Shown here: one piece after another, positions 1 to 64,000 of the stretch
Position numbering within the stretch: the first letter of the stretch is position 1
How the letters are laid out: each line of letters begins with the position of its first letter
Assembly: GCF_024228315.1 (NCBI RefSeq)
Contig: NZ_CP100454.1
Location: 1,364,001 to 1,428,000 of the forward strand
Origin: Halomarina pelagica
GTDB taxonomy: Archaea; Halobacteriota; Halobacteria; Halobacteriales; Haloarculaceae
Direction: 5' to 3'
DNA length: 64,000 bases
Made by a program: the position numbers and the translations under genes
The notes under the pieces: generated by a model
The model's input: only the letters and a program-made list of their open reading frames with translations
Database searches by the model: none
What the model was told of the DNA's origin: nothing

Positions 1-795
1 GCCCTCGCCGGTCGGGATCGGCTCGCCCGCGAGGAGCGCCCCGAGGTCGGCGGGCGGGAAGCGCCGCCCGAAGTAGAACGGGCCGAACTCGGCGTAGCGC
101 GAGGAGGAGGGGTCGAATCGCATCTCGTAGAGCAGGTGCTTGATCTCCGTCGGGTCGTCGGCGAAGAGGGTGACGCCCCACTCGTAGTCGTCGAGGCCGA
201 CGCTCCCGGTGATGATCTGCGTGACCTTCCCGGCGTACCCCCGGCCGATGTCGCCGTGGGCGGACATCAGCTCGGCGCGCTCGTCGAACGGGAGGTCGTA
301 CCAGTTGTGGGGCTCCTCGCGGCGCTTGTCCATCGGGTAGAAACAGACGTGCTCGGCGTCGGGGATGGACGGCTCGATGCGCGACCGGATGTAGCGCCGG
401 AGGCCGGGATCGACCGCCTCCGGGCCCTCCTCGAAGTAGGCGCGCGCGGACTCCGAGTAGCCCGAGGCCTCCGTGACCGAGACGTACGAGGAGGTCTGCT
501 CGGTGAAGCGGGCGAGGGCGGTCCGCTCGAAGCGCCGCTCCGCGGTGTCGAGGTGGGCCGTCGTGGGCCGGAGGTGGACGATCAGCAGATCGGCCTTGTG
601 CCCGAGGATCGAGAAGACGGCCGAGCCGCCCTCGTCGGCGTCGGCCAGGTCCTCGTGCGCGCGGAGGTACTCGACGCCCTCCTCGACGGCGCGCTCGCGC
701 GCTTCGTCGCTCGCCGCCTCCCACGCGTCCCAGTCGACGGTTCGGAAGTCGTGGAGGGCGTACCAGCCCTCGTCCGTCCGCGGTGGTTTCGGCAT
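1..795 (-). CDS. HemQ/chlorite dismutase-family heme protein (PitA-like), partial
   Basis: The gene starts at the ATG at 795 and runs off the left edge, so about 265 residues are visible. The protein starts MPKPPRTDEGWYALHDFR. The motif YPMDKRR (about residue 150) matches the catalytic Tyr region of coproheme decarboxylase HemQ. The later MSAHGDIGRGYAG segment resembles the loop with the proximal heme His. HemQ turns coproheme III into heme b. Haloarchaeal members (PitA) are fused to a C-terminal monooxygenase-like domain, which would lie beyond the edge; I cannot see it. It is divergent from pyrH. Family assignment is firm; the exact reaction is inferred. Confidence 0.88.
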   Translation of the reverse strand, partial: MPKPPRTDEGWYALHDFRTVDWDAWEAASDEARERAVEEGVEYLRAHEDLADADEGGSAVFSILGHKADLLIVHLRPTTAHLDTAERRFERTALARFTEQTSSYVSVTEASGYSESARAYFEEGPEAVDPGLRRYIRSRIEPSIPDAEHVCFYPMDKRREEPHNWYDLPFDERAELMSAHGDIGRGYAGKVTQIITGSVGLDDYEWGVTLFADDPTEIKHLLYEMRFDPSSSRYAEFGPFYFGRRFPPADLGALLAGEPIPTGEG

Positions 796-910
796 ACCGG
801 GGGTTGGAACGGCCCCGATAAGGACGTTTGGAGTTTCGGTCGCCGGCGGCGCGTCCGGAGGCGGGAACGCGATCCGTCGCCCCGACGACACGCTCGTCGG
901 CGCTTGACAA

Positions 911-918
911 TTCTTAAG
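911..918 (+). promoter_or_regulatory. TATA box for pyrH
   Basis: TTCTTAAG lies 26-33 bases before the pyrH ATG, the usual distance for a leaderless haloarchaeal transcript. Confidence 0.5.
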
Positions 919-943
919 CGGCCCACCCGGTTACGCCACGGCA

Positions 944-1624
944 ATGAGAGCAGTCGTCTCTATCGGGGGGAGCGTCCTCGTGCCGGAACTCGACGGCGAA
1001 CGGGTCGCGGCCTACGCGGACGTCGTCCGGTCGCTCCTGGGAGCGGGCCACGAACTCGGGCTCGTCGTCGGCGGGGGGCGCGTCGCGCGCGACTACATCC
1101 GAGCGGGGCGCGTCCTCGACGCCAACGAGATGGCGCTCGACCAGCTCGGGATCGGCGTCACGCGCCTGAACGCCCGCCTGCTCATCGCCGCACTCCACGG
1201 ACGGGCCGCGCCCACGCCGCCGGAGACGTACGAGAAGGCGGCCGAGGCGATCTCCCGGGGCGACGTCCCGGTGATGGGCGGGATGGTCCCCGGCCAGACG
1301 ACCGACGCCGTGGCCGCCGCGCTCGCCGAGACGGTCGGCGCGGACCTGCTCGTCTACGCCACGAGCGTCCCCGGCGTCTACAGCGACGACCCGGACGAGC
1401 ACCCCGACGCGATCCACTACGACGAGGTGTCGACCGACGACCTCGTGGACATCATCGCGGAGATCGACATGAGCGCGGGGAGCAACGCGCCGGTCGACCT
1501 GCTGGCCGCGAAGATCATCCAGCGCTCGGGCACGCGGACGCTCGTCCTCGACGGCACGAACCCCGAGGCGGTCCGCTGGGCCATCGCCGACGGCGAACAC
1601 GAGGGGACGGAGGTCGTCCCGTGA
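944..1624 (+). CDS. pyrH: UMP kinase, archaeal type
   Basis: 226 residues, usual for archaeal UMP kinase, an amino-acid-kinase fold enzyme that phosphorylates UMP to UDP in the cytosol. The N-terminus MRAVVSIGGSVLVPEL carries the Gly-Gly-Ser phosphate loop. VVGGGRVARDYI at 41-52 is the second nucleotide-binding loop, and TTDAVAAALAETVGADLLVYAT is conserved in the family. The TATA box supports this ATG. lysS follows 25 bases downstream and is probably cotranscribed. Confidence 0.95.
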   Translation: MRAVVSIGGSVLVPELDGERVAAYADVVRSLLGAGHELGLVVGGGRVARDYIRAGRVLDANEMALDQLGIGVTRLNARLLIAALHGRAAPTPPETYEKAAEAISRGDVPVMGGMVPGQTTDAVAAALAETVGADLLVYATSVPGVYSDDPDEHPDAIHYDEVSTDDLVDIIAEIDMSAGSNAPVDLLAAKIIQRSGTRTLVLDGTNPEAVRWAIADGEHEGTEVVP

Positions 1625-1649
1625 GGGGTGCCGATCGACTCGACGCGAG

Positions 1650-3326
1650 GTGGCGACCGTGAGCGTCGACGACGACGCGCTCGCGGCCGACGACGCCGAG
1701 CGCGGGGAACCCGGCGCGGCCCACCGCGCGTTCTGGGCGGACGCCGTCGCCGACGAGATCGAGGCGCGCGACCCCGAGGAGCCGATCGTGATAAAGGGCG
1801 GCGTCTCCCCCTCGGGCGTCCCCCACATCGGCCACCTGAACGAGGTCATGCGCGGCTACTTCGTCGCGGAGGCGCTCCGCGACCGGGGCCGCGAGGTCAG
1901 ACAGGTGTTCACGAGCGACGACCGCGACCCCCTCCGGGGAGTGCCCCGCACCCTCGCGACCCTCGACTGGGAGGTCGTCTCGCTCGGCGAGACGGAGAAC
2001 CCGGGGGCGCTCGGGCGCAACCTCGGCAAGCCGCTGACGAACGTCCCCGACCCCTTCGGCTGCTGTGACTCCTTCGGCGACCACCAGACGCGGCTGCTCG
2101 GGAAGATGGCGGAGGCGATGGACGTGCCCATCGAAGTCGTCTCGAACACCGACCTCTACGAGCGCGGCGAGTTCGAGGGAGTCACCCGCGAACTGCTCGA
2201 GAAGCGCGACCTCGCGCGCGAGGTGCTCTCTACGTACCAGGAGAAGGTCGACGAGGAGTACGTCCCGTTCAACCCGATCTGCGCCGACTGCGGGAAGATC
2301 ACCGAGGCCGTGACGGGGGTCGACCTCGACGCGGGCACGGTGGACTACGTCTGCGCGGACATCGAGGCGGGCAACCGGACGATCGAGGGGTGCGGCCACG
2401 AGGGGACCGCCACGCTGCGGGAGGGAAAGCTCCCGTGGCGCTTCGAGTGGCCCGCCCAGTGGAAGGTCCTCGGCGTCGACTTCGAGCCGTTCGGGAAGGA
2501 CCACGCCGAGGGGTCCTGGCCCAGCGGTGAGCACGTCGCCCGGACGGTTCTCGACTTCGAGCCGCCGGTCCCGATGGTCTACGAGTGGTTCACCTACAAC
2601 GGGGACGCGCTCTCCTCCTCGAAGGGGACCGTCATCACCGTCGACGAGGTGCTCTCGATGCTCGAGGTCGAGGTGTTCCGCTACTTCTTCACGAAGCCGC
2701 CGAAGCGCGCCCGCGACTTCGACGTGCGCACGCTCGATCAGCTGGTCGACGAGTTCGACCGCTTCGAGGCGATCTACTTCGACGAGGTCGGGGGGACGGA
2801 CCAGGAGCGCGCGATCGCCGAGCGCGCCTACCCCATGACCGTGGACGCGGTCCGCCCGGAGCGCGTGCGCCTGCCCTACACCTTCGCCGCCGTGCTCGGG
2901 ATGACCGACGACGAGGACCTGCGCGAGGCGATGGCCCGCCGCGCCGGGCACGTCCCCGACGACGCGCCCGACCGGGCGGTCGAGGACGCGCTCGCCAGGG
3001 TCGAGAAGGCGCGGACGTGGGCCGAGCGAACCGACAACGAGTACAACTACCGCCTCGCGGAGGACCTCCCCCCGGTCGAGGTGGACGAGGCGACTGCCGC
3101 GGCGCTCGACGCGCTCGCCGCTGAGATCGAGGGGGGCCTGGACGACGGCGAGGACGTCCAGTCGGCCATCTACGAGACGGCCCGCGCCGAGGGCGTCGAG
3201 GTCGGCGACCTCTTCGCGACCGGCTACCGGCTGTTCCTCGACGAGGAGCAGGGACCGCGGCTGGGACCGTTCCTCGCGTCGCTCGAACGCGAGTTCGTCG
3301 TGGGGCGACTGCGCCGCGAGTCCTGA
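1650..3326 (+). CDS. lysS: lysyl-tRNA synthetase, class I
   Basis: 558 residues from a GTG at 1650; a second in-frame GTG at 1659 is an equally possible start. The class I HIGH signature is PHIGHLNEVMRG near residue 60, and the KMSKS-type loop is SSSKGT near 320. NPICADCG suggests a small metal-binding knuckle. Class I LysRS is the archaeal type, replacing the class II enzyme of most bacteria. It attaches lysine to tRNA-Lys. It sits directly after pyrH. Confidence 0.96.
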   Translation: MATVSVDDDALAADDAERGEPGAAHRAFWADAVADEIEARDPEEPIVIKGGVSPSGVPHIGHLNEVMRGYFVAEALRDRGREVRQVFTSDDRDPLRGVPRTLATLDWEVVSLGETENPGALGRNLGKPLTNVPDPFGCCDSFGDHQTRLLGKMAEAMDVPIEVVSNTDLYERGEFEGVTRELLEKRDLAREVLSTYQEKVDEEYVPFNPICADCGKITEAVTGVDLDAGTVDYVCADIEAGNRTIEGCGHEGTATLREGKLPWRFEWPAQWKVLGVDFEPFGKDHAEGSWPSGEHVARTVLDFEPPVPMVYEWFTYNGDALSSSKGTVITVDEVLSMLEVEVFRYFFTKPPKRARDFDVRTLDQLVDEFDRFEAIYFDEVGGTDQERAIAERAYPMTVDAVRPERVRLPYTFAAVLGMTDDEDLREAMARRAGHVPDDAPDRAVEDALARVEKARTWAERTDNEYNYRLAEDLPPVEVDEATAAALDALAAEIEGGLDDGEDVQSAIYETARAEGVEVGDLFATGYRLFLDEEQGPRLGPFLASLEREFVVGRLRRES

Positions 3327-3393
3327 AGTGGGCCGTAGCGGTGCGGTCCCCGGAACCAAACCCTCTTAGGGTGAACGACCCTCTCTGACACCA

Positions 3394-5169
3394 ATGGTCA
3401 GTACGCTGGTACTGGTGGCCACCGGGGTCGTCCTCTACATGCTGGTCGCGATGGCCCTCCGGGCGCGGGGGCTGTTGCCCGACTCCGTCCGCATCTCCGG
3501 TCCCATCACGACGATCCACACGCAGCGGGGGAAGGTGTTGCTCGACCGCCTCGCCCGCCCGAAGCGCCTCTGGCGGGCGTGGGGGAACTTCGGGATCGGC
3601 ATCGCGCTGGTCGTGATGTTCGGATCCTTCTTCGCCGTCCTCTTCGCGGGCATCACCGCGCTCACGAACCCGCAGCCGAGCCCCGTCACCGAGCCGCAGA
3701 ACGTCCTCGTCATCCCCGGGGTCAACGAGTTCCTCCCGCTGTCGGTCGCCCCGGAGATCGTCCTCGGGTTGCTCGTCGGCCTCGTGGTCCACGAGGGGGG
3801 CCACGGCCTGTTCTGCCGCGTCGGCGACATCCGCATCGAGTCGATGGGCCTCGCCCTGCTGACGATCGTCCCGGTCGGCGCGTTCGTCGAACCGGACGAG
3901 GAGTCGCGGAACCGCGCGGACCGCGGGGCGCAGACGCGCATGTTCGCCGCGGGCGTGACGAACAACTTCGCCGTCGCCGTCCTCGCGTTCGCGCTCCTGT
4001 TCGGGCCCGTCGTCGGCTCGATCGCCGTCGCGCCGGGGGCGGCCGTCGGCGACGTCGTCCCGGACTCCCCGGCGGCGGCCGCGGGCATCGAGCGCGGCGA
4101 CCGCATCACCGCGGTGAACGGTCAGCGTGTGGACGGCGCGGCCGAACTCGACGCCGCGATGCTCGACGCCGGGCGGGCCGTGCAGGTCACGGTGGACGGG
4201 GAGCGGCAGGTGACGCTGGAGCGAGACCTCCTGCTCACGCGCACCACGCCGAGCGTCGTCGGCGACCTCGACGCGAGCGGGGGACCGCCGCGGATCGAAG
4301 CGGTGAACGGCCGGTCCGTGAACACAGAGGGCGAGTTCTACGACGCGCTCGCCGAGAGCGCCGTCTCGACGGTCCGAACCACCGGCGGCACGTTCGAGAT
4401 GGTCGGGGGCGCGTACGTCGAGTCGGTGACCCCCGACGGCGCGCTCGCCGAGCACGTCCCGACCGGCGGCGAGCACACGATCATCATCACCCGATTCGCG
4501 GGCGAGCGGGTCGTCACCTACGAGCAGTTGAACGAGGTCCGCCAGCGGACGAGCCCGGGCGACACCGTCTCCGTGCAGGTCTACGTCGACGGCGAGCCGC
4601 GGACCGTGGAGGTGACCCTCGGCCGGACGGAGGGCGTCGAGGGCGGCACGCTCGGGATCGCGCTTCGCCAGGGCACGGGCGGCATCGGCGTCGACGACAC
4701 GGGGATCCAGCCCTACCCGGCCGCCCGGTACCTCGCCGTGCTCTCGCAGGACGGCTGGAGCGTCGGCTCCTTCTTCCAGCGCGTCGCGTTCGCGCTGTTC
4801 CTCCCGTTCGTCGGGGCGGTCGGCGCGCAGGGGCTCACGTACAACTTCGCCGGGTTCGTCGCGCCGATCACCGACTTCTACGTCGTGCAGGGACCGCTGG
4901 CGTTCCTCGGCGGCGGCGTGTTCCTGCTGGCGAACGTCCTCTTCTGGGTGGCGTGGATCAACCTCAACCTCGGGTTCTTCAACTGCATCCCGACGTTCCC
5001 GCTCGACGGCGGCCACATCCTCCGGACGAGCACCGAGTCGGTCGTCTCGCGGCTCCCGCTGCCGAACGGCGGGCGGCGGCGGCTCACGACCGCCATCACG
5101 ACCGTCATCAGCATGACGATGCTCGCCGGGGTCTTCCTGATGGTGTTCGGCCCGCAGCTGCTCACCTGA
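3394..5169 (+). CDS. site-2 protease family membrane metalloprotease with PDZ domains
   Basis: 591 residues. The zinc motif HEGGH (about residue 133) lies in a membrane segment, and the second active-site motif IPTFPLDGGH is near 535. Between them two PDZ-like regions can be read, the first around GDVVPDSPAAAAGIERGDR. This layout matches the large archaeal M50 proteins. The family cuts transmembrane segments of regulatory proteins inside the membrane; the substrate is not evident. A second, smaller M50 protease occurs at 6705. There is a TATA-like CTCTTAGG about 30 bases before the start. Confidence 0.9.
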   Translation: MVSTLVLVATGVVLYMLVAMALRARGLLPDSVRISGPITTIHTQRGKVLLDRLARPKRLWRAWGNFGIGIALVVMFGSFFAVLFAGITALTNPQPSPVTEPQNVLVIPGVNEFLPLSVAPEIVLGLLVGLVVHEGGHGLFCRVGDIRIESMGLALLTIVPVGAFVEPDEESRNRADRGAQTRMFAAGVTNNFAVAVLAFALLFGPVVGSIAVAPGAAVGDVVPDSPAAAAGIERGDRITAVNGQRVDGAAELDAAMLDAGRAVQVTVDGERQVTLERDLLLTRTTPSVVGDLDASGGPPRIEAVNGRSVNTEGEFYDALAESAVSTVRTTGGTFEMVGGAYVESVTPDGALAEHVPTGGEHTIIITRFAGERVVTYEQLNEVRQRTSPGDTVSVQVYVDGEPRTVEVTLGRTEGVEGGTLGIALRQGTGGIGVDDTGIQPYPAARYLAVLSQDGWSVGSFFQRVAFALFLPFVGAVGAQGLTYNFAGFVAPITDFYVVQGPLAFLGGGVFLLANVLFWVAWINLNLGFFNCIPTFPLDGGHILRTSTESVVSRLPLPNGGRRRLTTAITTVISMTMLAGVFLMVFGPQLLT

Positions 5170-5217
5170 GGCGGCGGAGGGGAACCGTAAAGCCCCCGCG
5201 GGAGCGTTGGTTCACGT

Positions 5218-6051
5218 ATGTACACAGTCGCCGTCGTCGGCGAGGAGTCGACGGCGCTCACCGACCGGCTCGCCTCCCGGCTCTCGCGTTCGGGGACCGT
5301 CGCCGTCGTCTCCGCGCTCCCCGAGGACCCCGCCCCGGGGTTCGAGGGCGTCGCCGCGTTCCGCGAGGCGGGCGCGGCCGCGGTCGTCGGACTCGGCCCC
5401 GGCGGATCGACGATCCACGGTCCGCCGCGCAACCTCGAGGAGGCGATCGACGGGCTGGCTCCGGAGCACGAGTACTGCCTGCTCGACGGCGTCGCGGACG
5501 CCCGCCTCCCGACGATCGTCGCGGGAGAGGCGGACGAGAGCGCAACGGACGACGGTGGAGTGGACGAACCGCTCGCGACCGTTTCGCGCGCGGACCGCGC
5601 GGACCTCGACGAACTCGCGGCCGTCATCGAGGGGACGGAGCCGCGGGAGACGCTCGAATCGCTCGTCGCCGAGGCGAAGCGGTCGCCGAGGGCGGAGCGA
5701 TCGGGGGCCGTCGCGACGTTCACCGGTCGGGTGCGCGCGAAGGACAGCGAGGACGACGCCCGGACGGAACTACTGGAGTTCGAGAAGTACGAGGGCGTCG
5801 CCGAGGCGCGAATGGACGAGATCTGCGGGGAGCTAGCGGAGCGCGAGGGCGTCTTCGAGGTGCTGATGCACCACCGGACCGGCGTCGTCCGCGACGGCGA
5901 GGACATCGTCTTCGTCGTCGTGCTCGCGGGCCACCGCGAGGAGGCGTTTCGCACCGTCGAGGACGGCATCAACCGCCTGAAGGACGAGGTCCCGATCTTC
6001 AAACGGGAGGTCACGGTCGACGAGGAGTTCTGGGTCCACGATCGGGAGTGA
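5218..6051 (+). CDS. moaE: MoaE molybdopterin synthase large subunit fused to a MobB-like N-terminal domain
   Basis: 277 residues. The C-terminal part, from about 160, is MoaE: GAVATFTGRVR, then MHHRTGVVRDGED and the active-site lysine region VPIFKREV. MoaE with MoaD puts the dithiolene sulfurs into molybdopterin. The first ~110 residues look like MobB, but the P-loop position reads VVGEESTALTDRL and lacks a GKS/T, so nucleotide binding is doubtful. Haloarchaeal MoaE proteins are often long in this way. No other molybdenum genes lie nearby. Confidence 0.88.
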   Translation: MYTVAVVGEESTALTDRLASRLSRSGTVAVVSALPEDPAPGFEGVAAFREAGAAAVVGLGPGGSTIHGPPRNLEEAIDGLAPEHEYCLLDGVADARLPTIVAGEADESATDDGGVDEPLATVSRADRADLDELAAVIEGTEPRETLESLVAEAKRSPRAERSGAVATFTGRVRAKDSEDDARTELLEFEKYEGVAEARMDEICGELAEREGVFEVLMHHRTGVVRDGEDIVFVVVLAGHREEAFRTVEDGINRLKDEVPIFKREVTVDEEFWVHDRE

Positions 6052-6331
6052 GGCGCGCGCCGACGCGCCCCGGTGCGTCGCCGCCAACGAGAGCGACGGG
6101 TAACCGGCAATATCTACCTTATAATTCCTGCACGTAATATTATATATATATATTCTTTCATTAGGTATTCTAAATAAAACGTTAGATAGGCTCGTAAAAC
6201 GTCTACTCCGAATTCGAGAGTTCGTTAAGGCCGAGCTTTACGCGATTTCACGGCGAATAATCGCGAACCGAGGCTAAGATTCCTCCCGGTATATCACCCC
6301 CTGAACGAAAGCGACTGACGAGGTTCAGCAC
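6052..6331. other. AT-rich intergenic region
   Basis: This stretch is far more AT-rich than its surroundings, with an alternating AT tract around 6136-6151 and further A/T runs to about 6200. A TATA-like GTATATC near 6290 could serve the gene at 6332. CGAATTCG near 6210 is a small palindrome. I see no RNA gene or coding sequence here. Confidence 0.5.
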
Positions 6332-6580
6332 ATGAGCGCAACTGCACCCGCCGAGCACGCGACCACCGAGAGCAAAGAGGACCGCCTCCGCACGTACCTC
6401 CACCGTCGAGCGGCCGACGGCGAGATCTACTTCAAGGGCAAGTTCATCTCCGACGACGTCGGCCTCACGCCGAAGGAGATCGGTGCCCTGATGGTCAAAC
6501 TCCGCGACACCCCCAACGACCTGACCATCGAGAAGTGGTCCTACACGAGCGCCACCACGTGGCGCGTCAGCCTCGCGTAG
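6332..6580 (+). CDS. small haloarchaeal protein, winged-helix-like (DUF7123-like)
   Basis: 82 residues, beginning MSATAPAEHATTESKEDRL. The central KGKFISDDVGLTPKEIGALM reads like a helix-turn-helix, and the end EKWSYTSATTWRVSLA like a wing. I recall similar short proteins across Halobacteria (DUF7123); the number is from memory. A DNA-binding role is possible but unproven. It lies alone behind a long AT-rich upstream region, suggesting its own regulated promoter. Confidence 0.75.
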   Translation: MSATAPAEHATTESKEDRLRTYLHRRAADGEIYFKGKFISDDVGLTPKEIGALMVKLRDTPNDLTIEKWSYTSATTWRVSLA

Positions 6581-6672
6581 GCGTCGCACGCCGGCTCGGT
6601 CAGGGAACCGCAAGCGCAACGCACGAGAACGGCACACACCGACGCCCCGCGCCCGCGACGCCGGACAGGGGC

Positions 6673-6678
6673 TTTATA
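6673..6678 (+). promoter_or_regulatory. TATA box
   Basis: TTTATA within gcTTTATAcc, 27-32 bases before the ATG at 6705, fitting a leaderless transcript. Confidence 0.6.
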
Positions 6679-6704
6679 CCCACGGCACCCCTCGTTTCAC
6701 CTCG

Positions 6705-7850
6705 ATGGACGACGTCGACGAACCAGTAGGCGGTCCGCCCGTCGAACGGTTCCGGTCGGTGTTTCGCGTCGTCGAGGTGCGACGCGACGACGACGACACG
6801 CTGTTCTACTTCGGCGAACCGACCGTCGCCCCGGACGTGCTCGAACGACACGTCTGGCCGCTGTTCCGCGACCGCGGCTACGAGGTCCGCCTCACCACCG
6901 TCACCGACAGCGAGACCGACCCGATAACCGGGGTCGAGGTGAAGGACCGTCGGACGGCCCTCGTCGCCACGCCGCACTCCTCGGGGATCGACGGCGTCCC
7001 GTGGCTCAACATCGCCTTCGCGCTACTGACCGTCGTGACCACGCTCTTCGCGGGCCTCGAGTGGTACGGCTACGACGTGAGCCTGGGCGATCCGCGAACG
7101 CTGCTGCGGGCGTGGCCGTTCGCCATCGCCGTTCTCGGCGTCCTCGGCGTCCACGAACTCGGTCACTACGTGATGAGCCGCTACTACCGCGTGAACGCGA
7201 GCCTCCCCTACTTCATCCCCATCCCGACCATCTTCGGGACGATGGGCGCGGTCATCAAGATGGACGGCCGCATCCCCGATCGGAAGGCGCTGTTCGACAT
7301 CGGCGTCGCCGGCCCGCTCGCCGGGCTGGCGGCTGCCGTCGTCGTCACCGCCGTCGGGCTCCACCTCGATCCGGTCCCGGCGGGCCCCATCTTCCAGATC
7401 GACTCGCTGAACTACCCGCCGCTCATCCGGTTCATCGCGGCGCTGACGGGGCGACCGTTGAGCTACGCCGGGGAGCTGCGCGTCAACCCGGTCGTCGTCG
7501 GCGGGTGGGTCGGCATGTTCGTCACCTTCCTCAACCTCCTGCCCGTCGGCCAGCTCGATGGCGGGCACCTCGTGCGCGCGATGCTCGGCGAGCGCCAGGA
7601 GACCGTCGCGGCGCTCGTCCCCGCCGGGCTGTTCGGGCTCGGCGCGTACCTGCTCCTCGTCCGGCACGAGGCGCTACAGGCCATCTCGCTGTGGTTTCTC
7701 TGGGGGGTCATCGCCATGGGCCTCGCGTACGCCGGCCCGGCCCACCCCGTCCACGACGACGGACTCGACCGCAAGCGCATGGTCGTCGGCGTCGTCACGT
7801 TCGTCCTCGGCCTGCTCTGTTTCACGCCGGTCCCGTTCCGGTTCGTGTAG
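6705..7850 (+). CDS. site-2 protease (M50) membrane metalloprotease
   Basis: 381 residues. A soluble N-terminal domain of about 100 residues is followed by at least six membrane segments. The zinc motif HELGH is near 149, followed by the conserved PYFIPIPTIFGTMGAVIKM. The second motif LLPVGQLDGGH is near 283. No PDZ domain is present, unlike the enzyme at 3394. Its stop is one base from the stop of thiL on the other strand. Role: intramembrane cleavage; substrate unknown. Confidence 0.93.
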   Translation: MDDVDEPVGGPPVERFRSVFRVVEVRRDDDDTLFYFGEPTVAPDVLERHVWPLFRDRGYEVRLTTVTDSETDPITGVEVKDRRTALVATPHSSGIDGVPWLNIAFALLTVVTTLFAGLEWYGYDVSLGDPRTLLRAWPFAIAVLGVLGVHELGHYVMSRYYRVNASLPYFIPIPTIFGTMGAVIKMDGRIPDRKALFDIGVAGPLAGLAAAVVVTAVGLHLDPVPAGPIFQIDSLNYPPLIRFIAALTGRPLSYAGELRVNPVVVGGWVGMFVTFLNLLPVGQLDGGHLVRAMLGERQETVAALVPAGLFGLGAYLLLVRHEALQAISLWFLWGVIAMGLAYAGPAHPVHDDGLDRKRMVVGVVTFVLGLLCFTPVPFRFV

Positions 7851-7851
7851 A

Positions 7852-8721
7852 CTAGTTGTGCGTGAACCCCCGGTCCGGGAGCACCTCGCCGTCGAGGACC
7901 ACCCCCTCGCTCGCGTCCGTGACGGTCCCGATCGCGGAGACCGGCGTCGGCGACGCCTCGCGGGCCGCGCCGGGGTCGTCCGTGGTGAACACGAGTTCGA
8001 AGTCCTCCCCGAAGTAGATCGCGAGGTCGCGCTCGTCGTCCGGGCCGTCAGCGACGTCGCGGACGCTCCCGTCGACGGGGAGGGCGTCGTACCCGACCTC
8101 GAACCCGCAGTCGCTCGCCGCGGAGAGCTGGTGGAGCGACCGGGCGAGACCGTCGCTCGAGTCCATCATCGCGCCCGCGTGGGGCGCGATCGCCCGTCCG
8201 GCGGCGACCCGCGGCGAGAACCGGAAGAGGTCGTTCGCGCGCTCGGGGTCGTCGGGGAAGAGGCGGACCGCCGCCCCGCTGCGCCCGAGCGTGCCCGTCA
8301 CGCAGACCGTCTCGCCGGGCGTCGCCCCGGAGCGGCGGACGGGGGTCGCCGTCTCGCCGAGCGCGGTGGTGGCGACGGTGAACTCCTCGTGACCGTCGAG
8401 GTCGCCGCCGACGTACTCCGCGCCGGCGTCGTCGCAGACGTCGCGCGCGCCCCGGAGGAACGCGGAGAGTGCCTCGGGGTCGAACTCGGGAGCGCCGTAG
8501 ACGGCGACGGCCGCGGTCGCCCGGGCACCCATCGCCGCCACGTCGGAGAGCGACGCGCCGACGGCGCGCCAGCCGGCGGTGTAGCGGGTCGTCCCGTCGG
8601 GGAAGTCGGTCGTCTCGTGGAGCATGTCGGTCGTGATCACGAGCGAGTCGACGACCGCGGCGTCGTCGCCTGCGGCGGGGAGCGTCTCGTCGATGAGCGC
8701 GAGCGCGGCGCGTTCGTCCAT
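7852..8721 (-). CDS. thiL: thiamine-monophosphate kinase
   Basis: 289 residues from the ATG at 8721. The start MDERAALALIDETLPAAGDDAAV carries the GDD motif of ThiL. VGASLSDVAAMGA and MMDSSDGLARSLHQL are the conserved Mg-ATP and substrate segments, and YFGEDFELV is typical of the C-terminus. ThiL phosphorylates thiamine monophosphate to the diphosphate cofactor. The reading frame stays open upstream, but that extension lacks family character, so the internal ATG is chosen. Confidence 0.94.
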   Translation of the reverse strand: MDERAALALIDETLPAAGDDAAVVDSLVITTDMLHETTDFPDGTTRYTAGWRAVGASLSDVAAMGARATAAVAVYGAPEFDPEALSAFLRGARDVCDDAGAEYVGGDLDGHEEFTVATTALGETATPVRRSGATPGETVCVTGTLGRSGAAVRLFPDDPERANDLFRFSPRVAAGRAIAPHAGAMMDSSDGLARSLHQLSAASDCGFEVGYDALPVDGSVRDVADGPDDERDLAIYFGEDFELVFTTDDPGAAREASPTPVSAIGTVTDASEGVVLDGEVLPDRGFTHN

Positions 8722-8797
8722 GTCACCGGTACTCGTCGGGGGGCGAAAACGCGTTCCGGTTCGGTGGCTTGAATAAGCGTTCCCCCGCGATGGAGGT

Positions 8798-9817
8798 ATG
8801 AACGTCAACCTGCGGGCGACGGTCCTCGGGTTCCTCGCCGCGTTGGCGGTCCTCCTCCTCACGTTCGGCTTCGTCGGCCTCGGACCGATCGTGAACGCCG
8901 TGTCCATGGCCGATCCCCGCGTCGTCGCGCTCCTCCCGCTCGTCGCCGCCGCGTGGCTGCTGGCGTGGGGGCTATCGCTCCGGGTAGTCCTGGCCGTCAT
9001 CGGGACGCCGGTCCGGGCGACGACCGCGGTGCTGGTCTACCTCGCGGCGACGTTCGCCAACAACGTCACGCCGTTCGGACAGGCCGGCGGCGAACCCATC
9101 ACCGCCTACCTCATCGCGGACGTCACCGAGAACGAGTACGAGACGGGGCTGGCGGCCATCGCGAGCGTCGACGCCCTCAACTTCGTCCCGTCGCTCTCGT
9201 TCGCGGCCATCGGCATCGCCTACTTCGCGGCGACGGCGGCGCTCGGCCGCCACCTGCGGGCCGCCGCCGTCTCGCTCGCGCTCATCGCGACGGCCCTCGC
9301 GGCCGGACTCGTCCTCGGCTGGCGGTACCGGAACGAGGTGAGAGACGGCCTGACCGACGTTCTCACCCCCGTCTCGAGGGCGTTCGCCCGGCTGATCCCG
9401 GGGCGGACCGCGCCGAGTCGATACACCGTCTACGCCCGCGTCGACGGGTTCTTCGTCGCCGTCGAACGCGTCGCCGGTGACCGCGAGAACCTGCTGCTCG
9501 CGCTCGGGTTCGCCACCCTCGGGTGGCTCGCCCTCTCGACGTCCCTGTGGCTCTCGATCTACGCCCTCTCGTCCGCCGAGCCGGTGGCGTTCGCGGCGAC
9601 GCTGCTCGTCATTCCTATCGGGAGCATCGCCAGCATCACCCCCCTGCCGGGCGGGCTCGGCGGCATCGAGACGGTGCTCATCACCCTGCTGGTCGCCCTC
9701 GGCGTCGATCCCGTCACCGCGGGCGCGGCGGTGCTCGTCCACCGCACCGCGACCTACTGGCTTCCCACCCTCATCGGCGGCCTCGTCACCGTGACCTGGG
9801 GCGCGGACGCGCTGTAG
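8798..9817 (+). CDS. LPG-synthase-like flippase-fold membrane protein (UPF0104)
   Basis: 339 residues with about eight hydrophobic segments. NNVTPFGQAGGEP near residue 95 and PLPGGLGGIE near 285 are the conserved motifs of the lysylphosphatidylglycerol synthase transmembrane family. The soluble aminoacyl-transferase domain of bacterial MprF is absent. Archaeal relatives include AglD, and bacterial ones are proposed lipid flippases. A role in moving a lipid-linked molecule is inferred. It is divergent from thiL across 76 bases. Confidence 0.88.
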   Translation: MNVNLRATVLGFLAALAVLLLTFGFVGLGPIVNAVSMADPRVVALLPLVAAAWLLAWGLSLRVVLAVIGTPVRATTAVLVYLAATFANNVTPFGQAGGEPITAYLIADVTENEYETGLAAIASVDALNFVPSLSFAAIGIAYFAATAALGRHLRAAAVSLALIATALAAGLVLGWRYRNEVRDGLTDVLTPVSRAFARLIPGRTAPSRYTVYARVDGFFVAVERVAGDRENLLLALGFATLGWLALSTSLWLSIYALSSAEPVAFAATLLVIPIGSIASITPLPGGLGGIETVLITLLVALGVDPVTAGAAVLVHRTATYWLPTLIGGLVTVTWGADAL

Positions 9818-9860
9818 CGCCGGGCGCACGTGAACGTACACAAGAACTTTACCGATCGGT

Positions 9861-10307
9861 GTGTTAGCACGGTTCGTGACGTCGCACCGCCCCGGACTGG
9901 CGATCGACGGTCGTTCCCTGCTCGGTCGCGACCGAACGCGCTCCCGGTGGGGGATCGTCGTGGCGGTCGCGCTGTTCGTTCTCTCGTACGTCCTCTGGCG
10001 TTTCCCGCGCCTCTCCGAGGCCGCGTACGACCTCGGCGTCGACGTCATCGTCGGCGGGTTCGTCCTCGCGTTCGCGAGCGCCGCGCTCTACGCGTACGCG
10101 AACGAGGGAATCGTCGGGTGCTGGCTCCTCGTCTCCCTCCCGGTCCTCGGTGCGACGCTGAATCGCGTCGGGGTCGGCCTCACCTCCGCGACCCCCCTCG
10201 AATTGTACGGCCTCGCGGTCGCGATCGCGGTCCTCGCGGGAGTCGCCCTCGGAACCGCCGGGTTCCTCTTCGGGACCGGGCTTCGGCGGCTGGTCGCCGG
10301 ACGGTAG
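9861..10307 (+). CDS. hypothetical four-helix membrane protein
   Basis: 148 residues from a GTG at 9861; the start is uncertain. About four membrane segments: WGIVVAVALFVLSYVLW, VDVIVGGFVLAFASAALYAY, a short third and YGLAVAIAVLAGVALGTAG. I do not recognise a family. It follows the UPF0104 gene by 43 bases on the same strand and may be cotranscribed. Confidence 0.6.
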   Translation: MLARFVTSHRPGLAIDGRSLLGRDRTRSRWGIVVAVALFVLSYVLWRFPRLSEAAYDLGVDVIVGGFVLAFASAALYAYANEGIVGCWLLVSLPVLGATLNRVGVGLTSATPLELYGLAVAIAVLAGVALGTAGFLFGTGLRRLVAGR

Positions 10308-10418
10308 CGGCGTCGAACGGAGCGGAGGCTATCGCGATCGGGGAACGAAGCGCGTCGGCGGGCCGCGGAGCGTCGTCCGGAGCGCGTAAGTACGATCGAC
10401 CGTCGATACCAGGACGAC

Positions 10419-11039
10419 ATGCCCGGTACCGCGCTCGACGCGCTCGCCCTCTTTCTCCCCGCGGCGGTCGCGCTGATCCTCACGCCGGGGCCGGACACGA
10501 TGTTCGTCCTCTCGCAGGGGATCGATCGCGGGCGGGCGGCGGGCGTGCGCTCCGCGGCCGGCGTGAGCACCGGCGTGCTGGTCCACGCGACGCTCGCGGC
10601 GGTCGGCCTGTCGGTGCTCGTCAGGGAGTCGCCGCTCGCGTACGCGCTCGTGAAGCTCGCCGGGGCCGCGTACCTCGTGTTCCTGGGGATCCGGACGCTC
10701 CGAACGCGCGAACGGGTCGAGACCGACGCCGAGACCGGCCGCCCGTACGCCCGGGGCGTGCTGGTGAACGTCCTCAACCCGAAGGTGGCGCTGTTCTTCC
10801 TCGCGTTCCTCCCGCAGTTCGCCGTCCCCGCGCTCGGGACGCGAACCTCGCTGTTCGCGCTCGGCGCGACCTACGCCCTCCTCACGCTGTGCTACCTGAG
10901 CGCGGTCGCGCTCCTCTCGGGTCGCGCGGGGGAGGTCCTCGACGCGAACGCGGCGCGCCTGCGGGCGGCGAGCGGCGTCGCCCTGCTCGCGCTGGGGGGA
11001 TGGCTCGCCGTCGAGGGGTGGTCCGCGTGGCTCGTGTGA
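10419..11039 (+). CDS. LysE/RhtB family amino-acid exporter
   Basis: 206 residues with six predicted membrane segments. The N-terminal signature LTPGPDTMFVLSQGIDRGRAAG and the central GVLVNVLNPKVALFFLAFLPQF are hallmarks of the LysE/RhtB superfamily. Members export lysine, homoserine, threonine or related compounds; the substrate cannot be read here. It precedes rps19e by 67 bases and is probably separate from it. Confidence 0.93.
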   Translation: MPGTALDALALFLPAAVALILTPGPDTMFVLSQGIDRGRAAGVRSAAGVSTGVLVHATLAAVGLSVLVRESPLAYALVKLAGAAYLVFLGIRTLRTRERVETDAETGRPYARGVLVNVLNPKVALFFLAFLPQFAVPALGTRTSLFALGATYALLTLCYLSAVALLSGRAGEVLDANAARLRAASGVALLALGGWLAVEGWSAWLV

Positions 11040-11106
11040 GCGCCGAGCACGCCGTTCGCGACGAGCCATCGACGTCTTTAAACGGCGCGCGGCGGACGTA
11101 GGGGTA

Positions 11107-11556
11107 ATGACGACGTTCTACGACGTCCCGGCCGACGACCTCATCGAGGCCGTCGCCGAGGAACTCGACCTGGACGAACCGGAGTGGGCGACGTTCACGA
11201 AGACCGGCGTCTCCCGCGAACTGCCGCCCGAGCAGGAGGACTTCTGGAACGTGCGCGCGGCGAGCCTCCTGCGCCGCGTCGCCATCGACGGCCCCGTCGG
11301 GATCGACCGCCTGCGGTCGTTCTACGGCGACGCGAAACAGGGGTCGACGCGATACCGCGTCCGCCCCGACCGCAAGGCGAAGGCCAGCGGGAAGATCATC
11401 CGCACCATCCTCCAGCAGCTCGAGGAGGCGGGGTACATCGAGACCGCCGAGGGCGAGGGCCGCCGCGTGACCGGCGAGGGTCGCGCGCTGCTCGACGCCA
11501 CCGCGAGCGACGTGCTCGAGGAACTCGACCGACCCGAACTGGAACGGTACGCGTAG
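11107..11556 (+). CDS. rps19e: 30S ribosomal protein S19e
   Basis: 149 residues, the usual archaeal length. The protein reads MTTFYDVPADDLIEAVAEEL, followed by TFTKTGVSRELPPEQEDFWN, which is diagnostic for S19e. S19e is an archaeal/eukaryotic small-subunit protein of winged-helix fold needed for 40S-type maturation. A TATA-like TTTAAA lies near 11078. pdcd5 follows 45 bases downstream, a pairing conserved in archaea. Confidence 0.96.
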   Translation: MTTFYDVPADDLIEAVAEELDLDEPEWATFTKTGVSRELPPEQEDFWNVRAASLLRRVAIDGPVGIDRLRSFYGDAKQGSTRYRVRPDRKAKASGKIIRTILQQLEEAGYIETAEGEGRRVTGEGRALLDATASDVLEELDRPELERYA

Positions 11557-11601
11557 ATCCACGGCGTCACGGTTTTGTGGGATACTCTCCAAGGACCAGC
11601 T

Positions 11602-11955
11602 ATGCCCGACGAGGACGAACTAGAGGAACTCCGACGGAAGAAGATGGAACAGCTCCGCGATCAGCAGGGCCAGGGTCAGGGCCAGGAGATGGACGAGGAG
11701 GCCATGCGGGCCCAGCAGGAGCAGGCAGAGGCTCAGAAGAAGGCCCTCCTGCGGCAGTACCTCACCGACGGCGCGCGAAAGCGCCTCAACACGGTGAAGA
11801 TGTCGAAGCCCGAGCGCGGCGAGCAGATCGAACAGCAACTCGTCGCGCTCGCCCAGAGCGGCCGCGTGCAGGGCCAGATCGACGAGGAACAGATGAAGGA
11901 ACTCCTCCAGGAGCTGACCCCGGACTCGAAGAGCTTCAACATCCGGCGGCGGTAG
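11602..11955 (+). CDS. PDCD5-family DNA/RNA-binding protein
   Basis: 117 residues from the ATG at 11602. The charged helix [20 protein letters not shown] leads into a Gln-rich stretch and the core [20 protein letters not shown]. It ends SFNIRRR, as in archaeal PDCD5/TFAR19 homologues. The family is a compact helical bundle that binds nucleic acid. It is the second gene after rps19e. The L39e/L31e genes that often follow in archaea are absent; a DJ-1 protein comes next on the other strand. Confidence 0.93.
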
Positions 11956-12069
11956 GCGACCGTCGCTCACCGCTACTCTCACCGCCGCTGGTCGGGCAAC
12001 CCGCGGCGGGCATCCCTCGACCAGCGCCGGCCAGCGCGACGACACCGCACCGCGCCGCCCCTCCTGCGC

Positions 12070-12627
12070 TTACCGACCGCTCTCCGCGAACGCCTCGACG
12101 ATCGCGTCACAGAAGGCGGGCAGGTCGTCGGGGCCCCGACTGGTCACGAGTCCACGGTCGGTGACGACCTCCTCGTCCACCCACTCGCCGCCCGCGTTGC
12201 GGACGTCGGTCCGGAGGCTCGGGTAGGAGGTCAGCGTCCGGCCGTCGACCACGCCCGCCTCGACCAGCGTCCAGGGGCCGTGACAGATCACGCCCATCGG
12301 CGTCCCCGCGTCGGCGAACCCGCGGACCAGGTCCACCGCATCGTCGTTCGCCCGGAGCTGATCCGCCCCGACCGCGCCTCCGGGGACGATCAGCCCGTCG
12401 TAGTCCTCCGGAGAGACCGCAGAGAAGGTCGACTCGACCTCGTACGTCCCGCCCGGCTCGAGGTCGTCGTTGACCGTCTGCACCTCGCCGGTCTCGGCAC
12501 CGACGACGTCGACGGTCGCGCCGGCGTCCTCGACGACCTGCCTCGGTTCGGTGAACTCGACCTCCTCGGTGCCTCGCGGCGCGAGGAAGACGGCGACCTT
12601 CGCCTCGGAGAGCGGTCGGTCAGTCAT
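12070..12627 (-). CDS. DJ-1/PfpI family (class I glutamine amidotransferase-like) protein
   Basis: 185 residues. The nucleophile elbow is MGVICHGPW near residue 110, with Cys followed by His as in PfpI and DJ-1 proteins. DGLIVPGGAVGADQLR is the preceding conserved strand and loop. The family includes intracellular proteases, deglycases and chaperones, so the activity cannot be fixed. It starts at the ATG at 12627, divergent from hisS. Confidence 0.92.
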   Translation of the reverse strand: MTDRPLSEAKVAVFLAPRGTEEVEFTEPRQVVEDAGATVDVVGAETGEVQTVNDDLEPGGTYEVESTFSAVSPEDYDGLIVPGGAVGADQLRANDDAVDLVRGFADAGTPMGVICHGPWTLVEAGVVDGRTLTSYPSLRTDVRNAGGEWVDEEVVTDRGLVTSRGPDDLPAFCDAIVEAFAESGR

Positions 12628-12782
12628 GGCTCGATTCGAGCTACGCGCGCCCGACGCATCAAGTCGGAGCCTGCGCCTGCACGCCGTCGGCTGCGGGTGG
12701 TGTACGTCCGTCGTCCGCGCCGTCGTGCCGCGGCGTGGCGGACGACCGCGTCGTTGAAGTGTCCGCTTTGCGATTTCAGCGT

Positions 12783-14087
12783 ATGTACGAGCGCATCAAG
12801 GGGTTCCGCGACTTCTACCCCGGCGCGATGGCCGCCCACCGGGAGGTCGTCGACACGGTCGAGTCGGCCGTCGCCGGCTACGGCTTCCGCGAGATCGCCA
12901 CGCCCGCCCTCGAACGCACGCAGCTGTACGTCGACAAGAGCGGCGAGGAGATCGTCGAGGAACTGTACTCCTTCACCGACCACGGCGGCCGCGAGGTGTC
13001 GCTGACGCCCGAGCTGACGCCGACGGTGGCGCGGATGGTCGTCGAGCGCCAGCAGGAGCTGTCGAAGCCCATCAAGTGGTACTCGACGCGCCCGTTCTGG
13101 CGCTACGAGGAGCCCCAGCAGGGCCGGTTCCGCGAGTTCTACCAGACGAACGTCGACATCTTCGGCTCCGACGCGCCCGAGTCCGACGCGGAGATCCTCG
13201 CGGCCGCCGCGGACGCGCTCACCGCCTGCGGCCTCGACGACGACGACTTCGAATTCCGCGTCTCTCACCGCGACATCCTCGGGGGCGTCCTCCGGTCGAT
13301 GGACGCCGACGTGGACGTGCCGGCGGCCATCCGCGCCGTCGACAAGAGCGAGAAGCTAGAGCGCGCGGCGTACCACGACCTGCTCGTGGACGCGGGGCTC
13401 GACCTCGCCCAGGCGGAGTCGTTCGCGGACCTGCTGGACGCGGGCGACCTCGACGCGGTGGTCGAGTTCGCGGGGACCGACGATGTGGCGGCGGCCGTCG
13501 AGAACCTGCGCGAAGTGCTCGCGGCCGCCGAGGACTTCGGCGCGCGGCGGTACTGCACGCTCTCGCTCGATACGGCCCGCGGGCTTGACTACTACACGGG
13601 CGTCGTCTTCGAGTGCTTCGACTCCACCGGCGAGGTCGGGCGGGCGGTCTTCGGCGGCGGGCGCTACGACGACCTCATCGAGAGCTTCGGCGGCCAGCCC
13701 ACGCCCGCGGTCGGCTTCGCCGTCGGCGTGATGAACTCGACGCTCCCCCTCCTGCTCCAGCGCGCGGGCGTCTGGCCCGAGGAGGCCGTCTCGACGGACT
13801 ACTACGTGCTCTCGGTGGGCGACACCCGACCCGTCGCCGCCGAGATCGCCCGCGACCTGCGCGCGCGCGGCAACGTCGTCGAGGCGGACGTCGCGGGGCG
13901 AAGCTTCGGCGCGCAGATGGGCTACGCCGACTCGATCAACGCGGAGACGGTCGTCATCGTCGGCGAGCGCGACCTGGAGAACGACGAGGTGACGGTGAAG
14001 GACATGGAGAGCGGCGACCAGACGGCGGTCCCCGTGGACGAATTCCCCGGCGAGCGCGACCGTCCGACCTACGACGACTACGTGTGA
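12783..14087 (+). CDS. hisS: histidyl-tRNA synthetase
   Basis: 434 residues from the ATG at 12783 (MYERIKGFRDFYPGAM). Class II motif 2 is FWRYEEPQQGRFREFYQ. The histidine-specific loops are LDYYTGVVFE and GGGRYDDLI. A C-terminal anticodon-binding domain begins near 340. The frame stays open 16 codons upstream, but homology starts at this Met. The enzyme charges tRNA-His. It is followed by a sulfatase gene after 58 bases. Confidence 0.96.
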   Translation: MYERIKGFRDFYPGAMAAHREVVDTVESAVAGYGFREIATPALERTQLYVDKSGEEIVEELYSFTDHGGREVSLTPELTPTVARMVVERQQELSKPIKWYSTRPFWRYEEPQQGRFREFYQTNVDIFGSDAPESDAEILAAAADALTACGLDDDDFEFRVSHRDILGGVLRSMDADVDVPAAIRAVDKSEKLERAAYHDLLVDAGLDLAQAESFADLLDAGDLDAVVEFAGTDDVAAAVENLREVLAAAEDFGARRYCTLSLDTARGLDYYTGVVFECFDSTGEVGRAVFGGGRYDDLIESFGGQPTPAVGFAVGVMNSTLPLLLQRAGVWPEEAVSTDYYVLSVGDTRPVAAEIARDLRARGNVVEADVAGRSFGAQMGYADSINAETVVIVGERDLENDEVTVKDMESGDQTAVPVDEFPGERDRPTYDDYV

Positions 14088-14145
14088 ACCGCTCGGGTCG
14101 GCGCACCCGTCAGACCTACCTCCGTCCCGGGGCTATTCTCGGGCG

Positions 14146-15582
14146 ATGCCCGACCGGAGGCCCAACGTCCTGTTTCTGCTGACCGACCAGGAGCGCGCCG
14201 ACCTGGTCTCGCCCGACGGCCTGCCCGTCGAGACGCCGGCCGTCGACCGCCTGCGCCGGGAGGGGACGTGGTTCGACCGGGCGTACACCCCGATCAGCAT
14301 CTGCACGAGCGCGCGGGCCTCGCTGCTGACGGGGCTGTACCCCCACGCCCACGGCATGCTGAACAACAGCCACGAGGCCGACGCGATCCGGCGGGACCTC
14401 CCGACCGACCTCCCCACGTTCGGCGAACTGCTCGCCGACGCGGGCTACGAGAACAGCTACGTCGGGAAGTGGCACGTCGGCCAGGACCGGGGACCGGAGT
14501 CGTTCGGCTTCGACTACTTCGGCGGCAGCGACAGGCACCACGACGACCTCGACGACCTGTTCGACCGGTACCGCGAGTCGCTCGGCGTCGAGGTCGGGGC
14601 GTCCGACCTGGAGGATCCGATCTACACGGCGGGCGAGGACCCGACGCTCGTCGCCGCGACGACCCCCGCGCCCCCCGAGGCGACGCGGGCGTACTTCCTC
14701 GCCGAGCGGACCATCGACGCCCTGGAGCGGTGGGCGGCGGCCGACGGCGACGGGCCGTTCTTCCACCGGACGGACTTCCTCGGGCCGCACCACCCTTACG
14801 TCGTCCCCGAACCGTACGCGTCGATGTACGATCCCGACGAGATCGAGTCGTGGGCGACGTACGCGGAGACGTTCGACGGCAAGCCCCGGGCGCACGCGAA
14901 CTACGCCGACTACCGCGGCGTCGCGGGCTTCGACTGGGACACCTGGGCGGAAGCCGCGGCGAAGTACTTCGGCTTCATGACGTTCATCGACGAGCAGATG
15001 GGCCGCGTGCTCGACGCGCTCGACGAGTTCGGCCTCGCGGAGGGGACGGCGGTCGTCCACGCCTCCGACCACGGCGACTTCACGGGGAGCCACCGGCAGT
15101 TCAACAAGGGGCCGCTGATGTACGAGGAGACCTATCGGATCCCGCTCGTCGTCCGGCAGCCGGGCGTCGTCGAGCCGGGGACGCGGTCGGACGCGTTCGT
15201 CCGCCTCCATGACCTGATGCCGACGTTCCTCGACTGGGCCGGCGTCCCGGTTCCGGAGGGCCTCCACGCGCGGAGTCTCACGCCGCTGCTCGACGGCGCG
15301 GTGCCGGACGACTGGCCCGATTCGACGTACGCGCAGTACCACGGCGACGAGTTCGGCCTCTACTCCCAGCGGATGGTCCGGACGGAGCGCTACAAGTTCG
15401 TCTACAACGCACCGGACCGGAACGAGCTGTACGACCTCCGCGCGGACCCGGGCGAGTTGCGGAACCTGACCGACCATCCCCACTACGACGAGGTCGAAGA
15501 CGAGATGAGCGCGCTGCTGGTCGAGTGGATGGAAGCGGTGGACGACCCCCTCCGCCGCTGGGTGCCGAAGACGCTGCGGTGA
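14146..15582 (+). CDS. sulfatase family hydrolase
   Basis: 478 residues. RPNVLFLLTDQERADL opens the alkaline-phosphatase fold. The modification site reads ICTSARASLLTGLYPHAHG: the Cys that becomes formylglycine is near residue 51, but the usual C-x-P-x-R is C-T-S-A-R, with Ser for Pro. YVGKWHVGQ and HASDHGDFTGSH are the metal-binding motifs. It likely cleaves sulfate esters, for example on polysaccharides; the substrate is unknown. It has no signal peptide. It converges with a second family member at 15716. Confidence 0.9.
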   Translation: MPDRRPNVLFLLTDQERADLVSPDGLPVETPAVDRLRREGTWFDRAYTPISICTSARASLLTGLYPHAHGMLNNSHEADAIRRDLPTDLPTFGELLADAGYENSYVGKWHVGQDRGPESFGFDYFGGSDRHHDDLDDLFDRYRESLGVEVGASDLEDPIYTAGEDPTLVAATTPAPPEATRAYFLAERTIDALERWAAADGDGPFFHRTDFLGPHHPYVVPEPYASMYDPDEIESWATYAETFDGKPRAHANYADYRGVAGFDWDTWAEAAAKYFGFMTFIDEQMGRVLDALDEFGLAEGTAVVHASDHGDFTGSHRQFNKGPLMYEETYRIPLVVRQPGVVEPGTRSDAFVRLHDLMPTFLDWAGVPVPEGLHARSLTPLLDGAVPDDWPDSTYAQYHGDEFGLYSQRMVRTERYKFVYNAPDRNELYDLRADPGELRNLTDHPHYDEVEDEMSALLVEWMEAVDDPLRRWVPKTLR

Positions 15583-15607
15583 CCGGCGGCGACGGCGTCG
15601 TCGCCGA

Positions 15608-15681
15608 GGGTCGGACGCCGGGGGTCGAACGCCGAGGTCTGACGCCGAAGTCGGACGCCGAGGTCTGACGCCGGCGGTCGG
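15608..15681. repeat. 13-bp imperfect tandem repeat
   Basis: About five copies of a unit close to GGTCGGACGCCGA, varying at one to three bases each, lie between the stop codons of the two convergent sulfatase-like genes. Confidence 0.85.
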
Positions 15682-15715
15682 TTCTTTCGCACGATGCGAC
15701 GGACGGCCTGGGACG

Positions 15716-17170
15716 TTACAGGTACCCGAGGTCGGTGAGGCGAGCGCGGGTCCCGGCGGACATCGACACGTCGCCGGTCTCGGCGTCGGCGTGCTCGAAC
15801 GACCCCACCCAGTCGTCCAGTCGGGCGGCGAGCGCCCGCGTGCGCTCCGGTTCGTCGTCCGCGAGGTTCGTCCGCTCCTCCGGGTCCCCGTCGACCCGGT
15901 AGAGCCACTCGGTCCCGTCGGACCCCCGGATGTACTTCTCCTCCCGCGTGCGGACGGCCCGGAGCGTCCGGTCGAACGCGCGGACGCGGTCGGGGATCGA
16001 CCCGAAGCGCGCTTCGAGCGCCTCCGGCGACGGTTGCGGTCCGAGGTACTCCGCGTAGACCGCGGAGCGCGGCGGGTCGTCCGCGCTCGGGTGGAGCGAC
16101 CGACCCTGCGCCTCCGCGCGCAGGCGCGGGGCGTCGACGTCCGCCGCGTCGAGCAGGGTCGGGACGAGGTCGAGCGTCTGCACCAGTTCGGTCCGGCGGG
16201 CGGCACCGAATCCGCCGCCGTGGACGACGAACGGGACGTGCAGCAGGGTGTCGTGGAGGTCGTACTGGTGGCCGAAGAGGCCGTGGTCGCCGACGTTCTC
16301 GCCGTGATCGCCGAGCACGACGAACACGGTGTCCTCCCACTCGCCGGCCGCCGCGAGCGCCGCCCGCAGTCGGCCGAGGTGCTCGTCGAGCGCCGCCAGT
16401 TCGCCGAGGTAGAGGGCGCGGAGCATGTCGAACTCCCGCTCGTCGATCGAGTAGTCGCCGACGTCGTAGGCCCGCGGGTCCTGCCTGATCGCCGTCGCCT
16501 CCTCGTAACTCGCGCCCGGCGGCAGGTACGGTTCCGCGAACTCCCGCGGCGGTCGGTACTCGACGTGCGGCTCGATGTAGTTGAGAAAGAGGAAGAACGG
16601 CGCGTCCCCCGGGTCGCGGCCTCGCAGCCACCCCTCCACCCACGAGGTCGTCCGCTCCGCGCCCTCGTCGTCCGCGAGTTCGTTGTACAGCACGTTCACG
16701 GCGTTCACGAACGGGTTACCGTCGAACAGCCGGGCGCGGAGCGCGCGGAGCTTCGCTCGCGGGTGCTCCGCGCGGACCACCTCCCCGAGGTCGACGTCCG
16801 ACTGGACGTACTGCCAGCCCCGGCGGAGGGTATCGAACCCCCGATCGAAGCCGAACTCCTCGGTGATCCACGTGTTGTTCGACACGCCGACCGTCTCGTA
16901 GCCCGCATCGCGGAACGCCTCCGCCAGCGTGGGCAACGAGCCGTCGAGGACGGTGTGGCCCCCGTGAGCGCCGTGTCTGGAGGGGTACGTCCCGGTGAAC
17001 AGCGAGGCGTGCGCCGGCAGCGTCCACGGCGCGGGCGAGAAGGCGTTCGTGAACTCGGTGCCGGCGGTGGCGAGCGAGGCCAGCCTCGGCATCGGTGACG
17101 CGGCGGCCGGGACGGTGTCGCGACCCCGGGCGGTGTCGAGCACGACCACCGCGACGTTCGGTCCGCTCAT
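15716..17170 (-). CDS. sulfatase-superfamily enzyme with Thr at the nucleophile site
   Basis: 484 residues from the ATG at 17170 (MSGPNVAVVVLDTARGRDTV). The region matching the sulfatase signature reads APWTLPAHASLFTG, so the Cys/Ser nucleophile position is Thr and the Arg is His. This suits the phosphodiesterase or alkaline-phosphatase-like branch rather than a formylglycine sulfatase. VVLGDHGENVGDHGLFGHQ supplies metal ligands. Such genes often occur in haloarchaeal surface-polysaccharide regions. The substrate is unknown. Confidence 0.87.
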   Translation of the reverse strand: MSGPNVAVVVLDTARGRDTVPAAASPMPRLASLATAGTEFTNAFSPAPWTLPAHASLFTGTYPSRHGAHGGHTVLDGSLPTLAEAFRDAGYETVGVSNNTWITEEFGFDRGFDTLRRGWQYVQSDVDLGEVVRAEHPRAKLRALRARLFDGNPFVNAVNVLYNELADDEGAERTTSWVEGWLRGRDPGDAPFFLFLNYIEPHVEYRPPREFAEPYLPPGASYEEATAIRQDPRAYDVGDYSIDEREFDMLRALYLGELAALDEHLGRLRAALAAAGEWEDTVFVVLGDHGENVGDHGLFGHQYDLHDTLLHVPFVVHGGGFGAARRTELVQTLDLVPTLLDAADVDAPRLRAEAQGRSLHPSADDPPRSAVYAEYLGPQPSPEALEARFGSIPDRVRAFDRTLRAVRTREEKYIRGSDGTEWLYRVDGDPEERTNLADDEPERTRALAARLDDWVGSFEHADAETGDVSMSAGTRARLTDLGYL

Positions 17171-17444
17171 CACTTCGCACCCGGTCCGCCTTCGCGCGGG
17201 CGGCACTGTTCGACCTCGACGGCGATACCCACCGCTCCGGGTCTACACCGGCCCATCACTGCCATACTGATCGATACCTCTCTCCGGGGTCGTTTTGCCT
17301 TTGCGGCGGCATACGCAAGGACGTCTGGCGTACGCCCGTCATCGACCGCGGGGCGGCGGAGCGCTCCGCGGCGGCGGGGCCTCCCGCGATCGGCGACGGA
17401 TCGCCGACCGGGTCGCTCATTATCGCGGGGCGGCGACGGCAACC

Positions 17445-18281
17445 ATGCGAGCGTTCCGGATCGCGTACGACGGGACGTCCTACTTCGGCTACCAGCGCCA
17501 GCCGGACGTTCCGACCGTCGAGGGCGAACTGTTCGCCGCGCTCGCTCGCCTCGGCGTCCACGACACCGACGATAGCCGACCGGCGGGCTACGCCGCCGCC
17601 GGCCGCACCGACGCGGGCGTCTCCGCGGTGGCGCAGACGGTCGCGCTCGACGCGCCGGAGTGGCTCACCCCACGCGCGCTGAACGGCGAACTCCCCGCCG
17701 ACGTGCGCGCGTGGGCGAGCGCGGACGCGCCGGCTGACTTCCACGCCCGACACGACGCGACGCGACGGGGGTACGCCTACCACCTCCACGCGCCCGACGC
17801 GAACGTCGAACGGGCGTCCCGCGTCCTGGATCGGCTCTCCGGGACGCACGACTTCCACAACCTCACGCCCGACGACGAGGGGACGCGCCGGACGCTCGAC
17901 GCCGCGCTGGACGTCGAGGGACCGTACCTCGTGGTCCGCGTTGAGTCGCCCGGGTTCGCGCGACAACTCGTCCGCCGGATCGTCGGGCTGGTCGCCGACG
18001 TCGCGCGGGGAGAGCGCGAGGTCGCCGTCGTCGATCGAGCGCTCTCGGGGGAGGTGCTCTCCGGTCCGGAGGGCGTCGCCCCCGCGCCGCCCGAACCGCT
18101 CGTGCTGACCCGCGTGACGTACCCCGACCTCGACTTCGTCGTCGACGAACGGGCGGCCGAGAGCGTCGAGGGGGTGTTCGAGGCGCGACGCGTCGAGCGG
18201 TTGACGGGCGCACGGGTGGCGGCGACGGTGCTCGAAGGGGTCAGCGGTGGGCCGCGTCGATCGGACGACGAGATCGTCTGA
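17445..18281 (+). CDS. truA: tRNA pseudouridine(38-40) synthase
   Basis: 278 residues from the ATG at 17445 (MRAFRIAYDGTSYFGYQRQP). The catalytic Asp is in AAGRTDAGVSAVAQ, near residue 55. FHNLTPDD and SPGFARQLVRRIVGL are the conserved core. TruA makes pseudouridine in the anticodon stem-loop of tRNAs. The frame is open 50 codons upstream, but that part is Arg-rich non-homologous sequence. The 274-base gap to the divergent gene at 17170 shows nothing recognisable. Confidence 0.95.
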   Translation: MRAFRIAYDGTSYFGYQRQPDVPTVEGELFAALARLGVHDTDDSRPAGYAAAGRTDAGVSAVAQTVALDAPEWLTPRALNGELPADVRAWASADAPADFHARHDATRRGYAYHLHAPDANVERASRVLDRLSGTHDFHNLTPDDEGTRRTLDAALDVEGPYLVVRVESPGFARQLVRRIVGLVADVARGEREVAVVDRALSGEVLSGPEGVAPAPPEPLVLTRVTYPDLDFVVDERAAESVEGVFEARRVERLTGARVAATVLEGVSGGPRRSDDEIV

Positions 18282-18317
18282 CGTAACGTTATTACCACCC
18301 AACCGTAACGATAGTGC

Positions 18318-18581
18318 ATGTCCTCCGTCACGATGAATCCGAGCCGAATGCCGCAGACCGTCGGGGCGCTCTCGCTCGGAAGCGTGCTCGTCGCCATGGG
18401 ACTCACGGGGATCGTCGAAGTCGCCTCCGTCGTCCTGCAGACGCACGCCTACCTCGGACTGACGGGCGTGATCCTGGAGTCGCTCGTGCCCGTCGCGGCC
18501 GTGTCGGTGTCGGCGCTCGTGCTCGGCTGGATCGTCCTCGGGTACGGGCTCGTCGGCCTCCTCCGCATCGGCACCGCCTGA
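18318..18581 (+). CDS. small two-helix membrane protein, unknown
   Basis: 87 residues with hydrophobic stretches GSVLVAMGLTGIVEVASVVL and VSVSALVLGWIVLGYGLVGLL. I do not recognise the family. TATTACC about 30 bases before the ATG may be its TATA region. It lies between truA and pepF on the same strand. Confidence 0.65.
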   Translation: MSSVTMNPSRMPQTVGALSLGSVLVAMGLTGIVEVASVVLQTHAYLGLTGVILESLVPVAAVSVSALVLGWIVLGYGLVGLLRIGTA

Positions 18582-18669
18582 CGGTCCGACGAGGGCGAGT
18601 GGGGGCCGAGGACGGATTCCGGGTCCGAATACCGAGATACTTAACGCGGGCGGGGCCAACGGCACAGGT

Positions 18670-20460
18670 ATGAGTACCGTCCCCGACCGAAGCGAGATCG
18701 CCGAGGAGCACAAGTGGGACCTCGGCGACATCTTCGCGAGCGACGAGGAGTGGGAGGTCGCCTTCGAGGAGGCGGAGGCGCTCATCGAGGACCTGGCCGC
18801 CTACGAGGGGCGGACGACCGAGGACGCCGCCACGCTCCGCGAGGTGCTCGACGCCTACGAGCGGACGATGCGCGCCGTCTCGAACGTTGCCGCCTACGCC
18901 CGGATGCGCTCCGACGAGGACACCCGCGATCAGGAGTACCAGGCGCTGTTCGCCAGGGCGCAGTCGCTCACGTCGCGCGCTCAGAGCGCGTCGAGTTACA
19001 TCGAGCCCGAACTCCAGGCGGAGAGCCGCGAGACCATCGAGGCGTACGTCGAGGAGGAGCCGGAACTGGGGGAGTACGAGCACTACTTCGACGACGTGCT
19101 CCGGATGAAGCCCCACACCCGCTCGACCGAGGTCGAGAACCTCCTCGCCGAACTGGGCGAGGTGACGGGCGCGGCCGGCGAGGTCTACACGATGCTGACG
19201 AACGCCGACATGGAGTTCCCCACCGTCGAGGACCCCGACGGCGAACCCGTCGAGATCACCCAGAGCAACTTCACGAAGCTGCTGAAGCACCCGAACCGGG
19301 AGTTCCGGCAGACGGTCCACGAGTCGTTCTACGAGGAGTGGGCGACGGTTCGCAACGCGGTCGGCGTGGCGTACAAGAACAGCGTGAAGGCGGACGTGAA
19401 GCTCGCCAAGGCGCGGAACTACGACACCGCCCGCGAGGCGGCCCTCGACGGTCCGAACGTCCCCGTCGAGGTGTACGACACGCTCGTCGAGGCCGTCCGC
19501 GAGAACCTCGGGACGCTCCACGCGCACGCCGAACTGAAGCGCGACGTGCTCGGCGTCGACGAACTCGAGATGTGGGACCTCTACGCGCCGCTCGCGGAGG
19601 GCGAGAGCCCCGAAGTGCCCTACGACGAGGCCGCGGAGCACGTGATCGAGGCGGTCGCACCGCTGGGCGAGGACTACCAGCGACGGCTCGCCGAGGGCCT
19701 CGAATCGCGCTGGGTCGACGTCTACGAGAACGCGGGTAAGCGAGCGGGAGCCTACAGCGGCGGGACCTACGACTCCCAGCCGTACATCCTGCTCAACTAC
19801 CAGGACGACATCGCCTCGATGTTCACGCTGGCCCACGAACTCGGCCACTCGCTCCACTCCGATCTCACCAGCGAGGAGCAGCCGTACGTCTACAGCGGCT
19901 ACGAGATCTTCGTCGCCGAGGTGGCGAGCACGGTCAACGAGGCGCTGCTGACCCACCACCTGCTCGAGACCGTGGAGGACGAGCGCTTCCGAGGGCACGT
20001 CCTCGACGAGTACCTCGAGCGGTTCCGCTCGACGCTGCTCCGCCAGACGATGTTCGCCGAGTTCGAGCACGCCGCCCACGAACTCGCCGAGGAGGGCGAG
20101 GCGCTCACGCCGGATCGCCTCGACGAGATCTACGGCGACCTGAAACGCGCCTACTACGAGCCGGCGCGCGTCGACGAGCACATCACCCGCGAGTGGATGC
20201 GCATCCCCCACTTCTACCGGGCGTTCTACGTCTACCAGTACGCGACGGGCATCAGCGCCGCCGTGGCGCTGGTCGATCGTATCCTCGACGAGGGCGAACC
20301 CGCCGCGGCGGACTACCTGCGCTTCTTGCGTTCGGGGTCGAGGGAGTACCCCCTCGACCTGCTCCGGGACGCCGGCGTCGACATGTCCAGTCGCGACCCC
20401 ATCGAGACGGCGTTATCGACGTACGAGGAGTACGTGAGCGAGTTCGCTCGTCTGACGTAA
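18670..20460 (+). CDS. pepF: oligoendopeptidase F (M3 family)
   Basis: 596 residues, the normal length. The zinc motif is LAHELGHSLHS near residue 388, followed by the third ligand in YEIFVAEVASTVNEAL. KHPNREFRQTVHESFYEEW is a typical PepF segment. It is a cytosolic metallopeptidase that cuts short peptides, plausibly acting downstream of the proteasome, whose activating ATPase PAN is the next gene. ATACTTAA lies about 33 bases before the start. Confidence 0.96.
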   Translation: MSTVPDRSEIAEEHKWDLGDIFASDEEWEVAFEEAEALIEDLAAYEGRTTEDAATLREVLDAYERTMRAVSNVAAYARMRSDEDTRDQEYQALFARAQSLTSRAQSASSYIEPELQAESRETIEAYVEEEPELGEYEHYFDDVLRMKPHTRSTEVENLLAELGEVTGAAGEVYTMLTNADMEFPTVEDPDGEPVEITQSNFTKLLKHPNREFRQTVHESFYEEWATVRNAVGVAYKNSVKADVKLAKARNYDTAREAALDGPNVPVEVYDTLVEAVRENLGTLHAHAELKRDVLGVDELEMWDLYAPLAEGESPEVPYDEAAEHVIEAVAPLGEDYQRRLAEGLESRWVDVYENAGKRAGAYSGGTYDSQPYILLNYQDDIASMFTLAHELGHSLHSDLTSEEQPYVYSGYEIFVAEVASTVNEALLTHHLLETVEDERFRGHVLDEYLERFRSTLLRQTMFAEFEHAAHELAEEGEALTPDRLDEIYGDLKRAYYEPARVDEHITREWMRIPHFYRAFYVYQYATGISAAVALVDRILDEGEPAAADYLRFLRSGSREYPLDLLRDAGVDMSSRDPIETALSTYEEYVSEFARLT

Positions 20461-20482
20461 GGCTGACGGTACCCAAAGTCAC

Positions 20483-20488
20483 TTTTAG
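20483..20488 (+). promoter_or_regulatory. TATA box for PAN
   Basis: TTTTAG, 27-32 bases before the ATG at 20515. This distance favours 20515 over the in-frame ATG at 20494. Confidence 0.55.
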
Positions 20489-20514
20489 CTCAGATGCGTA
20501 CCTTCGACAACCAC

Positions 20515-21735
20515 ATGTCACGCAGCCCCTCGATACCGGATCGCCCCCAGCTCGAACTCGATCCGGAGATGTCGCAGCGAGAGCGACTCGACGCGCTGCT
20601 GGATCACTTCAGCCGCCTGTCGGCGGTCAACGAGCAGCTCGAGGAGCAACTCGACGACGCCCAGTCGCGTCGGAACGCGCTGCGCGACGACGTCGACGAA
20701 CTCCAGCGCGAGAACGAGGCGCTCAAGTCGGCCGCGCGGTACATCGCCACGGTCGAGGAACTCACCGACGACGAGGCGGTGCTCAAGCAACACGGCAACA
20801 ACCAGGAGGTCCTGACGGACACGCCGCCGCGCCTGCGCGACGGCCTGGAGGTCGGCGACCGCGTCGCGATCAACGACTCGTTCACGATCCAGCACGTCCT
20901 CGAACAGGAGACCGACGCCCGGGCGCAGGCGATGGAGGTCACGGCGCGGCCCGAGGTCACCTACGACGACATCGGCGGTCTCGACGAACAGATACTCGAA
21001 GTGCGCGAGGCCGTCGAGGAACCCCTGCTCGACCCCGGCCAGTTCGAGGCCGTCGGCGTCGACCCGCCGGCGGGGGTACTGCTGTACGGCCCGCCCGGCA
21101 CGGGCAAGACGATGCTCGCGAAGGCCGTCGCCAACGAGACCGACGCGACGTTCATCAAGATGGCCGGCTCCGAACTCGTCCAGAAGTTCATCGGCGAGGG
21201 GGCGCGACTCGTGCGCGACCTGTTCGAACTGGCGAGCGAGCGCGAACCGGCGGTGATCTTCATCGACGAGATCGACGCGATCGCGTCGAAGCGGACCGAC
21301 TCGAAGACCTCGGGCGACGCGGAGGTCCAGCGCACCATGATGCAACTGCTCTCGGAGATGGACGGCTTCGACGACCGCGGCGACATCCGCATCATCGCGG
21401 CGACGAACCGCTTCGACATGCTCGACCGCGCCATCCTCCGTCCCGGCCGCTTCGACCGCCTCATCGAAGTACCCGAACCCGGCCCCGAGGGGCGAACGCG
21501 CATCCTCGAGATCCACACCGAGGGGATGGACCTCGACGACGACGTCGACTTCGCGACGCTCGCGGACCGCACCGAGGGACTCAGCGGCGCGGACCTCGCC
21601 AGCCTCGTCACCGAGGCGGGGATGTTCGCCATCCGCGACGACAGAACCCAGGTACGCATGACGGACTTCGAGGCCGCCCACGAGAAGATCACCGGAGACG
21701 ACGACTCGCCGGGGACCCCGGTCGCGTTCTACTAA
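20515..21735 (+). CDS. pan: proteasome-activating nucleotidase PAN
   Basis: 406 residues. An N-terminal coiled coil (about 20-75) and OB domain lead to the AAA+ module, with Walker A GPPGTGKT near 195, Walker B VIFIDEID near 250 and an arginine-finger segment later. PAN unfolds substrates and feeds the archaeal 20S proteasome. The C-terminus reads PVAFY, so Tyr is the last residue; the canonical HbYX gate-opening tail has Tyr one from the end. It follows pepF. Confidence 0.95.
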
Positions 21736-21741
21736 CGCACC

Positions 21742-21785
21742 TTTTTGCTGCGCTCACTCGGCTTCGCCTCGCTCGCTGGCAAAAA
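21742..21785. repeat. imperfect inverted repeat, copy A (possible terminator after PAN)
   Basis: TTTTTGC at the left and GCAAAAA at the right are complementary, with a partly pairing GC-rich middle containing GGCTTCGCC. It begins six bases after the PAN stop codon, so it may end transcription. The same core recurs at 22014. Confidence 0.6.
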
Positions 21786-21890
21786 TCTGCACCAAAAACC
21801 CTCGTCGCTCCCGTTGGTCGCTTCTCGGTCCGCTCGCTCACGGATGCACCGCTGGTGTAGACGGTGAATCTCCGGTCGGTCCTCCGTACC

Positions 21891-21896
21891 TTTATA
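21891..21896 (+). promoter_or_regulatory. orphan TATA box
   Basis: TTTATACCC matches the box before the gene at 6705, yet no protein start fits 25-35 bases downstream. It could drive an RNA or a long leader of the arginine decarboxylase gene. Confidence 0.4.
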
Positions 21897-22013
21897 CCCG
21901 AGAACGGGACCAGAGACCTCCGTGACGTGACGTTCGTCGCGGGGTGCTCGCGGTCGTGCGACGCCACGCCCCGCGAACCGGATCTCGCCCACGGCGTCGC
22001 CTGCACGCCCACC

Positions 22014-22058
22014 GTTTACTGCGCTCGGCGGCTTCGCCGCCTCGCTGGCAAAATCTGG
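22014..22058. repeat. imperfect inverted repeat, copy B
   Basis: This shares CTGCGCTCGGC, GGCTTCGCC and CTGGCAAAATCTG with copy A. A perfect hairpin GGCGGC-TTC-GCCGCC forms its centre (22027-22041). Confidence 0.65.
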
Positions 22059-22152
22059 ACCACCGCCGCGACGCGATGCGACGCGGCGAGCACTCCCGTG
22101 GACCGCCCCGCGAAGCGCAACCGCTTTTCGCGCGCTCCCCCACGTACCGGTA

Positions 22153-22623
22153 ATGGGACTGATTCGGGTCGTGCGGGGCACGGCGAACGCACCCACGCGG
22201 ATGGCGTCCTACGACGCCGCGCTGGCGGAGGCGGGGATCCACAACTACAACCTCGTGGCCGTCTCGTCGGTGATCCCCACGGGAGCGCACGTAGAGCGCG
22301 TCGGCACCGCCCCGGACCTCGGACCGGCGGGAGAACGCCTGACCGTGGTCGAGGCGCGCGCGACCGTCGAGTCCGGGACCGCCGTGGCGGGGCTGGCCTG
22401 GGCCACCGAGGCCGACGGCCGGGGGATCTTCTACGAGGCCGGCGGGATCGACGAGTTGGAGGTGCGAGCGCGCCTCGAGGAGGGGCTGGCCGCCGGGAAG
22501 GCGCTCCGCGACTGGACGTTCGTCGACGAGGGGCGCGAACTCGTCGCCGTCGACGCCGCGAGCGACGGCTACGCGACCGCCGTCGCGCTCGCGGTCTACG
22601 GCGAGAGCGCGCCGCTCCTCTGA
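22153..22623 (+). CDS. pdaD: pyruvoyl-dependent arginine decarboxylase
   Basis: 156 residues. The self-cleavage site lies in NLVAVSSVIPTGA (near residues 36-40): cleavage before the second Ser forms the pyruvoyl cofactor in this family. GIFYEAGG and the alternating beta-strand pattern fit. The enzyme makes agmatine from arginine, the first step of archaeal polyamine synthesis and also a source for tRNA agmatidine. A TATA-like CTTTTCG lies about 30 bases upstream. Confidence 0.9.
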   Translation: MGLIRVVRGTANAPTRMASYDAALAEAGIHNYNLVAVSSVIPTGAHVERVGTAPDLGPAGERLTVVEARATVESGTAVAGLAWATEADGRGIFYEAGGIDELEVRARLEEGLAAGKALRDWTFVDEGRELVAVDAASDGYATAVALAVYGESAPLL

Positions 22624-22664
22624 TCTCGCATCCTTTTTATGCTCGCGCGCCGAGCATCGGGCGA

Positions 22665-22997
22665 ATGCACGGCAACACCCCCCACGCGGGACGTCCGACG
22701 GAGGGCCAGTTCACCCCCGAGCAGGTCGAAACGCTGCGTGCGGACCTCACCGCGATGACGGAGGGCGTGCGCGCCCTCCTCCCCGCCGAGTTCGCGGTCG
22801 GCTCCGAACTCCGGGAGGGACTCGACGGCCCCGAGGCGACGGTGGCCATCCAGCCACCCGTCGGACCCGTCGTCTCGACCGGCGTTCCCACCGACGCGAC
22901 CGAGGAGGAGCGGACCGCGCTGGTCCACGAACTCGCCGCCGGAGCCGCGATGCAGGTGAAGCACGCGATCGACGACGTCGCGCCGACGGCCGGATAG
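22665..22997 (+). CDS. haloarchaeal DUF5811-like protein
   Basis: 110 residues from the ATG at 22665 (MHGNTPHAGRPTEGQFTP). TTTTTATG lies 25-32 bases upstream, supporting a leaderless start here. LPAEFAVGSELREGLDGPEA and AVGP-type segments such as IQPPVGPVVSTGVP recall a short haloarchaeal family I know as DUF5811 (number from memory). No function is known to me. Confidence 0.75.
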   Translation: MHGNTPHAGRPTEGQFTPEQVETLRADLTAMTEGVRALLPAEFAVGSELREGLDGPEATVAIQPPVGPVVSTGVPTDATEEERTALVHELAAGAAMQVKHAIDDVAPTAG

Positions 22998-23024
22998 GGA
23001 CGCCGACGGCCGATTCGGAGTCGC

Positions 23025-23975
23025 TCACAGGAGGACGCCGGACTGGAGGAGCGCGATGAGCGCCGTCAGCGTCACCACGCTCAGCAGCGTCGAGGTGAGC
23101 ACGGCGGCGCTGACGAACTCCCCGCCCGACAGCCCCTCCGTCTCGGGGCCGAACTCGACGAGCAGGATGAGCGGCGTGATCGCGACGGGCGTCGCGCACT
23201 CGAGGACGAATACCTTCGCCGCGGTCGAGTTGGCGGGATCGAGCGCGAGGACGACGACCACGGCGACCGCGGGTGCGACGACGAGTTTCAGGACGTTGAC
23301 GGCGCTCACGCTGCCGAGCGCCGCGCGCACGTCGGTTCCGGTGAGTTCGCTCCCGAGCATGACGAGCATGAGCGGGATGGCGCTGTCGCCGACGAGCTTC
23401 AGCGTCCGCATCGCGCTGCCGTCCGGGGGTGGGAGGACGCCCAGCCAGCGCAGTCCGACGGCGGCGACGACGGCGTAGACGAGCGGGATGGCGAACACGT
23501 GGCGGACGCCGCGCAACGGGTTTCCGCCGCCGCTCCGCGAGGCGATGTAGACGCCGACGGTGTACATGATGACGCTCTGGACGGCCGTGAAGAGCACGGC
23601 GGTGCTCCGCCCGACCGCGCCGAACGCGAACGTCGACAGCGGGATGCCGAAGTTGCCGCAGTTAGCGAAGGCGCTCGTCAGCACGAACGCGCTGAACAGC
23701 GGTTCGCCGTCGGCGGCGAACCGACCGACCGCCGCCGCGAGTGCGATCATGACGAGGACGAACGCGGTGACGCCGACGACGAGTTTCGTGACGGTGGCGG
23801 CGTCGAGTGTCGTCGTCGCGAGGCTGTGGAAGACGAGCGCCGGCGCGAAGACGTAGACGACGACGGTGTTCAGGGGATCGACGTCGAGGTTCCGCGTCCG
23901 ACCGAGGACGTAGCCCACCGCGCCGATGGCGATGATCGGCGCGATGGCCGACGTGAAAATCGAGACGAGCGCCAC
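23025..23975 (-). CDS. AEC family (auxin efflux carrier-like) transporter
   Basis: 316 residues with about ten membrane segments. GAVGYVLGRTRNLDVDPLN at the start, FANCGNFGIPLSTFAFG in the first half and LECATPVAITPLILLVEFG in the second are the conserved crossing regions of the AEC/bile-acid-like fold. Bacterial relatives move malate, malonate or auxin; the substrate here is unknown. The small membrane gene at 24021 lies 45 bases upstream on the same strand. Confidence 0.93.
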   Translation of the reverse strand: MALVSIFTSAIAPIIAIGAVGYVLGRTRNLDVDPLNTVVVYVFAPALVFHSLATTTLDAATVTKLVVGVTAFVLVMIALAAAVGRFAADGEPLFSAFVLTSAFANCGNFGIPLSTFAFGAVGRSTAVLFTAVQSVIMYTVGVYIASRSGGGNPLRGVRHVFAIPLVYAVVAAVGLRWLGVLPPPDGSAMRTLKLVGDSAIPLMLVMLGSELTGTDVRAALGSVSAVNVLKLVVAPAVAVVVVLALDPANSTAAKVFVLECATPVAITPLILLVEFGPETEGLSGGEFVSAAVLTSTLLSVVTLTALIALLQSGVLL

Positions 23976-24020
23976 AGCGCGTCCCTCGAACGGGGCGAGT
24001 ACAAACGTTGCGTTCGACGG

Positions 24021-24209
24021 TCACGTCGCCGGCGGATCGACGAACAGCGCGTACCCCACCAGCCCGGTCGCGGGGACGCTCCCGATCGCGAGGCCGACCG
24101 CGACCGGGATCGCGAACGCGAACCCGACGAGACCGCCGACTGCGAGCGCGACGGCGACCGCTGCGAGCAGTGCGTCGTATCGACAGTGGACCGCGGCGCT
24201 CTCGGTCAT
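24021..24209 (-). CDS. small two-helix membrane protein
   Basis: 62 residues, mostly two hydrophobic helices (LLAAVAVALAVGGLVGFAF and AVGLAIGSVPATGLVGYALF). An AT-rich promoter (TTAATTAATAG on the plus strand near 24236-24246) lies about 30 bases before the start and supports expression. No recognised family. It may share a transcript with the AEC transporter. Confidence 0.65.
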   Translation of the reverse strand: MTESAAVHCRYDALLAAVAVALAVGGLVGFAFAIPVAVGLAIGSVPATGLVGYALFVDPPAT

Positions 24210-24338
24210 GGCATTAGGACGGACGAGCGCCGGCTAATTAATAGTTATTACCGACGCGCGTTAATTTCGTCTCTCATCTCCTGTCTGAAAGGACGGTGGA
24301 GGATCGTCGGGCTGGGGTGGGTCGCGACGGGCCGGCGG

Positions 24339-26159
24339 TCACTTTCCCCAGAAGGGGTCGACCTTGCGCTGCCGCTCCAGGTACTGGCTGAGCGCCTCGC
24401 GCTCGTCCGCGGGGATGTCCTCCAAGACCTCCTGTTCGAGGATCTTCGCGTGTTTCTCGGGGAGTTCCGTCCAGAGTTCGTCGCCCTCGTCGATCTGTCG
24501 GCCGACCGTCGGGCCGTCGATGGCGGCGGCGACCTGTTCGCCGCTGCGCGCCTCGTCCACGTCCTCGCCCTGCGCTTGCAGGCTCTTGAGGACGCCGACG
24601 CGACGCGGGGTGTTCCCCTGGAAGGCGACGACGGGGGAGTTGCGCCGGAGCGTCCCCGACACGATCTCGACGCCGACGACGGCGGGGTTGCTCTGCCGGA
24701 AGACGTGATCGTCGAGGATGCGGAACCGACACGGCCGGGAGATCTTGTCCATCACCGCCGTCTGCTGGGCGCGCTCGATCTCGTCGACGTACTCCTCGTA
24801 CTCATCGACGAGTTGATAGATGACGTCGTCGTCGAACACCCGGATGTCGCGGTCGCGGGCCTGTTGCTCGGCGTCGGAGAGCACGTCGACGTTGAACGCG
24901 AGGATGACCTCGTGCTTCGGGTCGTCGGCGGTGCTCGCGACGGCCACGTCGCGGGGGGCCACGTCGCCGACCTCCGCCCGGACGATGGGGACCTCCGCCT
25001 CCTCGAGCGCGTTGGCGATGGCCTCCAGCGAGCCGAGCGTGTCGGCCTTGACGACGATGCCGTTCTCGGCGGTGTCCACCTCGATGTCCGCGAGTTCCGC
25101 CTCGACCTCCTCGATCACCTCCTCGACGGCGCGCCCCCGGACGACGCGGACCGGCGCGCCCGCGAGGGCGTCGTCGAGGTCCGGGGCGGCGATCTTCACG
25201 CCGGCCGCCGCCGTGACCTCCGCTACCTGCTCGAAGCGCTTCTCCGTCCGGATCTCGGCGAGCGGTCGCGGCTTCAGGAGCGCGCGCACCTCGGTGACGA
25301 TCGGTTCGTTCTTCGCGCCGATGACGATGGTGTCGTCGGTGCGGATGACCCCGTCGTAGAGCACCACGTCGAGCGTCGTCCCGAAGCCGCGTTCCTCCTT
25401 CACCTCGAGGACCGTCCCCGCCCCGGGGCCGGTGAGGTTCACCTCCATGTCCTCCTTCATGTACCGCTGTGAGAGCCCCATCAGGACGGTGAGCAGGTCC
25501 GGGACGCCCTCGCCCGTCAGCGCGCTGACGGGGACGACGCCGATGTTCCCCCGGAAGTCCTGCACGCGCCAATACATGTCCGCGGAGAACCCGTTGTCGC
25601 TGAGTTCGCCGATGATCTCGTAGAGCCGCTGGTTGAGCGTGTTCTCCGCGCGCTCGCTCTGGGCCTCGATCGTCCGGAGCGTCGGCGCGTCCTCCTGGGG
25701 GTTCCACCCGGGCGTCGTGTCGATCTTGTTGGCGGCGACGACGAACGGCGTCTGCGTGCGCTTGAGGATGTCGAGCGCCTCGAGCGTCTGGGGCTGAAAG
25801 CCGTCGTTCACGTCGACGACGAGGACGGCGATGTCGGCCAGCGCGCCGCCGCGCGCGCGCAGCGTCGAGAACGAGTGGTGGCCCGGCGTGTCGATGAACA
25901 GCAGGCCGGGCAGGTCGAAGTCCGAGGGGTCGATGAGGCTCCCCGCGATCTCGGAGATGACGTCGAGGGGGACGGCCGTCGCCCCGATGTGCTGGGTGAT
26001 CGCCCCCGCCTCGCCCTCGATGACGGCCGACCCGCGTATCTTGTCCAGGAGGCTGGTCTTTCCGTGGTCGACGTGGCCCAGTACCGCCACTATCGGCGTC
26101 CTGAGGTCGTTAGCCTCGCCGCCGGCGTTCGGCCCGGTGGTGGTGTCCGTGTCAGACAT
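24339..26159 (-). CDS. infB: translation initiation factor aIF5B (IF2-like)
   Basis: 606 residues. The GTPase domain shows G1 [16 protein letters not shown] near 28, G3 DTPGHHSF and G4 NKID. Domains II, III and IV follow as in archaeal/eukaryotic IF5B, with no long bacterial N-terminal extension. The factor promotes subunit joining and stabilises initiator tRNA. The halocyanin gene lies 66 bases upstream on the same strand. In many archaea infB, PRC-barrel and nob1 genes cluster; here halocyanin sits between. Confidence 0.96.
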
Positions 26160-26225
26160 AAAGAGAAACCCCGTATAGACCTACACCTCGTCGCTCCGGT
26201 TAAGTCTTTCAGAACGCGCCGCGTC

Positions 26226-26819
26226 TCACCGGACGGTCAGCGATCCGCGCATCCCCATCGACTTGTGCGGGACGCAGACGTACTCGTACTCGCCGGGGAC
26301 GTCGAACGTGTGGGCGTACTCGAACCCCGTGTCGTAGAGCGTCGAGCCGTCGCCCGGCGTCCCGGACCAGTCCGCCCCGTCTGGCTGCGCGGTCGGCTTC
26401 ACGTTGTGGCCGTCGTCCTTCCAGCGCCAGACGACGGTCTCGCCGGCCCGGATCTCGACCGACTCGGGGTCGAACCGCATCTGGTTGTTCGGCGCGACCG
26501 CCACCACCGCGGCGGGGGCGTCGCCTCCGGACCCCGTCGCGTTCTCCGACTCGTTCCCCGTCCGGTTTCCGCTCGACTCGTTCCCGGTCGCGTTTCCGGT
26601 TTCGTTCTCCGTTCCCGCGTCGGTGGTCGCGTTCCCGCCGTCTGTCGCGTTTCCACCGCTGGTCGCGTTCCCGTCCGTCGTGTCGTTCGTCGCGTTCGTC
26701 GCGTTACCGCCGGCCCGCGAGCCGTTTCCGTCGCCCTCGCCGTCGTCGCCGCCGAGACAGCCGGCGACGCCGACGGACGCGATCACCAGTCCCCGCCTGA
26801 GCACTGTTCGTCGATCCAT
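26226..26819 (-). CDS. halocyanin-like blue copper lipoprotein
   Basis: 197 residues. The start MDRRTVLRRGLVIASVGVAG with the lipobox Cys at 21 suggests Tat export and lipid anchoring. Residues 30-96 form a linker rich in N-x-S/T sequons (13 by my count). The copper domain follows, with His in DDGHNVKP and Cys-His-Met in YVCVPHKSMGM. Halocyanins carry electrons on the outer membrane face. TTAATTAAG about 30 bases upstream is a clear TATA region. Confidence 0.93.
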   Translation of the reverse strand: MDRRTVLRRGLVIASVGVAGCLGGDDGEGDGNGSRAGGNATNATNDTTDGNATSGGNATDGGNATTDAGTENETGNATGNESSGNRTGNESENATGSGGDAPAAVVAVAPNNQMRFDPESVEIRAGETVVWRWKDDGHNVKPTAQPDGADWSGTPGDGSTLYDTGFEYAHTFDVPGEYEYVCVPHKSMGMRGSLTVR

Positions 26820-26891
26820 ACTATCAGGGACGGCTAGAGGGACTTAATTAACCGCCGCGAAACGCCGCTCAAGGACCGGATAACCGCAGGG

Positions 26892-26970
26892 GAGCGACCG
26901 TTGACCGGAGGGACCGACCACCGACTGGGGCGATCACTGACCAGGGCGACCACCGACCGGGGCGATCGAT
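26892..26970. repeat. imperfect 16-20-bp tandem repeat
   Basis: About four degenerate units related to CGACCACCGACCGGGG occur between the divergent halocyanin and PRC-barrel genes. The rest of this 236-base gap holds the two promoters. Confidence 0.6.
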
Positions 26971-27024
26971 CGCCGCCCGCTCGCGGACGCGCCGGGAGAC
27001 GACGCGTCAGACACCTCCACCGAG

Positions 27025-27031
27025 TTTATAT
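27025..27031 (+). promoter_or_regulatory. TATA box
   Basis: TTTATAT lies 25-31 bases before the ATG at 27056 and should drive the PRC-barrel/nob1 pair. Confidence 0.65.
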
Positions 27032-27055
27032 CGGATCGACGGGAACGGTGCGGTG

Positions 27056-27295
27056 ATGGCAGAGATACTGGCGGAGAACCTCTCGGGGAAGGACGTCATC
27101 GGCACCGACGGCGCGAAGCTGGGACAGCTCTACAACATCACGATGGACCTGAAGACGGGCGCGCTGAACGAACTCGTCGTGCAACCGCAACGGCACGTCC
27201 ACGAGGTCGGCTTCGAGGAGAACGAGCAGGGGCACCTGCTCGTTCCGGTCAACGCGGTGCAGGCGGTCAAGGACCACATCGTCATCCGGCGATAG
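27056..27295 (+). CDS. PRC-barrel domain protein
   Basis: 79 residues from the ATG at 27056; a GTG three bases earlier is also in frame. GKDVIGTDGAKLGQLYNITM and LLVPVNAVQAVKDHIVI are typical of the PRC-barrel fold, a small beta-barrel found in RNA-processing and photosynthetic proteins. Its stop abuts the nob1 start, so the two are translated from one mRNA. A role with rRNA processing is inferred from that pairing. Confidence 0.9.
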   Translation: MAEILAENLSGKDVIGTDGAKLGQLYNITMDLKTGALNELVVQPQRHVHEVGFEENEQGHLLVPVNAVQAVKDHIVIRR

Positions 27296-27748
27296 ATGCG
27301 CGTCCTCGACGCGTCCGCGTTCATCCGCGAACACGCCGTCGACGGGCCGACCGCGACGGTCCCGGGCGTCCGGGAGGAACTCACCCAGCGGAGCGTCTAC
27401 CGCTTCGACGCGCTCTCCGGCGGCGGGATGCGCGTCCACGCGCCGAGCGACACGTCGCTCGACCGCGTCCGGCGCGCCGCGACCGAGTCGGGCGACCGGG
27501 AGGTGCTCTCGGAGACGGACGTCAGCCTCGTCGCCGCCGCGCTCGACCTCGACGCGACGCTCGTCACCGACGACTACGCCATGCAGAACGTCGCGAGCAG
27601 GCTCGACGTTCCCGTGGAGTCCATCGAGCGGGAGGGGATCACCGAGGAACGGGCGTGGCGGTTCCAGTGCACCGGTTGCGGCCGAACGTTCGACGACGAC
27701 GCGGATCGCTGTCCGATCTGCGGGAGCGAGTTGACCCGCAAGCGGTAG
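27296..27748 (+). CDS. nob1: endoribonuclease Nob1 (PIN domain plus zinc ribbon)
   Basis: 150 residues. The PIN domain begins MRVLDASAFIREHA, with acidic residues in ETDVSLVAAALDLDATLVTDD. The C-terminal ribbon is FQCTGCGRTF then RCPICGSEL, four Cys. Nob1 cuts precursor 16S/18S rRNA at its 3' end in the small-subunit pathway. The ATG begins directly after the TAG of the PRC-barrel gene. Confidence 0.94.
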   Translation: MRVLDASAFIREHAVDGPTATVPGVREELTQRSVYRFDALSGGGMRVHAPSDTSLDRVRRAATESGDREVLSETDVSLVAAALDLDATLVTDDYAMQNVASRLDVPVESIEREGITEERAWRFQCTGCGRTFDDDADRCPICGSELTRKR

Positions 27749-27757
27749 TCACGAGCG

Positions 27758-27943
27758 TTAGCCGCAGTCCGGTCCGGGGTCCGCCTCGATGCCGGAAGCC
27801 TCGTCGAGGCCGTCGTCGAGACTTTCGAGTCCCGCGACGACGAGCTGCCGGAGGACGTCCTCCTGTCTGATACCGTACTCGTGGGCGAGTGATTCGACTT
27901 CGCGCGCCAGGGACTCCTCGCAGAGCAGGGTGTACCGCCGCAT
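27758..27943 (-). CDS. small ribbon-helix-helix-like protein
   Basis: 61 residues, MRRYTLLCEESLAREVESLA leading to a second helix EDVLRQLVVAGLESL. A short strand followed by two helices suits the CopG/ribbon-helix-helix pattern, so DNA binding is possible. The C-terminus is acidic. It converges with nob1 (10 bases between stops). I could not place it in a named family. Confidence 0.6.
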   Translation of the reverse strand: MRRYTLLCEESLAREVESLAHEYGIRQEDVLRQLVVAGLESLDDGLDEASGIEADPGPDCG

Positions 27944-28002
27944 GCGATGGGAGTACCCGAGCGCGACGCATAAACACCGGTCAGACGCCCGTCTGTCGCG
28001 GG

Positions 28003-28761
28003 TCAGACCCCCCCGGTGACCTGCAGGTAGGCGACGAGAAACTGCGTGGCGTTGTAGAGCCCGTGGACCAGCGCGGGGACGGCGAGCGTCCCGGACAGTT
28101 CGTAGAGCGCCCCGAGGACCAGCGAGAGGGAGAAGATCGCCGCGAGCGTTGCGACGACGGCGAGCGGTGATCCGGTGAGTCCGAAGACGTGGATCGGCGC
28201 GAAGACGGCGCTCGTCAGCACGACCGCGCCGGCCGGGCCGACCGCCCCCCGCAGGCGACCCTGGATCACCCCGCGGTAGAGGAGTTCCTCGGCCGGGCCG
28301 ACCAGGACGACCGAGAGGCCCGCCAGCGCAAGCAGCAGCGTCGGGTTGGCGAGCCCCGCCTCGACGATGTTCGACTCGGCCAGGCCGACCCCGAGCGCCG
28401 CGAAGACCGTCTCGATCCCGAACAGCGCGGCGAGCAGTCCGAGGAAGCCGACGACGACCAGCGCGAGGTCGCGGGCGGTCGGCACCCGGACCGACAGGAG
28501 GTCGGTCCGACCGGAGCGCCGGAGGTAGACGGCGACCGCGCCGCAGTAGCCGACGCCCTGGATCGCGAACGTCCCGAGGATGACGAGCAGGGCGCGATCC
28601 GAGAGCAGGGCGACGCCGGCCGACTGGAGGGTGGCGGCGGCGACCGCCAGCACGACGTTGCCGGCCGCGTAGGCGACGAGCGCCATCCCCACCGCGAACG
28701 AGAGCGCCCGCAGCTGCTCGTCGAGGCCGGAGCGGGTCGTCGCGTCGGTCGCCTCGCTCAT
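28003..28761 (-). CDS. CPBP (CAAX/Abi-like) intramembrane glutamic protease
   Basis: 252 residues with about eight membrane segments. The catalytic EExxR motif is GPAEELLYRGVIQGRLR, then FAPIHVFGL and HGLYNATQFL supply the later conserved residues. The family includes Rce1 and bacteriocin-immunity proteins; haloarchaeal substrates are unknown. It starts at the ATG at 28761. Confidence 0.92.
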   Translation of the reverse strand: MSEATDATTRSGLDEQLRALSFAVGMALVAYAAGNVVLAVAAATLQSAGVALLSDRALLVILGTFAIQGVGYCGAVAVYLRRSGRTDLLSVRVPTARDLALVVVGFLGLLAALFGIETVFAALGVGLAESNIVEAGLANPTLLLALAGLSVVLVGPAEELLYRGVIQGRLRGAVGPAGAVVLTSAVFAPIHVFGLTGSPLAVVATLAAIFSLSLVLGALYELSGTLAVPALVHGLYNATQFLVAYLQVTGGV

Positions 28762-28929
28762 GCGCTCCCCCCGGCGGACCCGCCGTCGCGTGCGCTCATC
28801 GGCGGGGGTACGTCCACCCCGCGAATAGGTCTTTTGCGACGCGTCGCGCGCCGGGCGTCGCGGTCGGGCGACTCCGTCCGGGTGACCGCCTTCGCGCGAC
28901 CGCGGTCCGACGTCGGATCGCGGTCGCGG

Positions 28930-29448
28930 TCACGCCGTCGCGTTCAGGTGCTCGACTCGCGGGCCGGTCCCCTCGGGTCGCTCGAACGTCGCCAGCGCGC
29001 GCCCGTCGACGACGATCCGAACGTCGTCGTAGTCGAGCGGGAGCGCCGCGCTCGCGGTCAGCGTCGTCCCGTAGCCGGCCTCGCAGTCGGGCGTACCGCC
29101 CTTGCCGCCGGGGACCGTCCACACGTCGAGGACGTACGCCCCCGGCGCGCTTCGGCGGAACTCGGCGCGAACGTCCTCGTCGGCGTCGTGTTCGACCGCG
29201 AGGTGGGCGACGAACGTCCGCGATCCGTCATCGACGGCGCGGTAGACCCACCCGTCGGTGTCGTCGAGACAGCCGGTTCCGGCCGAGATCGAACTCGGGA
29301 TCGACTCGCCGGTCGTTTCGGCACTCGGCGGTTCGGCGCTCGACGGGCCGAACGCGGCGACCAGGCCCCCGCCGACCAGCAGGCCGACGAGGAAGGCGGA
29401 GAGGAGGGCAACGCGCGTCATCGTTCGATGCTTCGCTCGTGTCGGCAT
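28930..29448 (-). CDS. secreted or membrane-anchored hypothetical protein
   Basis: 172 residues from the ATG at 29448; an internal ATG at 29421 (163 residues) is equally possible. A single hydrophobic helix, ALLSAFLVGLLVGGGLVAAF, lies near the N-terminus, followed by an outside domain with two Cys. No family recognised. It begins 20 bases after the pgi stop on the same strand and is probably in one transcript with pgi. Confidence 0.7.
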   Translation of the reverse strand: MPTRAKHRTMTRVALLSAFLVGLLVGGGLVAAFGPSSAEPPSAETTGESIPSSISAGTGCLDDTDGWVYRAVDDGSRTFVAHLAVEHDADEDVRAEFRRSAPGAYVLDVWTVPGGKGGTPDCEAGYGTTLTASAALPLDYDDVRIVVDGRALATFERPEGTGPRVEHLNATA

Positions 29449-29468
29449 AACTGTACCGTCGTCTGAAA

Positions 29469-30764
29469 CTACCCGATCTCGAGGCGCTCCTTCCCGGCGA
29501 CGGCCTCGGCCTCCTCGAAGTCGCCCCCGCCGAGCAGGCCGCGGGCGGCGCGCTTGCCCCACTCGACGGCGGGCTGGGTGAACGTCGAGACGCCCATCAG
29601 TTCCCCGGCGAGGACGCAGGCGGCCTCCAGGTCGTAGAGCAGTCGGCCGAGCGACTCGGCGTCGAGGGCGTCGATCTCGATCCGGACGGTGGGGAGGCCC
29701 GCCGCCGCGAGGCTGGCCTCCGTCGCCTCGAACTCGGCGTCGAGCAGCGTCCCGAGGTCGGCACCGCCGAGGTACGACAGCCCCTCGATGTCCGTCTCCG
29801 GGATGGCGCGCTCCGGTCGTGCGCGCGGGCGGACGAGCGTGACGAGCTTGTCCCGGCGACCGGCCCGGTAGAGCTGGAGCTGGGAGTGCTGGTCGGTCGC
29901 GCCGAGCGCGCGGCCGGGCGTCTGGCCCAGCCCGTCCTTGCCCAGGCTCTCGGCCCACAGCTGGGCGAACCACTCCGCGAAGTACTCCAGGCGCTCTGCG
30001 TAGGGCATCAGCACGTTCGTCGTCGCGCCGCGCGCCTCGAGGGCGTGGCAGGTCGCGCCGTAGCCGTAGGCCGGGCAGTCGTAGAGGCTCGGCGCGAGCG
30101 CGTCCATCCCGGCGCGCCCCCCGGCGAGCAGCCCGTCGAGGTCGTGACCTTGGATCGCCGCCGGGACGAGGCCGACCGACGAGAGCACCGAGAAGCGGCC
30201 GGGGACGCCCTCGGGCACGTCGAGGGCGGGCAGGTCGTGTTCGTCCGCGAGCGCGCGCAGGGGGCCGTCCTCGCCGGTCGTGACGACGGTGCGCTCGGTC
30301 CAGTCCACCCCGGCGTCGGCCATGGCCTCGCGGACGACGAGGAAGTTCGCCAGCGTCTCCGCCGTGGTGCCGGAGCGCGAGACGACGTGGACCGCCGTCT
30401 CGGAGAGCGGGAGGGTCGCGAGGAGTTCGTTCGCGCGCCGCGGGTCCACGTTGTCGAGGACGTAGGCGTCGGCGTCGCCGCGACCGAGGGCGGCCGAGAC
30501 CGTCGCCGCGCCGAGGGCGCTCCCGCCGATGCCGACGGTGAGGACGGCCTCGCTGTCCGCGAGCGGGGCGACGGCGCGCTCGATCTCGGCGGCGTCGGTC
30601 GCCTCGGGGAGCGCGAGCGCGGCGTACCCGAACTCGCGGTCGTCGACGCCGCGCGCGATCCGTTCGTGCGCCCGGGCGACGCGGTCGTCGAGGCGGTCGA
30701 GCGAGTCGCGGGAGACGCCCGGCCGGGCGACGCCGGCGAGCGCGTTGCCGATGTCGAGGTGCAT
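29469..30764 (-). CDS. pgi: glucose-6-phosphate isomerase
   Basis: 431 residues from the ATG at 30764 (MHLDIGNALAGVARPGVS). SIS-fold motifs include VLTVGIGGSALGAATVSAAL and HVVSRSGTTAETLANFLV. The later segments ATDQHSQLQLYRAG and FTQPAVEWGK supply catalytic residues of the superfamily. The enzyme interconverts glucose-6-P and fructose-6-P; fructose-6-P is also the substrate of GlmS encoded at 53108. Upstream open sequence lacks homology, so this Met is chosen. Confidence 0.95.
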   Translation of the reverse strand: MHLDIGNALAGVARPGVSRDSLDRLDDRVARAHERIARGVDDREFGYAALALPEATDAAEIERAVAPLADSEAVLTVGIGGSALGAATVSAALGRGDADAYVLDNVDPRRANELLATLPLSETAVHVVSRSGTTAETLANFLVVREAMADAGVDWTERTVVTTGEDGPLRALADEHDLPALDVPEGVPGRFSVLSSVGLVPAAIQGHDLDGLLAGGRAGMDALAPSLYDCPAYGYGATCHALEARGATTNVLMPYAERLEYFAEWFAQLWAESLGKDGLGQTPGRALGATDQHSQLQLYRAGRRDKLVTLVRPRARPERAIPETDIEGLSYLGGADLGTLLDAEFEATEASLAAAGLPTVRIEIDALDAESLGRLLYDLEAACVLAGELMGVSTFTQPAVEWGKRAARGLLGGGDFEEAEAVAGKERLEIG

Positions 30765-30870
30765 GTGCGTGGACTCGCCGCGGGGGGTGATAGATGAACC
30801 GACACCCGACCGGCTCGCTCGAGCGACGAGGACCGGGCCGCTTAATCGGCGGGACCGCCAACGGGCGCGC

Positions 30871-31383
30871 ATGACCACGGCGACCGAGGAGCGGACCTAC
30901 CGCGGGGTGTTCGGGGCGATCCCCTACGCCTTCCGGTCGAGCGACTCCCTCCTCTTCAAGCTCTACGTCGTCGTCGGTGGGTTGCTCGCGTTCGCCGTCG
31001 GCGCGCTCTTCGGCCTCGCGCTGGTCGTCCTCCTCGGGAGCACCGCCGCCGCGGGCGCGGGGACGTTCACGTTCGTCCGGTCGCTGTTCGTCGTCATCGC
31101 GCTGTTCGCCGTCGCGCCGCTGCTCGCGCCCATCCTCTTCGTGGCCCGACGCCACCGCCGCGGGACGCACGACGCCCGCTACGACCGCCTGTTCGCCGCG
31201 ACGGGCTTCCTGTTCATCCTCTCGCTCTACCTCGCGGCGGTCGTCACGACGCCCGCGGACCAGCAGGCCCGGAACGCGGGGGCGATCGCCGAACTCCTCT
31301 ACTCGCTTCCCCGCGCCGTCGGACTCCTCCCCCCGGTCGCCGTCGCCGTCGGGATGTACCTCCTCCACCGCCGCCTGCGCTGA
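30871..31383 (+). CDS. four-helix membrane protein, unknown
   Basis: 170 residues from the ATG at 30871. A short charged head (MTTATEERTYRGVFGAIPYA) precedes four hydrophobic segments, the last near VGLLPPVAVAVGMYLL. It seems to belong to a haloarchaea-only group, but I cannot name it. CTTAATC about 30 bases upstream is a likely TATA box. It is divergent from pgi. Confidence 0.7.
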   Translation: MTTATEERTYRGVFGAIPYAFRSSDSLLFKLYVVVGGLLAFAVGALFGLALVVLLGSTAAAGAGTFTFVRSLFVVIALFAVAPLLAPILFVARRHRRGTHDARYDRLFAATGFLFILSLYLAAVVTTPADQQARNAGAIAELLYSLPRAVGLLPPVAVAVGMYLLHRRLR

Positions 31384-31460
31384 CGAGACTGGTCGGCCGG
31401 CCTCGACCGCCCGCCGTCGATCTCGACACCGACAAGGGCCGCGCTCCCGTACCCGGAACC

Positions 31461-31937
31461 ATGACGGAGTCGCAGGGCGAGAAGGAGGGTACGTACCTCG
31501 TCACGCACGCGGAGGCCGACAGCGCGGTGCTGAAGGACGTCCACGACGGCCAGGTGCACGCGCTCGCGGGGAACCCCGGCGTCGAGGAGCGCGACGTGCT
31601 GGAGGCGACGATCGCGCCGGAACCGCCGCTCGACGTCGCCTGGCGGGTGGTCGACGTCGAGTCGCGACGCTCGCTGTCGATCGAACGGAGCGACGAACCG
31701 CCCACCGCACAGGAGCGCGAGATCGCGGCCGACCAGGCGGTGGGCGACCTCACTCGACGGGAGCGCGCGGGCGTCGGGGAACTCCACGTGTTCACGGTCG
31801 AACCCGAACGGGTTCGGGTTACGGTCGACGACGTGCTCGAGGACGAGGCGACGCTGACCCGGGCGGCCCGCATGGGCGTCGACCGGGTCGAGGTGCGCGC
31901 TGCCGACGGCGTCGTCAGCGTCCGGTACCTCCCCTGA
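31461..31937 (+). CDS. DUF5812-like haloarchaeal protein
   Basis: 158 residues, soluble and acidic. TYLVTHAEADSAVLKDVHDG, EREIAADQAVGDLTRRERAG and the end RVEVRAADGVVSVRYLP recall a family conserved in Halobacteria (DUF5812, from memory). The N-terminal half may be a small beta-barrel. Function unknown. Confidence 0.78.
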   Translation: MTESQGEKEGTYLVTHAEADSAVLKDVHDGQVHALAGNPGVEERDVLEATIAPEPPLDVAWRVVDVESRRSLSIERSDEPPTAQEREIAADQAVGDLTRRERAGVGELHVFTVEPERVRVTVDDVLEDEATLTRAARMGVDRVEVRAADGVVSVRYLP

Positions 31938-32222
31938 CACCTCGTAAGCTGATTATAACCATCGATTCGTGCGAAAACAGGCGGCTCGTTCTCCACCCGG
32001 ACACCACAAGACGTATGCTATCGTGATACACCCGGATTCGTAGAGGTCAGAAATGGGAGAACGTTTGGTGTATGATTCGGCATAATTACGCCATAACACT
32101 GAGAATGTTCCCAGCTACTGAGTGAAATAAGGATGAAATCAGTAACGTCAGGGCTGTATTCCCCATATATGCCCAATTTGAAGCCGAATAGTTTATCCGC
32201 GTGGAACCTGGCGGTTTAAGCG
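31938..32222. other. AT-rich intergenic region before the Bat-like gene
   Basis: 285 bases of clearly lower G+C than the flanks. TTTAT at 32192-32196 lies 27-31 bases before the ATG at 32223. Several other AT-rich patches (for example near 31950 and 32083) could be regulatory. I see no coding sequence or structured RNA. Confidence 0.5.
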
Positions 32223-35120
32223 ATGATTTCGGGCCGGGTTACGAACGAGAACGCGGTCACCACGCTCCGCGTCCTGTCGGTGGGAGCCCCGTGCGTCGGC
32301 ACGGTGGACAGGACGGACGGGTTGACCGTCGGGCGCGTCGCCACGGGAGCGCAGGGGCTAGACCGTATCAGCGGCGGTGGGCGCATCGACTGCGTCGTCT
32401 GTAGTTACGACCTCCCTGACATGACCGGGGTGGAGTTCGTCGACCGGGTGCGGGCGCTCGACGTGGGGCTTCCCCTCGTCGTCCACGTCGCGCCGGACGA
32501 CGACGTCGCGATCGCGGACGCGATCGCGGCGGGAGCGACCGACGTCGTCCGTTCCGAGGGTATCGTCGACGCGACGCTCTTTCGGGCGCGAATCAGGAAC
32601 GCGGTCCAATCCCACGGCGGGTCGGACACGGCCGAGTACGACGAGGCGATCTCGTCGCTGCGACAGCAGGCGCTCGAGGGCGTCGTGCTCGAGACGCTGT
32701 TCGACGACGCGCTCTCGCTCGTCACGCGCGCGCTGGGCGCGACCCGTTGCGGGCTGTTCGAGCGACGGGAGCGGGAGGACAGCCTCGTCCTCCGCGCGGG
32801 CGTCGGCTGGGACGACGACGCCATCGAATCGACGCGGGCGAGTTCGAACTCCCTCGCCGTCGCCGCCCTCGGCGCGGACGAGGTGTACACCCACGAGGTC
32901 GACGGCGAGGTGCGGACGCTCGCCGTCGGGCTGTCGGTCGGCGACGAGCCGTGGGGTGCGCTCGCCGCCGTGGCACCGGACGACGGCGCGTTCGAGAAGC
33001 CCGACACGACGGTCCTCGACACCGTCGCCGGGGTGCTCGAACCCGCCATCGCGCGCGACCGGCGCGCTCGCGAGTTGAAACGGTACGAGACGATCGTCGA
33101 GACCATCGACGAGGGCGTCTACGCGCTCGACTTCGACTACCGCATCACCGAGGCGAGCGACGCGCTCTGTTCGATGCTCGGCGTCGACAGGGAGAGGCTC
33201 GTCGGCACGGACGTTCGGACGCTCATCGACCTCTCGCTCGAGGAAGCGGACTGCTTCGCCGACGCCGAGGAGCGAAACGGCCAGCGGATCGGGTCGTGCG
33301 AGGTCGAACTCGAGACGGCCGACGGGACGCTCCCGGTCGAGACGCACTACTCGGTCCTCCCCGAGGCAGACGGGGGGGAGATCCTGGGCGTCGTCAGGGA
33401 CGTCTCTCGACACCGGCGGTACGAGCAGACGCTGACGGCGTTGAACAACTCGACGCACGGTCTCCTCCGAACGGAGTCCAGGGAGGAAGTGAGCGAGCGC
33501 ATCGTCGCCACGGCGAGCGACGTGCTCGACCTCCCCGGCGTCACCGTTTACCTCTTCGACGGAGATACCGGCCGTCTCGAACCCGCCAGCGTCTCGGACG
33601 CGATGACGGGGCTGGTGGGCGACCTGCCGCCCCTCGGTCCGGGCGACTCGTCGCTCGTCTGGCGGGCGTTCGTCACCGGCGAGGAACTGCGTAGCGACGA
33701 CGTCCGCGAGATCGACGAGGTCTACGACCCCGAGACGCCGTTCCAGAGCGGTCTGTACGTCCCGCTGGGCGAGCACGGCGTGCTCGTCGCCGAGTCGACG
33801 CGACCCGCCGCGTTCGACGAGACGACCGTCGAACTGGTCGACCTACTCGCCGCGAGCGCGGAGGCGGCGCTCAACCGCGTCGAGCGCGAGACGGAGTTGC
33901 GCGCCCGCGACCGCGAACTCAGCGAGCAGAACGCCCGTCTGACGGGACTCCGACAGACGAACGACATCATCCGGGCGATCGACCAGGCGCTCGTGCAGGC
34001 CGACACGCGCGAGGAGATCGAGCGGGCCGTCTGCGACGGGCTGGCGACCGCCGACAACTTCGCCTTCGCCTGGATCGGCACGCCGGCCGACGACGGCGCG
34101 ACCCTCGAACCCCGGGTGTGGGCGGGGAGCGAACGCGGGTACCTGGACACCGTCTCGCTGTCGCTCGAGGAGCCGACGGAACCCGCGTCGCGGGCGACCA
34201 CGACTCGTCGTCCCACCGTCGTCTCCGAGGTGACGAGCGGCTTCCGGACCGAATCGTGGCGACGGACCGCCCTCACCAACGACTACCTCTCCGTGCTGGC
34301 GGTGCCGCTGGTGCACGGGGACGTCCTCTACGGCACGCTAACGGTCTACGCGGACGAGGCGGGGGCGTTCGACGAGATGACCCGGACGGTGCTGAGTGAG
34401 GCGGGCGAGACGATCGCCCACGCCATCAACACCGTCGAGACCCAGCGCACGCTACTGGCCGACCGCGTCACCGAACTCGAACTCCGCATCGACGACCCCG
34501 ACCTCTTCCTGCGGACGCTCGCGACCCGCCTCGGAACGCCCCTCGTCGTCGACGACATCGTCAACGAGTCCGGCGGCGCGTCGCTCGTCTTCCTCACCGT
34601 CGAGGACGTGGACGCGGAGGTGCTCCCGCCCCTCGCCGACGAGTTCGTCACCGTCGAGCGCGTCGACGTGATCGCCGAGCGCGACGACGGGATCCGCTGC
34701 GAACTGCGACTCGCCGGACCGACCGTCACGTCCGACCTCACGGAGTACGGGGCGATCACGCGCGAGCTGACGGCGGACGCGAACGGGATCCGTGCGGTCG
34801 TGGAACTCCCGCACGACGCCGACGTTCGCGAGTTCGTCGAGTCCGTGCAGGCGACGTACCCGAACACCGACCTCGTGGCGCGGCGCAGTCAGGTCTCGTC
34901 GGTCCAGTCCGAACGCGACGTCCGGGCGGGCGTGACCGACCGCCTCACGGACCGGCAGTACGAGGTGGTGCGGACCGCCTACGCGAGCGGCTTCTTCGAG
35001 TGGCCCCGCGACCGGACGGGCCAGGAGGTCGCGGCCTCGCTCGACATCTCCCAGCCGACGTTCAACAAGCACCTGCGCTCTGCCGAGCGCAAGCTGTTCT
35101 CGATGCTGCTCGACGACTAG
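32223..35120 (+). CDS. Bat-like multidomain sensor and HTH regulator
   Basis: 965 residues. Order: receiver-like domain (about 1-125), GAF (about 150-280), PAS (about 285-395), two GAF-like domains (about 405-730), the Bat/GAF-HTH linker domain (about 750-890) and HTH_10 (about 905-960, LTDRQYEVVRTAYASGFFEW then QPTFNKHLRSAERKL). Relatives such as Bat sense oxygen or light and activate transcription. In the receiver the phosphoacceptor site reads CSYDLPDMTG, with Ser four residues before Pro where Asp is expected. No kinase partner is adjacent. Its inputs are unknown. Confidence 0.9.
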   Translation: MISGRVTNENAVTTLRVLSVGAPCVGTVDRTDGLTVGRVATGAQGLDRISGGGRIDCVVCSYDLPDMTGVEFVDRVRALDVGLPLVVHVAPDDDVAIADAIAAGATDVVRSEGIVDATLFRARIRNAVQSHGGSDTAEYDEAISSLRQQALEGVVLETLFDDALSLVTRALGATRCGLFERREREDSLVLRAGVGWDDDAIESTRASSNSLAVAALGADEVYTHEVDGEVRTLAVGLSVGDEPWGALAAVAPDDGAFEKPDTTVLDTVAGVLEPAIARDRRARELKRYETIVETIDEGVYALDFDYRITEASDALCSMLGVDRERLVGTDVRTLIDLSLEEADCFADAEERNGQRIGSCEVELETADGTLPVETHYSVLPEADGGEILGVVRDVSRHRRYEQTLTALNNSTHGLLRTESREEVSERIVATASDVLDLPGVTVYLFDGDTGRLEPASVSDAMTGLVGDLPPLGPGDSSLVWRAFVTGEELRSDDVREIDEVYDPETPFQSGLYVPLGEHGVLVAESTRPAAFDETTVELVDLLAASAEAALNRVERETELRARDRELSEQNARLTGLRQTNDIIRAIDQALVQADTREEIERAVCDGLATADNFAFAWIGTPADDGATLEPRVWAGSERGYLDTVSLSLEEPTEPASRATTTRRPTVVSEVTSGFRTESWRRTALTNDYLSVLAVPLVHGDVLYGTLTVYADEAGAFDEMTRTVLSEAGETIAHAINTVETQRTLLADRVTELELRIDDPDLFLRTLATRLGTPLVVDDIVNESGGASLVFLTVEDVDAEVLPPLADEFVTVERVDVIAERDDGIRCELRLAGPTVTSDLTEYGAITRELTADANGIRAVVELPHDADVREFVESVQATYPNTDLVARRSQVSSVQSERDVRAGVTDRLTDRQYEVVRTAYASGFFEWPRDRTGQEVAASLDISQPTFNKHLRSAERKLFSMLLDD

Positions 35121-35220
35121 CACCGATGACGATGCACCGCTCACGACGACGATACCGGTCGGACCGTCCCCCGGACCCGCTCGTGACGGGGCGTCGACGC
35201 CCGTCCCCCCGGGGAGGCGC

Positions 35221-35496
35221 ATGAGCGCGAGAGACGACCGGGGGATCGCCGCTCGCCGACCGCTGGACGAGCGGATCGTCCGAACCGTCGCCGCCGTCCG
35301 GGGCGTCGACGCGACGTCGCTCGAACAGCGCCTCTACGACGCGATCGATCCCGACGCGCTCGAACGCCTGTTCGCCAGTCGACCGGACGGGTCCCGCCGG
35401 GCGCGCGGGCGGACCACGTTCGAACTGGCCGGCTGTCGCGTCGTCGTGGACACCGAGGACGGCATCACCGCCTACCGACTCGACGAGCGGCGCTGA
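35221..35496 (+). CDS. HalOD1 output-domain protein
   Basis: 91 residues. VRTVAAVRGVDATSLEQRLYDAIDPDALERLF matches in pattern the halobacterial output domain HalOD1, and the end CRVVVDTEDGITAYRL forms the final strands. HalOD1 is thought to be a signalling output module of haloarchaeal sensor systems. A GGAGG ribosome site lies close upstream. It follows the Bat-like gene by 100 bases on the same strand, which fits a signalling pair. Confidence 0.85.
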   Translation: MSARDDRGIAARRPLDERIVRTVAAVRGVDATSLEQRLYDAIDPDALERLFASRPDGSRRARGRTTFELAGCRVVVDTEDGITAYRLDERR

Positions 35497-35556
35497 TCGG
35501 ATCCGGGGCGAGAACGAGATAAGAACCCTTATTCGAGGCCCCCGCAGACCGTCGAT

Positions 35557-36447
35557 ATGGTTCGTTTCGAGGTGCCGGAGGTCGATTATACCCGGTACAC
35601 GAACCGCCAGTTAGCGGCCGTCCCCGTGGCCCTGCTGGCGGTCGCGCTCCTGATAATCGCCGGGTGGTACGTCGCCACCGGGACTCCCGTGGCGCTCGGC
35701 GTCGACTTCACCGGCGGCACGGAAGTGCAGATCCGGACGACCGACTCGGCCGAGCAGGTCCGCGCGACGTTCGAGGAGCGCGTCCCCTACCCCGTCGAGT
35801 CCGTGCAGGCGGTCGGCCTGGGCGAGAGCGACCAGTACATCGTCACCTTCCAGGCGACGAAGGACAGCCAGGTCCGGGAGATCACCGCCGCGGCGAGCGA
35901 CGCCGGGTACGACGTGCTCGCCTCGCAGTCGCGCTCGCCGACGTTCGGGGCGGACGCCCAGCGCCAGGCGCTCCTCGGCGTCGGCGCGGCGTTCGTCGGG
36001 ATGAGCGTCCTCGTGTTCCTCCTCTTTCGGACGTTCGTCCCCTCCCTCGCCGTCGTCGCCAGCGCGTTCTCCGACATCGTGATCCCCGTCGCCCTGATGA
36101 ACCTCTTCGGCATCAAGCTCTCGCTGGGGACGGTCGCCGCCCTCCTGATGCTGATCGGGTACAGCGTCGACTCCGACATCCTCCTGAACAACCACGTCCT
36201 CCGGCGCAGCGGCGGCTTCTACGAGTCGACCTACCGCGCCATGCGGACGGGGGTGACGATGACGCTCACCTCGATCGCCGCGATGGCGGTGATGACCGTC
36301 GTCGCCTCGCCGTTCGTGTTCGGGATCCCGCTCCTCCCGGAGATCGGGCTGATCCTCGTCTTCGGCCTCACCGCCGACCTCGTGAACACCTACCTCCTCA
36401 ACGTGAGCCTGCTTCGGTACTACAAGTACGAGGGTGTCGCCCGATGA
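35557..36447 (+). CDS. secF: preprotein translocase subunit SecF
   Basis: 296 residues with six membrane segments. GVDFTGGTEVQIR near residue 50 and the later GYSVDSDILLNNHVLRR are the SecF signatures. SecF and SecD help drive late steps of Sec-dependent export using the ion gradient. CTTATTC lies about 25 bases upstream. secF precedes secD, as in other haloarchaea, and overlaps it by four bases. Confidence 0.95.
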   Translation: MVRFEVPEVDYTRYTNRQLAAVPVALLAVALLIIAGWYVATGTPVALGVDFTGGTEVQIRTTDSAEQVRATFEERVPYPVESVQAVGLGESDQYIVTFQATKDSQVREITAAASDAGYDVLASQSRSPTFGADAQRQALLGVGAAFVGMSVLVFLLFRTFVPSLAVVASAFSDIVIPVALMNLFGIKLSLGTVAALLMLIGYSVDSDILLNNHVLRRSGGFYESTYRAMRTGVTMTLTSIAAMAVMTVVASPFVFGIPLLPEIGLILVFGLTADLVNTYLLNVSLLRYYKYEGVAR

Positions 36448-38069
36448 GTCGCCTCCGCGACAACTGGCGGATCCTCCTGCTGGTCGTCATCCTCGTCGCC
36501 AGCAGCGTGGCCCTGTTCGCGCCGCGGGGGAGCGGCGGTGCCGCGGCCGCGAGCGACGGGAACGCCACGGCCGCCGCCGCGACCGGCGGGGGACCGACCA
36601 ACCTCGACTACGGCCTCGAACTCGCCGGCGGGACGCGGCTTCGCGCGCCGCTCGTCGGGCTGACCGCCGAGGGCGTGAACGTCGACCCGCAGGAGCAACG
36701 GAGCGCGCAGCGCGAGATCGCCTCGAACCTCGGCGTCTCCCAGATCGACGTGCAGGTGAGCGCGAACCCCAACGCCAGCGGGGGCGGCACCGTCGAGGTG
36801 TTCGCCGAGAACGTCACGAAGGCGGAGTTCGCGCGGGCGCTCCAGAAAGCGGGGTACGACGTGCCGAAGAGCGACATCAGAGACGGCGTCACCCGGCAGA
36901 CGATGGAGACGGCGGCGGAGGTGCTCGACCGGAAGATACAGGGGTCCGCCGGCTTCGCCGGCGGCGGGGCGAGCGTCGTCACGTCCGCCGACGGGGAGTC
37001 GTTCATCCTCGTGGAGGCACCGGGCGTGAACCGCTCGCAGCTCGTCGACCTCATCGGCGACCGCGGGCGCGTCGAGATCGTGGCCGTGTTCCCCGCGCAG
37101 GGGAACGCCACGGGCGGCGGGAACGGCACGAACGCCACGAACGGGACCGACTACCGCCGCGTCTCGCTGCTCACGCAGAACGACCTCGCGGACGTGCAAC
37201 CCGTCACGCGCGACCAGCAGGGGCGACCGGTCGTCCCGGTGGCGCTCGAACAGCAGGCCGCCCGGAACTTCTCGAACGCGATGCAGCAGTTCGGGTTCAC
37301 GGGGCCGGGCGTCGCGAACTGCCGGTACGAGCAGAGCCCGAACGATCCGGGGTACTGCCTGCTGACGGTCGTCGACGGCGAGGTCGTCTACTCCGCCGCC
37401 ATGGGCCCGAGCCTCGCCTCGAGCATCGAGCAGGGCGAGTTCGTGACCACTCCGTCGTTCCAGACGAGCGCGCGGAACATATCCGAGGCGCAGGAACTCC
37501 GACTGAACCTCGAGGCGGGGGCGCTCCCGGCCCGCCTCGACATCGACTCGGGGACGACGTACTTCCTCCAGCCGAGCCTCGCCGATCGGTTCAAGACGTT
37601 CTCGCTGGTGACGGGGCTCATCGCGTGGGTCGCCGTCGCGGGCGTCGTGGCCTACCGCTATCGCAAGCCGAGCGTCGCCGCCCCGCTCATCCTGACGGCC
37701 GCCGCCGAGGTGTACATCCTCCTCGGCTTCGCCGCCGCGGTCGGCCTGGCGCTCGACCTCTCGCACATCGCCGGGTTCATCGCCGTCATCGGGACGGGGG
37801 TGGACGACCTCGTCATCATCGCCGACGAGATCCTCCAGCAGGGGGACGTGCGCACGGGCAAGGTGTTCCGCTCGCGCTTCCGGCGGGCGTTCTGGGTCAT
37901 CGGCGCGGCCGCCGCGACCACCATCGTCGCCATGTCGCCGCTCGCGGTGCTCTCGCTCGGCGACCTCCAGGGGTTCGCCATCGTCACCATCGTCGGCGTC
38001 CTCATCGGCGTGCTGATCACGCGACCGGCGTACGGCGACGTGCTCCGAAACCTGGTGCTGGGTGAGTAA
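36444..38069 (+). CDS. secD: preprotein translocase subunit SecD
   Basis: 541 residues from the ATG at 36444, which overlaps the secF stop (ATGA). A first membrane helix is followed by LDYGLELAGGTRLRAPL, a large outer domain of about 380 residues, then five helices with GFIAVIGTGVDDLVIIADEI. The outer domain carries several N-x-S/T sequons, possible N-glycosylation sites. With SecF it forms the SecDF complex. Confidence 0.95.
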   Translation: MSRLRDNWRILLLVVILVASSVALFAPRGSGGAAAASDGNATAAAATGGGPTNLDYGLELAGGTRLRAPLVGLTAEGVNVDPQEQRSAQREIASNLGVSQIDVQVSANPNASGGGTVEVFAENVTKAEFARALQKAGYDVPKSDIRDGVTRQTMETAAEVLDRKIQGSAGFAGGGASVVTSADGESFILVEAPGVNRSQLVDLIGDRGRVEIVAVFPAQGNATGGGNGTNATNGTDYRRVSLLTQNDLADVQPVTRDQQGRPVVPVALEQQAARNFSNAMQQFGFTGPGVANCRYEQSPNDPGYCLLTVVDGEVVYSAAMGPSLASSIEQGEFVTTPSFQTSARNISEAQELRLNLEAGALPARLDIDSGTTYFLQPSLADRFKTFSLVTGLIAWVAVAGVVAYRYRKPSVAAPLILTAAAEVYILLGFAAAVGLALDLSHIAGFIAVIGTGVDDLVIIADEILQQGDVRTGKVFRSRFRRAFWVIGAAAATTIVAMSPLAVLSLGDLQGFAIVTIVGVLIGVLITRPAYGDVLRNLVLGE

Positions 38070-38159
38070 TACGAGGTCGTCTCTGACTGTGCTCACCTGA
38101 ACTCCCCTCTCATCCGTCCGTCGTATCGAGGAGGTACCGTGCAGTGCCCGGATACAGCG

Positions 38160-38705
38160 TTACGGCAGGTTCTCGACGGCGTCAACGAGGTCCTCGTCGG
38201 TTCGCCATCGATACAGTCGTCCTCCGTCTTCGAGCAGTTCGAAGACGCCGTTCTGCATCCATCCGAACGGGTGGTCTTCGTCTTCGTATTCCCGTTTGAG
38301 GACGTGACTCTTCGCGAAATATTCGACCGTCCCGACGAGCAGACCCTGTTCGACGAGGAAGTCGCTGGGGTCCTTCTCGGCGACGCCCACGACGTACGTG
38401 ACGAGATCGGCGATGAGACAGAATTTCTGAATGCTGTTGTCCCACTCACCGCGGATATCGACCATTCGGAATGCATAGGCATCTTCTCGGCGGTTCAGAC
38501 GGTCGACTACGAGATTCAATCGACGAATCGGTTCGCGATCGTAGTTCCCGAGGACGAAGTACGAGCGGTCGTTCTCGTATACGGGCGTAAGTTCGCTCAG
38601 CGCACGGAGGATCTCCTCGTTGTCTGCCAGCGATAACTCGTCCTGATCGAGTCGATCCCTCACGCTTGTGAGGACTTCTTCGGGAACCGGTGACTCGTCG
38701 GTCAT
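38160..38705 (-). CDS. hypothetical protein, possible DUF7509-like fold
   Basis: 181 residues from the ATG at 38705. A helical N-terminus (about 1-55) precedes YFVLGNYDREPIRRLNLVVD, then DLVTYVVGVAEKDPSDFLVE. That arrangement recalls nucleotide-sugar-hydrolase-like or TIR-like Rossmann proteins, and haloarchaeal DUF7509; the link is from memory and weak. Its G+C is clearly lower than the flanking genes, suggesting transfer. It is divergent from a winged-helix regulator across an operator array. Confidence 0.7.
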   Translation of the reverse strand: MTDESPVPEEVLTSVRDRLDQDELSLADNEEILRALSELTPVYENDRSYFVLGNYDREPIRRLNLVVDRLNRREDAYAFRMVDIRGEWDNSIQKFCLIADLVTYVVGVAEKDPSDFLVEQGLLVGTVEYFAKSHVLKREYEDEDHPFGWMQNGVFELLEDGGRLYRWRTDEDLVDAVENLP

Positions 38706-38737
38706 ACTCAACGGATTGTACGGGAACTGAGCATGAT

Positions 38738-38807
38738 TTACTGAGTAATCTACCGATTCAGGAACCTTTTGTTTACTCCAGAGTAATTTACCCAAGGGTA
38801 AATTACT
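38738..38807. promoter_or_regulatory. array of TTACTC/GAGTAA dyads between divergent genes
   Basis: Three dyads occur: TTACTGAGTAA (38738-38748), TTACTC-CA-GAGTAA (38773-38786) and a perfect pair of 12-base arms AGTAATTTACCC / GGGTAAATTACT with an AA spacer (38782-38807). The first covers the expected promoter of the minus-strand gene and the last that of the regulator at 38834. The likely binder is the winged-helix protein itself. Confidence 0.75.
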
Positions 38808-38833
38808 TGCCGCGGCACCTCGTACAGGTCGGT

Positions 38834-39247
38834 ATGAGCGTCGACGTAGGAACGCCCGAAGGCACGGACGCCCGCGAACTCGTTCACTTCGTGACCCAGC
38901 GGACGCGGTTCGCGCTGGTCAACAACATCCTCCAGCACCCCGAACAGCTCCCGTCGATGTACGAACTCGAGCAGATGAATCCGAGCGTGAGCGACGCGAC
39001 GGTCTACAAGCACATTCAGAAGCTGATCGACGCCGGCATCGTCAGAGGGGTCGCGCTCCCGGACGACGAGCGCCGTCAGGGGTATCCGTGGAAGTTTTAC
39101 GGGCTAACCGACGAGGGCCGGACGTTCCTCGAGGATCACAACCTCCTGGGGGCCGAGGAGACGCTCCAGCGCATCTACGAGACGATCGCCGACAAGCCCG
39201 AGAAGATGATCAAGTACGAGAACGCTCCCCGACCTGCTGTCGAATAG
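38834..39247 (+). CDS. winged-helix transcriptional regulator
   Basis: 137 residues from the ATG at 38834; the frame is open upstream, but the operator lies there. FALVNNILQHPEQLPSMYEL, then PSVSDATVYKHIQKLIDAGI is the recognition part and GYPWKFYGLTDEGRTFLE the wing. This small family is widespread in Halobacteria, often in many copies per genome. It probably represses its own promoter and the divergent gene at 38705 through the dyads between them. Confidence 0.88.
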   Translation: MSVDVGTPEGTDARELVHFVTQRTRFALVNNILQHPEQLPSMYELEQMNPSVSDATVYKHIQKLIDAGIVRGVALPDDERRQGYPWKFYGLTDEGRTFLEDHNLLGAEETLQRIYETIADKPEKMIKYENAPRPAVE

Positions 39248-39252
39248 TCGGG

Positions 39253-39897
39253 TCAAAACGCGTCGAGCGACGACTGCTCGGCCGCCGCCAGCACGTCGTC
39301 GCAGGTCTTCCACGACGAGCGGGCGCACGCCGGGAGCGCCCCGTGCTCGCGGACGTACTCCCGAAGGAACTCGCGGGTGATCGGGTCGCTCGGGTAGCCG
39401 CTCCCCACCTCGCCGTACTCCGCCGCGATCCGGGCGACGCGGGCGTCGCGCTCTACCTTGGCGATCACGCTCGCCGCCGCGACGTGCGGGTGGGTCTCGT
39501 CGGCGCGGTGCTCGGGGTGGACCTCGACCTCGGCGTCGAGGGCCGCGGCGACCCGGCGGCCGAACCGCGCGGCGTCCACGTCGCCCGCGTCGACGACGCC
39601 CGAGAGCCCCCGCCCCGGGACGCCCGCGTCGGCGATGGCCTCGGCGTGGGCGGCGACCGTGAGCGAGTTCATGTCCGCGCCGGGGTCGTCGATGCGCGCG
39701 ACCGGGATCCGTGCGACGCCGACGGTCACGTCGGCGTGGGCGCGGAGGGAGGCGGCGAGCGATTCCCGGCGCGCGGGCGCGAGGCGCTTCGAGTCGTCGA
39801 TCCCGTCGGGGAGCGCCGACGCCGGGGCGACGACGCAGGCGGCGACCATGGGACCGAGCACCGGTCCCTTGCCGGCCTCGTCCGCGCCGAAGTGCAT
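39253..39897 (-). CDS. rnhB: ribonuclease HII
   Basis: 214 residues from the ATG at 39897. MHFGADEAGKGPVLGPMV holds the first acidic pair, IDDSKRLAPARR follows, and HPHVAAASVIAKVERD is the later conserved block. The enzyme removes RNA from RNA-DNA hybrids, including single ribonucleotides and primers. It converges with the regulator gene, with five bases between stops. Confidence 0.95.
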   Translation of the reverse strand: MHFGADEAGKGPVLGPMVAACVVAPASALPDGIDDSKRLAPARRESLAASLRAHADVTVGVARIPVARIDDPGADMNSLTVAAHAEAIADAGVPGRGLSGVVDAGDVDAARFGRRVAAALDAEVEVHPEHRADETHPHVAAASVIAKVERDARVARIAAEYGEVGSGYPSDPITREFLREYVREHGALPACARSSWKTCDDVLAAAEQSSLDAF

Positions 39898-40010
39898 ACT
39901 CGCCCCGGAGACGCGCAGCGACAAAGGCGTGTCGTCCCGGCGGGAGATAGATACGGGCGGCCGACGCACGGACGGACGATGAGCGCGAGCGGCCCGTGTG
40001 AGGTGTGGCG

Positions 40011-40862
40011 ATGGCGGTAGAGGGCGTCGTGGCGGCGCTCGCGGCGGCGAGCCCGCTAGTGCAGGGGCTGGTCGGCGGGACGGTCATCGCGCTGTTCAAC
40101 GCCTTCGGCGCGCTGCTCGTGCTTGTCTGGCGCGACCCCTCGGAGCGCGCGCTCGACGGCGCGCTGGGGTTCGCCGCCGGCGTGATGCTCGCCGCGTCGT
40201 TCACCAGCCTCCTCCTGCCGGGTATCGACTTCGCCTCGCGGCCGGCGTACCGCGCGCTCTCGATCGGCGGCGTCGCGCTGGACGGGATCGTCCCGGTGCT
40301 CGTCGGCTTCGTCCTCGGCGCGCTCCTGCTCGACCGGGCGGACGACTGGGTGCCGCACGTCCACGTCGTCGTCACGGGCGACACCCGCCGGGACCCCGGA
40401 CGCGGGAACCCGCGCACCGCGTCCGTCCTGCTGTTCATCGTCGCGATCACGCTCCACAACATGCCCGAGGGGCTGGCCGTCGGCGTCGGGTTCGGATCGG
40501 GGAACGTCGGCGACGCGCTCGCGCTGATGCTCGCCATCGGCGTCCAGAACGTCCCCGAGGGCCTCGCCGTCTCCGTCGCCGCGATCAACGCCGGCTTCGG
40601 GCGCTACTTCTACGCCGCCGTCGCGGGCGTCCGGGCGGGGCTCGTCGAGATCCCGCTCGCCGTCTTCGGGGCGCTGGCCGTGACCGTCGCGGCCCCGGCG
40701 CTCCCCTACGCGATGGGCTTCGCCGCCGGCGGGATGCTGTTCGTCATCAGCGACGAGATCGTCCCCGAGACGCACTCGCGGGGCCACGAGCGCGTCGCGA
40801 CCCTGGGGACGATGCTCGGCGTCGTCGTGATGCTCTCGCTCGACGTGGCGCTCGCCCCGTAG
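40011..40862 (+). CDS. ZIP family metal transporter
   Basis: 283 residues from the ATG at 40011; in-frame GTG at 40005 is another option. Eight membrane segments. TLHNMPEGLAVGVGFGSG and GVQNVPEGLAVSVAA carry the paired HNxPEG/QNxPEG metal sites of ZIP carriers. A polar loop with HVHVV near 120 may bind metal. Likely cargo is zinc or iron into the cell. A 13-codon frame starting at 39979 overlaps the start and is probably chance. Confidence 0.93.
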   Translation: MAVEGVVAALAAASPLVQGLVGGTVIALFNAFGALLVLVWRDPSERALDGALGFAAGVMLAASFTSLLLPGIDFASRPAYRALSIGGVALDGIVPVLVGFVLGALLLDRADDWVPHVHVVVTGDTRRDPGRGNPRTASVLLFIVAITLHNMPEGLAVGVGFGSGNVGDALALMLAIGVQNVPEGLAVSVAAINAGFGRYFYAAVAGVRAGLVEIPLAVFGALAVTVAAPALPYAMGFAAGGMLFVISDEIVPETHSRGHERVATLGTMLGVVVMLSLDVALAP

Positions 40863-41028
40863 GGTAGCCACCGTTCGTCGCCGTTCGCGGCCGTTACGCG
40901 CCGATTACCGACGGACGCGCGGGACGTCGGAACCGTCGGCGCGCGTCACCGAGACGGGTTAGTGACCGTCACGTCCGCCCGAGTTCGTCCTATCCCGAAC
41001 GTAACGATCGTGTAGACACTCACTTACG

Positions 41029-42387
41029 ATGATACGTGACGGCGAGGGGTCGGACATGTCACCCGACAGGCGGCGGACGACCCGTCGCGCGTTCCTCGCG
41101 ACGGGCGCGCTCGCGCTGGGATCCGGCTGTACCGGCCTCGTGGACACCGAGTCGACGCGACCGAGTCGGACGAACGGTTCCGATCGGACGCCGGGGGGAG
41201 GTGGGGGTTCCGAGACGGGGACGGACGCCGAGGCGGAGACGGAGACGCCCGACTCGAGGGCGGTCAGTCCGCCGTACCTCGGTCGGTACTTCTCCGGCGG
41301 GCGACTCGTGGACGACATGAGCGACCTCTCGCGCTGGTCCGGCGAGGGGACGATCGTCGCCGACCCGGACGTTCGCTTCGGCGCGTCCCAATCGCTCCGG
41401 TACGAGGGACGCCACCAGATGGTCCTGATCGGCGACTACGCCGACGACCCGATCGACCTCTCGGATGCGGCTCTGTCGTTCGCCTCGTACTTCGAGCGCC
41501 CCGCGAACTCCCAGCCGACGTTCACGCTCACCGCGTACGCGCCGGACGACGACAACTGGGTCGAGTTCGGGTACCCCTACATCGCGAACAAGGACCTCCG
41601 CTGGCAGCGGTTCGACCTCGCGCCGACGCGGACGAAGGGGTCGCCGGACCTCTCGAACGTCACGAAGCTCGTGTTCATGATGTACGCGGGGAACCACCGC
41701 CCGATCCGCCTCTGGCTCGACGACCTCCGCGCGCACCCGAAGCCCGACCGCGGGAAGCTGATCTTCCGGTTCGACGACAGCCACCGCCACCACTACACGG
41801 ACTACTTCACGACGCTCCAGGAGTACGGCTATCCGGCCGTCGAGGCGGTCGTCAAGCGGGAGATCGGACGCAGGACGCGGCTCACGGTCCCGCACCTCCA
41901 CGAGATGCAGGACGCCGGGTGGGACCTCTGCAACCACACGACCGCACACCAGAACGTCACGGAGTTCTCCGAGGCGGAGTTCCGGGCGAACATCGAGGAG
42001 ATGAACGCGTTCTTCGACGACATCGGGATCACGCGGGGGACGAACTTCCTCGTCCGACCGTACGGAGCCTACGACGGGACGTCGATCACGGTCGCCGACG
42101 AGCACTTCGACCTCGCGTTCGGCGGGAGTTCGCCGACGAACTACGCGCTCACCAACCCGTTACAGGTCGGGGCCGACGACGTCCACGGCGACCTGGAGAG
42201 CGCGAAGGAACTGGTCGACCTCGCGGTGGAGCACCGCTCGCTGTCGATCCCCCTCTTTCACCGCTTCGAGGGGTCGAAGTTCGAGAAGCTGGTCGAGTAC
42301 GTCCACCGGCGGGAGCGGGCCGGCGAACTCGACGTGATCACCGCGAGCGACCTCTGGGAGCACCTCCAGACGGTCGATCGCTGGTGA
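41029..42387 (+). CDS. secreted polysaccharide deacetylase-like (NodB) lipoprotein
   Basis: 452 residues from 41029, or 443 from the ATG at 41056. RRRTTRRAFLATGALALGS followed by Cys is a Tat signal with lipobox. A Gly/acidic linker follows, then a beta-rich carbohydrate-binding-like region (about 90-240). The NodB part has metal motifs FRFDDSHRHHY, NHTTAHQNV and RPYGAYDG. It would deacetylate a surface or external polysaccharide; the substrate is unknown. CACTTACGATG just before the start may be promoter-related. Confidence 0.85.
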   Translation: MIRDGEGSDMSPDRRRTTRRAFLATGALALGSGCTGLVDTESTRPSRTNGSDRTPGGGGGSETGTDAEAETETPDSRAVSPPYLGRYFSGGRLVDDMSDLSRWSGEGTIVADPDVRFGASQSLRYEGRHQMVLIGDYADDPIDLSDAALSFASYFERPANSQPTFTLTAYAPDDDNWVEFGYPYIANKDLRWQRFDLAPTRTKGSPDLSNVTKLVFMMYAGNHRPIRLWLDDLRAHPKPDRGKLIFRFDDSHRHHYTDYFTTLQEYGYPAVEAVVKREIGRRTRLTVPHLHEMQDAGWDLCNHTTAHQNVTEFSEAEFRANIEEMNAFFDDIGITRGTNFLVRPYGAYDGTSITVADEHFDLAFGGSSPTNYALTNPLQVGADDVHGDLESAKELVDLAVEHRSLSIPLFHRFEGSKFEKLVEYVHRRERAGELDVITASDLWEHLQTVDRW

Positions 42388-42416
42388 GCGCGAGTCCCGC
42401 CCCGTCGCCGGCGGGA

Positions 42417-42484
42417 ACCGACGAACGGGGACCGACGAACGGGGACCGACGAACGGGGACCGACGAACGGGGACGACGAACGGG
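42417..42484. repeat. 14-bp tandem repeat
   Basis: Four perfect copies of ACCGACGAACGGGG and a partial fifth lie between the deacetylase stop codon and the stop of the 43-residue gene on the other strand. Confidence 0.95.
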
Positions 42485-42488
42485 AGCG

Positions 42489-42620
42489 TCAGTCGTCGGC
42501 CTCGAGCGGGACGCGTTCGGCGTCCGGCTCCTCGTCGTCGATCTCCCGCGTCCGATCCAGCTCGGTTCGCGCCTCGCGTTCGTAGTGGTAGGCGTACTCC
42601 TCCGTGAAGTGGTGACACAT
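42489..42620 (-). CDS. 43-residue Cys/His microprotein, unknown
   Basis: Starts MCHHFTEEYAYHYEREARTE and ends in an acidic tail of about 20 residues. A Cys-His-His head could bind a metal. On the minus strand an AT-rich box (ATTATAGATATTG, about 42650-42662) lies 30 or more bases upstream, as expected for a promoter. I recall short haloarchaeal proteins starting MCHH or MCHY, but no function. Confidence 0.7.
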   Translation of the reverse strand: MCHHFTEEYAYHYEREARTELDRTREIDDEEPDAERVPLEADD

Positions 42621-42798
42621 GATGCTACACCCTACCACGTCATTGTTACTCAATATCTATAATGGTTGTGGCTCGGATAGCCGCGTACCGCACGCTCGGG
42701 GGTGAGAATCGAGCGGGAGGGAGCGTTCGGAGGCGTCGTCAGTGACGATCACATCGACCGAGCCTCCGTATTCGAACCCCGCTGGACGGGGAGGGAGA

Positions 42799-44094
42799 TC
42801 ACTCGACGGGTTCGTCGCGGAAGAACTCGGGCCGTTCGAACGGCTCGTCCTCCCCCTCCACGCTGAGCACGTCGAGCGCGGTCACCGTCGCGCCGACGCC
42901 GAGCAGTCCCGCGAGGCTGGGCTCGGTGCGCCCCTCGTCGCCGGAGACGAGTTCCTTCACGTAGAGCCCGCCCTCGCCGCGGATGTCGACGGTCGCGCGA
43001 CGCTCGTCGGCCAGTTCGCCGTCGATCTCGTAGACCGTCCGGGTGCGGACGATGTCGGCGCGACGGTGGCTCACCCGATGGGGCGTACGCTGGTCGACCG
43101 TGGTCCCCTCGAGTTCGTCGAGCGCCGCGCGCAGGTCCGCCGCGGTCACGGGTTCGGAGAACTCGACGGTCGCGCGGTAGGTCTTCGCCGCGTCGAGGCC
43201 CTTCACCCGCTCGACCATGTCGTGGGTCGCGAGGCGGAGTCCCTCGACCTCGGCGCGGCCGTCGGCGAACTCGTTGATCTCGCGTTCGAGTCGCTCGACG
43301 TCGACGTCGCGCCGACGCGGCTCCTTCACCTCGATGACGAACGGGCGGCCGCCCTCCAGCATGAGCGCGTCGACGTCCTCGCGGCCCGCGCCGTGGAAGA
43401 CCGCCTCGCTCCCGTCCATCGCCTCCAGGACGACCGGCGCGGTGAGTTGCTCGACGCTCGTCTCGTAGCGGTAGCCCGTCCCGCCGCACGTCTCGCAGGG
43501 TGCCCCGCGGCGCAGTCCCGACGCCCCGCAGTCGGAGCACGGCCAGCGCGTCTGGGGGATGTCGCGTTCGAGCTTCCGGTAGCGGCCGTAGACGAACGCG
43601 GAGTTCACCTGCACCTCGATCTCGTCGGTCGCGAGGTCGATCAGCACGAGCACGTCCGGGCGTTCGAGGTCGACCTCGGCGTCGGTGGCCGCGCCGATGC
43701 GCTTTCCGACCTCGCGGTTGAACTCGCCGTTCATCCCCTCGCCGGCGTCGGCGGGGAGTCCCGCGTCCTCCCGGAGGAAGCGGTCGTTCTCCTCTAACAG
43801 GGGTGGGACGCGCGTCCCCACCTGGTAGGTGCGGAAGTCCCGGCCGTCGAGCGCGGCGAGCGCGCGGTCGGCGTACTCCTCGAAGCGGCCGCACTCGCCC
43901 TCGCAGACCCAGCAATCCTCGACCGGGGGGGCCTCGTAGGGATCGTCCGCGGCGAGCGCCCGCGCGACGCGCAGGGCGTCGCCCCGCTTCTCGTTGGTCA
44001 GCCCGAAGCTCCGGTCCGCGAGGAGGCGGCCGAGACAGGAGTCACAGACGGGACCCGTCGCGAGCGCCCCCTCGGCGACCTCGATAACGTTCAT
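42799..44094 (-). CDS. pus10: tRNA pseudouridine(54/55) synthase Pus10
   Basis: 431 residues from the ATG at 44094. The N-terminal part has zinc-binding Cys pairs (CDSCLGRLL, CWVCEGEC), and a second cluster lies at CSDCGASGL and CETCGG. The catalytic Asp is in GAGREDVDALMLEGGRP. Pus10 makes pseudouridine 54 and 55 in archaeal tRNAs. It is divergent from the DUF389 gene; the 215-base gap shows no other gene. Confidence 0.95.
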   Translation of the reverse strand: MNVIEVAEGALATGPVCDSCLGRLLADRSFGLTNEKRGDALRVARALAADDPYEAPPVEDCWVCEGECGRFEEYADRALAALDGRDFRTYQVGTRVPPLLEENDRFLREDAGLPADAGEGMNGEFNREVGKRIGAATDAEVDLERPDVLVLIDLATDEIEVQVNSAFVYGRYRKLERDIPQTRWPCSDCGASGLRRGAPCETCGGTGYRYETSVEQLTAPVVLEAMDGSEAVFHGAGREDVDALMLEGGRPFVIEVKEPRRRDVDVERLEREINEFADGRAEVEGLRLATHDMVERVKGLDAAKTYRATVEFSEPVTAADLRAALDELEGTTVDQRTPHRVSHRRADIVRTRTVYEIDGELADERRATVDIRGEGGLYVKELVSGDEGRTEPSLAGLLGVGATVTALDVLSVEGEDEPFERPEFFRDEPVE

Positions 44095-44309
44095 CGGGAG
44101 GACGGACGCCGCCACGCACCTTTGGGCCTTCGGATTCGAGGGCGGGGCGGACGAAGCGTCCGGCGGGGAACGCCGCGTCCTCACGCTCGCACTCGATCCC
44201 GCGCTCGCGTCCCCGCGCTCGTCCCGGACCGGCACCGATCTCGTCGGTCGATCCGACGGTCACGACGCGGGCAACAACGGTTTTCCCACCGCGTCGAGAG
44301 GGACCGGCA

Positions 44310-45671
44310 ATGCGACAGATGGAGGTGCTGGTGCCGACGGACCAGCGCGAGGCGGCGGAGCGGGTGTTCGAGGAGATGGGGGTGAAACACGTGATCGTCG
44401 AGGCCGTCGAACGCGACGGCGTCGTGTTCCACGTCCCCGTGCCGACGGGGGCGGTCGAGGTGGTGTTCGAACGCCTCGAGGAGGCGGGCCTCGACCCGGG
44501 CGCGCACACGGTCGTCACGTCCGCCGAGACGATCGTCGGGGCGAACGTGGACGGCCTGACCGAGGAGTACGTCGAGGGACCGCAGGGACAGTTCGGGGTC
44601 TCTCACTCGGAACTGCGAGCGCGGGCGCAGGACCTCTGGCCGAACCGGCCGACCTACGTCGTGCTCTCGGCGCTGTCGGCGATCGTCGCCGCCGCGGGGC
44701 TGCTGCTCGACTCCTCCATCGTCATCGTCGGCGCGATGGTGATCGCGCCGTTCGCGGGATCGACCCTCTCGGGGGCGGTCGGCATCGTCATCCGGGACCG
44801 GAAGATGGTCGCCGACAGCGTCGGGTCGCAGGCGCTCGGTCTCTCCGTCGCGATCCTGACCTCGACGGTCGTCAGCGTGGGGCTCGCCCGGCTGGGGTTC
44901 GTCCCGCGGTCGCTGCAGGTCTCGCAGCTCGAACAGGTGGCGTTCTTCCTCACGCCGAGCCTGCTCGCGCTCGCCATCGCCGTCTGCGCGGGCGCGGCGG
45001 GCGCGCTGGCGCTGGCGACGGACCTCCCGGTCGCCATCGCCGGGGTCGCCGTCGCGGCGGCCATCGTCCCGTCGGCCGCGACGGTCGGCCTCGGCGTGGT
45101 GTGGGGCGACGCGCTGATGTCGGTCGGCGCGCTCGTCCTCCTCCTGATGAACATCGTGTTCATCAACGTGACCGCCTACGCGACGCTGCTCGCGCTGGGA
45201 TACCACTCGTCGGTCGTGAGCGGCGCGTGGGGCGACCTCGGGTTCGACCTCCGGAGCGCGGCGTACGTCGTCGCGGTGACGTCGTTCGTCGTCATCGGGG
45301 TGGTCACGGCCGGGGCGACCTACCAGCACATCACCTACGAGCACGCCGTGGCCAACGAGGTCGCTGGGACCGTCGACGAGGGCCAGTACCGCCAGCTCCA
45401 GCTCCTCGGGATCAGCACGCAGTACAACGACGTCGGGCTGTTCGAGCGCCCGGAGACGGTGACGGTCACCTTCGGGCGCACGAGCGAACGGGAGTATACG
45501 AACCTCGCGGCGACCATCCAGCGGCGGATCCTCGAACGGACGAACCAGTCGGTCGAGGTCCGCGTTCGGTTCATCGACTACGAGGTCGCCCCGCCGAACG
45601 AGCGGCGATCCGGGAGGGGGCGCGCGCCGCGCCTCGCCGGCCGCCCGCCGCTCACAGTATCAGTGCGATGA
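44310..45671 (+). CDS. DUF389/TIGR00341 family membrane protein
   Basis: 453 residues. A soluble N-terminal domain of about 110 residues precedes six or more membrane segments with LLLDSSIVIVGAMVIAPFAG, the family signature. A second soluble part ends the protein. The function of the family is not established; transport is assumed. The last 20 bases overlap the end of the DUF1328 gene on the other strand. Confidence 0.9.
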   Translation: MRQMEVLVPTDQREAAERVFEEMGVKHVIVEAVERDGVVFHVPVPTGAVEVVFERLEEAGLDPGAHTVVTSAETIVGANVDGLTEEYVEGPQGQFGVSHSELRARAQDLWPNRPTYVVLSALSAIVAAAGLLLDSSIVIVGAMVIAPFAGSTLSGAVGIVIRDRKMVADSVGSQALGLSVAILTSTVVSVGLARLGFVPRSLQVSQLEQVAFFLTPSLLALAIAVCAGAAGALALATDLPVAIAGVAVAAAIVPSAATVGLGVVWGDALMSVGALVLLLMNIVFINVTAYATLLALGYHSSVVSGAWGDLGFDLRSAAYVVAVTSFVVIGVVTAGATYQHITYEHAVANEVAGTVDEGQYRQLQLLGISTQYNDVGLFERPETVTVTFGRTSEREYTNLAATIQRRILERTNQSVEVRVRFIDYEVAPPNERRSGRGRAPRLAGRPPLTVSVR

Positions 45672-45843
45672 CCGCCAGCACGAGGAACACGAGGACGAGG
45701 ATCCGCGCGATCTCCATCGAGAGTCCCGCGACGCCCCTGAACCCCGCCAGTCCGGCGACGATCGCCAGCACGAAGAAGATCAGCGCCCAGTAGAGGAACT
45801 CGCCGCTGAACTGGAGCGGCAGGAGGGCGGCCGAGAGCGTCAT
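45652..45843 (-). CDS. DUF1328-like small membrane protein
   Basis: 63 residues, two helices. LYWALIFFVLAIVAGLAGF then GLSMEIARILVLVFLVLAVI matches the DUF1328/YtjA pattern. The bacterial family is linked with stress-responsive membranes, but the role is not known. A minus-strand TATA-like TTATATC near 45977 lies about 135 bases upstream, implying a leader of roughly 100 bases. The 296-base gap to the FNT gene holds nothing else that I see. Confidence 0.88.
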   Translation of the reverse strand: MTLSAALLPLQFSGEFLYWALIFFVLAIVAGLAGFRGVAGLSMEIARILVLVFLVLAVIALIL

Positions 45844-46139
45844 CGGCGGACCCCCTCGCCCGCCGGGCTCGTCCGGGTCGCTCGGATCGTCCCGGTCCCC
45901 CGGGTCGACGGGGTCGTGAAACGCGCGTCCGTGGTGGTAGTTCGTAGCACCATACCGGAAACAGTACGCGAGCAGGATATAACAGTTGTCGCCAATACGA
46001 CAGAATCTGGAGACGAAATCCTTGCCTGTGCGTGGCGAGGTCGAACGCCGGGTGGAAAGTCACAGACGGGTGAGAGTGCCGCCAGCGATCAGGAGGGCCG
46101 CGAGGGTTTTACTCCCGACTCGTGTAGTGTCACGCCATC

Positions 46140-46991
46140 ATGGTCTCGGCATCGAGCGAGTCAGCGGCGGACGGGCGGTCGTCGGACCGGCAGAAGTCCC
46201 AGGAGGACATCCTGAGCGAGCAGATCCGCGAGGGCCTGAGCGAACTCCGCCGCCCCACCGACGGGCTGTTCCTCTCGGCGCTCTCGGCGGGCCTCGACAT
46301 CGGGTTCGGACCGCTGCTGATGGCGATCGTGCTGACGCTCGCCGGCTTCTCGTTCTCGAGCGAGTTGCTGAAGGAGTTGCTCATCGCCAACTTCTACGCC
46401 GTCGGGTTCATCTTCGTGGTGCTCGGCCGCTCGGAGCTGTTCACCGAGCACACCACGCTCGCCGTCCTGCCCGTCCTCGACCGGCGGGCGTCGGTGGGCG
46501 ACCTGGCGCGGCTGTGGGGGGTCGTGTACGCCGGGAACGTCGTCGGCGCGGTCGCCTTCTCGGCCATCGTCGTGCTCGTGGCTCCCGCGATCGGCGTCGT
46601 CGAGTCGAAGGCGTTCGTCGAACTCGGCTCCAGCCTGGTGAAACACGAGTGGCCCGTCCTGCTGGCGGGAGGCATCCTCGCCGGTTGGTTGATGGGTCTG
46701 CTCTCCTGGCTGGTCGCCGCCGCCCAGGAGTCCATCGCGCGGGTGTTCTTCGTCTGGATCATCGCCACCGCCATCGCCCTCGCCCACCTGCCCCACTCCA
46801 TCGCGGGGACCGTCGAGGTGCTCATGGCGGTGTTCGCCGGGACGAAGCTCACCCTCCTCGACTACGGCTACTTCCTCCTGCTCTCGACCGTCGGAAACGC
46901 CATCGGAGGGACGGTCTTCGTCGCGCTGCTCAAGTACGGCCACGTCGTGCGGAGCGGCCCCCAGGTCGAGACGACGGCCGTCGACGACTAG
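46140..46991 (+). CDS. formate/nitrite transporter (FNT) family protein
   Basis: 283 residues with six membrane segments after a charged 50-residue head. ANFYAVGFIFVVLGRSELFTEHTTL and the later HEWPVLLAGGILAGWLMG follow the FNT pore pattern. FNT channels pass formate, nitrite or hydrosulfide; the cargo is not evident. A TTTTACT box lies about 33 bases upstream. Its stop codon abuts the stop of the carotenoid oxygenase gene. Confidence 0.9.
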   Translation: MVSASSESAADGRSSDRQKSQEDILSEQIREGLSELRRPTDGLFLSALSAGLDIGFGPLLMAIVLTLAGFSFSSELLKELLIANFYAVGFIFVVLGRSELFTEHTTLAVLPVLDRRASVGDLARLWGVVYAGNVVGAVAFSAIVVLVAPAIGVVESKAFVELGSSLVKHEWPVLLAGGILAGWLMGLLSWLVAAAQESIARVFFVWIIATAIALAHLPHSIAGTVEVLMAVFAGTKLTLLDYGYFLLLSTVGNAIGGTVFVALLKYGHVVRSGPQVETTAVDD

Positions 46992-48461
46992 CTAGCGGAG
47001 CGCCGGGAAGAACCGCCCGTGGAAGTCGAACGGGATGGCGTGCGGGACCGCCGCACGCGCTCGTTCCTCGAGCGTCTCGCCGTCGAGGAACACCAGCCAC
47101 GAGTGCGCCTCTTCGGTGTCGAGCGCGACGGCGAGCACGACGCCGTCGTCCTCCGTCGCCGGCCGGGGGGCGGGGACGAAGACGGGCTCGCCGAAGTACC
47201 AGCCGTCGCGGGAGAACCGGCGCGTCTCGCCCGTCGTCGCGTCCACCTTCACCACCCGGTGGGCGAAGTCCGTCGCGCGTTCGTCCGTCCCCTGCCCGTA
47301 GACGAACCGGTGTTCCCGCTGGCGGACGAGGGGGGAGACCCGCGGCAGGGTGATCCCGCCCGCGTAGCGCGTCTCGCAGGAGACCGGCGGCGGGCCCCGG
47401 GCGCGGAGTTCGATCCGGAGGCGCGTCAGCGCGCCGCCGGGCGCGTCGTACGCCTCCCGGCGGAGCACGTCGAGGTACGTTCCCTCGATCGGCGAGGGAT
47501 CGGGAAACGTCACGAGGTCACAGACCAGTTCCTCGCCGCGCTCGTAGGCGTTGACGTGGTGGAACCCGAACAGCGGCTCGGCGACCGGGCGGGCGACGAT
47601 GCCGCCCGTGCGCCGGTCGAGGACGGTGACGCGAGTTCCGCGGTCGGGCTCCCATCGGTAGGCGTCGACGAACGACCCGCCGCTGTCGGGTCGGATCATG
47701 TCGAGCGGGTCGACGACGAACGGGAACTCGGTCAGGACGACGTAGTTCGGCGTGAGCGCGAAGCTGTGCATGTACGACGGCTCGCGGACGTCGATCGAGG
47801 CGAGGAGCGTCCGCTCCCCGCTCGCGTCGGTCGCGTGGACGAGGTACCGCGAGGGCCACCCGAAGCGCACGTCGTACCCCACGACATCGCCCGTCGCCCG
47901 GTCGTGGTGGAGGTGGGCGCAGGTGAGGTGCCCCCTGGGCGGGTCCGGACGGACGGTTCCGAGCGTCGCGAGGGTCTCGGGATCGACCGCCACCCGGTAG
48001 GGGGACTCGGTCAGCGCGACGTACTCGCCGCCGATCCGCTCGACGATGACGTTCGCGTTGTCCCCGGGCCGTCGCCAGGCGTCGAGCGCCGTCGAGGAGA
48101 TCGTCGCTCCCTTCCCATCCCCCACTTCGGCGGCGACCAGCGCCTTGAGGCGAGCGAGCGTCGAGTCCGGCGAGCCGACGTCCGCGAACCCCGGGGCGAG
48201 CCGTCCGGCGCGAACGGCGCGGTAGGCCTCGCCCCGGAGGAAGCGATTGCGGTAGCGGACGCCGTCGTCGACGGCGAACGCGTGGAGCATCGCGAGTCCG
48301 TCGAACCAGTGGACGACGGATCGACCGGCCGCCTCGAACAGCGCGGGGCCGTTCCGAACGAGCGTCCCCGAGAGCCACGGCGGGATCGACCCCTCGACCG
48401 GCAGGGAGGCGTCGACCTCCCCGTCGAGCGAGCGGAAGCCGAGTCGATAGCCGGACGTCAT
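46992..48461 (-). CDS. carotenoid cleavage oxygenase family protein
   Basis: 489 residues. The four iron-binding His lie in CAHLHHD, SYMHSFALT, FGFHHVNAYE and IPFDFHGRFF, spread as in RPE65/apocarotenoid oxygenases. PPWLSGTLVRNGPALFE at the start is also typical. The enzyme would cleave a carotenoid polyene with oxygen, possibly giving retinal or an apocarotenal. Haloarchaea usually make retinal with Brp/Blh, so this is an alternative or a different product. Start ATG at 48461. Confidence 0.93.
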   Translation of the reverse strand: MTSGYRLGFRSLDGEVDASLPVEGSIPPWLSGTLVRNGPALFEAAGRSVVHWFDGLAMLHAFAVDDGVRYRNRFLRGEAYRAVRAGRLAPGFADVGSPDSTLARLKALVAAEVGDGKGATISSTALDAWRRPGDNANVIVERIGGEYVALTESPYRVAVDPETLATLGTVRPDPPRGHLTCAHLHHDRATGDVVGYDVRFGWPSRYLVHATDASGERTLLASIDVREPSYMHSFALTPNYVVLTEFPFVVDPLDMIRPDSGGSFVDAYRWEPDRGTRVTVLDRRTGGIVARPVAEPLFGFHHVNAYERGEELVCDLVTFPDPSPIEGTYLDVLRREAYDAPGGALTRLRIELRARGPPPVSCETRYAGGITLPRVSPLVRQREHRFVYGQGTDERATDFAHRVVKVDATTGETRRFSRDGWYFGEPVFVPAPRPATEDDGVVLAVALDTEEAHSWLVFLDGETLEERARAAVPHAIPFDFHGRFFPALR

Positions 48462-48540
48462 CGCAGTCTCTCAGGAGCGACCGGGGTTTACGCTTGTTGG
48501 GGGTGATCGGAACTCCCCGAGGGAGTCCACCCCAGAACCA

Positions 48541-48651
48541 TCAGACGACGGCGTCGTGTTCCTTCCGGGCGTGCTCCCTGAGTTCCTCCGCGGTGTCGAA
48601 GGTGGCCCCACAGCTACACTTGTGGACGGGTTCAACCTCGTCGAACGACAT
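48541..48651 (-). CDS. 36-residue single zinc-finger microprotein
   Basis: MSFDEVEPVHKCSCGATFDT then AEELREHARKEHDAVV. Cys12 and Cys14 with His27 and His32 give a C2H2-like finger on nearly the whole chain. Haloarchaeal C2H2-type microproteins are known as a class. The frame uses the same high-GC codon bias as its neighbours. It lies between the carotenoid oxygenase gene and the gene at 48741, all on the minus strand. Confidence 0.78.
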   Translation of the reverse strand: MSFDEVEPVHKCSCGATFDTAEELREHARKEHDAVV

Positions 48652-48740
48652 ACCCCCGGTTCGCGTGACGCGACGTTATATGTTGTGTGTCATCACGAAC
48701 CAGACAGTGCGCGGGGTCGAGTGGTCGCGTCGCCGGTCGA

Positions 48741-49499
48741 TCACCCCATCGCTCGGGAGAGCGGGTCGCGCCACGCCCGGCGCTGGTCGTACGTCGCGAG
48801 CGTCTCCCGGATCCGCTCGCCGAGGAGCGGTTCCGCGAGCGCGTCGCGCTCGGCCGACGCGTCCAGACGGCCGAGCGCCCCGGCGAGCGCCCGGCCGTCC
48901 TCGATGGCGTCGCTCGCCCCCCGGAGGGTGGGTGCGGGGACGTAGGGGACCGACGCGGCAAGCGTGACGGCGTCGTCGCCCTCGTACCGTTCCGAGATGA
49001 CGTCGAAGACGGAGCCCTCGGTCGCCTCGACCGGGTGTGAGACGAACCAGTCGACGGCCGAGTCGGGATAGCCGAGCGCCTCGCCGTACTCGCGCTCGGT
49101 GCGGGCGCTCGGCTCCGTCCCGGCGGCGTCGAGGAACCGCGGGATCGCGTCGGGGGCGGCGCTCACGAGCAGTTCGTACCACGTTATCTCCTCGTCGACC
49201 GTCCGAACGTCCTCGACGGGGGTGAGGTGCCAGTCGAGGTTCGCGGCGTCGAGCCGATCGCCGAGCGCGTCGCGCGTGAGCCGGGCGTCCGGTGCGACGG
49301 CGTCCCACGCGGGCGTCCCGGCGGCCGTGAAGCAGGTCGCGACGCCGGCCATGGGCTTCGCGCCGACGCCGGCGGCGAGCACGTCGACGACGTCGCTCAC
49401 GGAGGCGGCCGGCGCGAGATCCCTCCCCAGCGCGAGGAGCCGGCGCGCCTGCTGGGCGTCGATCCGGGCGGTCGTCCGGGTGGTCGTCCGGGCGGTCAT
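48741..49499 (-). CDS. haloarchaeal hypothetical protein
   Basis: 252 residues from the ATG at 49499. Soluble, acidic, no signal. Segments such as TWYELLVSAAPDAIPRFLDA and YEGDDAVTLAASVPYVPAP look like a compact domain, but I do not recognise it. The first ten residues (MTARTTTRTT) are encoded by a tandem repeat, so the true start may lie later, for example after residue 10. Confidence 0.65.
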   Translation of the reverse strand: MTARTTTRTTARIDAQQARRLLALGRDLAPAASVSDVVDVLAAGVGAKPMAGVATCFTAAGTPAWDAVAPDARLTRDALGDRLDAANLDWHLTPVEDVRTVDEEITWYELLVSAAPDAIPRFLDAAGTEPSARTEREYGEALGYPDSAVDWFVSHPVEATEGSVFDVISERYEGDDAVTLAASVPYVPAPTLRGASDAIEDGRALAGALGRLDASAERDALAEPLLGERIRETLATYDQRRAWRDPLSRAMG

Positions 49500-49514
49500 C
49501 CGGGAGGTCCGTCC
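49466..49514. repeat. 12-bp tandem repeat across a start codon
   Basis: Four units of GGGCGGTCGTCC type, with one or two changes each, cover the predicted start of the gene at 48741-49499. Confidence 0.85.
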
Positions 49515-49717
49515 GCCCCGGTGGACGCGGAGCGGCGGTGCGTCGGGACGGTGGCGGCGGGTCCGATACTCGGGGCTCGCGAATCCATGGGGGCAACCGG
49601 GACCCTCGACGCATGTAGCTATCGCCTGCTCACACAGGGTGGGAACTGTCACGTTTCGATGAGTTATCCGAGCGTCGACACCGAATCGGTTATGTCGGTC
49701 ACGGAACGCGAGGAGGT

Positions 49718-50530
49718 ATGGAGGACTCGCTGGCGCTCGCGCTCGTCGTCGGTCTCCTGCAGGGGATCTTCGAGTGGTTGCCGATCTCGAGCGAGGGGCA
49801 GATCACGCTCTACCTGACCGTCGTCGAGGGGCTTCCGGGCGTGGTCGCCACGCGCTTCTCGCTGTTTCTCCACCTCGGGACGGCGCTGTCCGCGACGGCG
49901 TACTACCGACGCGAGGTGGCGACCGTCGTCCGGTCGATCCCCGAGTGGCGGCCGACGAGCGCCGTCGAGCGAACCCCCGAAGTGACGTTCCTGGCCGTGG
50001 CGACGCTGGTCTCCGGGGTGGTCGGCGTCGCGGCCTACGCGACCGTCGAGGGGGCGGTCTCGACGCTGAGCGGCGGTGCGTTCGTCGCGCTCGTCGGCGT
50101 CCTCCTGATCGCGACCGGCGTCCTCCAGCGCACGGCGGCGGGAACGGTCGGCGGCCGGGAGACGCTCACGCTCGCCGACGCGCTCCTCGTCGGCGCGATG
50201 CAGGGGCTCGCCGTCCTCCCCGGCGTCTCGCGGTCGGGGAGCACGACGGGGGCGCTCCTGCTGCGCGGCCACGACGGGCCCGAGTCCTTCCGGCTCTCGT
50301 TTCTCCTGTCGATCCCGGCGGCGATCGGCGCGGGGGCACTCGTCGTCGCAGACGAGGGGATCCCCGCGCTCGCCCCGGAGACGGCGCTGGTCGCGCTGGC
50401 GGTGAGCGCGCTCGTCGGCTACCTCACCATCGACGCGTTGATGCGGGTCGTCGAGCGCGTGGCGTTCTGGGGGGTGTGCGTCGGACTCGGGGCGCTTGCG
50501 GTGGTCGGCGGGGCGCTGTTGCTCGTCTAG
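49718..50530 (+). CDS. uppP: UppP/BacA-like undecaprenyl-diphosphatase family protein
   Basis: 270 residues with about eight membrane segments. GIFEWLPISSEGQITLYL holds the first conserved acidic motif and LPGVSRSGSTTGALLLRG the second. In bacteria the enzyme recycles undecaprenyl diphosphate; in archaea the substrate would be a dolichyl-type carrier used in glycosylation. A strong GAGGAGG lies next to the ATG. The stop abuts that of the next gene. Confidence 0.93.
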   Translation: MEDSLALALVVGLLQGIFEWLPISSEGQITLYLTVVEGLPGVVATRFSLFLHLGTALSATAYYRREVATVVRSIPEWRPTSAVERTPEVTFLAVATLVSGVVGVAAYATVEGAVSTLSGGAFVALVGVLLIATGVLQRTAAGTVGGRETLTLADALLVGAMQGLAVLPGVSRSGSTTGALLLRGHDGPESFRLSFLLSIPAAIGAGALVVADEGIPALAPETALVALAVSALVGYLTIDALMRVVERVAFWGVCVGLGALAVVGGALLLV

Positions 50531-50812
50531 CTACCGATAGAGCGAGATGTAGAGCATGCTGAAGCCGACGATGAACGGGACCGTCTCGACGATCCCGAAG
50601 GCGATCGCCCACGACCCGGTACGGGGACCCATGCTGGTGAGCGCCGCGCCCATGCTGATGAACGCGAACCCGACGAACGCGTACTGGAGGGCGGCCGTCT
50701 GGCGCTGTGAGTACGCCTGAAAGCTGATGAGCGTCAACCCGAGCGAGAGGGCGAACAGGACGAGTCGCATCCCCATCAGGACGAGTTCGAGCGGCGACGC
50801 TACCGCGATCAC
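50531..50812 (-). CDS. DUF7521-like three-helix membrane protein
   Basis: 93 residues with three hydrophobic helices (RLVLFALSLGLTLISFQAY, FVGFAFISMGAALTSMG, VETVPFIVGFSMLYISL). Similar short proteins (DUF7521, from memory) are encoded beside winged-helix regulators in haloarchaea, as here, where the regulator gene lies 34 bases upstream on the same strand. A role in membrane sensing for that regulator is inferred only. Confidence 0.78.
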   Translation of the reverse strand: MIAVASPLELVLMGMRLVLFALSLGLTLISFQAYSQRQTAALQYAFVGFAFISMGAALTSMGPRTGSWAIAFGIVETVPFIVGFSMLYISLYR

Positions 50813-50846
50813 GGGACACCTCCGGGCCGGCGTCTCGGTCGCATCG

Positions 50847-51197
50847 TCACGCCCGCTGGAGGTCGTCCCACAGCCGGGTGAAGCGGTCGGGCAGGTTCTC
50901 CTCGTGGTAGATCCGGACGTCGTACTCGCTGTCCTCGAGGGAGATGACCGTGCTGTTGAAGTTACACTCGTAGCGCTTGTAGTGGTTGCCGTCGTCGACG
51001 ACGGTCGTCCGCCCGACGACGAGGTCGTGCTCCTTCAACATATCGAGTCTCCGGTATATCGTCGGCTGCGAGAGGCCACAGAGTTCGCTCAACTCCTTCG
51101 CCGAACGCGGCTGGCGACTGATCTCCGCGAGGACGAGCCTCGCCTTCCGGTCGCCGATCGTGTCCAGGACCTCCTCGACGTGCTGTTCGTCCGTCAC
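50847..51197 (-). CDS. ArsR-like winged-helix transcription regulator
   Basis: 116 residues from the ATG at 51197. GDRKARLVLAEISRQPRSAK then ELCGLSQPTIYRRLDMLKEH is the helix-turn-helix, and GNHYKRYECNF the wing. It is followed by the DUF7521-like gene in the same direction. Its promoter faces that of the regulator at 51322. Confidence 0.9.
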   Translation of the reverse strand: MTDEQHVEEVLDTIGDRKARLVLAEISRQPRSAKELSELCGLSQPTIYRRLDMLKEHDLVVGRTTVVDDGNHYKRYECNFNSTVISLEDSEYDVRIYHEENLPDRFTRLWDDLQRA

Positions 51198-51321
51198 CGT
51201 ACCCGACTCTACTCCTCCGCTCTCTTAGCTTTTTGGATAATTTCTACTCTCGTGATATTCACGTATTGATAATAATACCGATAATTTATAATTGATGAGC
51301 GTTGATAGTCGAAGCGGTTGT
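51198..51321. promoter_or_regulatory. shared promoter region with CGTGA-TAT-TCACG dyad
   Basis: An AT-rich gap of 124 bases between two divergent regulator genes. The dyad CGTGATATTCACG (51251-51263) is perfect over five-base arms. ATAATTTATAATT near 51280-51292 is a likely TATA region for the gene at 51322, and TTAGC near 51227 for the minus-strand gene. Confidence 0.6.
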
Positions 51322-51837
51322 ATGCAGAGAGGCGGCAACGAGGGACGGCGATCGCGGAATCGCGTGACTATCGAGGAGTTGTACGACGAACTCACCGAGC
51401 GGTCGGCCGACGGGCGGACCGTGGTGGTCGAGCCCGGCGACTCGACCGCCGCGCCCGGCGTGCGCACCCAGCGGCTGGTCCGGGGCGTCGTCGACGACCT
51501 CTTTCCGGAGGGGTCGTTCACCTTCGACGAGGCGCTCGTGAAGGACAACCTGGACGAACTGCTCCTGGTGCTCGTCGGCATCAGGGAGTCGAAGACCCAC
51601 GGCAAGGCGTTGATGGGCGACCTCGCCCGGTCGTTCGACTCCCAGTTGAGCCCGGGGACCGTCTACCCGCGGCTCCACGGGCTCGCGACGTCGGGGTTGC
51701 TCACCCCCCAGGAGATGGTCCGCACGAAGGAGTACCGACTCGACGAGCGCGCCGAGGTCGTGGGGCGACTCGAGCGATCGATGCGCCAGCACCTGACGCT
51801 CGCGGCGGTGCTCTACGCGGCGCTGGAGGAACTGTAG
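51322..51837 (+). CDS. PadR-like winged-helix regulator
   Basis: 171 residues from the ATG at 51322; in-frame ATG at 51295 is close to the TATA region and less likely. The PadR-type core is ESKTHGKALMGDLARSF then SPGTVYPRLHGLATSGLL. An N-terminal domain of about 85 residues is unusual for PadR, as is its VVVEPGDSTAAPGVRTQRLV segment. The target is unknown; it may act with the divergent regulator. Confidence 0.82.
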   Translation: MQRGGNEGRRSRNRVTIEELYDELTERSADGRTVVVEPGDSTAAPGVRTQRLVRGVVDDLFPEGSFTFDEALVKDNLDELLLVLVGIRESKTHGKALMGDLARSFDSQLSPGTVYPRLHGLATSGLLTPQEMVRTKEYRLDERAEVVGRLERSMRQHLTLAAVLYAALEEL

Positions 51838-51914
51838 CGCGGCGCGCCGCCCCTCGGATTCCGGTCGACGCCCGAGAACAGAACTTTGACGGCGGCGGGC
51901 GACGCTGATGGGAC

Positions 51915-53108
51915 ATGGACATCGACACCGGCGTCGTACTGGCGGCCGGTGAGGGGAGTCGACTCCACCCCCTCACCCACAACCGCCCGAAACCGATGCT
52001 CCCCGCGGCGAATCGCCCCATCCTCGAATACGTCCTCGACGCGCTCATCGACGGGGGCGTCGAGCGGATCGTCCTCGTCGTCGGCTTCAAGCGCGACCGC
52101 GTGCAGGACCACTTCGGTCCGAGCTACCGCGACGTCCCTATCGAGTACGTCGTCCAGTCGAAACAGCTCGGGAGCGGCCACGCCCTCCAGCAGGCCGCGA
52201 GCGTCGTCGACGGCTCGTTCGTCGTCGTCAACGGCGACCGCGTCATCGACACCAGCCTGGTCCGGTCGGTCGTCGAAGCGGCCGACCCCGAGGACGCGGC
52301 GACGCTCGCGGTGCTCGAACACCCGCACGCCCGACGGTACGGCGCGGTGACGATGGACTCGGAGACGAACCTCATCACGGCGCTGGTCGAGAAACCGAAG
52401 GACGACGACTACCGGCTCATCAACGCCGGGGTGTACGTCTTCGACCGCTCGGTGTTCGACGCGCTGGCCGACAGCGAGTACGAGAACGGGGCGCTCCCGC
52501 TGACCACCGGCGTCGAGCACCTCATCGACGAGGCCGACGTGCGCGCCGTCCGCACGGACGGCCTGTGGGTCGACGCGACCTATCCCTGGGACCTGCTCAC
52601 GGTCGCGAGCGAGGTGCTGCGCCACGGGATCGTCGACGGCCACCAGCACACCCCCGGCGTCTGGGTGGCCGACAGCGCCCGCGTCAACGACGACGCCACC
52701 CTCCAGCCGCCGGTCGTCGTCGGTCCCGACTGCGAGGTGGCCGCGGGCGCGGTCATCGGTCCCAACGTCGCGCTCGGGCGCAACACGACCGTCGGGGCGA
52801 ACGCGACGCTCGCGCGGTCGGTCCTCGACACGGACGCGCGCGTCGGCCCGGGAACCACGCTCCTCGACTGCGTGACCGGGCAGGACGTCCACCTCGGCGC
52901 GGGGACGGTCGTCCCCGGCGGCCCGGCGGACGTTCGCGTCGGCGATTCGGTCTTCCGCGAGCGCCTGGGTGCGGTCTTCGCCGACCGCGTCCGCGCCGAC
53001 GGCGGCGTCACGTGCGCGTCGGGCACGCTCGTCGGGCCGCACGCGCGACTCGACACCGGCGTGATCGTCGAGGGTCGGATCGAAGCGAACGCCCGGGTGG
53101 TCCGATAA
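51915..53108 (+). CDS. sugar nucleotidyltransferase, GlmU-like
   Basis: 397 residues. The nucleotidyltransferase part starts VVLAAGEGSRLHPLTHNRPKP, with KQLGSGHALQQA and VVNGDRVID further on. From about 240 hexapeptide repeats form a left-handed helix, as in GlmU. It probably makes UDP-GlcNAc (or UDP/dTDP-sugars) from sugar-1-P. glmS overlaps its stop by one base, so the pair serves amino-sugar nucleotide supply for the surface glycans. Confidence 0.93.
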   Translation: MDIDTGVVLAAGEGSRLHPLTHNRPKPMLPAANRPILEYVLDALIDGGVERIVLVVGFKRDRVQDHFGPSYRDVPIEYVVQSKQLGSGHALQQAASVVDGSFVVVNGDRVIDTSLVRSVVEAADPEDAATLAVLEHPHARRYGAVTMDSETNLITALVEKPKDDDYRLINAGVYVFDRSVFDALADSEYENGALPLTTGVEHLIDEADVRAVRTDGLWVDATYPWDLLTVASEVLRHGIVDGHQHTPGVWVADSARVNDDATLQPPVVVGPDCEVAAGAVIGPNVALGRNTTVGANATLARSVLDTDARVGPGTTLLDCVTGQDVHLGAGTVVPGGPADVRVGDSVFRERLGAVFADRVRADGGVTCASGTLVGPHARLDTGVIVEGRIEANARVVR

Positions 53109-54892
53109 TGTGCGGGATCATCGGCTGCGCCGGGCGCGGCGACGAGACGCTCGACACGCTCGTCCACGGCCTCTCGAAGCTCGAGTATCGCGGCTACGAC
53201 TCCGCGGGCGTCGCCCTCTCGGGGGCCGACGTGGCGGTGAGAAAGCGCGCCGGCGAACTCGACGCCTTGCGCGCCGCCCTCGCCGAGGCCGACGAGGACC
53301 TCTCGGGGAACGTCGGCGTCGGTCACACCCGCTGGTCGACTCACGGCCCGCCGACCGACGCCAACGCCCACCCCCACCGCGACTGCACGGGCGAGGTGGC
53401 CGTCGTCCACAACGGCATCATCGAGAACTACCAGTACCTGCGCGATTACCTGACCGACGAGGGCCACGAGTTCAGGAGCGACACCGACACGGAGGTCGTC
53501 CCGCACCTCATCGAGGAGCGGCTCATGGCGGGCGACGACCCGGAGACGGCGGTCAGGGCGGCGATCGATCAGCTCGACGGGAGCTACGCCATCGCCGTCG
53601 TCGTCGCGGGCGTCGATCGCGTCTTCGCCGCGCGCAACGACTCGCCGCTCGTGCTCGGCGTCGGCGACGACGCCCACTACCTCGCGAGCGACGTCCCCGC
53701 GTTCCGCGAGTTCACCGACCGCGTCGTCTACCTCGAAGACGGGGAGTTCGCGGTCATCGACGCCGATAGCTGGCGGGTCACCGACGGCGCGGGAGCGCTC
53801 GTCGACAAGCAGGTCGACACCGTCAACTGGGACCCCGAGGAGACCGGCAAGAGCGGCTACGACCACTACATGCTGAAGGAGATCCACGAACAGCCGCGCG
53901 CGCTCCGGCAGTGCCTCAGAGAGCGGGTGAACGAGATGGAGGGGCGCGTCTCGGTGGACGTCGACTTCGACCCCGAACGCGTCCAGTTCGTCGCCTGCGG
54001 GACCTCCTACCACGCCGCGCTGTGCGGCGCGCACCTCCTGCAGCGGGCCGACATCCCCGCGCAGGCGTTCCTGGCGAGCGAGTACGCCACCTCGCCGCCG
54101 CCGATCGGCGAGGACCTCGTGATCGGCGTCACGCAGAGCGGCGAGACGGCGGACACCCTGAGCGCGCTCCGGGAGGCCCGTCGGCGCGGTGCGCGGACGC
54201 TCGCCGTGACGAACGTCGTCGGCTCGACGGTCTCCCGCGAGTGCGACCAGGCGCTCTACGTCCGCGCGGGGCCGGAGATCGGCGTCGCCGCCACCAAGAC
54301 GTTCGCCGCACAGGTCGTCGCGCTCACCCTCCTCTCGCTGACGACGAACGGCGACGAGCGCGAGGCGATCGCCGCGCTGCGCGACCTGCCCGGGAACGTC
54401 CAGGCCGTCCTCGACCAGTCGACGGCCCGGGAGGTGGCCGAGGAGTACCTCGACTCGGAGGCGTTCTTCTTCATCGGGCGGGGGCTGTGTTACCCGGTCG
54501 CGCTAGAGGGGGCGTTGAAGTTCAAGGAGATCACCTACGAGCACGCCGAGGGCTTCGCCGCCGGCGAGTTGAAGCACGGCCCGCTCGCGCTCGTCACCGA
54601 GAACACGCCCGTCTTCGCGGTCGTCACCGGCGACGGCGAACTCGCGCGCAAGACCATCGGGAACGTGAAGGAGGTCGAGGCGCGCGACGCGCCGGTCGTC
54701 GCCGTCACCGACGGCCAGTCCGACGTGGAGCGCTACGCCGACCACGTCCTCCGGATCCCCACCAGCGAACCCCGGACGGCCGCCGTGCTGGCGAACGTCC
54801 AGCTCCAGCTCGTCGCCTACCACACCGCCGCGATGCTCGGCCGATCCATCGACAAGCCGCGCAACCTGGCGAAGAGCGTCACCGTGGAGTGA
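53108..54892 (+). CDS. glmS: glutamine-fructose-6-phosphate aminotransferase
   Basis: 594 residues from the ATG at 53108. The N-terminal nucleophile is Cys2 in MCGIIGCAG, and LEYRGYDSAG and HTRWSTHG follow. Two SIS domains carry VTQSGETADTLSALREA and GRGLCYPVALEGALKFKE. The C-terminus ends in KPRNLAKSVTVE, typical of GlmS. It makes glucosamine-6-P from fructose-6-P and glutamine. No glmM gene is visible nearby. Confidence 0.96.
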   Translation: MCGIIGCAGRGDETLDTLVHGLSKLEYRGYDSAGVALSGADVAVRKRAGELDALRAALAEADEDLSGNVGVGHTRWSTHGPPTDANAHPHRDCTGEVAVVHNGIIENYQYLRDYLTDEGHEFRSDTDTEVVPHLIEERLMAGDDPETAVRAAIDQLDGSYAIAVVVAGVDRVFAARNDSPLVLGVGDDAHYLASDVPAFREFTDRVVYLEDGEFAVIDADSWRVTDGAGALVDKQVDTVNWDPEETGKSGYDHYMLKEIHEQPRALRQCLRERVNEMEGRVSVDVDFDPERVQFVACGTSYHAALCGAHLLQRADIPAQAFLASEYATSPPPIGEDLVIGVTQSGETADTLSALREARRRGARTLAVTNVVGSTVSRECDQALYVRAGPEIGVAATKTFAAQVVALTLLSLTTNGDEREAIAALRDLPGNVQAVLDQSTAREVAEEYLDSEAFFFIGRGLCYPVALEGALKFKEITYEHAEGFAAGELKHGPLALVTENTPVFAVVTGDGELARKTIGNVKEVEARDAPVVAVTDGQSDVERYADHVLRIPTSEPRTAAVLANVQLQLVAYHTAAMLGRSIDKPRNLAKSVTVE

Positions 54893-54893
54893 G

Positions 54894-55018
54894 TACGGAT
54901 CTCCCCGCCGACCACCGTCCGCCTCCCGTGGCGGACGGACGCCGGAGGCGGGGAGGGCTACGGATCTCCCCGCCGACGCTCCCGAGCGTCTCGGCGCTCG
55001 TCGGTTCTGACGGCGGGG
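54894..55018. repeat. two nested hairpins opened by a 19-bp direct repeat
   Basis: TACGGATCTCCCCGCCGAC occurs at 54894-54912 and 54959-54977. Each copy opens a stem: CTCCCCGCC / GGCGGGGAG around a perfect 9-bp inner hairpin (54915-54938), and CCCCGCCG / CGGCGGGG around GACGCT / AGCGTC. It could stop glmS transcription or be remains of IS200/IS605 ends. Confidence 0.75.
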
Positions 55019-55066
55019 CGTCGCCGCGGGACGCGCCCGGACGTTTCATTTGACTAATCTCCACCG

Positions 55067-55104
55067 TTTATGTTTCAGTGATCTCTATGGAACACAAATG
55101 GAGG
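55067..55104 (+). promoter_or_regulatory. promoter and ribosome binding site of the disrupted permease gene
   Basis: TTTATG (55067-55072) is a TATA-like box and GGAGG (55100-55104) lies ten bases before the GTG at 55115. Both now lead only into the inserted element. Confidence 0.6.
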
Positions 55105-55114
55105 ACCGGGTCGC

Positions 55115-55126
55115 GTGAGACTTGAT
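55115..55126 (+). pseudogene. severed first four codons of the ABC permease gene
   Basis: GTG AGA CTT GAT, ending in the TTGAT next to the IS left end. Joined to 57073 onward it continues in frame as TAC CGT CGT, giving an N-terminus MRLDYRRVLVTRWSRRDRLT that suits haloarchaeal FtsX-type permeases. Confidence 0.7.
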
Positions 55127-55136
55127 CGAGCGGAAC

Positions 55137-55156
55137 CCCACCCGTTCACGGGTGGG
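55137..55156 (+). repeat. IS left-end hairpin
   Basis: CCCACCCG and CGGGTGGG pair perfectly around a TTCA loop. TnpA of this family recognises such a subterminal hairpin. Confidence 0.85.
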
Positions 55157-55254
55157 TCCGAGCGGACAACGCGGCCACAACTGCCGACGGTGGCCCGGCC
55201 GGGGTCTGAATGGATACGATACACGTACCGGTGTGGCTCATCTATATACAGTCG

Positions 55255-55668
55255 ATGCCTCGCGGGTACAGCAAAGAGCGGACCTCGGTCCACCGCTTGC
55301 ACTACTACTTCATCTGGTGTCCGAAGTACCGCAAATCGGTACTCACTGGCGAGGCAAAGGACCGACTCGAAGCACTCATCGGAGAGAAAGCCGACGAACT
55401 CGACTCGGAGATACTGGCACTCGCGGTTCGTCCCGACCACGTACACCTGTTCATCGAGGGCAACCCGAAGCTCGCCCCAAACAAAATCATGCAACAGGTC
55501 AAAGGCCACTCCTCGCGCCGGATGCGAGAGGAGTTCGACTTCGGCCTTCCGTCACTGTGGACGCGGAGCTACTTCGTGTCCTCCGCTGGCGATGTATCGG
55601 ACGAAACCGTCGAAGCGTATATCGAAGCCCAAACAGGACAGCGAAGCGTTCCAACACGTTCGACGTAG
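55255..55668 (+). CDS. tnpA: TnpA, IS200/IS605 Y1 HUH transposase
   Basis: 137 residues from the ATG at 55255. The HUH motif is PDHVHLF (His62, His64) and the catalytic Tyr122 is in VEAYIEAQ. The start [19 protein letters not shown] is typical. Relatives usually end soon after YIEAQ; here [11 protein letters not shown] follows, reading into tnpB. It nicks and rejoins single-stranded transposon ends. TATATA near 55243 lies upstream. The ATG at 55255 fits family length. Confidence 0.92.
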
Positions 55669-56984
55669 CACCCCGTTCGCCACGGGACGAAGAGCTACTT
55701 CACCGCGTGTTGGACGCTTCGGCCTGCCTGTGGAACGAACTCACCTACGAGTGCCGGCAACGGTTCTTCGGCGAACTCGATGGGAGTGTGTGGGACGCCC
55801 CGCGTGTCCACGACCACTACAAGGGCGTCCTCGGTTCGGTTGCCGCGAAGGAGATGAAGCGAAAGAACGACGAAGCGTGGCGGTCGTTCTTCGCGGCCAA
55901 AGAGAAGGGCGAACCCGCCGGCCCACCGGGGTACTGGGGCAACGAAGAGGAGGGACGCGACCTCCGCTGGTACGGTCGGTGCGACCAGTACACGCTGGAA
56001 CTCGGCGACCGTTCCCGCCTCGAAATCCCGGTTGGGTCCGACCTCAAGGAGGAGTACGGCCTCGGCCACACCGAGCGTCTGCGCCTCGAAGTGCGCGGGC
56101 GTCCCAAGTGGGACGGCAAGCCCGGTCGGTTGGAACTGTACTACGACGAGTTGGAGGGCCGATTCAGAGCCATTCAGCCTGTCACTACGGACAATTCTCG
56201 ACAGGATTCACCACTGGCGGACGAAACCGCCGCTCTGGATATCGGTGCGAACAACATCGTCGCCTGTACGACCACAACCGGCCAGCAGTATCTCTACGAG
56301 GGGCGCGACCTCTTCGAACGGTTCCGCGAGACGACCCGCCGAATCGCCGAACAGCAATCGACGGTCAAACGCGAGGAGGGCCGGTACACGTCGAAGCGAA
56401 TCCGACGGTTGTACCGCCGCCGGACGCGCCGACGCGACCACGCCATGGACGCGCTTGCCCGCGACCTCTTCGAGCGACTGTACGAGGAGGGCGTCGCCAC
56501 CGTGTATGTCGGCGACCTCACCGACGTGCTGGAAACGCACTGGTCGGTGCGGGCGAATCGGAAGACGCACAACTTCTGGGCGTTCCGGGCGTTCATCGAC
56601 CGGCTCGCCTGCACCGCCGAGGAGTACGGCATCACCGTCGAAGTCCGCCCCGAAGCGTGGACCAGCCAGACGTGTCCGCAGTGCGGTTCGACAGACCGAA
56701 CGACACGGCATCAGGACACGCTCACCTGTTCGTGTGGCTTCGAGGGGCACGCGGACCTCACGGCGTCGGAGACGTTCCTCCGACGTCATCGGAATTCGGA
56801 GATTTCCGATTGGCAAACGAGACACGGAGTGTCTCGTCAACGCCACGAAGCAGACGACAGAGTACCACGGCCGATGGCACGGCCCGTGTGCCTCAAGTGG
56901 GACGACCACCGTTGGTCGGCGTCACCACGCGCTCACCGTCCCAACGAGGAGCACACAGACCAGAGTATCCGACGATCGGCGTAG
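55641..56984 (+). CDS. tnpB: TnpB RNA-guided nuclease, start codon apparently lost
   Basis: Homology begins at about 55641, giving 447 residues, but that codon is GCG; the first usual start in frame is GTG at 55707. RuvC motif I is [11 protein letters not shown] (Asp200). RuvC II reads [15 protein letters not shown], with Gly where the Glu of EDL normally stands. The zinc knuckle is CPQCG then TCSCG. RuvC III is [11 protein letters not shown] (Asp372). It is followed by [12 protein letters not shown], typical of haloarchaeal members. TnpB cuts DNA at sites set by the omega RNA. Confidence 0.85.
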
Positions 56985-57072
56985 GAGAAAGTTGCCTCCG
57001 TGGGGGGTGGCGCTAATGCCAGACCCCCAACGCGAGGAATCCCACGGCTTCGGCCGTGTGGAGGATGTCAAC
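56985..57072 (+). ncRNA. predicted omega RNA scaffold (3' part)
   Basis: The tnpB 3' end and right end normally form the guide RNA of TnpB. Here GGGG/CCCC with TGGC/GCCA (57003-57028) and CCACGGC / GCCGTG-T-GG around TTCG (57042-57061) could fold. The guide would begin at 57073 (TACCGTCGTGTGCTGGTG). The 5' limit is unknown and probably lies inside tnpB. Confidence 0.55.
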
Positions 57073-59946
57073 TACCGTCGTGTGCTGGTGACGCGCTGGT
57101 CGCGGCGCGACCGGCTCACCGTCGCCGTCGTCGCCGTGACGGCGGCGTTCCTCGTGGGGACGATCGTGCTCCTCACGGGGGTGAGTTCCCAGACCGTCGC
57201 GCTCGCGGATCAGCACGGGTCGAGCCTCGTCGCGGAGTGGGACGGGTCGGCCGACGACGCGGTCGTCCTCCGGTTCGCCGACGCGCGCCTCGGTAGCGGC
57301 GAGCGCGTCACGGTGGTCGGCGTCCCCCGGGGGGCCGACGTGGAGGGGTTGCCCGCGCCGCCGCCCGACGGCGCGCGGGGACCGACCCCCGCCGTGACCG
57401 AGCGGCGGATCGCGGGCGAGGAGCGGACCCTGACGCTCACGGTCCGCCCGCGGCAGGGTCGGACGATCCTCTCGCCGCGGTGGTACGTCACCGACGTCGA
57501 GACGGCGGAGCGGCTGGGCGTGACCCGGACCCTCGCCGTCCACCCCGACGACGGGGGCGTCCCGACCGACGGCGTCCCGCTCCGGGGCGCGCTCGCGTTC
57601 TTCGTCGTCGGTGCCCGACAGCTCCTCGCGCCGCTCTCGGTCGCCGCCGCCGGCGGCGCGGTCATCGTCGGCGTCCTCGTTCACAGCGTCACCCGGATGT
57701 CCGTCCGGGATCGGCGCGACGACCTCCACGCGCTGTACGCGACCGGCGCGTCGCCCGACAGCCTCGCGCGCCTGTTCGCGCTCCGCGCCGGGCTGCTCGC
57801 CGCCGTCGGGGGCGCGCTCGGCTACGCGGTCGGCGTCGTCGTCCCCCACGCGATCGTCAACGCCGCCGTCGCGATGGGGTACCCGGTCGCGCTCGACCTG
57901 GCGATCGGCCCGCTCGCGGCGCTCCTCGTCGCGGGGCTGTTGGCGGCGATCGCCCTCGTCGGAACGGCCGTCGGCTACCTCGCCGCGCGGTCCGTCCTGC
58001 GGGGGACGCTCCGGGAGCGCGAGGGGACGGGGCTCGCGGGGCGGTTGCCCGACGCGATCGAGCCGACGGTGCTCTCGCCGCGCGCGTTCGTCCCGACGGC
58101 CGCCTCGCTCACCGTCTTCGTCGTCTTCGTCGTCCTCGTCGGGACGATCGGGGGGACGGTCACCGCCGTCGGCGCGACGGGCGGGACGATCACCGAACCC
58201 GGCGCGATCCACCCCGTCGCGAGCCAGCTCGACCAGCGCTACGCGACGACGCTCCGCGAGAACGGGATCGAGGCGAGCCCCGAGGTCCTCCTGTTCGCGA
58301 TGATCGACGGCCGGCCGGTGTTCGGCCGGGGCGTGAACTTCACCGCCTTCTCGCGGCTCTCGGACGGGCGACTGGTCCGCGGTGAGCCGCCGAGCGGGCC
58401 GGGCGAGGCGGTCGTCGGCGAGGCGCTCGCCGAGCGCCTCGGCGTGCGCGTCGGCGAGTCGATCCTCCTCGGGGGGAGCACCGCCACGGGCGTGACGACC
58501 GTCACGGTGTCGGGGATCTACGAGGGGGACGGAATCGCCGACGATCAGCTGTACGTCTCGCTGGAGACCGCCCGGTACCTGCGCGACCTCCCCGCCGGGA
58601 CGGTCAACCTCATCCGCGTCGGGTCGGATCCGACCGCCGCCCTCGATCGCGGCGGGGGCGTGGTCGTCCTCGACGTGGGAACGCCGGAGCGGGTGGCGGC
58701 GAACGGGACGATCCCGGTGACCCTCTCGGTCCGGAACCTCGGGAGCGAGTCGGCGACGCGCGCGGTGACCGTCCGCGCCGGACCCGTCGGCCGAACGACG
58801 ACGGTGACGTTGTCGCCCGGCGAGCGCACGACGGCCCGGACGACGCTCCCCGCCCCGCCGCCGGGGACGTGGAACGTCACGGCCGGCGAGCGCCGGTCGC
58901 GGGTCGCCGTCGTCGAGGCCGACGCCCCCCGCTTCGCAGGCGTACCGGAGCGCGTCCCACCCGGCTCGACGTTCTCGGTCGGCGTCCGCAGGGGCGTCTC
59001 CTCGCGGCCGGCGAACGCCACCGTCTCGCTCGGCGGGAACCGGACGACGACCGGCGCGGACGGGACCGCGATCCTCCGCGCGCCGAACCGGGAGGGGCGG
59101 TATCGCCTCGTCGCGCGTGCCGGGGGGGAGCGCACGGTGCGTCCCGTGACGGTCGACGCGAACGCGACTCGGGACCTCCTCGCGTCGCTTCGCCTCCCCG
59201 ACTCGGTCGGCGTGGGGCGGTCCGCGACGGCGCGGGTCGCCCTCGTCAACCCCTGGGGCGAGCCGCTGTCGCGCACGGTGCGCGTCGTCGGTCCCGGCGG
59301 GACGCGGACGCGCGAGGTGCGACTCGGCCCCCACGAGCGGACGACGCTCTCTGTGCCCCTCTCCCGCCGGCCGCCGGGGACCTACGAGGTCGGCGTCGCG
59401 ATCGACGGCCGGGGAGCCGTCGCGGAGGAACGCTACGCCGTCACCGGCGACCGTCGGCTGACGGGCGCGCTGGTGAGCAGCGGGTACAGCGCGGGGGCGG
59501 CCGCCGGCGGGATCGTCGAGCGGAGCTTCGGCAACCTGTGGGCCGTCCTCGGCGCGATCGTCGCCCAGGGCGCGTTCATGTCCGTCGGGAGTACGGCCGC
59601 GGCCTTCGCCGGGGCCGTCCACGCCCGCCGGCGGTCGATCGGCGTCCACCGGGCGACGGGGATGGCCCCGCGCCGCCTGTTCGCGCTGGCGATGCGCGAC
59701 GCGCTCGTGCTCGCCCTGCCGGCGAGCCTGCTCGCGGTGGGGCTGGGGACGGCCGCGGTGATCGCGGCGACCGAGGCGGGCGCGCTGACGGCTTTCGGCG
59801 TCGCGTTCTCGGTCGCCGCGAACCCGGTGGTGCTGGGCGCGACGGCCGGCGCGGCGCTGGCGCTGGCGCTCGGGAGCGCCGCCGGCGTCGTCCTCCGGTT
59901 CGCGTCAGAGTCGCCCGCCGACCTGCTGCGGGGGGAGCGACGATGA
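57016..59946 (+). CDS. FtsX-like ABC transporter permease, 5' end cut by the IS
   Basis: Original codons resume at 57073 (958 residues to the stop). Now the frame can start at ATG 57016, inside the IS end, or at GTG 57082/57088. The N-terminus has a membrane helix, an outer region, then three helices with RMSVRDRRDDLHALYATGASP (FtsX cytoplasmic loop). A second outer part (about 540-810) has Ig-like CARDB-type repeats (VTLSVRNLGSES, FSVGVRRGVSSR). Three final helices include RRRSIGVHRATGMAPRRLFAL. With the ATPase at 61665 it would form a MacB-like exporter or release complex. Confidence 0.85.
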   Translation: MPDPQREESHGFGRVEDVNYRRVLVTRWSRRDRLTVAVVAVTAAFLVGTIVLLTGVSSQTVALADQHGSSLVAEWDGSADDAVVLRFADARLGSGERVTVVGVPRGADVEGLPAPPPDGARGPTPAVTERRIAGEERTLTLTVRPRQGRTILSPRWYVTDVETAERLGVTRTLAVHPDDGGVPTDGVPLRGALAFFVVGARQLLAPLSVAAAGGAVIVGVLVHSVTRMSVRDRRDDLHALYATGASPDSLARLFALRAGLLAAVGGALGYAVGVVVPHAIVNAAVAMGYPVALDLAIGPLAALLVAGLLAAIALVGTAVGYLAARSVLRGTLREREGTGLAGRLPDAIEPTVLSPRAFVPTAASLTVFVVFVVLVGTIGGTVTAVGATGGTITEPGAIHPVASQLDQRYATTLRENGIEASPEVLLFAMIDGRPVFGRGVNFTAFSRLSDGRLVRGEPPSGPGEAVVGEALAERLGVRVGESILLGGSTATGVTTVTVSGIYEGDGIADDQLYVSLETARYLRDLPAGTVNLIRVGSDPTAALDRGGGVVVLDVGTPERVAANGTIPVTLSVRNLGSESATRAVTVRAGPVGRTTTVTLSPGERTTARTTLPAPPPGTWNVTAGERRSRVAVVEADAPRFAGVPERVPPGSTFSVGVRRGVSSRPANATVSLGGNRTTTGADGTAILRAPNREGRYRLVARAGGERTVRPVTVDANATRDLLASLRLPDSVGVGRSATARVALVNPWGEPLSRTVRVVGPGGTRTREVRLGPHERTTLSVPLSRRPPGTYEVGVAIDGRGAVAEERYAVTGDRRLTGALVSSGYSAGAAAGGIVERSFGNLWAVLGAIVAQGAFMSVGSTAAAFAGAVHARRRSIGVHRATGMAPRRLFALAMRDALVLALPASLLAVGLGTAAVIAATEAGALTAFGVAFSVAANPVVLGATAGAALALALGSAAGVVLRFASESPADLLRGERR

Positions 59947-60015
59947 GGAGAGATCGACGATGAAGGGAGATCGATGACGATGAGGAGAGATCGACAATGA
60001 GGGGAGATCGATGAC
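59942..60015. repeat. 37-bp tandem duplication at a gene junction
   Basis: Two copies (59942-59978, 59979-60015) differ at two bases. Each contains a TGA and an ATGAC; the first copy holds the permease stop and the second the start of the next gene. Confidence 0.9.
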
Positions 60016-61648
60016 GACGAGCGGGGAGCGACGGGGGAGCGACCGGTTACTCGTCGTCGCCGTGTTGACGCTTGCCGTCGCCGTGCGACTGCTGCCGCTC
60101 GCGTTCAGCCCGCTCCCGTTCAACCCCGACGGGTTCGCCTTCGCCGGAAAGGCCCGCGCGATCCTCGCGGCGAACCAGCTCACACCCGGCGGGGGCGCGC
60201 TCGACCTCGCGCCCGACGAGTACCTGTTCACCGCGCTGCTCGCCGCCCTGTCGTCGGTCACGGGGGTCCCGCCGCGCTTCGTCGCGCAGGCGCAGGTCGC
60301 CGTCGTCGCGGCGGTGCCGCCGCTCGTCGCGGTCGCGCTCGCTCGCGACCTCGCCGGGGCGCGGGGGCTGTCGGTCCCGACGCGGCGCGTGGCGGCCGCG
60401 GCGGCCGGCTGCGGACTGGCCGTCGAGGGGCTCTACCTCTGGCGGACGACGACGGTGAGCAGCGAGGTGCAGGGGCTGTCGTTCGTCGCCCTGCTCGGGC
60501 TGGCGCTCTATCGGGGGGTCGTCCGTTCGTCGCGGCGGTGGACCGCCGTCGCGGTCGCCCTCCTCGCGCTGCTCCCGTTCACCCACAACCTGAGCACGAC
60601 CGTCGCGGGACTCGTGCTCACCGTCTACCTGGCGACCGCCGCGGCCCGCAGACCCCGACTGACCCTCCCCGGGACCGCCCTCGTGATCGGGTTCTGGGTC
60701 TACGCGTTCGGGTACTACCGGCTTGCGGGCCTGCGGGAGATCGGTCGGTTCACCTCGTCGCCCGGGCTGTCGCTCGCGTGGGTCGTCCTGATCGTCGCGC
60801 TCGCGTACTGGCTGACGACGACCAGCCCGCGGGTCCAGCGGGGCGTTCCGAACGGCCTCCTGTTCGCCGGCCTCGGCGTGTTCGCCGTCAACGCCGTCGT
60901 GCCGATCTACCCGGGGTCGGTCTCGACCGACCCGCTCATGCTCGCGCTCATGCTCCCGCTGGTCGCCGTCGCCGCGATGGCGGCCTGGGCGCTTCCCCAG
61001 GCCGCGAGGGCCGCGGAGCGTCCCGTCCTCGCCCTGACGCTTGCCCCGGTCGCGGTCATCGGCATCGGGCTGACCGCGGGACTGACCGTCGACTACCAGG
61101 GGATGGTCACGCGCTCGCAGACGTTCATGCACCTCGGCGTGCTCGTGCTCGCCGGGGTGTTCGTCGCGCGCGTCGTCGGGAACCGCCGGCGCGCGGTCCG
61201 CGTCGCCGTCGCCGCGCTGTTCGTCGTCTCCCTCGTCGCCACGGTGCCGTTTCCCTACACCGAGCACCGGACGAAGCCGTACCAGGCGATCACCTACCCG
61301 CCGGAGTTCGAGGCGGCGACGTTCGCCGCCGAGCGCGTGCCCCACCGGTGGGCCGGCGACGACCACGTCGTGAGCGTCGCGGTCAAGTACACGGGGGCGG
61401 AGGCGACCGACCTGGCGGTCGCCGAGTGGCTGGGCGGCGACGCCCCGCCACCGACGTGCGCGGTGGTCGCCCAGCGGTCGTGGACCACGGTCGGCGCGCA
61501 GTCGTTCCCGCGGATGCTCCGGATGGAGGAGCGGGCCTACGAGCGCTGGCTCGCCCGCGAGGACGTCGTCTACGCCGTCAGCGGTCCCGACCCCCTCCAC
61601 GTCGTGGCCGGACGGGAGGGCTGCGAGCCGATGCCTTTAGCACCGTAA
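60011..61648 (+). CDS. multi-membrane protein, GT-C-like, in ABC operon
   Basis: 545 residues with about eleven helices and an outside C-terminal domain of about 120 residues. FNPDGFAFAGKARAILA after the first helix and LDLAPDEYLFTALLAAL resemble the acidic first loop of GT-C glycosyltransferases, but I cannot confirm that family. FTHNLSTTVAGLVLTVYLA is another conserved-looking segment. It sits between permease and ATPase genes, so a shared role with the transporter is likely. Confidence 0.75.
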   Translation: MTTSGERRGSDRLLVVAVLTLAVAVRLLPLAFSPLPFNPDGFAFAGKARAILAANQLTPGGGALDLAPDEYLFTALLAALSSVTGVPPRFVAQAQVAVVAAVPPLVAVALARDLAGARGLSVPTRRVAAAAAGCGLAVEGLYLWRTTTVSSEVQGLSFVALLGLALYRGVVRSSRRWTAVAVALLALLPFTHNLSTTVAGLVLTVYLATAAARRPRLTLPGTALVIGFWVYAFGYYRLAGLREIGRFTSSPGLSLAWVVLIVALAYWLTTTSPRVQRGVPNGLLFAGLGVFAVNAVVPIYPGSVSTDPLMLALMLPLVAVAAMAAWALPQAARAAERPVLALTLAPVAVIGIGLTAGLTVDYQGMVTRSQTFMHLGVLVLAGVFVARVVGNRRRAVRVAVAALFVVSLVATVPFPYTEHRTKPYQAITYPPEFEAATFAAERVPHRWAGDDHVVSVAVKYTGAEATDLAVAEWLGGDAPPPTCAVVAQRSWTTVGAQSFPRMLRMEERAYERWLAREDVVYAVSGPDPLHVVAGREGCEPMPLAP

Positions 61649-61664
61649 CCGCGGAGGGGTAACC

Positions 61665-62363
61665 GTGGTCGAACCCATCATCCGCGCGACCGACCTCGTC
61701 GTCAGACGCGGCGGGACGGCGGTGCTCGACGGGCTGTCGCTGTCGGTTCCGCCCGACGCGTCGCTGCTCGTCCAGGGCAGGAGCGGGTCGGGCAAGTCGA
61801 CCCTGTTCGACGTGCTCGGCCTCCTCTCGCCCCCCGACGGGGGGTCGGTCGTCGTCGGGGGGACCGACGTGTCCGCGGCGGGCGAGTCGGAGCGCGCGCG
61901 ACTGCGGCGCGAGGTCGTCGGGTTCGTCTTCCAGAACTTCCAGCTGCTCGACGACCTCACGGCCCGGGAGAACGCGCGCGTCCCGCAGGAACACGCCGGG
62001 GCGGTGGACGAGGCGTGGCTCGACGAGCTGTTCGCGGACCTCGGCATCGAGGGGGTCACAGACCAGTACCCGCCGTCGCTCAGCGGCGGGGAGAAACAGC
62101 GCGTCGCGCTCGCGCGGGCGCTGGCGAACCGCCCGGCCGTCGTCCTGGCCGACGAGCCGACGGGTCAGCTGGACCCGGAGACGACCGAGACGGTCCTCGA
62201 CCTGTTGCTCCGGACCCGCGAACGGCTCGGCACCGCGCTCGTCGTCATCAGCCACGACCCGCAGTTCGCCCACCGGTTCGACCGGACGCTCGTCCTGGAG
62301 GGCGGCGCGCTCTCCCCGGTTAGCGGTTCGACGCCGCCCCGCGAGCGCGACGCGCGGCGGTGA
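61665..62363 (+). CDS. ABC transporter ATPase, LolD/MacB type
   Basis: 232 residues from a GTG at 61665 with a GGAGG-type site just upstream. Walker A is GRSGSGKST near 42, the signature LSGGEKQRVALARAL near 142 and Walker B VVLADEPTG. It fits the LolD/MacB/FtsE group that pairs with FtsX-type permeases, which is the gene at 57016. The end overlaps the hydrolase gene on the other strand by 44 bases. Confidence 0.95.
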   Translation: MVEPIIRATDLVVRRGGTAVLDGLSLSVPPDASLLVQGRSGSGKSTLFDVLGLLSPPDGGSVVVGGTDVSAAGESERARLRREVVGFVFQNFQLLDDLTARENARVPQEHAGAVDEAWLDELFADLGIEGVTDQYPPSLSGGEKQRVALARALANRPAVVLADEPTGQLDPETTETVLDLLLRTRERLGTALVVISHDPQFAHRFDRTLVLEGGALSPVSGSTPPRERDARR

Positions 62364-62877
62364 GGAGGCGATCCCAGCCCGGGTGTCCGTCCCGCACCCA
62401 CGCGAGGGCGGCCAGTCCCGTCAGTGCGAGTTCGACGGCGAGCGTCGGCGACGAACCGAGGTTCGCGAGGTGCGCGGCGAAGCTCGGTTCGGTCGAGTAG
62501 GTCGGGAGGGGCAACAGCGGCCAGACGAGGAACGTCAGTTCGTGGAGGTCGCCCCGGACCAGCGGGAAGACGCTGTCGCCGAGGAGGTGCGCCGCGTAGC
62601 CGAACAGGAGCGCCCCGGCCGCGCGACGGCGGTCGAGGAGTCGTCCGACCGCGAGGACGACGGCCACGAGCGGGAGGAGGAACAGGACGGAGTGGGCGAG
62701 CGACCGCCCGGCCGGAAGCACCGCGACCGTCCACGCGAGCGGCTTGTCGACGAGGTCCGGCAGCTGCGTCCCGAGGGCGAGCGCGACGACGGCGATGGCG
62801 TCGACCGTCCGGCCCCTCCATCGGGCGTAGACGTGATAACAGAGGTACCCGAGCGCGAGGTGTCCCCACGGCCACAT
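62320..62877 (-). CDS. metal-dependent hydrolase, YdjM/DUF457-like membrane protein
   Basis: 185 residues from the ATG at 62877 (MWPWGHLALGYLCYHVYARW). LGTQLPDLVDKPLAW, SLAHSVLFLLPL and HLLGDSVFPL carry the His/Asp pattern of the DUF457/YdjM metal-dependent membrane hydrolases. About five helices. Substrate unknown. Confidence 0.87.
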   Translation of the reverse strand: MWPWGHLALGYLCYHVYARWRGRTVDAIAVVALALGTQLPDLVDKPLAWTVAVLPAGRSLAHSVLFLLPLVAVVLAVGRLLDRRRAAGALLFGYAAHLLGDSVFPLVRGDLHELTFLVWPLLPLPTYSTEPSFAAHLANLGSSPTLAVELALTGLAALAWVRDGHPGWDRLLTAARRARGAASNR

Positions 62878-63018
62878 TCGTCCCGACCTGCGTCCCGGAG
62901 CCGTATAGGCGGTGCGGTCGTCGCCGGCGTGCGCGCGCCCGCCCCCCGACGGGTCGATCGCGCCCCGGATCGACCCGACGGTCGATAGATTCGTATTCGA
63001 TGCGCCTGAGGAAAAGAT

Positions 63019-63294
63019 ATGGCTACGGCTCGGCGGATGCGGTTCGTCACGGGGCACCTCGCGTGGACCCTCGGCGTCATCGTGGTCCTCGCGGCGCTCG
63101 GCTCGCTGGCGCTCGATCTCGTGTTCGTCCTCTCGTATCTCGGGTTCCTCGCGCTCATCGAGGTGACCGCGCCGGTCGACGTGTCGGTCGCGTGGCGGCG
63201 TCGACTGCGCTGGTTCGTCGGACTCGGCCTCGTCGCGTTCGCCTACCTGGTGGTCAGGCGGGTGCTCTCGCTCCTCCCCGGAGGGGTCGTCTGA
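63019..63294 (+). CDS. small membrane protein preceding a DUF4350-like gene
   Basis: 91 residues with three hydrophobic segments (LAWTLGVIVVLAALGSLAL, VFVLSYLGFLALIEV, WFVGLGLVAFAYLVV). The stop overlaps the next start (TGATG), so the pair is translationally coupled. Such clusters in haloarchaea usually continue with DUF58 and MoxR-type genes, beyond this window. Confidence 0.75.
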   Translation: MATARRMRFVTGHLAWTLGVIVVLAALGSLALDLVFVLSYLGFLALIEVTAPVDVSVAWRRRLRWFVGLGLVAFAYLVVRRVLSLLPGGVV

Positions 63295-64000
63295 TGGACG
63301 TGGACGTGGATCCGCCGCGGGCCGGTCTCGCCGTGTTCGCCCTGCTCGTCGTCGCCGGCGTCGGCGTCGCGGCGGGCACCTCGGGCGCGTCGTTCGGGCT
63401 GTACAACTTCGGGTGGGACGGCGCGAGCGAGCTACGCGCGCTCTCCGAGGACGCCGACGCCCGTCCCGTCGTCGTCAGATCCACGGCGGCGTACGAGCGC
63501 CTGCCCGCCAACGGCACCCTCGCGATCGTGCTCTCGCCCGACGAGGGGTACGCGGCGAACGAGAGCGCGCGGCTCCGGGAGTTCGTGAGGCGCGGCGGAA
63601 CGCTCGTGGTCGCGGAGGACTTCGGCGCGCACGGGAACGAACTGCTCGCCGCGGTCGGGGCGAGCAGCCGCGTCGACGGACGACTGCTCCGCGACGAGCG
63701 GCACAACTACCGATCGCCGGCGCTCCCGGTCGCGACGAACGTCGAGAACGTCTCTGCGGCCGGCACGAAGAACCTCACGCTCAACTACGGCACCGCGGTC
63801 CGCCCGAACGGGGCGAACGTGCTCGTCTCCAGTTCGGGCTACGCCTACCTCGACGCGGACGGGGACGCCAGGCCCGATCCGGGCGAGCCGATGGAGAGCC
63901 ACCCCGTCGTGACGAGCGAACGCCTCGGCGAGGGGCGCGTCGTCGTGGTGAGCGACGCGAGCGCGCTGATCAACGCGATGCTCGACCGGCCGGGCAACCG
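63294..64000 (+). CDS. DUF4350 domain protein, partial
   Basis: Starts at the ATG at 63294 and runs off the right edge (about 235 residues visible). An N-terminal helix GLAVFALLVVAGVGVAAG anchors an outer domain with TLAIVLSPDEGYAANESARL, FVRRGGTLVVAEDFGAHGN and RVVVVSDASALINAML, the DUF4350 (ThuA-like Rossmann) pattern. It may belong with MoxR/DUF58 clusters of unknown role. Confidence 0.85.
   Translation, partial: MDVDVDPPRAGLAVFALLVVAGVGVAAGTSGASFGLYNFGWDGASELRALSEDADARPVVVRSTAAYERLPANGTLAIVLSPDEGYAANESARLREFVRRGGTLVVAEDFGAHGNELLAAVGASSRVDGRLLRDERHNYRSPALPVATNVENVSAAGTKNLTLNYGTAVRPNGANVLVSSSGYAYLDADGDARPDPGEPMESHPVVTSERLGEGRVVVVSDASALINAMLDRPGN

Follow-up and report, generated by a model that had tools for sequence, protein, structure and literature searches.

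What does a small winged-helix regulator control from a palindrome-filled gap that it shares with a divergent gene of no annotated family, and what would that gene do once expressed? The question is raised by a haloarchaeal locus in the 64,000-nucleotide stretch of DNA analysed here (the window; G000:C1:1364001-1428000), in which the regulator, P0001, and its partner, P0002, lie head to head with a gap of 128 bp (38706-38833) between their start codons (Table 1). The initial annotation had proposed a divergent regulator and partner sharing a palindromic site, and this arrangement is borne out; the range that it gave, 38703-38836, does contain the array but begins at the last base of the P0002 start codon. 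The gap has a G+C content of 45%, against 70% for the window, and contains no bacterial-type promoter or terminator, as expected for an archaeon. The P0001 reading frame is open upstream as far as a GTG at 38690; its homologues begin at the ATG at 38834. A conserved GTA shortly before this ATG is a possible transcription start for P0001. The pair is not described in the literature searched, a search that left subscription journals mostly beyond its scope.

Table 1. Features of the P0001/P0002 locus, in positions of the window.
Feature	Position	Strand	Remarks
SecD-like protein gene (secD), flanking, outside the module	36429..38069	+	From ORF list; named from sequence; start approximate
Cassette of about 1.2 kb (P0002, operators and P0001)	38060..39256		Inserted between secD and rnhB
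P0002, divergent partner, 181 aa	38160..38705	-	ATG at 38705
O1, imperfect third element TTTACTGAGTAATCTACC	38737..38754		Mean 1.26 bits/column over 38731-38756
O2, TTACTC-CA-GAGTAA	38773..38786		Dyad pattern; mean 1.25 bits/column
O3, 26-bp palindrome AGTAATTTACCC-AA-GGGTAAATTACT, candidate main operator	38782..38807		Mean 1.63 bits/column
Conserved GTA, some 10 bp before the start codon of P0001	38822..38824	+	93-100% conserved in 43 aligned gaps
P0001, winged-helix regulator, 137 aa	38834..39247	+	ATG at 38834
Ribonuclease HII gene (rnhB), flanking, outside the module	39253..39969	-	From ORF list; named from sequence

The regulator and its palindromic array

P0001 is a single winged-helix protein in which neither Pfam nor NCBIfam detects a WYL domain. 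Its Pfam matches, to PadR, MarR and HTH_20, are weak and below cut-off, and with 22.3 bits against a gathering cut-off of 27 for PadR (PF03551) it can be called PadR-like only. A solved homologue is available (PDB 3u1d, E 1.8e-10), and the recognition-helix region falls at about residues 51-66. In being a small winged-helix protein P0001 resembles RosR and other PadR/MarR-like regulators of haloarchaea, as well as 3u1d, its relative in sequence; it has no sequence match to the RosR structures, and PADLOC returns weak HTH-level matches to Csa3 only. CsmR, another haloarchaeal regulator, was excluded as a family member because it is Lrp/AsnC-like (PMC13286277). The same genome encodes a diverged P0001 paralogue of 34% identity (G000:C1:1210835-1211188; L003) with no detectable P0002-like partner. 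Diverged counterparts of P0001 at two further pair loci (L125 and L128) are extended at the C-terminus by a long segment, possibly a second domain, which P0001 lacks.

The gap between the two genes contains O3, whose arms (38782-38793 and 38796-38807) form the perfect 12 + 12 bp inverted repeat that had been reported there, with a 2-bp spacer. Among perfect inverted repeats with spacers of up to 6, it ranks first in length across the entire 64 kb, and shuffling the gap 2000 times with dinucleotide composition preserved never produced its equal. The centre of O2 lies 15 bp from that of O3, and its right half doubles as the outer left arm of O3; two TTACYC-N2-GRGTAA dyads (38773-38786 and 38788-38801) abut with their centres 15 bp apart. 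Half-sites (GAGTAA, TTACTC, GGGTAA or TTACCC) number five in the gap against 0.21 expected, a count that 0 of 2000 shuffles reached. Across 43 alignable divergent gaps, mean information content is highest at O3, followed by O1 and O2 (Table 1), and amounts to 0.5-0.8 bits/column in the leaders and the middle. The locus had been described as holding three TTACTC/GAGTAA dyads, of which two conform to TTACYC-N2-GRGTAA; the third, TTTACTGAGTAA (38737-38748), has a 1-bp rather than a 2-bp spacing; relatives retain its right half, GAGTAAATTACC, but on the left they read TTTA and then yG, not CTC. Because only the right half keeps the operator sequence, three equal dyads was an overstatement. O1 looks more like a single GAGTAA half-site that adjoins or overlaps a TATA-type element of P0002, of which its closer TTTA may form part.

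The spacing of the elements, which precede the two start codons by about 25-35 bp, makes it plausible that they lie over the promoters, with O3 overlapping the presumed BRE/TATA region of P0001. A P0001 dimer would bind the tandem palindromes O2-O3 together with the related element O1, and since O3 is placed over the likely BRE/TATA of P0001 and O1 over that of P0002, occupancy would keep both genes low. The consequence would be negative autoregulation of P0001 coupled with co-repression of P0002. It is also possible that P0001 activates rather than represses.

Candidate operator sites keep to the regulator

The search of the genome for the dyad that the initial annotation had suggested finds TTACYC-N2-GRGTAA twice in 4.6 Mb, both times in the gap, against no occurrence of the reversed control, and the 16-mer with two mismatches allowed occurs at just five further, scattered places. 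Haloarchaeal genomes contain 80 orthologues of P0001, with identities of 74-96%. In a family set of 146 genomes, which together amount to roughly half a gigabase, 20 sites have the exact 16-mer TTTACYC-N2-GRGTAAA, the reversed control again giving none. All 20 lie 30-32 bp upstream of the start codon of a clade-A P0001 orthologue (>=74% identity). Absence of the dyads beside orthologous regulators had been named as evidence against an operator; they are instead found there, and relatives conserve the array better than the remainder of the gap. With about 42 clade-A regulators in the family set, roughly one in two has a diverged site, degenerate or different from the exact 16-mer. No wider regulon emerged from the dyad and mismatch searches of the genome itself or from the 16-mer search of the 146 genomes. 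Exact sites that occur exclusively by the regulator fit a dedicated autoregulatory operator without a wider regulon, and their confinement to the locus means that release of P0001 should alter only the P0001/P0002 pair. This sets P0001 apart from RosR, which has been described as required for a wide-ranging programme of expression under oxidative stress (PMC3443676).

The palindrome belongs to the regulator, because it persists upstream of P0001 where P0002 has been deleted or is absent. A deletion in Halomarina halobia (L041) and in the congener G051 has removed P0002 together with the O1 side (window 38203-38751) and left P0001 along with O2-O3, and P0001 loci found in another context without P0002 (L093, L094 and others) have one long palindrome, AGTAGTTTACTC-N2-GAGTAAACTACT. 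Upstream sequences of the diverged clades have no TTACTC dyads and carry recurring motifs of their own, which in clade B include CGATTCGTATTTGAGCGAAACGC and CGATTCG...GCGAAACGC. Read from the sequences listed, these clade-specific motifs make it appear that operator and regulator have changed together.

These observations also bear on the alternative that the array, instead of being a P0001 operator, is a conserved element of the promoter or transcript whose link to P0001 reflects merely common descent. Such an element would account for the overlap of half-sites with presumed TATA regions and for the fact that every site adjoins related genes. It sits poorly with the two-fold symmetry about a 2-bp gap, the tandem 15-bp spacing, the survival of the array in other contexts and the different upstream sequences of diverged regulators, as well as with a pairwise identity of 0.83 in the operator against 0.61 at the third codon positions of the gene next to it, a figure inflated by the choice of sites by pattern. 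We consider this alternative very improbable.

Operator matches also occur on viral contigs, ten of them on one GC-rich contig, and no P0001 relatives were found there. In the stretches examined, this contig, of 64.6 kb (IMGVR_UViG_3300047440_000139; L207, L211, L217 and L219), has GTTTACCCCGGGGTAAAC ten times without mismatch at scattered places, which look like a dispersed 'stoperator' system, unrelated to the O2-O3 operator and convergent with it.

An operator dedicated to P0001 has a counterpart in BrxR, which represses a defence locus and has imperfect 11-bp inverted repeats adjoining its own promoter (PMC9122601). As with BrxR and CapW, a winged-helix protein, probably a dimeric repressor in the case of P0001, is associated with an inverted repeat of about 11-12 bp by its own promoter and is proposed to control both itself and the adjacent effector locus. 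Those proteins are of the wHTH-WYL type, whereas P0001 has no WYL domain, a single divergent target and an archaeal TATA/BRE context; and they guard phage-defence loci, whereas a defensive role of the P0001/P0002 pair is hypothetical.

The predicted fold of P0002

Searches of Pfam, NCBIfam, PADLOC and PHROGs find nothing for P0002, which defines a protein family without annotation in any searched library; the Pfam family PF05014 (Nuc_deoxyrib_tr) matches neither P0002 nor five other members of the family. Invariant residues in the family alignment (A1) are G53, R62, F95, E110, E119, G121, Y140 and W167. An AlphaFold2 model built with 42 family members as input (mean pLDDT 78.8, pTM 0.75) has an alternating beta-alpha fold, and its top VIA match is DNPH1 (8qhr; Z 12.9, rmsd 2.5, 122 aligned). 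Further matches of the model are to deoxyribosyltransferases, MilB, the retron-Ec86 effector and TIR domains including TIR-STING, the last with Z about 10-11, nearly as high as DNPH1. For a second model, of a clade-D member about 25-29% identical to P0002 (pLDDT 81.8), DNPH1 is again the top match (Z 12.5), with TIR domains at Z 8.4-9.0. The earlier suggestion that the partner handles nucleotides therefore gains support at the level of predicted fold, DNPH1 being top for both models. Foldseek E-values are weak for both, with no PDB match below 1e-3, local hhalign comparison of P0002 with a DNPH1-like haloarchaeal protein gives about 0.1% probability, and hmmsearch against the PDB finds no sequence homology between P0002 and DNPH1. 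The weak Foldseek values combined with the null profile comparison point to a shared predicted fold, not to proven membership of the DNPH1 family.

In a hand alignment, E119 of P0002, within 'FLVEQG', occupies the place of the catalytic glutamate of DNPH1 (Glu104, in 'YELG'), and Y49 (98% conserved) stands opposite Tyr24; DNPH1 Asp80 has no evident counterpart in this alignment. Glu119 is the likely nucleophile. Overall, P0002 is predicted to have a 2'-deoxynucleotide N-hydrolase/deoxyribosyltransferase (TIR-like) fold and to cleave an N-glycosidic bond in a nucleotide, a nucleoside or NAD.

With DNPH1, PF05014 proteins and the CMP N-glycosidase MilB, P0002 has in common this predicted fold and, in the hand alignment, a conserved ExG at the place of the catalytic YELG, but it differs from DNPH1 in having no detectable sequence homology, no clear Asp80 and other motifs (R138, Y140 and W167). 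The effector of Retron-Eco1 (Ec86) combines, in a single chain, a deoxyribosyltransferase-like domain (Z 10.6 to the P0002 model) with a winged-helix part. By contrast, P0001 and P0002 are separate divergent genes, and neither a reverse transcriptase nor msr/msd was noticed beside the cassette. TIR-STING and bacterial TIR proteins may share the overall fold class predicted for P0002 (Z about 10-11), which differs in lacking a recognisable oligomerisation or sensor domain.

With DNPH1 and MilB heading the structural lists, P0002 might be a housekeeping enzyme of nucleotide-pool sanitation, one that clears damaged or modified (deoxy)nucleoside monophosphates as those proteins do, such a nucleotide being the signal that releases P0001. 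We hold this to be unlikely, given the failure to find sequence homology to DNPH1 and the patchy, frequently broken and plasmid-borne occurrence of P0002, unlike that of housekeeping genes.

A probably mobile module and its possible role

In the congener G053, secD and rnhB are directly adjacent, with matches that end at 38059 and start at 39257 lying only 7 bp apart, and this empty site identifies the cassette as an insertion of about 1.2 kb; rnhB is conserved in congeners. The secD-rnhB space (window 38059-39257; L171-L175) is an insertion hotspot in the genus. It is empty in G053, contains this cassette in the window and in G051, an ArsR-like regulator bearing zinc-ribbon-like motifs, together with other small ORFs, in G052 and G056, and extra DNA with no identity assigned in G055 and G057.

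All 27 loci compared, drawn from six clades and as little as 25-30% identical, have the head-to-head layout, with gaps between 95 and 175 bp and one exception at 286, and the genome itself has four more divergent pairs formed by diverged copies. Any member of the family occurs in 74 of the 146 family genomes, and of 393 genomes searched across the phylum with a profile, 49 have the partner family, all of them in the order Halobacteriales. Strict pairing through six clades suggests that P0001 and P0002 make up an ancient effector-repressor module of archaeal plasmids. Clade A is present on many plasmids, orc1/cdc6 lies within 8 kb in four of nine inspected plasmid records (clades A and B), and on one plasmid the neighbours of the pair include ArdC-like, restriction and TA genes. 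A clade-B pair is carried by Haloarcula marismortui pNG600 (RR_RS02200/RR_RS02205). P0001-clade regulators without P0002 (L093, L094, L107, L111 and L117) adjoin a conserved protein of about 107 aa (MSYEPPTPPADLP...) and Orc1/Cdc6-like genes, with AbiEii/nucleotidyltransferase-like genes also near in L094 and L111; this P0001-only neighbourhood is a recurring haloarchaeal plasmid maintenance context. Relatives of P0001 or P0002 were found neither in the phage collection nor in the viral contigs searched, and a viral origin of the pair was rejected on this ground. Identity with the repressor and divergent ORF of phiCh1/phiH1 was likewise dropped, P0001 being unmatched in a phage collection whose inclusion of those two genomes is unconfirmed.

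At 80 clade-A loci, P0002 is intact in 52, broken in six, absent from 20 and undecidable at two (contig ends); P0001 is intact in all 80, but the loci were picked with P0001 as the query, which biases the count of broken partners. Loss of this kind is expected of a costly gene, and together with the two-gene organisation and the plasmid location near orc1/cdc6 it would suit a toxin-antitoxin or plasmid addiction system in which P0002 is a toxic nucleotide or NAD hydrolase and P0001 both repressor and antitoxin, stabilising plasmids. This seems doubtful: the genes are divergent and not co-transcribed, P0001 is often retained without P0002, the broken-gene count carries the bias just mentioned, and a repressor that acts on transcription only has no means of enforcing addiction when the two genes have both disappeared.

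A stand-alone antiviral or anti-plasmid effector is possible, if not what we would expect. Here P0001 would sense infection or a metabolite change and, in the manner of BrxR, derepress a TIR/deoxyribosyltransferase-like effector. The TIR and retron-Ec86 effector structures among the fold matches agree with this, as do the patchy distribution, the mobile cassette and the ArdC-like, restriction and TA neighbours on one plasmid, but PADLOC makes no match, the copy in the window sits between the housekeeping genes secD and rnhB and outside any defence island, viral contigs did not yield the pair, and P0001 has no recognisable sensor domain.

The reading that we prefer, and regard as probable, is that the locus is an autorepressed, self-contained effector cassette in which P0001 represses both promoters and P0002 is an N-glycoside-cleaving enzyme. 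Both genes would be expressed when P0001 is inactivated by a signal, or when it is absent after entry of the DNA into a new cell, and the P0002 so released would act as a plasmid-borne effector or as a nucleotide-pool enzyme. The patchy, plasmid-linked distribution and the occasional decay of P0002 favour a conflict-related role. More tentatively, the pair could represent an unnamed, haloarchaea-wide family of mobile modules, with at least six clades and clade-specific control sequences, in which a private wHTH repressor silences a new family of deoxyribosyltransferase/TIR-like effectors that serve plasmid establishment or antiviral defence through a burst of expression on entry into a cell without the repressor or on its inactivation by infection.

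Few archaeal regulator-operator pairs are so sharply defined from sequence alone. The operator is readable and confined to essentially one locus per genome, which makes the proposal directly testable, and P0001 and its operator could serve as an orthogonal repressor-operator pair in haloarchaeal genetics. If the effector is defensive, the cassette would be a further TIR/deoxyribosyltransferase-like system, one from archaea and with its transcriptional control built in.
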